Source: Oscillospiraceae bacterium (GTDB lineage: Bacteria > Bacillota > Clostridia > Oscillospirales > SIG530). From it: 39,083 nt of DNA. Of the stretch, positions 1 to 39,083 are shown in pieces. Every line of letters begins with the position of its first letter. Within the stretch, counting starts at the first letter, position 1. The position numbers and the translations under genes are program-made. The notes under the pieces are model-generated. The model did no database searches, had not been told where the DNA came from, and saw only the letters and a program-made list of their open reading frames with translations. The DNA lies in NCBI GenBank assembly GCA_015067075.1, contig SVND01000020.1:1-39083 (forward strand). Direction: 5' to 3'.

Positions 1-96
1 AACAATTATATCACATCTTTTGAAGAATATCTACTACTTGTTGAAGATTGGTTGCTTTTTTACAATTCTTCAAGATTGAAAAACAGGAAGAGGTAA
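1..96 (+). CDS. IS3-family transposase, C-terminal fragment (5' end outside window)
   Basis: This is an open frame from the window edge to a TAA at 94-96, encoding 31 residues visible here. Aromatic and acidic residues followed by FYNSSRLKN match the tail after the catalytic Glu in IS3-type integrase-core transposases, where a YYN-x-x-R segment is common. The usual LxGLSPxEYR ending is missing, so the end may be truncated or divergent. The downstream terminal-repeat-like sequence supports the call. It could instead be the end of an unrelated gene. Confidence 0.35.
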   Translation, partial: NNYITSFEEYLLLVEDWLLFYNSSRLKNRKR

Positions 97-159
97 TTTT
101 CTCTCCCTGCTTTTCTTGTGTCTTTTTTCTTTTTTGTGAACTAAACGGGGTTCACTTCA
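1..159 (+). mobile_element. Right-end remnant of an IS3-family insertion sequence (partial)
   Basis: The first 96 bases read in frame 1 as the C-terminal tail of a protein with the pattern FEEYLLLVEDWLLFYN, like the end of an IS3-family DDE transposase (the usual stretch before the final YN..R motif), and then stop. The following T-rich stretch ends in ggggttcacttca at about 147-159, which resembles the right terminal inverted repeat common in Firmicutes IS3/IS150-like elements. The left part lies outside the window, so neither the full transposase nor a target duplication can be checked. Identification is by resemblance only. Confidence 0.42.
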
Positions 160-192
160 ATCACTCTGTCCTTTTTAATGTTTGCGATCAAA

Positions 193-564
193 TTAGCCTT
201 CGATCTTTTCAATAGCAGCTTCGGGAGCGTTCTTCTTTACGCTTTCAATGCCGTTTTTGCAACCTGCAAGAGACTTGTAGCCTTCGGATGCCGCAATAGG
301 CTCGCCGTTTTTAGCCTTAAGTCTGAATCTGTATTCGCCTGCTTTGTCAAGATAGATCTCGAACTTAGGATGCTTTACAGCAACAACGGGATCAGCAGTC
401 TGATCTTCGATTTCGCCTACACAATTTTTCTTAACGCTTTCGATGCCGTTGAGGCATGCAGCTTCTGTTGTGTAAACTTCAGATGTAGCGATAACTTCGC
501 CGTTTCCTGCTTTTAAATCGAACTTGAATCCTGTAGCTGTGGTTTTTACAACAAATTTTCCCAT
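193..564 (-). CDS. DUF1508 (YegP-like) tandem-domain protein
   Basis: This small 123-residue soluble protein is built of two tandem DUF1508 repeats, about residues 1-55 and 66-118. Each has the family pattern: FxF-LKA-NGE-IA-SE-Y, then a Cys-NGIESVKKN helix. The two repeats share the ending NGIESVKKN. DUF1508 proteins (E. coli YegP) are small and of unknown function, and no signal peptide or membrane segment is visible here. The start is fixed by AGGAGG seven bases upstream of ATG at 562-564. It lies directly downstream of tRNA-Leu on the same strand, with a terminator hairpin between them and no obvious promoter of its own. The stop codon is only about 33 bases from the IS-like end. Confidence 0.9.
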   Translation of the reverse strand: MGKFVVKTTATGFKFDLKAGNGEVIATSEVYTTEAACLNGIESVKKNCVGEIEDQTADPVVAVKHPKFEIYLDKAGEYRFRLKAKNGEPIAASEGYKSLAGCKNGIESVKKNAPEAAIEKIEG

Positions 565-591
565 AATGTGCCTCCTGTTATTTTAGTAAAA

Positions 592-615
592 AAGGCTTCG
601 AGTTACCGAAGCCTT
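592..615 (-). terminator. Rho-independent terminator of tRNA-Leu
   Basis: A 9-bp perfect stem (AAGGCTTCG / CGAAGCCTT) with a 6-base loop is followed on the minus strand by six T residues. It starts immediately at the tRNA 3' end and its first stem base shares position 615 with the last A of the encoded CCA. Confidence 0.85.
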
Positions 616-701
616 GGTGCCGATGGTGGGACTCGAACCCACACGATGTCGCCATCAACGGATTTTGAGTCCGTCACGTCTGCCAATTCCATCACATCGG
701 C
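615..701 (-). tRNA. tRNA-Leu (anticodon CAA)
   Basis: The 87-nt gene reads GCCGATG at the 5' end and CATCGGC-A-CCA at the 3' end, giving a 7-bp acceptor stem, discriminator A and encoded CCA. The anticodon arm is ACGGA-CTCAAAA-TCCGT, so the anticodon is CAA (decodes UUG). The GGTTCGAGTCC T-arm and a long variable arm (class II) fit tRNA-Leu. A consensus promoter lies just upstream and a terminator just downstream. Confidence 0.95.
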
Positions 702-716
702 GCATCTGCACGGTAT

Positions 717-745
717 ATTATAAACTATTTTATAAAAAAATGCAA
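717..745 (-). promoter_or_regulatory. Promoter of tRNA-Leu
   Basis: On the minus strand TTGCAT (740-745) and TATAAT (717-722) are separated by 17 bp. The -10 box lies about 16 bp upstream of the mature tRNA 5' end. Confidence 0.7.
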
Positions 746-775
746 TACCTTTTTGAAAAAAATATAAATTTTTTA

Positions 776-2155
776 TCAGTATCCCATTTCGCGCAGGTAT
801 GAAAGAATTTCTACATAGACCTCGCTGATATCAAAGCCCTCGTAATCCTGTCTTTTAAGGTCGATCAGATCGCCGTGAGATATACCGCGTGTGCTCTTTC
901 CGCTGAGTGTACCGCGGAAATGCCCCCATTTTGCGGAGTCTACGGAAACGAGTCCGTCGTTTTTTCCGCCGATAAAGCACATGAGTGCATAGGGGATACT
1001 GAGAAGTCCGTCGCTTTTGACAGAACCCATCCTTGCGGCATAGCTTTGGTAATAGGTCATGGGCATATCGGGAGTTTTTTCGTTGAATTTTTCGCAAAAG
1101 CTTGCAGAAAGCTGATGGAGAGCTGCGGCGGCGTCGGGTTTTTTATCGCCGAAGGAGCGGAACACTTTGTTTAAAAGGTTGACGATAAAACTAAAAACAG
1201 ACGGCGGAAGCTTGTTTAAAACGCCGATAAGCTCCGAGCCGCGATGAGGCGTTGCCATTGTGGTTAGCGATGCAACGTGCTCAGCCATATTGAGATGTGT
1301 TATCATATAACGAGCGTCAAGTCCGCCCTTGGAATGGGCAATAATATTAACTTTATCACAGCCTGTCTGCTCGCATACGGACAATATCTGCTCCCGTATC
1401 TGCTCTGCGCTGTTTTCAATGGTAGCAAAGGCGTCGTGATTTCCGTAAAAAACAGTAGCACCATTCACCTTGAGCAGATGTGGAATGCGTCCCCAATAAT
1501 TCATATATCGGTAATCGCGAAAACCGATTCCGTGAAGCATAACGGTGGGATATTTTGTTTTGCATATTTCAGAGCTTGCACGAATGCTTTGCAATGCTGC
1601 TTTATCTATCTCATAAAAGTATTCGGATCTTACGAATTTACAGCAATATGCGGCGAAAATAAGATTTATAACGGGAATCCATGCAATCAGCAGGAGAATT
1701 ATACGTTTTGTGATACCGAGTCTGCGGCTGGTACAAAATATTCTTACAGCGCCTGTAACGGCAGAGAGCGATATGAAAACGGCAGACAGAATAATATCTG
1801 CTATCACAGCGGCAGGTGCGATGGGGTAGGCAAAAACGGCAAGCAAAACGCATATAGGTATGTTAATGACAAGAGCTGTGGCGGAAGCGAGAACAAGCGT
1901 ACGTCCACCGTACATGATGCGAAGGCGTATGTCATTTGTTTCCGTTTTGCGCGGTGCGATAAACAGTATTTTTATTAGGGAATATGCGGAAAGAACAATG
2001 AAAGCACCAGATAATGTTGACGGCAGGCAAACAGAAATAAGGCATACGTGACTGAAAGCGCATAATGCCAATATGACGATGTATTTATTTGAAAACAGCT
2101 TCAGAGCAAGCTCCAGCGCGATCAGCGCAAAAACTGCTAAAAATGCAATCAACAT
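776..2155 (-). CDS. Membrane-anchored alpha/beta-hydrolase (triacylglycerol lipase-like)
   Basis: This 459-residue protein has several hydrophobic membrane segments in its first ~175 residues and a C-terminal alpha/beta-hydrolase domain from about residue 200. The oxyanion strand LHGIGF is at 207-212. The nucleophile elbow is A-H-S-K-G with Ser275. GGKND (Asp400) and SHGD (His427) are good candidates for the rest of the triad. This matches bacterial lipases of the LipA/PGAP1-like group, which hydrolyse acyl esters; the substrate is unknown. AAAGGA lies 7 bases before ATG. It is the last gene of trkA-trkH-lipoprotein-lipase, 16 bp after its neighbour. The membrane part suggests the enzyme acts at the cell surface or on membrane lipids. 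Confidence 0.8.
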   Translation of the reverse strand: MLIAFLAVFALIALELALKLFSNKYIVILALCAFSHVCLISVCLPSTLSGAFIVLSAYSLIKILFIAPRKTETNDIRLRIMYGGRTLVLASATALVINIPICVLLAVFAYPIAPAAVIADIILSAVFISLSAVTGAVRIFCTSRRLGITKRIILLLIAWIPVINLIFAAYCCKFVRSEYFYEIDKAALQSIRASSEICKTKYPTVMLHGIGFRDYRYMNYWGRIPHLLKVNGATVFYGNHDAFATIENSAEQIREQILSVCEQTGCDKVNIIAHSKGGLDARYMITHLNMAEHVASLTTMATPHRGSELIGVLNKLPPSVFSFIVNLLNKVFRSFGDKKPDAAAALHQLSASFCEKFNEKTPDMPMTYYQSYAARMGSVKSDGLLSIPYALMCFIGGKNDGLVSVDSAKWGHFRGTLSGKSTRGISHGDLIDLKRQDYEGFDISEVYVEILSYLREMGY

Positions 2156-2171
2156 ATGTTTTTCCTTTCAG

Positions 2172-3428
2172 TTATTCTCCGTCCCAATACCAATTAAAGC
2201 TTACGCTGATCTTGCCTGTTTCATCGGCGGGGTTTATACGGTATGTTTCAGAGGGGACATCTTTTCCGTCAATAGTCAAAGCGAGCTGTTTGTTTTCGGG
2301 AATATAAAAGGTTATACCGCGAAGCTGGTCTGTGCGAGGAATGTAATCTCCCGAAATATCGGCGACCTTGACGATGTTAATGGCAAAAGAAGTGTCAGTT
2401 TCATTTGTTTCATAAACAAGATTGCCGTGCACGGCGGCATAGCGCAAAAGGCGAGAGGAACGAACGACCATTATATCGCCGCGGTCTCGGTAGCTTTGCA
2501 AAAGCCTGAACGCATCGAGATTTTTTTCGTTCAGTACCTCCCAAAGATCTCCGCTTCCGAAATGAGTGGCAAAAACAGCATATTGGCTATTTTCAACGAG
2601 TGTATCAAGGTTTTCTTTCGTCAGCACCTCACAAATGCGAAGAGGTGTCCACGTATAATCAAAGCCGAAAAGCCCTGTTTTATTGCCTGTATATGCATTA
2701 AAGCCCCAAATTTTCGAGCCGTCGCGCAAGGTCAGAGGGAAAAGAGGATCGTCCGTACCCCAAACGTCGCTGTTATGGGAGTTCCAAACGAAGCGTATAC
2801 CGTTTTCAACGGATAGATCGGTATGGTAATAATCGGACTTCGGATCGTCGCCTGCCTGATAAGCAAAAGTGCCGAAAGGAGTGTGACCGCCGAAGTTATC
2901 TGTATTTGCGGCGTTACCGTGATTTATCCAAACGTCAATATCCATGCTTTCACTTTTCAGTGCATCCCACGCCTGCAAGGCGAGCTCACGGGTGAAAACA
3001 ACGTCGGACGTATCCTTGCGTGAAAAATCTCCGAAGCTGTGAAGACTGTCTATCCAGCCTTTTTTATAAAATTCAACTATTTTTGCCTTGTCCTTTTCAT
3101 CGGTGCTTGTGCCGTGAAACCATGTCATATAATCGCTGATATCGTCGTTTTTAGCGTAGCTTGTGCCGTCGTTTGCATTGTAAAGCCAAAGGGAATCGGC
3201 AATGTCAAGACCGAGCCCGTATCCGTAGGGAGTGGAGGTGTACTCATTTAAAAAGGTGTGGATAGCCTCAAACTCTTCTACCGTTGAGCCGTCGATATGT
3301 GATTGGATCGTAAACATCGCTTTATAAGGATAAGGAAATTTGCGCAGTACAGTATCCTGCGATGATGGAGCACCGCAGGAGCATAGACAAAAAACGCAGA
3401 TCAAAGCTGTAGCTAAAGCTTTTTTCAC
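2172..3428 (-). CDS. Secreted lipoprotein, possible polysaccharide-deacetylase-like barrel
   Basis: The 418-residue product has a short lipoprotein signal (KKALATALICVFCLCSC, lipid-attached Cys about residue 18) and a single large domain. FTIQSHIDG near residue 42 and later His-rich motifs (WINHGNAANTDNFGGH, ATHFGSG) are where a CE4-type deacetylase places its metal-binding Asp and His residues, but the canonical TFDDG motif is absent, so the function is tentative. A C-terminal beta-rich tail ends in FNWYWDGE. The start is GTG at 3426-3428, supported by GGAGGAG six bases upstream. It lies 12 bp after trkH and 16 bp before the lipase gene, so it is cotranscribed with them. It probably acts on glycans outside the cell. 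Confidence 0.7.
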   Translation of the reverse strand: MKKALATALICVFCLCSCGAPSSQDTVLRKFPYPYKAMFTIQSHIDGSTVEEFEAIHTFLNEYTSTPYGYGLGLDIADSLWLYNANDGTSYAKNDDISDYMTWFHGTSTDEKDKAKIVEFYKKGWIDSLHSFGDFSRKDTSDVVFTRELALQAWDALKSESMDIDVWINHGNAANTDNFGGHTPFGTFAYQAGDDPKSDYYHTDLSVENGIRFVWNSHNSDVWGTDDPLFPLTLRDGSKIWGFNAYTGNKTGLFGFDYTWTPLRICEVLTKENLDTLVENSQYAVFATHFGSGDLWEVLNEKNLDAFRLLQSYRDRGDIMVVRSSRLLRYAAVHGNLVYETNETDTSFAINIVKVADISGDYIPRTDQLRGITFYIPENKQLALTIDGKDVPSETYRINPADETGKISVSFNWYWDGE

Positions 3429-3440
3429 GAAAAGCTCCTC

Positions 3441-4883
3441 CTATTTCTTAAACCAAGTGGATGGGCTGAACAAAACTAACATGGGGAAAAGCTCAAGTCT
3501 GCCTGCAAGCATATCAAATATGAGAACTATCTTTGTGCCGAGTGCTTGCGTGTTATAAAGACCTGACGAGCCGATATCACCTAAAGCGGGGCCTACGTTG
3601 TTCATGCAAGATGTGACGGCGCCGAAGGATGTGGTTATATCTGCACCAAAGGCGCAAACGGCGAGGAACGACGCTGCGAAAACGCAGATATATACGAGCA
3701 TGAACGTGCCGACACCGTTGACAACTTCCTTTTCAACGGGCTTATCGTTAAGCTTTACTGCGGAAACGGAGCGCGGTGTAACCATGCGCTTGAGCTCACG
3801 CATAGCGGCTTTCACGATTATAATAACGCGAACTATTTTTATACCGCCGCAGGTAGAGCCTGCACAGCTTCCGCAAAACATCAAAAGTATTAAAATTGCT
3901 TGAGAAAATGCGGGCCACACATCGTAGCATACACCGCCGAAGCCCGTTGTAGTAACGATGGACGTAACCTGAAAATAGGAATCAAGGGCGGCGGAAGAAA
4001 AGCTGCTATAAAGCGGTGTGATATTGAGCGCAATAATCAAGGTGGAAGCTGTAATAATTCCGAAATAAACCAAAAGCTCACGGTCTTTGACGGCCTGAAG
4101 GAATTTTCCAATAATGATGTAATAAAAAATATTGAAATTTATACCGAAGAGCATCATAAATATGCTTATAACGACCTTGATATATACGCTGTCGAAAGCG
4201 GCGATTCCCGCGTCGCGAGTAGAAAATCCGCCTGTACCTGCCGTTGAAAATGAGTGTAAAAGCGCATCGTAAAATGACATTCCGCCGCAAAGCAGGAAGA
4301 TCGTCTCGATAATTGTAAGGCAGATATAAATGAGATACAAAATCCTTGCGGTAAGCTTGATTTTTGAAACGAGCTTACCGACCTTGGGACCGGGCACTTC
4401 CGCACGCATAAGATACATGGAATGCGTATCTGATTGCGGAAAGATGGCGAGCACGAAAACGAGAACGCCCATACCGCCTATCCAATGGGTAAAGCTTCGC
4501 CAGAAAAGAATGCTCTTCGCCATGCTTTCAGGCGACGATAAAACAGTAGCGCCTGTCGTTGTAAAGCCTGAAACCGTTTCAAAAAGTGCATCGACAAAGG
4601 ACGGAATGCTTCCGCTTATATAAAAGGGAAGAGCTCCGAAAACAGACATGAGAAGCCATGCAAGCGCAACGATAACAAGACCTTCCTTTGAGAAAAGGTT
4701 TTTGTTTTCGGGCTTTTTGTATGTGAGTGTCATGCTGAAAGCTACGATTATAGCTATTGTAAGCAAAAAGGAAAAAATCGTTGAGTCACCGTATATAAAT
4801 GCCGTGATGAGCGGTAAAACTAAAAGAGCGGCTTCGACCTTGAGCATTCTGCCTACGGTGTAAAAAACCATTCTGTAATTCAC
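3441..4883 (-). CDS. trkH: TrkH-family potassium uptake channel subunit
   Basis: This integral membrane protein of 480 residues translocates K+ and works with the cytosolic TrkA gate encoded just upstream. All four P-loop selectivity-filter segments of the Trk/Ktr/HKT superfamily are visible: TTTGATV (~108), STAGTGGFS (~213), VTTTGFGG (~310) and NNVGPALG (~428), each carrying the filter glycine. The length is normal for TrkH. The start codon is GTG at 4881-4883 with a perfect AGGAGG seven bases upstream; no ATG fits as well. It begins 18 bp after trkA, so the two form an operon. Confidence 0.95.
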   Translation of the reverse strand: MNYRMVFYTVGRMLKVEAALLVLPLITAFIYGDSTIFSFLLTIAIIVAFSMTLTYKKPENKNLFSKEGLVIVALAWLLMSVFGALPFYISGSIPSFVDALFETVSGFTTTGATVLSSPESMAKSILFWRSFTHWIGGMGVLVFVLAIFPQSDTHSMYLMRAEVPGPKVGKLVSKIKLTARILYLIYICLTIIETIFLLCGGMSFYDALLHSFSTAGTGGFSTRDAGIAAFDSVYIKVVISIFMMLFGINFNIFYYIIIGKFLQAVKDRELLVYFGIITASTLIIALNITPLYSSFSSAALDSYFQVTSIVTTTGFGGVCYDVWPAFSQAILILLMFCGSCAGSTCGGIKIVRVIIIVKAAMRELKRMVTPRSVSAVKLNDKPVEKEVVNGVGTFMLVYICVFAASFLAVCAFGADITTSFGAVTSCMNNVGPALGDIGSSGLYNTQALGTKIVLIFDMLAGRLELFPMLVLFSPSTWFKK

Positions 4884-4901
4884 AAGCGAACCTCCTTTAA
4901 G

Positions 4902-6257
4902 CTACTGCAAGATGTTTTCCAGATCGTCAAGATACTGATTGGAGGTTACGATGATAACGCTGTCGCCAGCTTCAATGTAATCGTCACCGCGAGGAATTAT
5001 GACCTTCGAGCCGCGCGTGATGCAGGCGATGAGAAGGTCCTTTTTGAAATTAAGAGTTTTAATTGGCTTTCCAAGGAATGAAAGATCTTCCGTGGCAATG
5101 AATTCAACAGCTTCAGCTTGATTGTTGACGATCTTGTAAAGCGTTTGAACGTTGCTACCGGTTGAATTTTGCTTTGCACGAACGTATCTTATAATACGGT
5201 TAGCCGTTATCTCCTTGGGGGATACAACGCTTTCGCCGTTGATGGCGTTGAATATCTTAACGAATGAAGAACGGTTGATCTTCGTAATGACCTTATCGAC
5301 GCATCTGTAAACGGCGTAAATGGACAGGATGATATTCTCCTCGTCGATTCCCGTAAGAGCGACACAGGCGTCTGTGGAGTCAATCCCGATCTCGGTGAGA
5401 AGATTCTGATCGCTTCCGTCGCCGCAAATAATAGTCGCTTTGGGAATTTCCTCGGAAAGCTCCTCACAGCGCTTTTCGTCGATTTCAACTATTTTAATTG
5501 ACATACCGATATCAGAAAGATGCTTTGCAAGATAATATGCAATTTTGCCGCCTCCGATAATGATAACGCTTTTTACGCGCTGTTTATAAATTCCAAGCTG
5601 TTTTAAAAAGCTGGATATTTCGGAGCGGGAAGAAATAATATGTATTTTATCGCCTTCCTGTAAAACAAAGTTACCTGTAGGGATAAACAACTGCTCGTCA
5701 CGTTCAACTGCGCAGATAAGCACCTTGGCTTTAAAATGCTGGGCAAGGCTGTGAAGGGGCATACCTGCCAGCGGATTTTCTTTGCCTATCATTATTTCAG
5801 CAAGCTCAGCGCGGCCTTTTGAAAAAGACTCTATTTTCATTGCGGAAGGGAAGCGGAGCATACGGGAAATTTCGTTAGCCGCTTCATATTCGGGATTTAC
5901 CATCATGCTTAAGCCAAATTCACTGCGCATGAAATCAAGCTGCTGCGAATATTCGGGATCGCGCACGCGTGCTATGGCGTGACGGGTACCCATGCGCTTT
6001 GCAAGCATACAGCAAAGTATATTAAGCTCGTCAGATGGCGTTGCGGTAATTATCAGATATGCCTTGTCTGCGCCTGCTTCCGTAAGCACGGGATAGGATG
6101 CACCGTTTCCTACGACGCCTATTACGTCAAAAGTATTTACAAGCTCTTCAACCACATTGGCGTTAGTGTCGATAACGACAACGTCGTGACCTTCGGCGGA
6201 TAAGTATTCAGTTATGGTGCTTCCCAATTTGCCGCCGCCAACTACAATAATATTCAT
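4902..6257 (-). CDS. trkA: TrkA, cytosolic NAD-binding regulator of K+ uptake
   Basis: The 451-residue protein has two RCK units in tandem. Rossmann motifs GGGKLGSTITEYL (residue ~7) and GGGKIAYYLAKHL (~231) bind NAD(H). Each is followed by a TrkA-C/RCK-C domain (about 140-220 and 370-450) that senses ligands. This is the usual full-length double-RCK TrkA that gates TrkH on the inner face of the membrane. ATG at 6257 is preceded by AAAGGA. A promoter lies just upstream, and trkH follows after 18 bp. Confidence 0.96.
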   Translation of the reverse strand: MNIIVVGGGKLGSTITEYLSAEGHDVVVIDTNANVVEELVNTFDVIGVVGNGASYPVLTEAGADKAYLIITATPSDELNILCCMLAKRMGTRHAIARVRDPEYSQQLDFMRSEFGLSMMVNPEYEAANEISRMLRFPSAMKIESFSKGRAELAEIMIGKENPLAGMPLHSLAQHFKAKVLICAVERDEQLFIPTGNFVLQEGDKIHIISSRSEISSFLKQLGIYKQRVKSVIIIGGGKIAYYLAKHLSDIGMSIKIVEIDEKRCEELSEEIPKATIICGDGSDQNLLTEIGIDSTDACVALTGIDEENIILSIYAVYRCVDKVITKINRSSFVKIFNAINGESVVSPKEITANRIIRYVRAKQNSTGSNVQTLYKIVNNQAEAVEFIATEDLSFLGKPIKTLNFKKDLLIACITRGSKVIIPRGDDYIEAGDSVIIVTSNQYLDDLENILQ

Positions 6258-6290
6258 AGCTTTGTGTTCCTTTCACTATCGTTATATATT

Positions 6291-6318
6291 ATTATACCAC
6301 AAACAATGAATTTTTCAA
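6291..6318 (-). promoter_or_regulatory. Promoter of the trkA-trkH-lipoprotein-lipase operon
   Basis: On the minus strand TTGAAA (6313-6318) and TATAAT (6291-6296) are 16 bp apart, with an extended -10 TG dinucleotide. The -10 box is about 34 bp upstream of the trkA start. Confidence 0.7.
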
Positions 6319-6366
6319 GCGCTTTTATAACTTTAATAAATTAGTGCGAAAAAATACATTTTGCTC

Positions 6367-6395
6367 TTGTAATTTCCGCTGAAAAGTTGTATAAT
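6367..6395 (+). promoter_or_regulatory. Promoter of the carboxypeptidase-tsaB-rpiB operon
   Basis: TTGTAA (6367-6372) and a perfect TATAAT (6390-6395) are separated by 17 bp, about 34 bp upstream of the TTG start. It is divergent from the trkA promoter. Confidence 0.7.
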
Positions 6396-6429
6396 AAAAA
6401 ACGATAATCTTTTATAGGGAATGTTTATA

Positions 6430-7854
6430 TTGAAACGTCTGAATTTACTGATATATATTACGGCGCTGATGATTTTTGCCTCGTTATTTTCTTTTTCCGT
6501 GGGTGCGGAGAGCGGAGTTGAGATAGCTTCGCAAGCGGCTGTTCTCATGGATGCGGAAACGGGGCAGATACTTTATCAAAAAAATATGCACGAGAGATAT
6601 TACCCCGCAAGCATAACGAAAATAATGACGGCTCTTTTGGCGTTGGAAAACGCTGAGGTAACTGAAGAGGTTACGTGCAGTGACTATGCTGTTTTGAGCT
6701 TGCCTGTGGGCACATCACATATCGCACTTACAGGAGGGGAAAAGCTTCCCCTTGATGAGGCGCTTTATGCGTTGATGCTTCCTTCGGCAAACGATGCCGC
6801 AAACGTTATTGCGGAGCATATTGCAGGGAGCATCGTTTCCTTTGTTGAAATGATGAATACGAGAGCGAGAGAGCTCGGTGCAAAAAATACGACCTTCGTC
6901 AACGCTCATGGACTGTCGGATGACGGACATATGACCACGGCTTACGATATGGCGCTTATAACGCGGGCGGCAATCGGCACAGAGGGCTTTTTGAACTATT
7001 TTACCGCAAAGCGCCACACCATGCCTGCTACGAATAAGCAGCCTGAAACGCGCACGTGGAATTCTCAACATAATATGCTTACGACCTCTACGGCAAAGTA
7101 TTTTTATGAATATGCAGTCGGCGGTAAGCTTGGCTGGACGACCAAGTCGCTCAATACAGTTGTAACTCTCGGCGAAAAGGACGGACGCAGACTTATCTGC
7201 GTGATAATGAGAAGTCAGAACTCCGTTGATAAATACGGCGATACGAAAAGACTTTTGGAGTACGGCTTTAATGAATTTACAAAAGTGACGATTCCTGCGG
7301 CACAGCTTCCGTCGCGCTCTGCTGAAAGTGCGTCGGGTACGCTGTACCTTGCGGCAGAAAATGATTTTACATATCTTATTCATAACAGCCTGACAGAAGA
7401 TGATGTTACCGTAGCGGAGGGCTTTCCCGACACGATAGAGGAAAGCTCAACTGCAACGATATCGTTTAGTGTAAAAACGGAAAATGCGGAAAAGCTTCCG
7501 ATGTATGCGGAAATTGCAACGCTGACGCTTTCGGCATCATTTACACCTGCGCCGACGCTTGCACCCTCTGCGACACCGTCGCCCGTGCCGACGCCGGAGC
7601 CTGTTCCTTTAACGGCAGGACTTGTTTTTAAGTGGATCGGAATAAGCATCGTCGTATTTATCCTCCTGTGCTTTATCGTTATGCTCATAATAAGAGAGAT
7701 AAATCTGGAGAAAAAGCGTAAACGTGAACGCTTGCGCCGTGAAAAGCTTCGCAGGCAAAGGGAAATGGAACGTATGAACAGACATCCTCAATCCGTTCCG
7801 ACGACGAAAGAGGATGAAATTTTGCGTTCACTCAGACGAAATAGATTTAAATAA
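6430..7854 (+). CDS. Serine-type D-Ala-D-Ala carboxypeptidase (peptidase S11, low-MW PBP) with C-terminal anchor
   Basis: This trims the terminal D-Ala from peptidoglycan stem peptides outside the membrane. Visible parts are an N-terminal signal segment, the catalytic S-I-T-K (about Ser61/Lys64), S-A-N (~119-121), and K-L-G-W-T (~233) at the position of the usual KTG triad. A Pro/Thr-rich linker (~365-390), a membrane helix (~400-425) and a very basic Lys/Arg tail follow. The hydrophobic helix plus basic tail replaces the usual amphipathic anchor. An ATG at 6421 touches AGGGA with no spacing, whereas TTG at 6430 lies nine bases after it and gives a standard KRLNLLIY signal start, so I choose TTG. 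The Leu in the KTG motif is unusual. It is first in an operon with tsaB 12 bp downstream. Confidence 0.9.
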   Translation: MKRLNLLIYITALMIFASLFSFSVGAESGVEIASQAAVLMDAETGQILYQKNMHERYYPASITKIMTALLALENAEVTEEVTCSDYAVLSLPVGTSHIALTGGEKLPLDEALYALMLPSANDAANVIAEHIAGSIVSFVEMMNTRARELGAKNTTFVNAHGLSDDGHMTTAYDMALITRAAIGTEGFLNYFTAKRHTMPATNKQPETRTWNSQHNMLTTSTAKYFYEYAVGGKLGWTTKSLNTVVTLGEKDGRRLICVIMRSQNSVDKYGDTKRLLEYGFNEFTKVTIPAAQLPSRSAESASGTLYLAAENDFTYLIHNSLTEDDVTVAEGFPDTIEESSTATISFSVKTENAEKLPMYAEIATLTLSASFTPAPTLAPSATPSPVPTPEPVPLTAGLVFKWIGISIVVFILLCFIVMLIIREINLEKKRKRERLRREKLRRQREMERMNRHPQSVPTTKEDEILRSLRRNRFK

Positions 7855-7866
7855 TGGAGGAACTGT

Positions 7867-8580
7867 ATGAAAATAATGGCATTTGATTCCTCCGCAATTG
7901 CGGCTTCCGTATGCATTTTGGAAGATGGCAAGCTGCTTGGAGAAAGCTATGTGAACAACAGACAGACTCATAGCCAAACGCTTTTACCTATGGCAGAAGG
8001 GCTTTTGAAAACGCTGTCCGTTGATTTAAGCGATATAGATGCTTTTGCAATATCTGCGGGTCCAGGCTCTTTTACAGGACTTCGTATAGGTGTTGCAACT
8101 GTTAAAGGCATGGCGTATGCCGCCGATAAGCCGTGTATAGGCGTGTCGACCTTGTATGCAACGGCGCTTTCTGCGGCAATGGACAACGAGCTTATGGACG
8201 GATGCACCGTTTGCTGTGCCATGGACGCCCGATGCGGACAGGTGTATACGGCGCTGTTTGAATGTAGGGACGGCAAGGTAAAGCGCATTTGCGAAGATAT
8301 GGCGATAAAGCTTACGGAGCTTTGCATAATGCCGCAAATGCAAAGCGGCAGAATAATTGCCGTCGGCGACGGAGCACATCTTGTAAAGCAGGCTATGCCG
8401 ACTGTGACGTTGCTTGCGGATAGAATGAGGTATCAGCGGGCTGTAGGCGTTGCATTGGCGGCGGCTGAAGATTATGAAAAAGGTAAAACCGTGGCGGCGA
8501 GCGCGCTGTCACCGATATATCTGCGTTTACCGCAAGCACAGCGGGAGCAGGAAGAAAAGAAAGGAAAGATACAACAATGA
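7867..8580 (+). CDS. tsaB: TsaB, tRNA t6A biosynthesis protein
   Basis: The 237-residue protein is an ASKHA-fold partner of TsaD in forming N6-threonylcarbamoyladenosine at position 37 of ANN-decoding tRNAs, in the cytosol. The N-terminus KIMAFDSSAIAASVCI and the segment AISAGPGSFTGLRIGVATVKG (residues ~60-80) are the TsaB signature. The length is typical. GGAGG lies six bases before ATG. The stop overlaps the rpiB start by four bases (ATGA), so translation is probably coupled. tsaD and tsaE are not in this window. Confidence 0.95.
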   Translation: MKIMAFDSSAIAASVCILEDGKLLGESYVNNRQTHSQTLLPMAEGLLKTLSVDLSDIDAFAISAGPGSFTGLRIGVATVKGMAYAADKPCIGVSTLYATALSAAMDNELMDGCTVCCAMDARCGQVYTALFECRDGKVKRICEDMAIKLTELCIMPQMQSGRIIAVGDGAHLVKQAMPTVTLLADRMRYQRAVGVALAAAEDYEKGKTVAASALSPIYLRLPQAQREQEEKKGKIQQ

Positions 8581-8999
8581 TAGCAGTAGGATCAGATCAC
8601 GCAGCATTTCAGCTTAAGAAGGCAATTTTAGAGCACCTTGAGAAAAACGGTGTTCCTTGTGTGGATTGCGGAACGTATACACTTGAATCTTGCGATTACC
8701 CCGTATACGCAAAAGAGGTTTGCGGAAAGGTACTTTCAGGCGAATGCGACCTTGGCATTCTCGTTTGCGGAACAGGCATCGGCATGTCCATAGTTGCAAA
8801 CAAGCACAAGGGCATCAGAGCGGCAGTATGCGGCGATACGTTCAGCGCGAAATTCACAAGAAAGCACAATGATGCAAACGTGCTTTGCATCGGTGAGCGA
8901 GTAACTGGCACAGGACTTGCTTTGGAAATAGTTGATACGTTCCTTGCAAACGATTTTGAAGGCGGAAGACATCAGCGCCGAGTTGATATGTATGAATAA
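8577..8999 (+). CDS. rpiB: Ribose-5-phosphate isomerase B
   Basis: This interconverts ribose 5-phosphate and ribulose 5-phosphate in the pentose phosphate pathway. The 140-residue protein carries the RpiB/LacAB signatures: GSDHAAFQLK at the N-terminus, catalytic Cys64 in LVCGTGIGMSI, the KHNDANVLCIG strand, and a GGRHQRRVD phosphate-binding tail. It overlaps tsaB by four bases and the next gene by eight. It would supply or use ribose 5-phosphate made by the ribokinase and uridine phosphorylase encoded elsewhere in the window. Confidence 0.95.
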   Translation: MIAVGSDHAAFQLKKAILEHLEKNGVPCVDCGTYTLESCDYPVYAKEVCGKVLSGECDLGILVCGTGIGMSIVANKHKGIRAAVCGDTFSAKFTRKHNDANVLCIGERVTGTGLALEIVDTFLANDFEGGRHQRRVDMYE

Positions 9000-9699
9000 T
9001 AACGGAATAAAGGATTTAGAAAAAATCAAAGAAAAGGTATCGAATTTTTTCTACTATTATTGGAAAATTCTCGTTGTAATTGTTATAGGACTGATTCTTT
9101 TTATCTTCGGAGTGAGAAGCTGTGTTGAAACGGAAAGAGCTGATTTCAACATAGTTATTGCTACCGACGGATATGAGATATCCCTGACGGATCCCGAAAC
9201 GGGTAAAACGTATACCGAACATACTATCGGTACTTTTACTGATGCGGAAGAATCCGATATGGAAAAGATCCTCGAACAATACTGCAAGGATTATAATGAA
9301 AACGGTAACGTCAAGGTCAATTTAACCGTAGTTGATCTTTCAACGCATCTTGCAAAGGAGAATTACACCCTTGCATCGACGATGCAATCAAAAATGATTG
9401 CAGAAATAACTACGGGGGAGACGTTCATATTTGTTATGGCAAAATCTGTGGCTGATAAGTATCTTAACGATGTCGAAGCCGATGTATTTTGCACAATTGG
9501 CAAGGTAACGGGTGACGAAAACGATCTTCGCTCGTGTATTCCAATAACCGATACTGTTTTCTATACCGAGCTTAACGGAACAAAGCGTTTTTCCGAGGAT
9601 ATGGTGCTTCTTATGAGAAACGCTGATTACAGCGAAACGGGAAGTATAAAAGCACAGAACGCAAAAGAGGTTTTTTATAGCTTACTCTTGCAAAAATAA
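8992..9699 (+). CDS. Membrane-anchored protein of unknown function
   Basis: I do not recognise this family. The 235-residue product has a short basic cytoplasmic N-terminus (MNNNGIKDLEKIKEKV), one strong membrane helix (residues ~21-40, WKILVVIVIGLILFIFGV) and an extracytoplasmic domain of about 195 residues with mixed alpha/beta character, one Cys near the membrane and two further on. A longer reading from 8932 lies wholly in rpiB. ATG 8992, overlapping the rpiB stop by eight bases, puts the helix near the N-terminus and suggests translational coupling. It is the last gene of the operon, and no clear terminator follows. Confidence 0.7.
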   Translation: MNNNGIKDLEKIKEKVSNFFYYYWKILVVIVIGLILFIFGVRSCVETERADFNIVIATDGYEISLTDPETGKTYTEHTIGTFTDAEESDMEKILEQYCKDYNENGNVKVNLTVVDLSTHLAKENYTLASTMQSKMIAEITTGETFIFVMAKSVADKYLNDVEADVFCTIGKVTGDENDLRSCIPITDTVFYTELNGTKRFSEDMVLLMRNADYSETGSIKAQNAKEVFYSLLLQK

Positions 9700-9780
9700 G
9701 CGTTTCTTTAAAAATCCTTGTTAAAAAATTGTTTTTATTTGTCCTAAGTTGTCCATTTTTGCTTTTGATGTAAATTGTGC

Positions 9781-9809
9781 TTGACTTGTTACGGCTTTTC
9801 TGTTAAAAT
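9781..9809 (+). promoter_or_regulatory. Promoter of the oxidoreductase-DUF1294-thioesterase operon
   Basis: TTGACT (9781-9786), a 17-bp spacer and TAAAAT (9804-9809) lie 32 bp upstream of the ATG. Confidence 0.75.
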
Positions 9810-9840
9810 TTCAAAAGCACATTTCAAGAGGTGTTAGGAA

Positions 9841-10872
9841 ATGAAAAAATACGGTGTAGTAGTTGTCGGATGCGGAAAAATCGGTCAAGAGCATCTGAGC
9901 GATATATATTACCGTGAAAATGTAAATATCGTGGGCGTTGTTGATATAAATGAAGAAACGGCTCAGGTCTGCGCGCGAAAGTTTAACGCGGAAAGCTGGT
10001 CTGTCGATTGGCGAGATTATTTGAAGAGAGACGATGTTGACATCGTGATAATCGCCACGTATATTGACACTCATATGCGGATAATGCGCGCGTGCCTTGA
10101 AAACGGAAAGCACGTTCTTTGCGAAAAGCCTGTTGTTGCAACGGAGCAGGGTGTAAAAGAATTTGCCGACCTCGTTTTAAGCAGTAATTGCAAGGTTCGC
10201 GTAGGATATATTTTAAGACATAACGAAACTTATAAATATGTACAAAATTGCATTGAAAACGGACTGATCGGCAAGCCCATCGTTATGCGTATGGTGCAGA
10301 ACCACCATGCAATGAATTGGGAAAGATATAAGCGCCTTTTGAAGGATTGTTCGCCTATCGTCGACTGCGGTGTTCACTATTTCGACATAATGCAATGGTT
10401 TACAGGTGCTGACATCACGTCAGTTCACGGTATCAAAGCCGCTGTGGATGACGATCTTGACGTCGATGAATACAATTACGGTCTTGTCACCGTTACATTG
10501 TCGGACGGCTCCGTCGGATATTACGAGGCAGGCTGGGGACAGTCCATATCTGCTGATAACGTCAAGGAGTTTATCGGTCCTAAGGGCAGATTGCGCATCG
10601 TTTATTCCACTAACAGATATGAGCATCGTGAGGAAGGCGATCTTATCGAGTATTTTGACGCCAAGACGCATTCCTACAATCAGATAAACCTTGTTTCTCA
10701 ATATAAACCCATGTGGGTACAGTTTTCATCTCTTGTTGAAGCTATTGAGAAGGATCTGCCGAATAAGCCTCATGTGGATGCTGTTTGTGCATCGACTTTG
10801 GCGGCAATAAATGCGGACAAGGCTTTGCTTAAGGGTGAAATAATCTATATGAACGGCGGAAATAAAAAATGA
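9841..10872 (+). CDS. Gfo/Idh/MocA-family NAD(P)-dependent sugar oxidoreductase
   Basis: The 343-residue enzyme has an N-terminal Rossmann fold (VVVGCGKIGQEHL, residues ~6-18) and the family CEKPV motif (~96-100), whose Lys is the usual catalytic residue. The C-terminal alpha/beta domain contains DCGVHYFDIMQWFTG (~176-190), matching the conserved GxHxxD substrate-binding element. Such enzymes oxidise or reduce inositols and sugars or their nucleotides; the substrate is not evident here. AAGAGGTG precedes the ATG. The gene overlaps the DUF1294 gene by four bases. Being close to other carbohydrate genes, it is plausibly catabolic. Confidence 0.92.
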   Translation: MKKYGVVVVGCGKIGQEHLSDIYYRENVNIVGVVDINEETAQVCARKFNAESWSVDWRDYLKRDDVDIVIIATYIDTHMRIMRACLENGKHVLCEKPVVATEQGVKEFADLVLSSNCKVRVGYILRHNETYKYVQNCIENGLIGKPIVMRMVQNHHAMNWERYKRLLKDCSPIVDCGVHYFDIMQWFTGADITSVHGIKAAVDDDLDVDEYNYGLVTVTLSDGSVGYYEAGWGQSISADNVKEFIGPKGRLRIVYSTNRYEHREEGDLIEYFDAKTHSYNQINLVSQYKPMWVQFSSLVEAIEKDLPNKPHVDAVCASTLAAINADKALLKGEIIYMNGGNKK

Positions 10873-11177
10873 GCCCGGCTGAAACAGCGAAGCTTCTTGT
10901 TTCCAACATTGATATTGCCGTGATCTGTTTGCTTGTAATAAATCTCATTGGCTTTGCGCTGATGGGTATTGATAAGCACAAGGCGAAGACGAAAAAATGG
11001 CGTATTCCCGAAAAGATGTTTTTTATTGTGACTGCGCTTTTCGGCGGAATTGGAAGTATGCTTGGAATGTATACCTTCCGACACAAAACGAAGCATTGGT
11101 ATTTTGCCGTCGGTATACCGCTGATAACGGTCGTGGAGTATGCCGCAGCTGTCGGCTTGATATTATATTTTAAATGA
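10869..11177 (+). CDS. DUF1294 small membrane protein
   Basis: This 102-residue protein has three hydrophobic segments (about residues 15-32, 51-68, 78-100). Between them are the DUF1294 hallmarks: GFALMGIDKHKAKTKKWRIPE followed by FGGIGSMLGMYTFRHKTKHWYF. The function of the family is unknown. It starts within the stop of the oxidoreductase gene (ATGA overlap), so it is translationally coupled. Confidence 0.9.
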   Translation: MSPAETAKLLVSNIDIAVICLLVINLIGFALMGIDKHKAKTKKWRIPEKMFFIVTALFGGIGSMLGMYTFRHKTKHWYFAVGIPLITVVEYAAAVGLILYFK

Positions 11178-11189
11178 GGTACTGGCAAA

Positions 11190-11660
11190 ATGGACGCACG
11201 TCACGTTTATGAGTCGAAAACAACACAGATACAGATTTTGATGCCTGAGCATATCAACGGAACGGGACGGCTTTTCGGCGGAAAGCTTATGGAATGGATC
11301 GACGTTGTTGCGGCTGTGTCGGCAAGAAGACATTGCAACAGAAACGTTACAACTGTCAGCGTTGACAATCTGCAGTTCCTCGAAGGCGCATATGTAAACG
11401 ATACTGTCGTTCTTACAGGGCAGGTCACGTTTGTGGGTAAGACCTCCATGGAGGTTCGCGTTGATACACACGTGGAGTCTTTGACAGGCGAGCGAAAGCT
11501 TGTAAATCGCGCGTATCTCGTAATGGTTGCTCTTGATGAAAATGAAAAGCCGACTGAAGTTCCAAGACTCGTTTGCGATACGGATGAGGAAAAGGCTGAA
11601 TGGACGGCGGGAATGAAGCGCCGCGAGCTTCGCAACGTGCGAAAAAATGAAAATTACTGA
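11190..11660 (+). CDS. Acyl-CoA thioesterase, hotdog fold (YkhA/YciA-like)
   Basis: The 156-residue cytosolic enzyme hydrolyses acyl-CoA to free acid and CoA. It shows the family pattern: MPEHINGTGRLFGGKLMEWIDVVAAVSA (residues ~15-42) with the Asp of WID as probable catalytic residue. The strand VTTVSVDNLQFLEGAYVNDTVVLTGQV and the GKTSMEVRVD motif follow. GAGGTA lies upstream of ATG, 12 bp after the DUF1294 gene. A bidirectional terminator follows, closing the operon. Confidence 0.92.
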   Translation: MDARHVYESKTTQIQILMPEHINGTGRLFGGKLMEWIDVVAAVSARRHCNRNVTTVSVDNLQFLEGAYVNDTVVLTGQVTFVGKTSMEVRVDTHVESLTGERKLVNRAYLVMVALDENEKPTEVPRLVCDTDEEKAEWTAGMKRRELRNVRKNENY

Positions 11661-11666
11661 TTAAAA

Positions 11667-11699
11667 AACCGCTTGCAGCTGTTTGAACTGCAAGCGGTT
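11667..11699. terminator. Bidirectional terminator between thioesterase and CAP genes
   Basis: A perfect 12-bp stem (AACCGCTTGCAG / CTGCAAGCGGTT) with a 9-base loop is flanked by A's on the left and by CGTTTT on the right. It can terminate both converging transcripts, best on the minus strand, where six T's follow. Confidence 0.85.
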
Positions 11700-11730
11700 C
11701 GTTTTATGAGGAAAGAAATCCTCGCAGAGC

Positions 11731-12441
11731 TTATCCGATAAACAGCTGTGACCAGTAATAAGTGCCGTTTGCGATGTAACAGCCTACACCTATCTGTTTA
11801 AAGCTTGAATTCAGTATATTTTTTCTGTGTCCTTCCGAATTCATCCATGCGTTTACGACCTGCTCGGGAGTTTTTTGTCCCATAGCTATGTTTTCACCGC
11901 ACGTGCGGTAAGAAACGCCGTATTCCTTTAAAACGGTAAAACAGCTTTCTCCGTTTGGCCTTGTATGTGAAAAGGATCGAACTGTTTCTTTTGCACGTGT
12001 CTGAGCGGCATCTGATACAGTAGCGTTTTCCGTCAAAGGCGCAAGACCGTACTTTTCGCGTTCGGCATTGACAAGCTCTATGACCTGCTGTACGTATGAA
12101 GCGTTACCGCTTGAAGGTATCACAGTCGGTGCTGCAGTTGGCGCTGTTGTCGGTGCGGCAGTCGGTGCTGCCGTAGGAACAGGTGTTGCGGTGGAAACTG
12201 TCTGCGTGTTGCTGTTTGGCGTGATAATAGACGGCAATGACTGAATTTTAATGCTTTTTACGTTGCACAGCCGGGCAATATACTGCGGAAGAGACTGCGT
12301 TGGGATCTTGGAGCAAATATCGGAAAGACCGCATTCGCCAATATTAGAAAAAACGATCGTTTTGCACTGTGCAGACGCAAGCATCGTGAAGGATAATGCA
12401 AAAGCGATGATAAGCGTAAATGTTCTTTTGAGGTTTTTCAT
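11731..12441 (-). CDS. Secreted CAP/SCP-domain (YkwD-like) protein
   Basis: The 236-residue exported protein has a signal peptide (KNLKRTFTLIIAFALSFTMLASA), a mid region with two Cys, a Pro/Thr/Ala-rich linker, and a C-terminal CAP domain of about 120 residues. CAP motifs are visible: VNAEREKYGLAPLTEN, SHTRPNGESCF with a conserved His, CGENIAMG with the Glu, and AWMNSEGHRKNILN with a second His. Bacterial CAP proteins of this type are extracellular and their biochemical role is unsettled. ATG 12441 is chosen over an upstream in-frame ATG because it has AGGAG upstream and starts the signal peptide; the longer reading would run through the promoter. Confidence 0.9.
   Translation of the reverse strand: MKNLKRTFTLIIAFALSFTMLASAQCKTIVFSNIGECGLSDICSKIPTQSLPQYIARLCNVKSIKIQSLPSIITPNSNTQTVSTATPVPTAAPTAAPTTAPTAAPTVIPSSGNASYVQQVIELVNAEREKYGLAPLTENATVSDAAQTRAKETVRSFSHTRPNGESCFTVLKEYGVSYRTCGENIAMGQKTPEQVVNAWMNSEGHRKNILNSSFKQIGVGCYIANGTYYWSQLFIG
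12124..12177 (-). repeat. Pro/Thr/Ala linker-coding tandem repeats
   Basis: Degenerate 12-base units containing gtcggtgc encode the PTAAPTAAPTTAPTAAP linker of the CAP protein. This is low-complexity coding repeat, probably prone to length change. Confidence 0.8.
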
Positions 12442-12520
12442 TTTTTTCTCCTTTCTCGCATGAAAAATTCCATGCGAATGGCTGAATTTCTGCAAAAGGC
12501 TGTCTGCCGATCGCACAGGA

Positions 12521-12549
12521 ATTGTAACACTTTTGTAACCAATTGTCAA
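12521..12549 (-). promoter_or_regulatory. Promoter of the CAP-domain gene
   Basis: A consensus TTGACA (12544-12549), 17-bp spacer and TACAAT (12521-12526) lie about 80 bp upstream of the ATG. A small dyad, TTTAC-4-GTAAA (12555-12568), sits just upstream of the -35 box and could be a regulator site. Confidence 0.85.
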
Positions 12550-12583
12550 GGTGTTTTACGTATGTAAATTTAACCAACAAAAA

Positions 12584-12612
12584 AACAGAGTCTTACTTGG
12601 TAAGGCTCTGTT
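12584..12612 (-). terminator. Terminator of the deoC-rbsK-larA-like operon
   Basis: A 13-bp stem with one wobble (AACAGAG... / ...CTCTGTT) and a 3-base loop is followed on the minus strand by seven T's. Confidence 0.85.
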
Positions 12613-12655
12613 CGTTGATTTGTGAGCAAAATAGTATGAAGGCACATTATAATAG

Positions 12656-13897
12656 TTATAAGGCAATTCGTGTACAATTGCCGTAAGGAACGACGGCGAT
12701 GGACATATTATAATTTCCTTTTCCGTTGTTAATAGCTAAAGCGGCGTTTACCGCTTCATGAAGAGAGCGGAAAGGATCGAAGAAGATCTGAGTGCTCATC
12801 GAATGGGGAATAAGACTTACATTGAATACGGCTGATTTTTGCAAAACCGTGCCGATAGATGCGCCGATATGGTTTGCAAGAGAAAAATTCTTTGCGGCGA
12901 GAGCGGCGAGATCATCAGCGCTGGAATGTCCTAAAAGAGTTAGCTGTGTTTCCTTATCTCCAAAGCCGGGTGATTCGGAAACAAATACGATAATACCGCC
13001 TTTTTTAACGGCATCTAAAACGTTCGTAAGTGCGCCGTACGAGGCTGAAAAGCTGGAATCATAGGGAAAACCGCCTGCAGAAACAACGACGATGTCGAAT
13101 TGTTTATCTGCTTTAAACTTATATATACTGTCAAAATATCCAAAGCCTTGCTTTTGCACGGTGAGCGGTTCTGCGCTGAAGCAGTTAATTATCTCATTGT
13201 TGTGATTTGCAACGATATTTATTGCGAAATCTATCGGGCAAAGCTTTGCGACGCATTCAATATCTTTTGTAATTTTATCGTAGTTGAAGGGCGGGGCGAT
13301 ATTCGTGTTACCGTAACAAGTAAGCTTGCTTTTTTCTGTAACAGCTGAGGAGATAAGCGTTTGCAAGCCGCCTGTATAACCGCAGATATTGTCGTATGTG
13401 ATGCGGTCAATGCAGATTCGAAAATCGGCATTTGCAATTGGAGAGAAAACCTCAACGGGAGTGCCTGCATCGGTTGTGCCCATATAAACGAAATCGTCAT
13501 CACATATATCAGTACAGATAACGCCTTCTTCTATGTAGCTGCCGAGTAAGAAAAGCAGTTCCGATCTATCGCAGGTTTGACAAAGCTGTTTTGAAAAGAC
13601 AACTGTTATATCTGCAAAAGAAGCTCCCGCTTCCGTCAGCATTTTAAAGGCTGTATCAAAAATATTTCGAATAAAAAAATTGGAGTCAAGACCGTTTACA
13701 ATGAGAACGATTTTTTTATTTTTGAGGTTATATGAAGAAAGGGAGCTTTTTGATATGGATCTTATGATCAAGCGCGACGTGTTTAAATTCGAAAGCTTTG
13801 CGGCCATAATGTTTTGCGGAGCAAAAACCGTGAAATCGCGATCGTCATCTATCCGCAAAGGAAGCTCCGTCTGACCGAATTTCATATACATATTCAT
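12656..13897 (-). CDS. LarA-family (lactate racemase-like, DUF2088) homologue with altered catalytic residues
   Basis: The 413-residue protein follows LarA of Lactiplantibacillus plantarum over its length: an N-terminal domain, the strand KIVLIVNG, the motif region YDNICGYTGGLQT (residues ~168-180) and FDIVVVSAGGFPYD (~262-275). LarA binds a nickel-pincer cofactor through Lys184 and His200 and catalyses with His108 and His174. By my hand alignment here Lys184 is Gln179 and His174 is Asp169, the DHTRP motif is GLDSN, and GFHRP is SKQLC. It is therefore unlikely to be a nickel racemase and may have another role. It is third in the operon, 24 bp after rbsK, so a link to pentose or nucleoside metabolism is inferred. 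Confidence 0.75.
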   Translation of the reverse strand: MNMYMKFGQTELPLRIDDDRDFTVFAPQNIMAAKLSNLNTSRLIIRSISKSSLSSYNLKNKKIVLIVNGLDSNFFIRNIFDTAFKMLTEAGASFADITVVFSKQLCQTCDRSELLFLLGSYIEEGVICTDICDDDFVYMGTTDAGTPVEVFSPIANADFRICIDRITYDNICGYTGGLQTLISSAVTEKSKLTCYGNTNIAPPFNYDKITKDIECVAKLCPIDFAINIVANHNNEIINCFSAEPLTVQKQGFGYFDSIYKFKADKQFDIVVVSAGGFPYDSSFSASYGALTNVLDAVKKGGIIVFVSESPGFGDKETQLTLLGHSSADDLAALAAKNFSLANHIGASIGTVLQKSAVFNVSLIPHSMSTQIFFDPFRSLHEAVNAALAINNGKGNYNMSIAVVPYGNCTRIAL

Positions 13898-13921
13898 GAT
13901 ATATGTCCTTTCAAAAGGAAA

Positions 13922-14848
13922 TTACTTATAAAACTCCGTGACAAGCATTTCCGTTTCTTTGCGTTTCGGTGCCGCCGTAGCTGCACCCTTGTTCGTAACG
14001 GAAATTGCGGCTGTAGCATTGGCAAATTTCAAAGCGCTTTCAATATCTGCGCCTTCCGCTAACGCAACGGCAAGACCGCCGTTGAAAGCGTCGCCTGCGC
14101 CTGTTGTATCAACGGCTTTCACCGTGGGCGGTGCAACGAGCAGGGAAGTGGTGCCGTTTGTATAGAAAGCGCCGAGCTTTCCGAGAGTGATAACCACGTT
14201 TTTTACACCTTTTTTGATCAAAGCGTCTGCCGCTTTTTGAGCGTCTGCTTGAGTTTTTACGGGAATACCCGTGAAAAATTCAGCTTCAGTCTCGTTAGGC
14301 GTTATATAGTCGATGTGGCTGAAAAGATCATCGGGAATATCCTGAAATGGCGCCGGATTGAGGATAACGGTCTTACCGTATTTTTTAGCAAGATGTATGC
14401 CTGCGGAAACGGACTCAATGCTCGTTTCAAGCTGAGTGAGGAATATATCACAGTCGGCAAATTCGCTTTCCGCCCCATGAACGTGTGCCTTTGTGATCTC
14501 ATTGTTGGCGTTTTTCATAACGATGATGCGGTTTTGTCCAGATTGCTCGTCAACTTCGATAAGTGCGCAGCCCGTATCGGTGCTGTCGCTGACGGTGATG
14601 TATTCAGTTGAAAGTCCCTCATTTTTGTAATGCTCGGTTATTACGTTGCCCAAAACGTCCTTGCCCATGCGCGCGATCATCTTTACGTTACCGCCTGCAC
14701 GTGCGGCGGCAGTTGCCTGATTGTTGCCCTTACCGCCGGGGCCAATGCGCAAATTGCTTCCCAAAACTGTTTCACCCTCAACGGGAAAGTGGGGAGTATA
14801 CGCTGTAAGATCGACCATTAAGCTTCCTACGATAACTATTTTTGCCAT
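13922..14848 (-). CDS. rbsK: Ribokinase (PfkB family)
   Basis: The 308-residue cytosolic enzyme phosphorylates D-ribose (or deoxyribose) to the 5-phosphate with ATP. PfkB signatures are present: GSLMVDL with the sugar-binding Asp, GGKGNNQATAAARAG (residues ~38-52), the NPAPF and TPNETEAEFFTG segments, and DTTGAGDAFNGG (~247-258) with the catalytic Asp253 and anion hole. The size is typical. It lies between deoC (15 bp upstream) and the LarA homologue. With DeoC it fits use of pentose parts of nucleosides; deoxyribose as substrate cannot be excluded. Confidence 0.93.
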   Translation of the reverse strand: MAKIVIVGSLMVDLTAYTPHFPVEGETVLGSNLRIGPGGKGNNQATAAARAGGNVKMIARMGKDVLGNVITEHYKNEGLSTEYITVSDSTDTGCALIEVDEQSGQNRIIVMKNANNEITKAHVHGAESEFADCDIFLTQLETSIESVSAGIHLAKKYGKTVILNPAPFQDIPDDLFSHIDYITPNETEAEFFTGIPVKTQADAQKAADALIKKGVKNVVITLGKLGAFYTNGTTSLLVAPPTVKAVDTTGAGDAFNGGLAVALAEGADIESALKFANATAAISVTNKGAATAAPKRKETEMLVTEFYK

Positions 14849-14863
14849 GACAAAATACCTCTT

Positions 14864-15496
14864 TTACTCCATAATAGCGGCACCTGCAGATGTGCCGAGG
14901 CGGTCTGCACCTGCTTCGATAAGTGCCAATGCAGATTCTTTGGTTTTGATCCCTGCGGAGGCTTTGACCTTTACGTTGCCCGTGACGTTTTTCTTCATTA
15001 ATGAAACGTCCTCGCAGGTGGCAACTCCTGCGGAAAAGCCCGTGCAGGTCTTGACGAAATGCGCACCTGCTTCACAGGAAAGCTTTACGGCGCGAACCTT
15101 TTCCTCGTCGGTTAAAAGTCCCGTTTCAATTATCACCTTGACAGTCTTACCTTTTGCGGCTTTGACAACGGCGGATATTTCATTTTTCACGTAATCGTCC
15201 ATGTTATCCTTTAAAGCGCCTACGTTTATAACCATATCAAATTCGTCACAACCAAGCTCGTATGCGTTTTCCGTTTCGGCGACCTTTACTGCCGTCGTAT
15301 TTGCGCCGAGAGGGAAGCCGATAACGGTGCAGACCTTAACGTCGCTTCCTTTAAGAAGCTTTTTTGCCAAGGGAATGTTGTAGGGATTTATACAAACGGA
15401 TGCAAAATTATATTTAACAGCTTCTTTGCAAAGCTTTTCGATATCCTGCGCCTGCGCAAAGGGCTTAAGGTTTGTGTGATCGATATATTTATTCAT
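14864..15496 (-). CDS. deoC: Deoxyribose-phosphate aldolase
   Basis: This cleaves 2-deoxyribose 5-phosphate to glyceraldehyde 3-phosphate and acetaldehyde in deoxynucleoside catabolism. The 210-residue protein is a compact (beta/alpha)8 barrel typical of the short Firmicutes form. Lys149 in FVKTCTGF is the Schiff-base lysine, Lys178 in VKASAGI is the second active-site lysine, and the Asp of [12 protein letters not shown] is also conserved. AAGGAGAGG lies before ATG. It is first gene of deoC-rbsK-larA-like, with its own consensus promoter. Confidence 0.96.
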
Positions 15497-15527
15497 TTTT
15501 GCCTCTCCTTATGCTTTATTCTACAAC

Positions 15528-15556
15528 ATTATATCGTAAAAAAACATAAATTGCAA
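15528..15556 (-). promoter_or_regulatory. Promoter of the deoC operon
   Basis: TTGCAA (15551-15556), a 17-bp spacer and a perfect TATAAT (15528-15533) lie on the minus strand, about 30 bp upstream of deoC. Confidence 0.85.
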
Positions 15557-15566
15557 GATAATTTTA

Positions 15567-15595
15567 GTTGCTTTAAAATGCAACAAAAAGTTGCA
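15567..15595. promoter_or_regulatory. Cluster of GTTGC/GCAAC dyads upstream of the deoC promoter
   Basis: GTTGC-8-GCAAC (15567-15584) and TGCAAC-5-GTTGCA (15579-15595) are overlapping inverted repeats starting 10 bp upstream of the -35 box, which itself reads TTGCAA. This arrangement suggests a binding site for a repressor or activator of deoC. Part of it overlaps the tail of the upstream terminator, so some symmetry could be incidental. Confidence 0.45.
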
Positions 15596-15623
15596 GAGCC
15601 ATGCGTTTTTTGCACAGCTCTGC
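15593..15623 (-). terminator. Terminator of the alpha-galactosidase gene
   Basis: A 12-bp stem with two wobbles (GCAGAGCTGTGC / GCATGGCTCTGC) and a 7-base loop is followed on the minus strand by AACTTTTTG. It lies just after the GH36 stop codon. Confidence 0.7.
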
Positions 15624-15629
15624 TGAAGA

Positions 15630-17864
15630 TCATATAGCTTTAATTTTAAGCATTTCCGAGGACATATGGTGGCTGACTTTTATATGTAAGCCGTCGTTCA
15701 TCAATGAATGTCCCGAAACGCTTACCGCTTTGTCGTCAGACATATAAGTGACCTCGTATGCCTTGCTCCTGTCAAGGCCGCGAAGGCGCAGATGATAGGT
15801 GAGAGAATCCTTTAAAGCATCGTCGGAAACGGCAAATACGGCGGCAACGGCGCTGTTTTTGTCTGCGGAAACATACTCGGTAACTATCCACGGACAAGCT
15901 TCGTTAACGTGTAAAAACGGTGTATGATGATAAACCTTGCAATCGGCAAAAAGGGGACGCATAAAGCTTTTGTAAAAGTCGCTGTATTTATCGTAAATGG
16001 ATTTGAGATAGGGTGAAAATTCGCTGACTGTAGGTGCGGCGCCTCTGAACGTGGGACGGGAGAGCATGACGGCGCGTATCTGCGATTCAAGATCAACGTC
16101 CATGGGAAGATCACCGGATTCTGTTGAAAAACCGCGCAAAAGTATTTCAGGCGGCAAAAGCATTGTCATGTTGGACAGGATGCGAAGACCGCGCGGTGCA
16201 CGATGCCAATCGGAAAGCTCCGTGTTGTGAAATACGTTCATTACGCCTAAATCAAGCCGTCCGCCTCCTCCTGCACAGTTTTGCAAAGCTATATTCGGAC
16301 GAGCGGCTCTGACGCTTCGGAAAACACGGTAAAAGCCGTCGTAATAGCGCCAAAGAGTGTTTTCCGTAAAACCGCCGACGCTTCTCGTTCCGCCGAGACC
16401 GATGTCCTTGTTGTGGTCGATGCGCCAAAGATCAACGTCGTATTCATCGATCATGCGCAGTATTTCATCCGTCATCCATTTTTCTACATCGTCACGGGAA
16501 AGATCAAGAGTACCTGCGCAAACGTTTCCGTGACGCATTATTTGCCAATCTGAGTGCTCCTTAATAAGCTGTGACTCCCAGCCGACAGCTTCAATTTCGC
16601 TCCAAAGACCAAAACGCATACCTTTTTCATGGCATTTTGCGGCGATGGGCTTAAGACCGTGCTCAAGCCACGGGGCAGGTGTCCAATCGCCCGTATAGGC
16701 GGGCCAACAGCGGTTTTTTGCGTTTTCTCCGCCGTACCAGCCTGCATCGAAAATGTAAAGCTCACAGCCCGTTTCTGCAATAGCGTCAATATCTGTCATT
16801 ATTCCGTCGTGGGTTTCTCTGTCGCAAAGGTAACCGCGGTGGTTGCCTTCGATTTCACAAATAGGATAATTTTCGGGAAGCGGAGGAAGAACGCTGTGTC
16901 TGACAAAGCTATGTAAAGCATGGGTTATCTCGTCGTCGGAGCTGCGGAACGTGCCGAAAACAACAACGGGAGTATCAACGCTTTCCTTCGGCGCTAAAAC
17001 ACGAACAGCCTCTCCCTTGGGCGCAGTAATACCGATGCAAGCGGAGAGTGCATGGATAGTCTGATTATACATACCGAAGGGATGCGCCTCGTAATCCAGC
17101 GTACCGAAGGGTGTTTGCGTATAATCTACATTTGCGCTCCAATTTCCGCTGTAAGCAAATTCGCAAACGAAGGTTTCTCCGGAAAAAGCGTTGCGAAGCC
17201 AAAAGCTCGGTCTGTTCCAGCCTGATTTACCGCGAATACTTGAAAAGCTGACTTTTTCCTTTACCTTATCAAAGTAAAAATCACCTTCATGCCCCCAACG
17301 TGTATCGTGGCAATACGCAACGGAATACGGCACTGACGTATCTGTTAACGCCTCGTCTTTTCTATACCAAAAATCTGTATAGTGGGTGAAAACAGCACCT
17401 GAAAGGGGATAAACTGCATCAAAGGCAACGAAATCATCTGAAAGATTTTCTATGCGGAGCTTACGCGCCATAAGCTCGCCGCCGTCAAGACGTGTTATAA
17501 CACGGGCGCGAAGAGAATGCTTTTCGCTTAAAAGAGAAAGCTCGTAAGTCTTTCCGTCGGAGAAAAGTCCCAGAGTATCCGTGCTTTCGCAAAAGCCCTC
17601 AAGCGTCCAATCGTCAACCTCTTTATTGTCGATAATGAGTGTAAAGGCTTGAGACTTTACATCGCCGTAAACAGCGGAGATCTTATTTTTGGGGTAATGC
17701 ATATCGGGGTATACCTGCCCTGAGCAGTTGCGCCAACGGCAAACGTAACGTCCGTCAATAACGACCTCGTCAATTACCTGACGTCCTGAAAAAAGACGGG
17801 CACCGCACGGAGCGTCATCGGTTGGATTTAATCTGGGGTAAGCGGCTATATACTTATTATTCAT
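15630..17864 (-). CDS. GH36-family alpha-galactosidase
   Basis: The 744-residue cytosolic enzyme (no signal peptide) removes alpha-linked galactose from raffinose-type oligosaccharides or galactomannan pieces. Family GH36 layout: an N-terminal beta-sandwich (~1-300), then a barrel with FDAGWYGG (~372), the FGLWSEIEAV strand, nucleophile Asp483 in WRIDHNKD, the CAGGGGRLD loop (~530) and acid/base Asp552 in ELSDWHRAPRG. A C-terminal beta domain follows. A longer reading from 17933 would include the -35 box, so the start is ATG 17864, with AAGGG nine bases upstream. The length matches GH36 group I enzymes. It is monocistronic and divergent from the DUF2461 operon. Confidence 0.92.
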   Translation of the reverse strand: MNNKYIAAYPRLNPTDDAPCGARLFSGRQVIDEVVIDGRYVCRWRNCSGQVYPDMHYPKNKISAVYGDVKSQAFTLIIDNKEVDDWTLEGFCESTDTLGLFSDGKTYELSLLSEKHSLRARVITRLDGGELMARKLRIENLSDDFVAFDAVYPLSGAVFTHYTDFWYRKDEALTDTSVPYSVAYCHDTRWGHEGDFYFDKVKEKVSFSSIRGKSGWNRPSFWLRNAFSGETFVCEFAYSGNWSANVDYTQTPFGTLDYEAHPFGMYNQTIHALSACIGITAPKGEAVRVLAPKESVDTPVVVFGTFRSSDDEITHALHSFVRHSVLPPLPENYPICEIEGNHRGYLCDRETHDGIMTDIDAIAETGCELYIFDAGWYGGENAKNRCWPAYTGDWTPAPWLEHGLKPIAAKCHEKGMRFGLWSEIEAVGWESQLIKEHSDWQIMRHGNVCAGTLDLSRDDVEKWMTDEILRMIDEYDVDLWRIDHNKDIGLGGTRSVGGFTENTLWRYYDGFYRVFRSVRAARPNIALQNCAGGGGRLDLGVMNVFHNTELSDWHRAPRGLRILSNMTMLLPPEILLRGFSTESGDLPMDVDLESQIRAVMLSRPTFRGAAPTVSEFSPYLKSIYDKYSDFYKSFMRPLFADCKVYHHTPFLHVNEACPWIVTEYVSADKNSAVAAVFAVSDDALKDSLTYHLRLRGLDRSKAYEVTYMSDDKAVSVSGHSLMNDGLHIKVSHHMSSEMLKIKAI

Positions 17865-17904
17865 ACGAACCATCCCTTCTATATTAGCGAAATCGGTTGC
17901 GCAT

Positions 17905-17933
17905 ATTATATCATAGGGAAAAACTGTTGTCAA
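17905..17933 (-). promoter_or_regulatory. Promoter of the alpha-galactosidase gene
   Basis: A perfect TTGACA (17928-17933), 17-bp spacer and TATAAT (17905-17910) lie on the minus strand about 40 bp before the chosen start. They overlap the longer N-terminal reading, arguing against it. Confidence 0.9.
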
Positions 17934-17947
17934 GTTTAAAATTATAG

Positions 17948-17976
17948 TGGATTTTTATCGCAATATGTGGTATAAT
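17948..17976 (+). promoter_or_regulatory. Promoter of the DUF2461-udp-deoxynucleotidase operon
   Basis: TATAAT at 17971-17976 has an extended -10 TG at 17968-17969 and a poor -35 (TGGATT, 17948-17953) at 17 bp. It is back-to-back with the GH36 promoter. Confidence 0.6.
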
Positions 17977-18002
17977 TAAAAAAACATTTTCAGAGGTAGC
18001 CG

Positions 18003-18671
18003 ATGTTTTCAGAAAAAACCTTCGATTTTTTATGTGAAAACCGTTTCAGAAACAGCAGAGAATGGTTTCACGAGAATAAACAGGACTTTTTAAAGTATGT
18101 ATACGAGCCCCTTGCATCCTTGGCGATGGAGCTTACCCCCGTTATTTCGGAAATCGATCCGCAGATAATAACCGTTCCGAAGACCGATAAAACTATTTCA
18201 AGAGTTTACCGTGACACGCGATATTCAAGGGACAAGCTTCTTTACAGGGATCATATGTGGCTTTCCTTTAAGCGCGATAAAAAGGCGTTTCCGCATTATC
18301 CCGAATTTTTTGTTGTCGTAACACCTGACGGATTTTCTTACGGCTGCGGATATTATGAGGCGACGCCTGATGCTGTGGTAAGCATGCGCAAGCTGATAAC
18401 CGATCGCTCGCCCGTATTTTTAAATGCTCTTAATGCCTTTCAGGCGCAGAATGAATTTTACCTTGAAGGGCAAAGGTACAAAAAAAGCAAATATCCCAAC
18501 GAGCCTGAAAATATAAAGAATTGGCTCGACAGAAAAAACATTTGCGCCATAGCGGACAGCAAGGATTTTGAGCTTTTATTTTCCGATAAGCTGGGCGAAA
18601 AGCTTGGCGAAGCATTTATGAAGATGGAAGCGCTGTATAACTTTTTCATATGCGCTGAAGAGTCTAAATAA
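18003..18671 (+). CDS. DUF2461 family protein
   Basis: The 222-residue soluble protein matches DUF2461 (TIGR02453): the N-terminal FDFLCENRFRNSREWFHENK, the central KTDKTISRVYRDTRYSRDKLLYRDHMWLSF with its conserved Arg/Asp/Tyr run (residues ~60-92), and PEFFVVVTPDGFSYGCGYYEA (~100-121). The function of the family is unknown. AGAGG lies upstream of ATG. It is first gene of an operon, 12 bp before the nucleoside phosphorylase, so a role in or near nucleotide metabolism is possible but unproven. Confidence 0.92.
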   Translation: MFSEKTFDFLCENRFRNSREWFHENKQDFLKYVYEPLASLAMELTPVISEIDPQIITVPKTDKTISRVYRDTRYSRDKLLYRDHMWLSFKRDKKAFPHYPEFFVVVTPDGFSYGCGYYEATPDAVVSMRKLITDRSPVFLNALNAFQAQNEFYLEGQRYKKSKYPNEPENIKNWLDRKNICAIADSKDFELLFSDKLGEKLGEAFMKMEALYNFFICAEESK

Positions 18672-18683
18672 GGAGATGTTTTT

Positions 18684-19457
18684 ATGCTTGAAAGCATGGA
18701 AAAGCTGTATCATATCGACGTTTTACCCGGTCAGGTGGGCGAATATGTAATTTTAACGGGCGATCCGGGAAGATGTGAAAAAATAGCATCATATCTTGAT
18801 AATGCAAAGATAGTTGCCCATAAGCGTGAATATGTAACGTACACGGGCTCACTTTGCGGAAAAGCCGTTTCCGTTACGTCAACGGGAATAGGCGGTCCGT
18901 CCGCAGCGATCGCCGTTGAGGAGCTTTACATGGCGGGAGCACGCACTTTTATACGTGTTGGCACTTGCGGCGGTATGGATCTTGACGTTATGGGCGGCGA
19001 TATCGTAATTGCAACGGCTTCCATAAGACAGGACGGTACGGGAAATGAGTATTTGCCTATTGAATTTCCAGCAGTTGCCGATTTCGATGCAGTAACTGCC
19101 TTGGTGCAAGCGGCACAAAAGCTTGATTTAAGGTATCATACGGGCGTTGTACATTGCAAGGATTCCTTTTACGGTCAGCATAGCCCGTCTCGTATGCCCA
19201 TTGCAAATCAGCTTAAGGATAAATGGAACGCATATATTCAGGGCGGTGCTCTCGCAAGTGAAATGGAATCGTCAACTATTTTTCTCATTTCAGGTATATT
19301 AAAAGCGCGGGCGGCGACTGTTTTGCTTGCCGTATGGAATCAGGAAAGACGTGATGCGGGACTTGACAATCCGGAAGCTCACGATACGGAGCCTGCCATA
19401 AAAACGGCGGTAGAGGCAATGAAGATCCTCATTGAAAAGGATGGTCAAAAGCAATGA
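18684..19457 (+). CDS. udp: Uridine phosphorylase (nucleoside phosphorylase I family)
   Basis: The 257-residue enzyme uses phosphate to split nucleosides into base and (deoxy)ribose 1-phosphate. Motifs are the phosphate-binding [11 protein letters not shown] (residues ~26-36) and RVGTCGG (~92-98), and the base-binding [14 protein letters not shown] (~190-204). The segment [14 protein letters not shown] resembles Firmicutes uridine phosphorylases more than PNP. The exact base preference is not certain. AAGGAG precedes ATG. It overlaps the next gene by four bases, suggesting sequential dephosphorylation and phosphorolysis of nucleotides. Confidence 0.88.
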
Positions 19458-20038
19458 AATTTCACTTTTTCGGCATTTTAATGCGTATGAAGTATATAAA
19501 CCGCTGGGGACTTATGCGCAATACTTACCCCGAGAATATTCAGCAGCACAGCAGCGAAACAGCGATACTTGCCCATGCCATTGCAAAAATCGGGAATATA
19601 TATTTCGGAAAAAGCTACGATTCGGACCGTGCGGCAACTCTTGCACTGTATCACGATGCAAATGAAATTTTAACGGGCGATCTTCCGACACCTGTAAAGT
19701 ATCTTAATCCGTCGATAATGACCGCTTATAAGCAGGTGGAAACAGAAGCGTCGAAGCAACTTTTGTCCATGCTTCCCGAAGAGCTTTTGCCTGAATATGA
19801 AAGCTATTTTCTCGAAAATGAAGATGATAAAGAGCTTTGGAAGCTTGTAAAAGCGGCTGATAAGCTGTCGGCTTATATTAAATGTGTTGAAGAACGAAAA
19901 GCAGGTAACAGCGAATTTAAGGAAGCGGAGAATGCCACGTTGAACGCTATAAAAGCTTTAAAGCTTTCGGAGGTTGACAAGTTTATGGAGCTTTTCGCGC
20001 CCAGCTTCGAGCTTTCATTGGATGAACAGAAAAGATAA
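19454..20038 (+). CDS. yfbR: HD-domain 5'-deoxynucleotidase (YfbR-like)
   Basis: The 194-residue metal-dependent phosphohydrolase removes the 5' phosphate of deoxynucleoside monophosphates. HD residues are seen in [16 protein letters not shown] (His32), [19 protein letters not shown] (His67, Asp68) and [12 protein letters not shown] (Asp ~134), as in E. coli YfbR. Its product is the substrate of the phosphorylase encoded upstream, with which it overlaps by four bases. No clear terminator follows. Confidence 0.92.
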
Positions 20039-20050
20039 CTTTAAATTTAC

Positions 20051-20086
20051 ACAAAATATGGCTTGAATGTGACAAAATATGTCTTG
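20051..20086 (+). promoter_or_regulatory. Pair of 15-bp direct repeats, possible AraC-type activator site
   Basis: ACAAAATATGGCTTG (20051-20065) and ACAAAATATGTCTTG (20072-20086) match at 14 of 15 positions and start exactly 21 bp apart, two helical turns. The second overlaps the first three bases of the -35 box. This is the geometry of AraC-family activator sites. No AraC-type regulator gene is in the window. Confidence 0.6.
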
Positions 20087-20112
20087 CAAATATGAAATCT
20101 AAATTGTATACT
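20084..20112 (+). promoter_or_regulatory. Promoter of the isomerase-SLH hydrolase-wecC operon
   Basis: TTGCAA (20084-20089), a 17-bp spacer and TATACT (20107-20112) lie about 30 bp upstream of the ATG. Confidence 0.8.
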
Positions 20113-20142
20113 TAAGTTAAAAGAAACTTAGGAGCTGATATT

Positions 20143-21642
20143 ATGATCACAAACATACCGAATTCAAAAATTGCAGTTGTTGCCGTAAGCCGAGATTGCT
20201 TCCCTGTGGAGCTGTCACGATCAAGAAGGCAGGCTGTTTGCCTTGAATGCAAAAAAGCAGGGATAGAGGTCACGGAAATTGAGACCGTAATCGAAAATGA
20301 AAAGCAAGCTATGGCTGTGCTTGACGAGCTTATTGCAAAGAAGATAGATGCGCTCGTTATTTATCTCGGAAACTTCGGACCGGAAGGACCGACAACGATG
20401 CTTGCGCAAAAGTTTTCATCTATTTGCGGCGGTGCAGTAATGTTCGTTGCGGCGGCTGAGGACAGCGCTGATAAGCTTATCGGCGGCAGAGGCGATGCTT
20501 ACTGCGGAATGCTCAGTGCATCGTATAACCTTTCCTTGCGCGGCGTGAAGGTGTACATTCCCGAGTATCCCGTCGGCACACCCGATGAGGTTGCTGAAAT
20601 GATCGGTGGGTTTAAGCCTGTGGCTGACGCTTATACGGGAATTAAAAATCTTAAAATTATAACGTTTGGACCTCGTCCCGCTGATTTTTACGCTTGCAAT
20701 TCACCAATAAAGCCTCTTTTTGATTTGGGCGTCGAGGTTGAGGAAAACAGCGAGCTTGACCTTTTTGAGTCATTTAACGCTCATGAAAATGACGAGCGGA
20801 TCGGCGCTAAGGTCGACGAGATGAAAGCGGAGCTTGGCGAAGGACTTAATTACAGCGGCGTTTTGACAAAGCTTGCCCAATATGAGCTTACCTTGCTCGA
20901 TTGGGTAGAGGCTCACAAGGGCGCGAAGAAATACGTTGCAATTGCGGGCAAATGCTGGCCTGCGTTCCAGACACAGTTCCATTTCGTTCCGTGCTATGTA
21001 AATTCACGTCTTGCTTCAATGGGCATTCCCGTATCCTGCGAGGTGGATATTTACGGCGCACTCAGCGAGTACATAATGACCTGCATCACAAAAGCGCCTG
21101 CAACGCTTCTTGACATCAATAACAGCGTACCGCGAGATATGTACGAAAGCGAAAAGGATGGCAATCTTACGGGTTATACGAATAAGGATCTTTTCATGGG
21201 CTTCCATTGCGGAAATACTCCTTCATGCAGACTCAAACAGCCGAAGCTCAATTTCCAGCGTATTATGCACCGTTTGCTTGAGCCCGATAGCGAGCCGAAC
21301 ATCACAAGAGGCACTATCGAAGGTGATATAGCGGCATCTGATATAACTGCGTTCAGGCTTCATTCCACCGTTGACAGCAAGCTTATAAGCTATATTGCCG
21401 AGGGTGAAACAATTGATATGCCGTCCAACTCCTTTGGAAGCATCGGCGTTTTCGCAATTCACGAAATGGGCAGATTTTACAGATATGCTCTTATTGAAAA
21501 GCATTATCCTCATCACGGCGCAGTCGGCTTTGCCCATTGCGGAAAAACGCTTTACAATTTGCTCAAGCTTTTAGGCGTTGAGGATATAAGCGTAAATCTT
21601 CCCAAGGGCTTAATGTATCCCACGGAAAATCCATTTAAATAA
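20143..21642 (+). CDS. L-fucose/L-arabinose isomerase family protein
   Basis: The 499-residue cytosolic enzyme belongs to the FucI/AraA superfamily of metal-dependent aldose-ketose isomerases. Visible are the N-terminal Rossmann-like part with ALVIYLGNFGPEGPTTMLA (residues ~77-95), the central GKCWPAFQTQFHFVPCYVNSRLASMGIPVSCEVDIYGALSEY (~270-311) with candidate metal ligands Glu and Asp, and a C-terminal FHCGNTP motif (~352). The real sugar substrate cannot be read from sequence. It heads an operon with an SLH-anchored hydrolase 19 bp downstream, so it may process a sugar released by that enzyme. AGGAG lies upstream of ATG. Confidence 0.85.
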   Translation: MITNIPNSKIAVVAVSRDCFPVELSRSRRQAVCLECKKAGIEVTEIETVIENEKQAMAVLDELIAKKIDALVIYLGNFGPEGPTTMLAQKFSSICGGAVMFVAAAEDSADKLIGGRGDAYCGMLSASYNLSLRGVKVYIPEYPVGTPDEVAEMIGGFKPVADAYTGIKNLKIITFGPRPADFYACNSPIKPLFDLGVEVEENSELDLFESFNAHENDERIGAKVDEMKAELGEGLNYSGVLTKLAQYELTLLDWVEAHKGAKKYVAIAGKCWPAFQTQFHFVPCYVNSRLASMGIPVSCEVDIYGALSEYIMTCITKAPATLLDINNSVPRDMYESEKDGNLTGYTNKDLFMGFHCGNTPSCRLKQPKLNFQRIMHRLLEPDSEPNITRGTIEGDIAASDITAFRLHSTVDSKLISYIAEGETIDMPSNSFGSIGVFAIHEMGRFYRYALIEKHYPHHGAVGFAHCGKTLYNLLKLLGVEDISVNLPKGLMYPTENPFK

Positions 21643-21661
21643 TGAATAGAGAGGTTTAGCT

Positions 21662-23635
21662 ATGAAAAAGGTTTTATCATTTTTACTTGCAATTATAATG
21701 GTAATTTCCCTTTGTATTACGGGCTTTGCCATGGAAACGTCGTCCAAGCTTGATGGCGAGCCGTCCGATTGGGCGCGCTCTGAGATAAGAGAGGCTCTTG
21801 CATACGGTCTTGTTCCCGAAAGTGTAAACGGAAACTATAAGCAAGACATCACTCGCTCGGAATTTTGCGACCTTATCGTAAACCTTATTGAAGTCATCAG
21901 CGTTAAAAGTATTGATGATTTTGTAAACGCTTATTCCGAAAAGCTTGAAAACGTATCTTTTCCCGATACTGACAGTGCTACCGTTTTAGCGGCGGCAAAG
22001 CTTGGCATTGTAAACGGACGAACAAGCGGCAGTTTTGATCCCGATGCAAATATAACACGCCAGGAGGCTGCGAAGATGCTTGCCCTTACTGCAAAGGTAG
22101 TTGGTGAAAGCATTACAAGCGAAAGCGGCGCGCAGTTTGCTGACAAAGACGCTATTTACAACTGGGCTTTGGAATACGTAAACTACGTTTATGCTCAAGG
22201 TATAATGAAGGGTACGTCTACAGGTGAAAATCCGAACTTCTCACCCCTTCGCACGTATACCCGTGAGCAGTCTATACTTACAGCGCTCAGACTTTACGGC
22301 GTGCTTTATAAGTATTATCCCACGCCTACGGCAATACCTGTACCGAGCACACCTATTATAAATACACTTCCTACTGATGCAGGGGAGGCGGGCGACGTGA
22401 GAAAGCTTGAACCGATGACTTTGACCGAATATGACGTACTTACGATAAAAGACGGCGTATTTATGCTTGAAGGCAAGCCCTTTGTTGAAATAAGCTTCAA
22501 TAAATTTGATCTGCTTTGGCAAATTATCGATCCGCTTCTTGTGGGTGATATGGCAACTTACAACAGCATGATCAAAAAGCAGGAGCAGTCTTTAAAGGAG
22601 CTCAATGAAATGGGCTTCCGTTCAATCCGTGTTTTCATGGCGCCGTGGGGACCGTATGACGTTAAAAAGGCGTGGTATAATCCCAAAAACGGAGAAAGTT
22701 TGCTTTTCAAAGCGATTGATGAAGTTGTAAGAATGTGCGAAGAAAACGATATTAAGATCGTTTGGTGCATGGGACTTACGGGATTTGTTGAAAAATGGAT
22801 CGAAAGTGACCGTAACGGTTGGCATTGGGCATACGGCGATTACCATATGCGCGAATTGATTGCTGATGAAAACTGCGTTGCACGTCAGGAAATGTACAAA
22901 TATCTTGACGCTGTTATACAGCGCTACAGAAACAGCAAGGCTGTTTTGACATGGGAGTTTGCCAATGAGATAACTCTTTCTGCTGACATACTTCCGGGTG
23001 AAAAGGTATATGAAGGCGAAAGAATGCCAACGCTTGAGGAAATTGCAAAGTTTTTTGACGATGTTGCCGCACGAATCCGTCTTAACGATCCGCTTCGTCT
23101 TATCAACAGCGGCGGAAGCAGTATGCGTGAGCATCAGTGGAATCTCTATGTCAACAATAAATGGCAGCTTGACCTTAAGAGTGAGCAGTATAAAGCGTTG
23201 GAGCTTCTTTATAAGGACAGAGGCTGTGATATAATTGATATTCATTGGTATGCGAACAATACGCTCGGTCCCGTTGTCATTGATGACGAAACGTACAACA
23301 ATGTAAACCTCGGGCTTGCGGATTATATGGAATTTGCAAAGGAAATCGGAAAACCGCTTATGGTCGGTGAGATCGGTATTATGCCTATGGCGGACACTCC
23401 GAATTACTTTGCCGATAATTCCGATGTTGAAAAAGCGAAGCCTTTCTTCCAGCGTCAGCTCGATGAGATAGTTGATGCAGGCGTACAGCTCTCATATTGG
23501 TGGCAGTACGGCTCTGACCGTCCTCAGGATGAGGGTGTTGGTCAGTTTACATTGCGCAAGGGCTTGGATGACGAGCTTTTGCAGATGATAATTGACGCAA
23601 ACAAGCGTTTGAAGGAAAAATACAACGCAAATTAA
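21662..23635 (+). CDS. SLH-domain surface-anchored GH5-like glycoside hydrolase
   Basis: This 657-residue exported protein has a signal peptide (~1-23), three S-layer-homology repeats (~33-80, ~97-148, ~156-216) with the ITRSE, ITRQE and YTREQ motifs, a short Pro-rich linker (~218-240), and a TIM-barrel domain (~250-655). The clan GH-A acid/base is Glu436 in WEFANEI and the nucleophile is Glu570 in LMVGEIGI. His528 in IDIHWYA fits the barrel. The pattern is close to GH5 mannanases and related endo-glycosidases, but the exact activity is unknown. SLH repeats bind secondary cell-wall polymer and hold the enzyme at the cell surface. GAGAGGT precedes ATG. It is second gene of the operon. Confidence 0.88.
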   Translation: MKKVLSFLLAIIMVISLCITGFAMETSSKLDGEPSDWARSEIREALAYGLVPESVNGNYKQDITRSEFCDLIVNLIEVISVKSIDDFVNAYSEKLENVSFPDTDSATVLAAAKLGIVNGRTSGSFDPDANITRQEAAKMLALTAKVVGESITSESGAQFADKDAIYNWALEYVNYVYAQGIMKGTSTGENPNFSPLRTYTREQSILTALRLYGVLYKYYPTPTAIPVPSTPIINTLPTDAGEAGDVRKLEPMTLTEYDVLTIKDGVFMLEGKPFVEISFNKFDLLWQIIDPLLVGDMATYNSMIKKQEQSLKELNEMGFRSIRVFMAPWGPYDVKKAWYNPKNGESLLFKAIDEVVRMCEENDIKIVWCMGLTGFVEKWIESDRNGWHWAYGDYHMRELIADENCVARQEMYKYLDAVIQRYRNSKAVLTWEFANEITLSADILPGEKVYEGERMPTLEEIAKFFDDVAARIRLNDPLRLINSGGSSMREHQWNLYVNNKWQLDLKSEQYKALELLYKDRGCDIIDIHWYANNTLGPVVIDDETYNNVNLGLADYMEFAKEIGKPLMVGEIGIMPMADTPNYFADNSDVEKAKPFFQRQLDEIVDAGVQLSYWWQYGSDRPQDEGVGQFTLRKGLDDELLQMIIDANKRLKEKYNAN

Positions 23636-23655
23636 TTTATAAAGGATAAATTGAG

Positions 23656-24879
23656 ATGAACGAAAAAACTGTTGTAAATGTAGTAGGACTTGGCTATATC
23701 GGCTTGCCGACGGCGCTTATCATGGCGGCAAACGGCGTAAGCGTAGTCGGCACAGATAAAAATCCCTCCCTTGTTGAAAAGTTGCAGGGCGGAAGCGTTA
23801 CTTTTGAGGAGGACGGACTTGAGGAGCTTTATCAAAAGGCTGTGGAAGGAAAGATCCGTTTTTCCGCGTCGAATATCAAAGCTGACGTATATATCGTTGC
23901 CGTGCCTACGCCTTATGACAAAAACAGCAAGAAAATTGACACAGGCTATGTTGTTGCGGCGCTGAAGGACGTGCTTAACGTGTGCGAAAACGGTGCTGTC
24001 GTTGTTGTCGAGTCTACCGTTTCACCCGGCACCATAGATAAATTTATCCGTCCCGTCGTCAAAGCAAGCGGAAAAACTGTTTCCCTTGTCCATGCACCCG
24101 AGCGTATTATACCCGGAAATATGCTGGCGGAGCTTGTGAAAAACTCGCGCACCATCGGTGCAGACGACCGCGAAACAGGGGAAAAGGTAAAACAGCTTTA
24201 TTCGTCATTTTGTAAAGGTGAAATAGTTGTCACCGATATTCGCACGGCAGAAATGACAAAGGTAGTTGAAAACACGTACAGAGATATCAACATCGCTTTC
24301 GCAAACGAGCTTGCAAAGATATGCCGCTCTGATAATATGGATGTTTATGAAATAATCCGCATTGCAAATAAGCATCCGAGAGTAAATATACTTACACCGG
24401 GTCCCGGTGTCGGCGGACATTGCATTTCAGTTGACCCGTGGTTTTTGGTCGGTGACTATCCGGGCCTTGCAAATATTATTCTTGCCGCCCGTAAGATAAA
24501 CGATTCTATGCCTGAATTTGTCCTTGAGAGAATAGGCGAGATAATGGAGCAAAACGGAATTGAGGACGTTTCAAAGGTCGGACTTTACGGACTTACCTAT
24601 AAAGAAAACGTTGATGATGTCCGTGAAAGCCCGACGTTGCAGCTTCTTGAAAGTATGCGCAAGCATCTTGCAACGGGAATTAAAGTGTATGACCCGTATG
24701 TAAAAAATGATATTGTAAAGTGTCAGTATCATGATTTTGATGCGTTCCTTAATGACGTCGATATGGTCGTTATTATGGTCGGCCACGATGAGATACGTGA
24801 AAACATGGATAAGCTTAAGGGCAAGGTGGTTTTTGATACACGAAACATCTGCAACCTTGACGGAGTAAATAAGCTGTAA
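23656..24879 (+). CDS. wecC: UDP-N-acetyl-D-mannosamine dehydrogenase (UDP-glucose/GDP-mannose DH family)
   Basis: The 407-residue cytosolic enzyme oxidises C6 of a UDP-sugar to the uronic acid with two NAD+. It has an N-terminal Rossmann motif (VGLGYIGLPTA, ~10-20), ESTVSPGT (~119-126), the catalytic Cys256 in GPGVGGHCISVDPW, and a C-terminal GLTYKENVDDVRESPT motif (~314-329). HAPERIIPGN and the sequence GGHCISVDPWFL favour the WecC/MnaB type that makes UDP-ManNAcA. The product could feed a ManNAc-containing cell-wall polymer, the known ligand of SLH domains; this is inference. No UDP-GlcNAc 2-epimerase gene is near. It ends at a bidirectional terminator. Confidence 0.88.
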   Translation: MNEKTVVNVVGLGYIGLPTALIMAANGVSVVGTDKNPSLVEKLQGGSVTFEEDGLEELYQKAVEGKIRFSASNIKADVYIVAVPTPYDKNSKKIDTGYVVAALKDVLNVCENGAVVVVESTVSPGTIDKFIRPVVKASGKTVSLVHAPERIIPGNMLAELVKNSRTIGADDRETGEKVKQLYSSFCKGEIVVTDIRTAEMTKVVENTYRDINIAFANELAKICRSDNMDVYEIIRIANKHPRVNILTPGPGVGGHCISVDPWFLVGDYPGLANIILAARKINDSMPEFVLERIGEIMEQNGIEDVSKVGLYGLTYKENVDDVRESPTLQLLESMRKHLATGIKVYDPYVKNDIVKCQYHDFDAFLNDVDMVVIMVGHDEIRENMDKLKGKVVFDTRNICNLDGVNKL

Positions 24880-24890
24880 AAGCATATGAG

Positions 24891-24923
24891 AAAAGCGCTA
24901 CTGTGTAAAACAGTAGCGCTTTT
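24891..24923. terminator. Bidirectional terminator between wecC and the XRE gene
   Basis: A perfect 14-bp stem (AAAAGCGCTACTGT / ACAGTAGCGCTTTT) with a 5-base loop closes both converging transcripts. Confidence 0.9.
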
Positions 24924-24925
24924 GC

Positions 24926-25171
24926 TTATTCTTCAACAAATAATTCTTCCATTGTGACACCGAGGATTTTTGAAATAACAAATATTTCTCTGTCAGTCGC
25001 ACTTCTGACTTGACCTTCTAATTTGGAGTAGCTTGTCGGATTCATATCGCATCCCATAGTCTGTATTTTGGCGATAAAGTCTTTTTGCTTAATTCCCTTG
25101 GCTTTACGGATCCGCTCGATGTTTTTTCCTACCATGTTACAACTGCCGTATTCTTGCTTTCGGAGCTTCAT
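24926..25171 (-). CDS. XRE-family helix-turn-helix regulator
   Basis: The 81-residue DNA-binding protein is a single Cro/C1-type HTH domain: VGKNIERIRKAKGIKQKDFIAKIQTMG, then NPTSYSKLEGQVRSATDREIFVISKILGVTMEELF. The SYSKLE helix is the recognition helix. ATG 25171 has AGGAGG twelve bases upstream; an internal ATG at 25135 lacks a ribosome site. It is divergent from a region with two dyad operators (25237-25280), so it probably regulates itself and the rightward promoter there. It has no second (sensor) domain, as in small phage-like or toxin-antitoxin-like regulators; no partner gene is seen. Confidence 0.9.
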   Translation of the reverse strand: MKLRKQEYGSCNMVGKNIERIRKAKGIKQKDFIAKIQTMGCDMNPTSYSKLEGQVRSATDREIFVISKILGVTMEELFVEE

Positions 25172-25209
25172 AAAAACAGTTTTCCTCCTCTATTTCATTT
25201 CACACATAA

Positions 25210-25215
25210 ATTATA
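25210..25215 (-). promoter_or_regulatory. Putative -10 box of the XRE gene
   Basis: TATAAT on the minus strand lies about 20 bp upstream of the AGGAGG of the XRE gene. The -35 region is poor, which could mean a weak or activated promoter. Confidence 0.4.
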
Positions 25216-25228
25216 GCCAAAAAAACTC

Positions 25229-25257
25229 TTAACAAAATTCCGAAATGGAATTATAAT
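25229..25257 (+). promoter_or_regulatory. Rightward promoter with operator in its spacer
   Basis: TTAACA (25229-25234), a 17-bp spacer and TATAAT (25252-25257) form a good promoter that reads away from the XRE gene into the nine-codon ORF and on toward the first large lipoprotein gene. The dyad at 25237-25251 fills its spacer, so a bound regulator should block RNA polymerase. Confidence 0.6.
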
Positions 25258-25280
25258 TATAAATAATTCTAATTTGGAAT
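25237..25280. promoter_or_regulatory. Two 15-bp dyad operators beside the XRE gene
   Basis: ATTCC-GAAAT-GGAAT (25237-25251, perfect 5-5-5 dyad) and ATTCT-AATTT-GGAAT (25266-25280, one mismatch) share the same half-sites and spacer length and are 29 bp centre to centre. They are likely sites for the adjacent XRE dimer. Confidence 0.6.
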
Positions 25281-25307
25281 AAAAATAAAATACGGAGGAA
25301 AGAAAAA

Positions 25308-25337
25308 ATGAAGAAGTTTTTAATTTTATTATGTTGA
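25308..25337 (+). CDS. Possible nine-codon leader peptide MKKFLILLC
   Basis: GGAGG at 25294-25298 is placed nine bases before ATG, and the reading is nine codons then TGA. The peptide begins like a lipoprotein signal (Lys-Lys, hydrophobic, Cys) but stops at the Cys. Its stop overlaps the -35 box of the next promoter. It may be a leader ORF or the decayed start of a lost lipoprotein gene; expression is unproven. Confidence 0.3.
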   Translation: MKKFLILLC

Positions 25338-25362
25338 TTTTTTGTTTCAATTATGATATAAT
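25334..25362 (+). promoter_or_regulatory. Promoter of lipoprotein paralogue 1
   Basis: TTGATT (25334-25339), a 17-bp spacer and a perfect TATAAT (25357-25362) with extended TG lie 45 bp upstream of the ATG. Perfect 8-bp inverted arms GTTGATTT (25333-25340) and AAATCAAC (25363-25370) enclose it, which could be a regulator site. Confidence 0.8.
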
Positions 25363-25406
25363 AAATCAACTTCATTTTTGAAGAAAACACGAAAAGAGGT
25401 ATATGT

Positions 25407-28046
25407 ATGAAAAACACATTGAAAGTGTTGGCGGTATTGCTGTGCGCTTTGCTTGCTGTGTTTGCTTTTGCATCCTGCAACGAACAGCCTGCCGGCAACG
25501 ACGATGCGACACCGACACAAGCGGCTACTCCTACTCAGGCTGAGCAGGCGACACCGACTGAGTCCGAACAGGCTACACCTACGGAAACGCAGGCACCTAC
25601 TCCGACGGAAGCACCTGCGGCAAATTTCGATCAGAGCGCATACGATGCTATCGCTAAGGATAACAAGGTATCTGCGGCTGACATTTTTGAAGACGGTAAC
25701 GGCGTTATTGCTTGGTGGGACAACTATCCGAGATTTTCAGGCGGATCCGTTGAGCATTTGCTTTCGACAAATGCAGATGCTGACCATACGGGCTCCCGTA
25801 ACGACGAGGGCAGAGGACCTTTCGCAAGAGAGATCGACGCTCTTTCAGGTGTTCCCAAGCTTGAACAGCTTCACGAGATTGGACTTAAGGGCGGTGCGTG
25901 GATCGAGCTTCAGGGTGACTCCCGTAACTTCATGATGGCACTTCATCAGCTTGAAGACGGCTCTTTTGAAATTGATGAAAGAACGGGCTCGGCTCGTCTT
26001 ATGGCATGGGTCTGGGGCTGGACAGGTTCAAACGGACCTCTTCAGAATGCCGATGCTAACTATATCGTATGGTGCGGCGTTCATTCCTTTGTAAACAACG
26101 AAGAATGGGCTGAACCTTTTACACTTAAAAATTACCCCGAAATGAACGTACCGACTTATCCCGACGGCACTCCTGCACAGGGTTATCTTGACGGCGGCGA
26201 CAGATTGACGCCCCATCTTGCCACGTTCTACGATGCATGCGGCGCGAAGAACCTTAACGGAAGCATTATCCGTTTTGACGAGCTTGGTCTTTCCAGCGGC
26301 GATACAACGTATGCACTTAAGCTTGTAGACGGCAACGGAAAAGAATACTATACTGACGACTTTGCTGTCGGTAAGGACTCAGCTGCTCCTTTCTGGCTTG
26401 AATACTCTATCAACTCCGTAAATTATTGGGTAGAAAAAGGCGTAGACTTTTTCTGGATCGACAACTGGAACGGCTGGGACAACATCAACAATCGTCCTCT
26501 TAACAAGGGCTTCGGCGATTGGAGCGAATATAAGTTCAAGGAATATCTCGCTGAGCGTCCCGAGCTTGGCATAACGGATACAGCGAGCTTTGAGATCGTT
26601 GATTATCTCAAGCAGAAGGCTGTTGAAATATTCCCCGACGGCAACCCCGATGATATTTCTTACAGCAACCCCGCATGGAATGCAGAGGATTGGATAGACG
26701 ATCCTATTTGGCTTGCATATCTTGCATTCAAATCCAAGTCAAATACGGCTTATAACAGCGCTGTTTTCGAAGCTATAAAGGATGCTTCAGAAAAGAAGTA
26801 CGGCGACAGAGATTACGTTGCAGTTTGCGCAAACGACTTCCCGCATATGACGTTTGGAGCTTGCGACGGCGCATATCTTGACATTGTAAGCACGGAGTAC
26901 AGCAACGATTACTCCTCCGCAACTGGCTTTAGCACATCAGGCTATCCGCCGAACAGCTACAGCGGTCACGCATTTGGACTTATTTCAAATATTGCCCGCG
27001 CACACAATGCAGTCCTTTGGTACTATCAGAATAACTATACTGATAACATGGGTAAGGTATTCGGCTATGAGGCTTTAGCTTACAACTGCTTACTTCACAA
27101 CAACTTTGCCGGTACAACAGCTTCCAATACACTTATCAACGGCTCCATTGAAAAGCTTAAGGATATTTTCTCCGACAGACGAATCTACGCTGAGATCGGC
27201 GTCGTATTCTCTGCAGACAGTGAAACGTCTTACCTTGCACCTGGCGGCTTTGCAACGGGCGAAAAGATTCCTCACAATATGGCTTACATGGGCTGGTGCC
27301 ACGCATTTGATGAACTTAACCTTCCTTATAAGTCCATCCCCATGGATAAAATTGCTGATATGATAAGCGATTGCAGCTTTGTTATCCTTCCCGAAGTTCG
27401 CTCTATTTCTGCTGACGTTGTAAACAACGTTATCATTCCTTTCCTTGACAACGGCGGTGCTGTCCTTGTTACAGGTGCAAACGCAGGTGCTCTTGAAAGC
27501 CTTGACAACGATTTTGCAAAGCATGAAGAGCCTATCCTTGTAAAGCTTGCCAACGATTATAACGGAGCAGGCAAGGTCATCTACATGGAAACAGATATAT
27601 CTATCGATTACTTCAGCTTCAACAAGAACGTTGACTTTGATACTATCTACGATTATGCTCTCGTTCCCATCGAAGACGAGATAAAGACATGGTACGATAA
27701 CGGATATATCAATACACTTCTTACTCTTGACGGTATCGACAAGTCGGCAAGCGTTATCAGCACACTTAACTTCTCCAAGACGAACAAGGCGTTCTTTGTT
27801 GATCTTGTAAATATGCAGTATGATCCCGATACAGACGTCCTTACGGAAACTCCTGATATGACGGTTGTTAAGGTAAGAATTCCCTCCACACACTGGGGCT
27901 ACGATTATACAGTTTCTCTTTACACGGACAACACAGATGAGATAGTAACACTTACAGAAGGCACGGATTACACGGTTGACGGTGCATATATTTCCGTAAA
28001 TGTTCCCAAGTTCGGTACATACGCAACAGTTATCATCGACAGATAA
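25407..28046 (+). CDS. Large surface lipoprotein, putative glycoside hydrolase with GATase-like domain (paralogue 1)
   Basis: The 879-residue protein has a lipoprotein signal (Cys24 in AFASC) and a Thr/Pro/Glu/Gln linker (~34-72). A catalytic-looking region (~75-590) carries EGRGPF, IELQGDSRNF, FFWIDNWNGWDN (Asp352) and DIVSTEYS (Glu497). Then comes a GATase/ThuA-like segment (~593-700: IGVVFSADSETS, FVILPEVRSIS, FLDNGGAVLVTGANAG), and a beta-rich end. A barrel plus GATase-like plus beta domain order is that of GH42-type beta-galactosidases, but I find no family signature I can name, so the enzyme role is inference. Asp352 and Glu497 are conserved in all three paralogues. RBS AGAGG lies before ATG. 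It has its own promoter and terminator, and is the most diverged copy. Confidence 0.8.
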   Translation: MKNTLKVLAVLLCALLAVFAFASCNEQPAGNDDATPTQAATPTQAEQATPTESEQATPTETQAPTPTEAPAANFDQSAYDAIAKDNKVSAADIFEDGNGVIAWWDNYPRFSGGSVEHLLSTNADADHTGSRNDEGRGPFAREIDALSGVPKLEQLHEIGLKGGAWIELQGDSRNFMMALHQLEDGSFEIDERTGSARLMAWVWGWTGSNGPLQNADANYIVWCGVHSFVNNEEWAEPFTLKNYPEMNVPTYPDGTPAQGYLDGGDRLTPHLATFYDACGAKNLNGSIIRFDELGLSSGDTTYALKLVDGNGKEYYTDDFAVGKDSAAPFWLEYSINSVNYWVEKGVDFFWIDNWNGWDNINNRPLNKGFGDWSEYKFKEYLAERPELGITDTASFEIVDYLKQKAVEIFPDGNPDDISYSNPAWNAEDWIDDPIWLAYLAFKSKSNTAYNSAVFEAIKDASEKKYGDRDYVAVCANDFPHMTFGACDGAYLDIVSTEYSNDYSSATGFSTSGYPPNSYSGHAFGLISNIARAHNAVLWYYQNNYTDNMGKVFGYEALAYNCLLHNNFAGTTASNTLINGSIEKLKDIFSDRRIYAEIGVVFSADSETSYLAPGGFATGEKIPHNMAYMGWCHAFDELNLPYKSIPMDKIADMISDCSFVILPEVRSISADVVNNVIIPFLDNGGAVLVTGANAGALESLDNDFAKHEEPILVKLANDYNGAGKVIYMETDISIDYFSFNKNVDFDTIYDYALVPIEDEIKTWYDNGYINTLLTLDGIDKSASVISTLNFSKTNKAFFVDLVNMQYDPDTDVLTETPDMTVVKVRIPSTHWGYDYTVSLYTDNTDEIVTLTEGTDYTVDGAYISVNVPKFGTYATVIIDR

Positions 28047-28049
28047 ATA

Positions 28050-28089
28050 AATATAGCAGCGCTTGCTTTGCGGCAGGCGCTGTTATATT
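28050..28089 (+). terminator. Terminator of paralogue 1
   Basis: A 17-bp imperfect stem (two wobbles) with a 6-base loop is followed by TTTTATATAAAT. It begins just after the stop codon. Confidence 0.9.
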
Positions 28090-28109
28090 TTTATATAAAT
28101 AGGTCGCAA

Positions 28110-28137
28110 AATCTCACTTTTGTATTATGCAATCTCA
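28110..28137 (+). promoter_or_regulatory. Direct repeats abutting the -35 box of paralogue 2
   Basis: AATCTCA occurs at 28110-28116 and 28131-28137, exactly 21 bp apart, and the second copy ends one base before TTGACA. This is the same geometry as at the isomerase promoter. Short, so chance is possible. Confidence 0.4.
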
Positions 28138-28167
28138 TTGACAAAAGCAAAAGCTGTATTGTATAAT
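28138..28167 (+). promoter_or_regulatory. Promoter of lipoprotein paralogue 2
   Basis: A perfect TTGACA (28138-28143) and TATAAT (28162-28167) are separated by 18 bp, 32 bp upstream of the ATG. Confidence 0.85.
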
Positions 28168-28198
28168 ATACACATACTATATAAAGGTGGTATGGAAA

Positions 28199-30823
28199 AT
28201 GAAAAGATTAAATGCGCTTATTTTAGCAGCGATAATGTGCTTGGCGCTGTTCTGTTTGGCATCATGCGGTGACACGCAGGGTGCAGAGCCTACACCTGCG
28301 CCGACGGCGGCGGATACCCCCACGGCGGAACCGACTTCGGCGGCAACACCGACGACGACTGAAACACCTTTTCCGACCGGTAAGGACGGAAGCGATGAAA
28401 GCTACGATGCTGTGGCTTCACTCATGAAGGTATCGGCTTCTGATAATATGCCTGTCCATGAAAAACAGGGCTGGTGGGATTGGTTTTGCCGTTTCACCTC
28501 TATTTCCGATGCGATGAAGGTAATTGACGTTAACGCCGATGCAGGCGGCGGAGGCTCGATGGACGAGGGCAGAGGACCTTTTTCAAGAGAAGGCAACTAC
28601 ATTGATACTAAATCGACTATTGAACAGCATGAAATGCTTAAAATTAAGACCTCGTGCTGGCTTGAGTGTCAGGGCGACTCGAGAAATATGCTCACAGCGC
28701 TCCATCAGCTTGAGGACGGTTCTTTTGAAATGGACGAAAGAACGGGAGCTGCAAAAATTATTGCAACTGCTTGGACCTGGATGCATAATAATCCCTCAAA
28801 AAATGCCGATGCTAACTATATCGTATGGTGCGGTGTTCATTCTTTTGTAAATAATGAGGAGTGGGCAGAGCCTTTTGTAATTAAAAATTACCCCGAGCTT
28901 GCCGTTCCGACATATCCTGACGGAACGCCTGCACAGGGTTATCTTGACGGCGGTGACAGAACGACACCGCACCTTGCAAAGCTGTATGACGCTTGCGCAG
29001 GTAAGGACCTTAACGGCAACTTTATCCGTTACGATGAGCTTTGGCTTGTAAGTGAAAGTCAGGAGCATACTCTTGCTTTGACTGATCCCGACGGCAAGGT
29101 ATATTATACCGATGACCATTTCCATGCTAAGGATTCTGCCGCACCTTTCTGGGCTGAATACACGAAGTTTACCGCGAAATATTGGATCGAACGCGGCGTT
29201 GATTGGTTCTGGGTAGATAACTGGAACGGTTGGGACAACTTTAGTAACCAGCCTATCAGAAAAATATTCGGCGATTGGACTGAAGCTAAATTTACGGAAT
29301 ATCTCAAAGAAAATCCGCAGATAGGCGTTACTGTAACTGACGATTTCAACGTTTGCGATTATATCCGCGAAAAAGCTTTGGAGCTTGATCCCGATACGGA
29401 CGTAACGGATCTTTCAAGAGCTAATTACGTATGGCGTATGGAGCAGTGGCTTGAGGATCCTGTTTGGATGGCTCTCATGTCGTTCAAGGCTAAATCCAAT
29501 AGGGAGCATAATACGGCGTTTTATAAAGGCATAAAGGAAGCGGCGCAGGAGCTTGGAATCGATCCCAATACGATCTGCGTTACTGCAAACGATTTTCCGT
29601 ATCTTACATACGGCGCATACGACCCTGAATATCTCGATATAATCAACACAGAGTATAACTGCACCTATTCAGCTATTACAGGCTTTACAACGTCGGGCTA
29701 TCCGCCAAACGGATACAGCGGTCACGCGCTTAACCTGATGTCGAATATGTCCAAGAGTAACACAGCGGTGCTTTGGTATTATTCCGATTACAGCAATAAT
29801 GCAAATCTTTCTTACGTTTTGACGTATGAAGCCTTGGCTTATAACTGCACTATTTATTCAGGCGGCACGTCTAACGGCATTGTCGGCACAGACACGACCA
29901 TGTCGAGAACAAATAATGCTATCGGTAAGCTTCGCGAATATTTTACCGACAGACAGATCTATGCTGAGATAGGCGTTGTTCATTCCGTTGACAGCGAAAT
30001 GTCAACTCTTGCACCGGGCGGATTTGTCGATGACGAAAAAAATCCCACAACGCTCGCTTACGGAGGTTGGTGCCACGCCTTCGATGAGCTGAATATTCCT
30101 TATCGCAGTATTTCTTCTTACAGACTTGAAGAATATGCGAAGTATTGCAGCGTTTTGATCTTACCCGAGGTTCGCTCCATATCTAAAGCTGAAGTTGAAA
30201 ATATCCTTATCCCGTTCCTTGATAACGGCGGTACGCTCGTTATCACAGGTGAAAACGCAGGTATAATCGATTCGATGGAGAATAATTTTATACCGCACTC
30301 AAGTGCAATTTTAGAAGACCTTGCAAACACCTACAGCGGTAATGGAAACGTTATCTATATGGAAAAAGATATGGCTTCGGAATATTTCATTTTCCATCAG
30401 AAGGCTGATATGGAAACGCTTTACGAGCTTTATCTCAACGAGATAAATTCCATGGTTGAAGGCTGGTATGAAAAAGGATATGCTAACAAGCTTGTATCAT
30501 TTGAAAATCTTCCCGACAGCGTAGCAACGACCTTGAACTACGCTCCGTCAAACAACCATATGTTTGTGGATATCGTCAATATGCAGCTTGACGTTGACAC
30601 GGACACGGTTACAGAATTTGAGGCGGGCGTTAAGGTTAAGGTGAGATTGCCCTCATCCCTTTGGGGCAAGCGTCTTAACGTAAAGCTGTTCACAGATGAC
30701 AGCCGAAAGATAGTTGACCTTTATCCCGATACAGACTTCGTGGTTGAAAACGGAATGGTAGAGATAACACTTCCTGCGTTTGATATTTACAGCTCTATAA
30801 TAATAAGAGAATTTCCCCAATAA
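28199..30823 (+). CDS. Large surface lipoprotein, putative glycoside hydrolase with GATase-like domain (paralogue 2)
   Basis: The 874-residue protein is organised like paralogue 1: lipobox LASC (Cys23), a Pro/Thr/Ala linker ending in TPFPTGKDGSDESYDAVA, the putative catalytic region with WFWVDNWNGWDN (Asp340) and IINTEYNCTYSAITGF (Glu485), the GATase-like part (IGVVHSVDSEMS, LILPEVRSIS, FLDNGGTLVITGENAG) and a beta-rich end. It is much closer to paralogue 3, especially over the last ~130 codons. A reading from 28187 has no ribosome site; ATG 28199 lies eight bases after GGTGG and begins the signal peptide. Promoter and terminator are its own. It probably acts on a glycan at the outer face of the membrane; the activity is unproven. 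Confidence 0.82.
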   Translation: MKRLNALILAAIMCLALFCLASCGDTQGAEPTPAPTAADTPTAEPTSAATPTTTETPFPTGKDGSDESYDAVASLMKVSASDNMPVHEKQGWWDWFCRFTSISDAMKVIDVNADAGGGGSMDEGRGPFSREGNYIDTKSTIEQHEMLKIKTSCWLECQGDSRNMLTALHQLEDGSFEMDERTGAAKIIATAWTWMHNNPSKNADANYIVWCGVHSFVNNEEWAEPFVIKNYPELAVPTYPDGTPAQGYLDGGDRTTPHLAKLYDACAGKDLNGNFIRYDELWLVSESQEHTLALTDPDGKVYYTDDHFHAKDSAAPFWAEYTKFTAKYWIERGVDWFWVDNWNGWDNFSNQPIRKIFGDWTEAKFTEYLKENPQIGVTVTDDFNVCDYIREKALELDPDTDVTDLSRANYVWRMEQWLEDPVWMALMSFKAKSNREHNTAFYKGIKEAAQELGIDPNTICVTANDFPYLTYGAYDPEYLDIINTEYNCTYSAITGFTTSGYPPNGYSGHALNLMSNMSKSNTAVLWYYSDYSNNANLSYVLTYEALAYNCTIYSGGTSNGIVGTDTTMSRTNNAIGKLREYFTDRQIYAEIGVVHSVDSEMSTLAPGGFVDDEKNPTTLAYGGWCHAFDELNIPYRSISSYRLEEYAKYCSVLILPEVRSISKAEVENILIPFLDNGGTLVITGENAGIIDSMENNFIPHSSAILEDLANTYSGNGNVIYMEKDMASEYFIFHQKADMETLYELYLNEINSMVEGWYEKGYANKLVSFENLPDSVATTLNYAPSNNHMFVDIVNMQLDVDTDTVTEFEAGVKVKVRLPSSLWGKRLNVKLFTDDSRKIVDLYPDTDFVVENGMVEITLPAFDIYSSIIIREFPQ

Positions 30824-30862
30824 AATAAGCGGCGAGCGATCAACTTCGCTCGCTGTTTATTT
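30823..30862 (+). terminator. Terminator of paralogue 2
   Basis: A 16-17-bp stem (AAATAAGCGGCGAGCGA / TCGCTCGCTGTTTATTT, two wobbles) with a 6-base loop overlaps the last base of the stop codon. Confidence 0.85.
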
Positions 30863-30912
30863 GCAAAAAATGTCTTATTCAAGCTCGAAAATTGTCTGTT
30901 TACAAACGACAA
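30863..30912 (+). promoter_or_regulatory. Possible regulator sites upstream of and over the paralogue 3 promoter
   Basis: GCAAAAAATGTCTTA (30863-30877) matches 12 of 15 bases of the repeat at the isomerase promoter. A weaker copy (9 of 15) begins 22 bp later and ends at the -35 box. An imperfect dyad TTGTC-T-GTTT-AC-AAAC-GACAA (30892-30912) also covers the -35 box. Which of these is real, if any, is open. Confidence 0.35.
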
Positions 30913-30927
30913 AAAATCTGATATAAT
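30899..30927 (+). promoter_or_regulatory. Promoter of lipoprotein paralogue 3
   Basis: TTTACA (30899-30904), a 17-bp spacer and a perfect TATAAT (30922-30927) lie about 30 bp before the ATG. Confidence 0.8.
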
Positions 30928-30957
30928 TGTACCAATAATATAAAAAGGAGAATTGCG

Positions 30958-33579
30958 ATGAAAAATATTACGAAGCTTTTGGCAATGCTTATCTGCGCTT
31001 TGCTTGTCAGTCTTTGCTTTGCATCATGCGGTCAAGAGCAAAACAGCGACGAGCCCACGCCGACAGCGGTAGATACGCCGACAGCACAGCCAACTGAAGC
31101 GGCGACACCTACGGAAGCTGTAACACCTTTTCCGACAGGTAAGGACGGTAGCGATGAAAGCTATGATGCTGTTGCGGCGTTGCTTAAGGTATCCTCCTCT
31201 GACAAGCTTACTGTAAGCGAAAAACTTGGCTGGTGGGATTGGTTTTGCCGTTATACACCTAACGGTGACGCCATGGACGTATTTGACGTGAATGCAGATG
31301 CAGGCGGCAGCGGCGCAATGGATGAGGGTAGAGGTCCATTCTGCCGCGAGGATACTTATCAGGGTGTTAAAAATAATTTAGAGCTGTATGAGACTCTCAA
31401 TTTGAAATCAAATGCATGGATCGAGTGCCAAGGTGACTCGAGAAGCTTTTTAATTGCTCTTCATCAGCTTGAAGACGGCACGTTTGAAATGAACGAAAAA
31501 ACAGGCGCGGCGAAGATAATCGCAAATCCTTGGACTTGGACGACGAACGGCCCGTCAAAAAATAACAATGCAAATTATTTATGCTGGGTAGGAGTTCATT
31601 CCTTTGTGAATGACGAGCAATGGGCGGCGCCCTTTATTCTTTCAAATTACCCCGAGCTTTCCGCGCCGACTTATCCTGACGGCACAGTAGCAAAGGGTTA
31701 TTTTGACGATAGCAACGATCCTGCAAAATCTATTTTCTACGATGCTTGCGCGGCAAAGGACCTTAACGGCGACATCAGACGTTATGAAGAACTGTTTACT
31801 CAGGGAAGCGCTGATACAACGGGATTTGTTGAATATGAGGATCTTTACGGCAAAAAGTACGTTACCTGCGACTGGTCTGTAGGCAAGGATGCCTGCGCTC
31901 CTTTCTGGCTTGAATATACGAAGTTTACAACTAAGTATTGGATCGAGCGCGGAGTAGATTGGTTCTGGGTCGACAACTGGAACGGTTGGGATAACTTCAA
32001 AAACAGACCTATCGAACGTGCATTCGGCGATTGGACAGAGAAAGCGTTTACAGAGTATTTGATGGAAAATCCGCAGATCGGAGTTACTGTAACGGAAGAT
32101 TTCAATATTTGTGACTACATCCGTGAAAAAGCGCTGGAGCTTGATCCGAACACAGATGTTACTGATATAAGATATCAAAACAGCGTTTGGGCGAGAACTG
32201 AATGGATCGAGGATCCTATTTGGAAGGCTTTCCTCTCCTTCAAAGCAAAGGTCAACAGAGAATATAACACAAATTACTATAAGGGCATAAAGGAAGCGGC
32301 AAAGGAGCTTGGACTTAACCCTGACGATATCTGCGTTGCGGCAAACGACTTCCCATATCTCACATACGGTGCATACGATGCAGATTTTCTTGATATAGTA
32401 CATACAGAGTACAACTGCTCATACTCTGCCGTAACAGGCTTTACAACGTCGGGCTATCCTCCCAATGGATACAGCGGACACGCAATGAACCTTATGGCGA
32501 ATATGTCCAAGGGTACAAATGCAGTTCTTTGGTATTATACAGAGGATTATAAGAGCAATCCCAATCTTGCATACGTATTGAGCTATGAAGCCTTGGCATA
32601 TAACTGCACCATATATGCAGGTAACGCAACGGAAAACATTACGGGTACAGACCGCACAGCGGCTAAGGTAAATCAAAGCATAGGATTGCTTCGCGATTAT
32701 TTTACAGACAGAAAGATATACGCTGAAATCGGCGTTGTTTTCTCCGTTGACAGCGAAATGTCTACGCTTGCACCGGGCGGATTTGTATACGGTGAAAAGA
32801 ACCCTGCAAACGTTGCTTACGGTGGTTGGTGCCATGCATTTGACGAGCTGAATATTCCTTATCGCAGCATTTCATCTGCAAGACTTGCCCAGCAGGCAGA
32901 GCTTTGCAACGTGCTTATTCTTCCTCAGGTTCGCTCTATTTCAAAGGCTGAAGTGAACGATATACTTGTTCCTTTCCTTGACCGTGGCGGCTTGCTTGTG
33001 ATTACAGGCGAGGAAGCAGGCGTAGTTGACTCTCAGGAAAACAACTACATGGCGCACTCGAGTGCAATTTTAAAGGATCTTGCTGACACGTACAGCGGCA
33101 ACGGCAAGGTCGTATATATGGAAACCGATATTGCCGAGGAATATTTCACTTTCCATCAGAAAGCTGACATGGAAACGCTTTACGAGCTTTATCTCAACGA
33201 GATAAATTCCATGGTTGAAGGCTGGTATGAGCAGGGATATGCAAACAAGCTTGTATCATTTGAAAACCTTCCCGACAGCGTAGCAACGACCTTGAACTAC
33301 GCTCCGTACAATAATCATTTGTTTGTTGATATTGTCAATATGCAGCTTGACGTTGACACAGATACGGTTACGGATATTGAAGCGGGCGTTAAGGTTAAGG
33401 TAAGATTGCCCTCATCCCTTTGGGGCAAGCGTCTTAACGTAAAGCTGTTTGTAAACGGAAGCAAGGAAATAGTTGACCTTTATCCCGATACAGACTTCGT
33501 GGTTGAAAACGGAATGGTTGAGATAACACTTCCTGCGTTCAATATCTACAGCTCCATAATTATTCGTGAATTTCAGTAA
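30958..33579 (+). CDS. Large surface lipoprotein, putative glycoside hydrolase with GATase-like domain (paralogue 3)
   Basis: This 873-residue third copy has lipobox FASC (Cys24), a Pro/Thr/Ala linker (~33-60) and the shared segment TPFPTGKDGSDESYDAVA. The conserved core contains DEGRGPF, IECQGDSRSF, WFWVDNWNGWDN (Asp339) and VHTEYNCSYSAVTGFTTSGYPPNGYSG (Glu484). The GATase-like segment (IGVVFSVDSEMS, LILPQVRSIS, FLDRGGLLVITGEEAG) and beta-rich end follow. AGGAG lies eight bases before ATG. It differs from paralogue 2 mostly in the region of residues ~230-300, which may shape the substrate site. It has its own promoter and terminator. The function is inferred as for the other two. Confidence 0.82.
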   Translation: MKNITKLLAMLICALLVSLCFASCGQEQNSDEPTPTAVDTPTAQPTEAATPTEAVTPFPTGKDGSDESYDAVAALLKVSSSDKLTVSEKLGWWDWFCRYTPNGDAMDVFDVNADAGGSGAMDEGRGPFCREDTYQGVKNNLELYETLNLKSNAWIECQGDSRSFLIALHQLEDGTFEMNEKTGAAKIIANPWTWTTNGPSKNNNANYLCWVGVHSFVNDEQWAAPFILSNYPELSAPTYPDGTVAKGYFDDSNDPAKSIFYDACAAKDLNGDIRRYEELFTQGSADTTGFVEYEDLYGKKYVTCDWSVGKDACAPFWLEYTKFTTKYWIERGVDWFWVDNWNGWDNFKNRPIERAFGDWTEKAFTEYLMENPQIGVTVTEDFNICDYIREKALELDPNTDVTDIRYQNSVWARTEWIEDPIWKAFLSFKAKVNREYNTNYYKGIKEAAKELGLNPDDICVAANDFPYLTYGAYDADFLDIVHTEYNCSYSAVTGFTTSGYPPNGYSGHAMNLMANMSKGTNAVLWYYTEDYKSNPNLAYVLSYEALAYNCTIYAGNATENITGTDRTAAKVNQSIGLLRDYFTDRKIYAEIGVVFSVDSEMSTLAPGGFVYGEKNPANVAYGGWCHAFDELNIPYRSISSARLAQQAELCNVLILPQVRSISKAEVNDILVPFLDRGGLLVITGEEAGVVDSQENNYMAHSSAILKDLADTYSGNGKVVYMETDIAEEYFTFHQKADMETLYELYLNEINSMVEGWYEQGYANKLVSFENLPDSVATTLNYAPYNNHLFVDIVNMQLDVDTDTVTDIEAGVKVKVRLPSSLWGKRLNVKLFVNGSKEIVDLYPDTDFVVENGMVEITLPAFNIYSSIIIREFQ

Positions 33580-33596
33580 TAGCAGAAAACAAATAG

Positions 33597-33622
33597 CGGA
33601 GATGTCCGAAGGGATGTCTCCG
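33597..33622 (+). terminator. Terminator of paralogue 3
   Basis: An 11-bp stem with two wobbles (CGGAGATGTCC / GGATGTCTCCG) and loop GAAG is followed by TTTTTATTTT. Confidence 0.9.
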
Positions 33623-33640
33623 TTTTTATTTTAAAATGAC

Positions 33641-33670
33641 TTGACGGAAGCTATATGAAAGTGATATAAT
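33641..33670 (+). promoter_or_regulatory. Promoter of the PstS-like/WG-repeat operon
   Basis: TTGACG (33641-33646) and a perfect TATAAT (33665-33670) are separated by 18 bp, 34 bp upstream of the ATG. Confidence 0.8.
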
Positions 33671-33703
33671 ATTATAATAATATAAAAAGGTGTGGAAGCT
33701 TAT

Positions 33704-34627
33704 ATGAAAAAAGCAGGTAAAGCACTTTGTATTTTTACTTTTATTCTTTTAACCGTGTTTTTCTGCGGGTGCGATAAAGAAATATGGAATAAAGATCTGG
33801 ACACAGGGCTTAGCATAAAAGCCGCTGATTTTCCGAAACTTGACGGGTCTGTTACAATGTCCAATCTGTCAAAACTGCTTTATAAAAATATAACGGGCGA
33901 GGGCGCAGTTGAAACTGAAAACGCCGTCAGCCATACGGGAACGCAGAGCGCAGTTAAAAGATTGCTTTCGGGCGAAGCAGATATCGCTTTCGTGTATGAG
34001 CCGTCTATGCTTGATATTACCCTTACGGAGAAAATCGAAGATGCTCTTGAGATGCGTGCGATAGCTACAGATGCATTGGCGTTTTACGTTTCGCCGCAAA
34101 ATAGGATAGAAAAGCTGACACAGGCACAGCTGCAGGGAATATATACGGGGTATATAACCAACTTTTCCGATGTGGGCGGAGATAATATAAAAATTACTCC
34201 CTTTCAGCAGCCTGAAACGTCTGCCGCGCAAACGATCATGATAAATTCCCTCATGTATAATAGCGATATTATGGCGGCACCGTCTGATAAAATATTTGAT
34301 GCATTGGGAAATGAAGAAACTGTTTTGATGGATTATGACGGCGGTGACGGCGCTGTAGGCTATGCGCTTTATTATTACATGAAGCATATGTATAAAGGTG
34401 AAAAGTGCAAGCTTTTGAAGATAGGTCAAATTGACTGCAATGAAAAAAATATTGCTTCGGGTGAATATCCGCTTACAGGTAAAATATACGTTGCAATACG
34501 CAAGGATGCGGAAACGAACGGAGAAGCAAGGAAGATTTTTGATTATATAACGAGTGAAAAAGGAACGGAAGCAATTATTGCGGCGGGATACGTACCGTAT
34601 TCTGAGGATGTACAAGCGTTAGGATAG
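33704..34627 (+). CDS. PstS-like (phosphate-type) substrate-binding lipoprotein
   Basis: The 307-residue lipoprotein (lipobox FFCGC, Cys about 23) has a periplasmic-binding fold of the PstS group. Family features are GSVTMSNLSKLL at the start, GTQSAVKRLLSGEADIAFV (~88-106), an ALAFYVSPQNRIEKLTQAQLQGIYTGYITNFSDVGG strand-helix run (~125-160) and a late ASGEYPLTGKIYVAIRKD (~255-272). It may bind phosphate or another oxyanion, but no pstCAB transporter genes adjoin it. A GTG at 33692 is in frame, but ATG 33704 starts the signal peptide at a good distance from AAAAGGTG. A WG-repeat lipoprotein gene follows after 8 bp. Confidence 0.85.
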   Translation: MKKAGKALCIFTFILLTVFFCGCDKEIWNKDLDTGLSIKAADFPKLDGSVTMSNLSKLLYKNITGEGAVETENAVSHTGTQSAVKRLLSGEADIAFVYEPSMLDITLTEKIEDALEMRAIATDALAFYVSPQNRIEKLTQAQLQGIYTGYITNFSDVGGDNIKITPFQQPETSAAQTIMINSLMYNSDIMAAPSDKIFDALGNEETVLMDYDGGDGAVGYALYYYMKHMYKGEKCKLLKIGQIDCNEKNIASGEYPLTGKIYVAIRKDAETNGEARKIFDYITSEKGTEAIIAAGYVPYSEDVQALG

Positions 34628-34635
34628 GGATCAAA

Positions 34636-36048
34636 ATGAAGCGATTATCCATTATTGTGTCATTGATAATGTTAATACTTGCCTGCGGATGTGATCTTAA
34701 CGGAAGCGGAGACGGAAAGCTGTATCCTGTATATCTTGACGGAATGGTTGCTTTTTGCAATGAAAACGGCGATATACGTTTACATACAAGCTACGACGAA
34801 TGCCAGCTTATTTTCACGGAAACGCCTTATACATCAGGCGCGGAAGCGGCACAGGCTTTGGGTTTTTATTCAGGAAGCTATGCCAACGGTGATGTGTATT
34901 ATTATTTAAAAAGAACACCTCGCAGATCCGAGGATAAGCGTAACGGTGCAGAATACGCCATGGCGATATTGGATAGCAGCGGCAGAGTAATTTTTGAAAA
35001 TGAAGGAATCAATATCACTTGGTTCGTTTCTCAAAATGGGATGCTTGAGCTGTGGAACGAGCTTACGGGCTTATCGGGGCTTTTGAATCTTAACACAGGC
35101 GAAATGGCCGTGGAAATGGAGTACGATCAGCTTTGGCAGATATACGACGGAATAGCAAAAGCATCGAAAACCGTTATTACGGAAAGCGGCACTAAAACGC
35201 AGGAAAGCTTTATAGATATGCAAAGTAAAACGGTGCTTAACGTAAACAATTATGCGTGGTGCTTGCCGTACATTTCCGACGGTCTCGTTGCTGTCTATAA
35301 GGATAACAAATGGGGCTATATTGATAAAACGGGATATGTTGTGATACCTTTTGTGTTTGATGAAGCGGGATATTTTGTAAAAGGCGTTGCTCCTGTAAAG
35401 GTTGCCGATGGGTGGACGTTGATTGATAAAAAAGGAAACGTGCTTTTAAAGGAGCGTTATGATAGGATCGAAAGCTTTACTTGTGGTACGGCTATTGCGT
35501 ACGACGGCAAAAATTTCGGTGTTATAGATACGACGGGGAAGACTGTCATCGGGTTTAACTACTCGTCGTTAATGCTTACGGCGAAAACCATAAACGGAAA
35601 ACGAGAATATTTTTACGTTGGTAACAGAAACGGCGATGATGAAGAAACGTTTTTTGTATTTTCTGCAACGGGCGAGGTCTTAGGCAAAAGCCGCGGATAT
35701 TGCTACATATTCACCAATATGCAATTCAGCGCGACAGATGAAAAAAGCGGTCTTGTCGGTGTTGCCGATGCAAACGGCGGATGGCATATTGAGCCGAAGT
35801 ATACAAGCATTTATCAGGATGGCGAATATGTCATAGCTGTTTGCGGCGAGTATGATTCCGTAGACAATCTAATAGATATATATAATTTAAAAAACAAACG
35901 AATAAGCGAAATGAGCTTTAAACATGTTACTGTGCACGATAAAAATATGATCTATGTGGAAACGGATGAATATACGGGATATATCAACGCGAAAGGCGAG
36001 TGGGTAATTAAAATTCCCGTTTATACAACGCTTTCCGCCGGTGATTAA
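34636..36048 (+). CDS. WG (KWG)-repeat lipoprotein
   Basis: The 470-residue lipoprotein (lipobox LACGC, Cys about 19) is made of WG beta-repeats. The clearest units are NKWGYIDKTGYVVIPFVFDEA, DGWTLIDKKGNVLLKERYD, KNFGVIDTTGKTVIGFNY and a final YTGYINAKGEWVIKI. Such repeats form beta-propeller-like or solenoid scaffolds at the bacterial surface; ligands are mostly unknown. It starts 8 bp after the PstS-like gene, so both are made together and may act together. No terminator separates it from argS, 39 bp downstream. Confidence 0.9.
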   Translation: MKRLSIIVSLIMLILACGCDLNGSGDGKLYPVYLDGMVAFCNENGDIRLHTSYDECQLIFTETPYTSGAEAAQALGFYSGSYANGDVYYYLKRTPRRSEDKRNGAEYAMAILDSSGRVIFENEGINITWFVSQNGMLELWNELTGLSGLLNLNTGEMAVEMEYDQLWQIYDGIAKASKTVITESGTKTQESFIDMQSKTVLNVNNYAWCLPYISDGLVAVYKDNKWGYIDKTGYVVIPFVFDEAGYFVKGVAPVKVADGWTLIDKKGNVLLKERYDRIESFTCGTAIAYDGKNFGVIDTTGKTVIGFNYSSLMLTAKTINGKREYFYVGNRNGDDEETFFVFSATGEVLGKSRGYCYIFTNMQFSATDEKSGLVGVADANGGWHIEPKYTSIYQDGEYVIAVCGEYDSVDNLIDIYNLKNKRISEMSFKHVTVHDKNMIYVETDEYTGYINAKGEWVIKIPVYTTLSAGD

Positions 36049-36087
36049 GCTAATAATGAATGCAAATAGATTACGGAGTTGAAATTT

Positions 36088-37857
36088 ATGCAAACAATCA
36101 GAACAAAGCTTACAAAAATAATGGAAAAAGCTTTTGAGGCGTGCGGCTATGACACGAAATATGCAGGTGTCATACGCTCTGACCGTCCAGACCTTTGTCA
36201 GTTCCAATGCAACGGTGCTTTGGCGGCGGCAAAGGAATACAGGAAAGCTCCCGCAATGATAGCAGGTGATGTAATAAAGCAACTTGAAGGCGAGAGCTGT
36301 TTTAAAAGCGTTGCACTTGCTATGCCGGGCTTTATAAACATTATCGTTACGGATGAATATCTTTGCGAGCATATGAAGGAAATGGCGGCAGACGATAACA
36401 CGGGTATTCCGAAGTTTGAACAGGATAAAACGCTTATCGTTGACTACGGCGGACCAAACGTCGCAAAGCCTCTTCACGTCGGTCATTTGCGCTCTGCCAT
36501 CATTGGTGAAAGCCTTAAGCGCCTTGCAAAAACCCTCGGAAATAAAACGATAGGCGATATCCATCTCGGTGACTGGGGACTTCAGATGGGACTTGTCATA
36601 TCTGAAATAGAGGAGCGTATGCCTGAGCTTGTATATTTTGATGAAAGCTATGAAGGCGAATATCCTGAAAGCGCCCCCGTTGATTTTGCGGAGCTGTCGG
36701 AGATATATCCCAGCGCGAGCAAAAAGAGCAAGGAAGACGAAGCTTTTAAGCAAAAAGCACAAAAGGCAACTAAGGAGCTTCAGGAAAAGCGCAGAGGCTA
36801 CTACGAGCTTTGGAAGCGACTTCGCGAGGTTTCCGTAAACGACCTTAAAGGAAGCTACAGAAAGCTTAACGTTGATTTTGAAGCGTGGCTTGGCGAAAGC
36901 GATGCTGATGAATATATTGCTCCGATGATCGAAAAGCTTGTTGCTGACGGATTTGCATACGAATCCGACGGTGCCCTTGTCGTTGACCTTGCCTTGGAGG
37001 ACGATAAAGAGCCTATTCCGCCCATTCTTATTACGAAGAGTGACGGCTCTCAGCTTTACGGAACGACAGACCTTGCCACGATCATTCAGCGTGAAAAGGA
37101 TTTCAAACCCGACGAGTATTGGTATGTAATCGACAACAGACAGGCTCTTCATATCCGTCAGGTTACACGTTGCGCCAAAAAAGCAGGACTTTTACCTGAA
37201 AAAACTCCCGTTACGTTCGTCGGCTTTGGCACGATGAACGGCAAGGACGGAAAACCCTATAAAACACGCGACGGTGGAATAATGAAGCTGTCTGACCTTA
37301 TTGCGACGGTTACGGATGCGGCGGCAGAGCGTATGCGTTCAGGTGCATTTACCTCTGAATTCAGCGAACAACAGCAAAAATCTGCAGCAGAAAAAATCGG
37401 CGTTGCGGCTCTTAAGTTCGGTGATCTTATCAACCATAGAACAAAAGACTATATCTTTGATATTGACAGATTTTTATCCTTTGAAGGCAAAACAGGACCT
37501 TACCTTCTTTACTGTGTTGTCCGTATCCGTTCACTTTTGGCGAAGGCAAAAGAAGCGGGAATGACGTATAGTGCCATGGAGGACGTATATTGCGACAGTG
37601 CAAGAGATGTACTTCTCACAATGATGGCAATACCCGATTCGCTTTATAAGGCGTACGATGAAAAAGCTCCGAATATCGTTTGTGAGTGCGCTTATGACCT
37701 TGCGGCATCGTACAATAAGTTCTATAACGAGAACAAGATACTCGGTGAAACGGATGAGGCGAAGCGTGCAACTTGGCTTGCGCTTTCAGCCGCAGTGGAA
37801 AAAATGCTTGCATATCTTCTTGATATCCTTGCAATCGAAATTCCCGAAAGAATGTAA
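36088..37857 (+). CDS. argS: Arginyl-tRNA synthetase
   Basis: The 589-residue class Ia cytosolic enzyme charges tRNA-Arg. Seen are the N-terminal additional domain (~1-100), the ATP-binding HVGH of the HIGH signature in GPNVAKPLHVGHLRSAIIGE (~125-144), the LHLGDWGLQMG-type segment, the ArgS motif TTDLATI with YVIDNRQALHIRQV, and a degenerate KMSKS loop (GKPYKTRDGG, ~393-402), as is usual in ArgS. The DALR anticodon-binding domain ends in LLDILAIEIPERM. An in-frame TTG at 36079 abuts the GGAG; ATG 36088 lies nine bases after it and is preferred. A terminator follows. Confidence 0.97.
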   Translation: MQTIRTKLTKIMEKAFEACGYDTKYAGVIRSDRPDLCQFQCNGALAAAKEYRKAPAMIAGDVIKQLEGESCFKSVALAMPGFINIIVTDEYLCEHMKEMAADDNTGIPKFEQDKTLIVDYGGPNVAKPLHVGHLRSAIIGESLKRLAKTLGNKTIGDIHLGDWGLQMGLVISEIEERMPELVYFDESYEGEYPESAPVDFAELSEIYPSASKKSKEDEAFKQKAQKATKELQEKRRGYYELWKRLREVSVNDLKGSYRKLNVDFEAWLGESDADEYIAPMIEKLVADGFAYESDGALVVDLALEDDKEPIPPILITKSDGSQLYGTTDLATIIQREKDFKPDEYWYVIDNRQALHIRQVTRCAKKAGLLPEKTPVTFVGFGTMNGKDGKPYKTRDGGIMKLSDLIATVTDAAAERMRSGAFTSEFSEQQQKSAAEKIGVAALKFGDLINHRTKDYIFDIDRFLSFEGKTGPYLLYCVVRIRSLLAKAKEAGMTYSAMEDVYCDSARDVLLTMMAIPDSLYKAYDEKAPNIVCECAYDLAASYNKFYNENKILGETDEAKRATWLALSAAVEKMLAYLLDILAIEIPERM

Positions 37858-37871
37858 TAGTAATTTTACTG

Positions 37872-37906
37872 AAAAGAGTCTATTAGTTGCTGATAGACTC
37901 TTTTTT
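37872..37906 (+). terminator. Terminator of argS
   Basis: A perfect 12-bp stem (AAAAGAGTCTAT / ATAGACTCTTTT) with a 9-base loop runs into T's. Confidence 0.9.
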
Positions 37907-38006
37907 GCACTTTTTTGCGATAAGAATATTTTTTTTGAAAAATATGTGATATTTTAAATTTTTAAAGCGTTCAATAAGTGAAAGGTCTTTCAACATGAGG
38001 AGTTAT

Positions 38007-38483
38007 ATGGACAAAAAAGAGTATGAACGTATAATTAAATCATATTTAGATGCTGTATACCGAGTAGCGCTTGTCGGTTGTAAAAATAATTCGGATGCAG
38101 AGGATGTGGTGCAAAATACCTTTATAAAGCTTTGGGAAAGAAAAGAGTCTTTTAAAGATGAGGAGCATTTGAGAAGATGGCTTATTCGTGTCGCAGTTAA
38201 TGAATGCCGTAGTTTACAAAGAACGCCATGGAAAAGAAAACTGTTATATATTGAAGATATGACCGATGAACCAAAATTTTCTTTGCCTGAAAGAAGCGAG
38301 CTGTTTTATGCGGTGATGGAGCTTGATGCAAAATATCGGCAGGTAGTGTTGCTGTATTATTTTGAAGACTACAATGTGCGTGAAATAGCGGAAATTATGA
38401 AGCTTTCTGAAACGGCAATTCAAACGAGATTGCTTCGCGCCAGAAATAAACTGAAAGAGGTATTAAAAACAGAATGGGATTGA
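38007..38483 (+). CDS. ECF-type RNA polymerase sigma factor
   Basis: The 158-residue sigma-70 family protein has region 2 (YLDAVYRVALVGCKNNSDAEDVVQNTFIKLWE) and region 4 (AKYRQVVLLYYFEDYNVREIAEIMKLSETAIQTRLLRARNKLKEVL), with nothing beyond, as in ECF factors. It directs RNA polymerase to a stress- or envelope-related promoter set. Two starts are possible: ATG 37995 (AAAGG nine bases upstream) and ATG 38007 (GAGGAG close upstream). I prefer 38007 because the protein then begins MDKKEYERIIK like its relatives. It overlaps the anti-sigma-like gene by 10 bases. Confidence 0.9.
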   Translation: MDKKEYERIIKSYLDAVYRVALVGCKNNSDAEDVVQNTFIKLWERKESFKDEEHLRRWLIRVAVNECRSLQRTPWKRKLLYIEDMTDEPKFSLPERSELFYAVMELDAKYRQVVLLYYFEDYNVREIAEIMKLSETAIQTRLLRARNKLKEVLKTEWD

Positions 38484-38986
38484 ACGGCGAAAAACAAAAC
38501 AAACAATACTTTAAAGAAACTTTTAACGAGGTTCATGCACCTCAATCATTGGCTGAAAGGATAACGAATATGAACAATTTAAAAAGTAAGAGCAAAAAGA
38601 CGGGATTTGCTGTGAAAATAGCAGTGGCGGCAGTTGTGTTTTTACTTGTTGCAAGCAACGTGGCCGCTTATGCGGTGACAGGTAATACGTGGATAGAAAC
38701 GATTTTTACAGGTCCAAGTGCAAAGCTTGTAGTAGAAGACGATGGCATTTATATTTTAGACGGCGACACAAAAATTAATGTAACCGAAACGCTGGGGAAA
38801 AATGGCATGGCAACGGGTTCGTATGAAGTAAACGGATACACAAAGATATACACGATTTTTGAAGAAAACGGACAGCATGTATTGGATATCCGATATGATT
38901 ACGGCGATATAGATACTAAAGATGCAGATGGCGTTTTGACGCATGCGGGGATGGTGATTGCGGGAACACCTACACCCACGCCGTAA
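38474..38986 (+). CDS. Anti-sigma-factor-like membrane protein, probably truncated
   Basis: This 170-residue protein is encoded right after, and overlapping, the sigma gene. The N-terminal ~45 residues (FKETFNEVHAPQSLAERITNMNNLKSKS) resemble the cytosolic sigma-binding part of such Clostridia proteins. One membrane helix (~47-66, VKIAVAAVVFLLVASNVAAY) and an outer domain follow (~70-160). The reading stops at AGTPTPTP, the kind of linker that in this genome joins domains, just 13 bases before a GC-rich hairpin-rich segment. The natural gene may therefore have continued, and an element may have cut it off. Role as anti-sigma is inferred from position and layout. Confidence 0.7.
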   Translation: MGLNGEKQNKQYFKETFNEVHAPQSLAERITNMNNLKSKSKKTGFAVKIAVAAVVFLLVASNVAAYAVTGNTWIETIFTGPSAKLVVEDDGIYILDGDTKINVTETLGKNGMATGSYEVNGYTKIYTIFEENGQHVLDIRYDYGDIDTKDADGVLTHAGMVIAGTPTPTP

Positions 38987-38999
38987 AACAAAGTCATGA

Positions 39000-39083
39000 C
39001 CACCGGCCGTGCCGGTGGCTTGCACAAGCCCCCTTAGGGCATAGAACCGGCCGAGCCTATAGGCTCATCGAAAGGAACGCCAA
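39000..39083 (+). mobile_element. Possible left end of an IS200/IS605-type element (continues beyond window)
   Basis: Three hairpins are packed in 67 bases: CCACCGGC-3-GCCGGTGG (39000-39018), GCCC-5-GGGC (39028-39040) and the perfect palindrome GAGCCTATAGGCTC (39053-39066). An AAAGGA ribosome-site-like sequence follows right before the window edge. GC content is far above the surrounding DNA. Subterminal hairpins ahead of a small gene are the hallmark of IS200/IS605 elements. A structured RNA leader is the alternative. The gene itself is outside the window. Confidence 0.42.

Follow-up and report, generated by a model that had tools for sequence, protein, structure and literature searches.

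The tandem genes LP1, LP2 and LP3 probably encode glycoside hydrolases that are anchored at the cell surface. Their family, which neither Pfam nor NCBIfam catalogues, looks like a divergent sister group to GH151 and to the GHL6 + GH42M proteins. The three genes lie in a window of 39,083 nucleotides, positions 1 to 39,083 of contig SVND01000020.1 of an Oscillospiraceae assembly (GCA_015067075.1).

Each of the three genes is an intact open reading frame on the same strand, encoding 873–879 amino acids, and the parts of the products follow one order: a signal peptide with lipobox cysteine, a Pro/Thr linker, a core, a GATase-like segment and a beta-rich tail. The first-pass annotation had read them as consecutive large lipoproteins of common layout, and this is borne out. 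The core motifs (I/V)DNWNGWDN and TEY are present in all three; LP2 and LP3 are respectively 52% and 50% identical to LP1, and about 70% identical to each other. An alternative GTG start at 28187 would lengthen LP2 from 874 residues (ATG start) to 878, and two long antisense ORFs inside the array genes (27090-27893 and 31642-32403) were taken to be shadow ORFs. Immediately upstream of LP1 the opposite strand carries an 81-aa ORF (24926-25171) that by eye resembles an XRE-type helix-turn-helix protein, and just before LP1 there is a short truncated ORF resembling a signal peptide, ATGAAGAAGTTTTTAATTTTATTATGTTGA. Each array gene is preceded by its own promoter-like site and hairpins intervene between the genes, so that LP1, LP2 and LP3 look like separate transcription units; all of these promoter-like and terminator-like sites derive from a consensus scan only and are not evidence of function. 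Features of the array are listed in Table 1.

Table 1. Coordinates of the array genes, their predicted domains, proposed catalytic codons and associated sites within the window.
Feature	Position	Strand	Basis
LP1, family member 1, 879-aa lipoprotein	25407-28046	+	intact ORF; lipobox FASC-Cys24
LP2, 874-aa lipoprotein	28199-30823	+	intact ORF; lipobox LASC-Cys23
LP3, 873-aa lipoprotein	30958-33579	+	intact ORF; lipobox FASC-Cys24
Predicted catalytic (beta/alpha)8-type domain, LP1 residues 90-595	25674-27191	+	barrel-only hhalign vs GHL6
GATase-like (GH42M) + C-terminal beta domain, LP1 residues 593-879	27183-28043	+	hhalign; PF08532 in distant paralogues
LP1 Asp352 codon, proposed nucleophile	26460-26462	+	invariant; aligns with GHL6/GH151 beta-4 Asp
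LP2 Asp340 codon (= LP1 Asp352)	29216-29218	+	alignment
LP3 Asp339 codon (= LP1 Asp352)	31972-31974	+	alignment
LP1 Glu497 codon, proposed acid/base	26895-26897	+	invariant; aligns with GAES Glu of GHL6
LP2 Glu485 codon (= LP1 Glu497)	29651-29653	+	alignment
LP3 Glu484 codon (= LP1 Glu497)	32407-32409	+	alignment
Promoter-like site, LP1	25334-25362	+	consensus scan
Second promoter-like candidate, LP1	25229-25257		consensus scan
Promoter-like site, LP2	28138-28167	+	TTGACA-18-TATAAT, 12/12, consensus scan
Promoter-like site, LP3	30899-30927	+	TTTACA-17-TATAAT, consensus scan
Terminator-like hairpin 3' of LP3	33595-33624	+	consensus scan
LP2 3' end, near-identical to LP3 3' end	30391-30823 (approximate)	+	about 91% aa
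LP3 3' end, counterpart of LP2 3' end	33148-33579 (approximate)

The earlier description of the array as a tandem triplication holds in that there are three complete tandem copies, but the history is not one of plain triplication. In a tree of 21 relatives LP1 groups with a protein of Mageeibacillus sp. UBA1257, another MAG (support 0.998), while LP2 pairs with LP3 (support 1.000), and the array accounts for only a small part of the family in its genome. The likeliest history on these sequences is that LP1 and the ancestor of LP2 and LP3 split before the two genomes did, LP2 and LP3 being a later pair. Third codon positions of LP1 are about 30-58% identical to those of LP2 and LP3, as against about 50% identity of the proteins, from which it follows that selection has kept the reading frames over a long time. 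Over their last ~145 codons LP2 and LP3 resemble each other far more closely than elsewhere, with protein about 91% identical and third positions 72-88% identical versus about 50% upstream, and this suggests a recent homogenisation, by gene conversion or partial re-duplication.

The genome carrying the array (2.26 Mb in 85 contigs, 96% complete) contains at least 19 paralogues, LP1-LP3 included, which together take up 55.3 kb (2.4%) of the assembly; 12 are close (33-52% identity to LP1) and seven distant (25-31%). Two contig-end pieces (C59 and C85) are outside this count and probably belong to genes already in it. UBA1257 contains two members, and short patterns derived from the close members, run against a species-wide collection, matched in UBA1257 alone. 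Among overlapping sets of 98 same-order, 398 phylum-wide and 391 class-wide genomes a full-length member was found in one other genome only (G137, one copy), the 149 relatives of G137 that were searched yielded none apart from its own, and scans of viral contigs and of plasmids found no relatives. Outside the host genome the family is thus nearly absent among the sampled genomes of the phylum, and the real surprise is its expansion in one genome.

In none of the family members searched is the barrel covered by a Pfam or NCBIfam model, the Pfam search being one that the first-pass annotation had proposed, and a single-sequence search of the PDB gave no match. The GH42 catalytic domain (PF02449) matches none of the scanned members, GHL6 (PF14871) has no match above cut-off in the scanned members or anywhere in the host genome, and GH29 (PF01120) has no match in the host genome. 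The GH42 trimerisation domain (PF08532; cut-off 25.8 bits) is passed by six distant paralogues (28-42.5 bits); in the array, LP2 is sub-threshold at 15.4 bits, and LP1 and LP3 have no match. Weak single-copy Pfam matches (New_glue, Arc_capsid, NUMOD and DNM3A_N) fall below cut-off and were dismissed as linker or low-complexity noise.

Profile comparisons using hhalign relate the full-length family to GHL6 + GH42M proteins (99.8%, E=3e-30, and 99.9%, E=9e-33; about 457 columns). Because the GATase half could drive this match, the barrel (LP1 90-595) was also compared alone, scoring 47 bits with GHL6 and 54 bits (E=3.8e-6) with GHL6 and GH151 together; the GH42 profile (14 sequences) gives 25.8 bits (E=0.028, near background), GH151 directly 23.4 bits (background level), and GH29 16.8 bits. 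As controls, seven single proteins score no more than 23 bits, 60 column shuffles no more than 19.3 (the unshuffled profile, with inserts stripped likewise, gives 41.9) and a reversed template 14.8. The barrel aligns to GHL6 from beta-4 onward, with strands 1-3 unaligned. The C-terminal half scores 161 bits with GHL6, 83 with GH151 and 55 with GH42, and the GHL6 set in turn matches the GH151 structure 6TVK at E=4e-40, the GHL6 and GH151 barrels scoring 186 bits against each other. These scores place the family nearest to GHL6, itself close to GH151, and the family looks like a divergent relative of the GHL6/GH151 group and, more remotely, of GH42. At the sequence level the earlier proposal of a still unassigned hydrolase family finds support. 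The first-pass annotation had further pointed to GH42 enzymes as combining a barrel, a GATase-like and a beta domain, and the glycosidase-type three-part layout survives, with PF08532 in distant paralogues and the Asp/Glu pair kept, but GH42 is not the nearest relative, as the barrel scores and an Asp rather than a Glu at beta-4 indicate.

Asp352 and Glu497 are invariant across the 21 aligned relatives (25-54% identity), which extends the earlier observation that the Asp of VDNWNGWDN and the Glu of TEY are unchanged in the three array proteins. Other invariant acids are Asp253, Asp276, Asp324, Asp477 and Asp492, and the invariant barrel residues include N476-D477, W538, Y540 and YPDG. At the sequence level Asp352 matches the 'DG.F.D' aspartate of GHL6 and, through GHL6, that of GH151. 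Counted along the alignment, the corresponding residues of the 6TVK chain are Asp183 and, in LELES, Glu264; less an offset of 29, both fit published residues of the GH151 enzyme ALfuk2 (PMC10154630): D154, the nucleophile, where beta-4 ends, and E235, the acid/base, where beta-6 ends. Glu497 is aligned to the GAES Glu of GHL6, and the GHL6-GH151 alignments, which are ambiguous, do not fix that Glu to E235; by analogy Glu497 would be the counterpart of E235 and the beta-6 acid/base, a fit less firm than that of Asp352 at beta-4. A retaining mechanism may be presumed by analogy with GH151, which the review describes as no more than probably retaining (PMC10154630).

AlphaFold models of the full-length protein (four sequences, mean pLDDT 40.8) and of the barrel (six sequences, mean pLDDT 38.4) are too poor to use. 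Foldseek with the poor full-length model returned weak matches of local pieces to GH66, GH42 and 6TVK at TM about 0.1, and with the poor barrel-only model no match at E<=0.001.

A variety of anchors is observed. The close copies are lipoproteins wherever the N-terminus is present; of the distant copies, two end in SLH domains and three in a C-terminal hydrophobic helix followed by a KKKK/KKRK tail; a sixth carries a pair of CBM4_9 modules together with a sub-threshold match to dockerin, and the seventh (L036:3494-6082, minus strand) has no visible signal peptide and adjoins GH42 and DUF4432 genes. A LamG domain was found on a relative. A GH78-type rhamnosidase gene sits between two family copies, and other neighbours in the host genome include a GH42 enzyme, a GLAA-B/GH110-type protein, DUF6259 and a sulfatase; the G137 copy is flanked by a GH130 phosphorylase, DUF5696, and binding proteins and permeases resembling a sugar transporter. 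The window also encodes GH36, an SLH-GH5 protein and a fucose-isomerase-family protein. Judged from these modules (CBM4_9, dockerin-like, SLH and LamG) and the neighbouring glycan enzymes, the genomic setting of the family is one of glycan breakdown.

Several other features of the host genome were recorded. There are four cohesin-like domains (L116-L119), one of them within a small lipoprotein gene adjoining a family member, and a dockerin-like domain in paralogue L041; together these could form a small cellulosome-like system. A family member adjoins a gene for a 1330-aa surface protein with Pro/Thr repeats (L032:7676-11668, minus strand), for which Pfam gives low-complexity matches only. In the window, deoC, ribokinase-type kinase and lactate-racemase-like (LarA) genes stand in a row at 12656-15496 on the minus strand, LarA being named by Pfam and the other two by eye. 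The protein encoded at 20143-21642 (plus strand) has a fucose-isomerase C-terminal domain and a weak, far sub-threshold NCBIfam match to sulfoquinovose isomerase, and its sugar is uncertain. Fucose was not adopted from it as a substrate, given that the match covers the C-terminal domain only, that inspection by eye showed no comparable neighbour at the other copies and that the genome is without GH29.

In the mechanism that we propose, the signal peptide and lipobox would anchor each protein and the Pro/Thr linker would hold the enzyme out from the cell. A predicted (beta/alpha)8 barrel (LP1 about 90-595) would bear the active site, the GATase-like domain would probably have a role in assembly, as in GH42 and GH151, and the beta domain would close the protein. 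The most likely chemistry is retaining hydrolysis: on the model of D154/E235 in ALfuk2, Asp352 (end of beta-4) would be the nucleophile and Glu497 (after beta-6) the acid/base. The lineage would have multiplied this enzyme into its many differently anchored copies, a number that implies a target glycan with several related linkages, among which the copies may divide the labour. The first-pass suggestion of three copies tuned to different linkages would thus understate a family of at least 19.

The same features might be read as those of surface lipoproteins that bind glycans without catalysis, the enzyme fold having been converted to capture glycan for a transporter; a lipid anchor, linker and high copy number would suit binders too. 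When catalysis is lost, however, catalytic residues are usually free to vary, whereas Asp352 and Glu497 together with N476-D477, W538, Y540 and YPDG are invariant in every copy, even in the L036 copy that lacks a signal peptide and lies beside a GH42 enzyme; we consider the binding role unlikely. It is very improbable that the proteins are same-fold enzymes catalysing another glycan reaction, as a transglycosidase, phosphorylase or lyase. Some GH42-fold proteins are transferases (beta-1,2-glucosyltransferase entries are among the profile matches) and the G137 copy adjoins its phosphorylase gene, but most copies are anchored outside the cell, which speaks against phosphorolysis, and transfer is without specific support.

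Membership of GH42 proper, as a subfamily of beta-galactosidase type with two catalytic Glu, would account for the three-part layout, the PF08532 domain and the weak matches to GH42 crystal structures by profile and by fold. Catalysis in GH42 depends on a Glu/Glu pair, on beta-4 and beta-7, though, and where GH42 has the Glu of its NE motif on beta-4 the family has an invariant Asp within DN; with a near-background barrel score well under that of GHL6 and no PF02449 match, we give this reading little credence. A kinship with the GH96 alpha-agarases, which would make alpha-linked galactans the substrate, is similarly improbable. The distant-paralogue profile does match the alpha-agarase structure 9M0B from beta-4 on (E=1.1e-4), and the Asp and Glu, 145 residues apart in the family, recall the pair D994/E1129 of the GH96 enzyme Cm-AGA, implicated by mutagenesis and 135 residues apart (PMC11311870). 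But the match covers about 110 residues and falls to E=0.006 with a broader profile, the matched region (an acidic loop and 'F..YL..' helix) is loosely common to GH42-like barrels, and the GATase-like domain points to GHL6/GH151.

We thus favour the reading as glycoside hydrolases of the GHL6/GH151 branch. Its fuller form—a family outside CAZy (judged from absence in Pfam and NCBIfam), with an Asp(beta-4)/Glu(beta-6) site in a GH42-like frame, and at least 19 mostly surface-bound copies in one small clostridial lineage—is offered tentatively, as somewhat short of an even prospect. If true, the family would be the lineage's main tool against one complex glycan, and would represent one family diversified in place, as opposed to a polysaccharide utilisation locus put together from many. 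So many copies in 2.26 Mb, all keeping the acid pair but varying elsewhere, point to one strong nutritional specialisation. Unassigned enzyme families are a main gap in reading the diets of gut and environmental anaerobes; this natural set of paralogues on one fold would permit substrate specificity to be mapped residue by residue, and the family would extend the GH151/GHL6 branch, in which characterised enzymes are few.

Among known systems, the GHL6 (PF14871) + GH42M (PF08532) proteins, with their 99.8% full-length hhalign match, share the barrel/GATase-like/beta order, a WW(D/E)-type start and a beta-4 'G.DG.F.D' matching 'G.D.FW.D'; the family differs in that no member reaches the PF14871 cut-off, in insertions before and after beta-4 (the YPDG region; about 145 residues between the acids) and in carrying lipoprotein, SLH or membrane anchors. 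GH42 beta-galactosidases have the same three-part architecture and a trimerisation-type domain, but a Glu/Glu pair in place of Asp/Glu and a barrel to which the family profile is near background. A putative relation to the GH96 alpha-agarases would rest on a short match around beta-4, confined to about 110 residues of 9M0B, and on the similarly spaced Asp/Glu pair of Cm-AGA. With the GH151 alpha-L-fucosidase ALfuk2 (6TVK) the family shares the beta-4 Asp and Rossmann/GATase and C-terminal beta domains, and it may share the beta-6 Glu; its barrel has no direct match (23.4 bits), and a genome is reported to carry two GH151 copies at most (PMC10154630), as against at least 19 of this family in its host.
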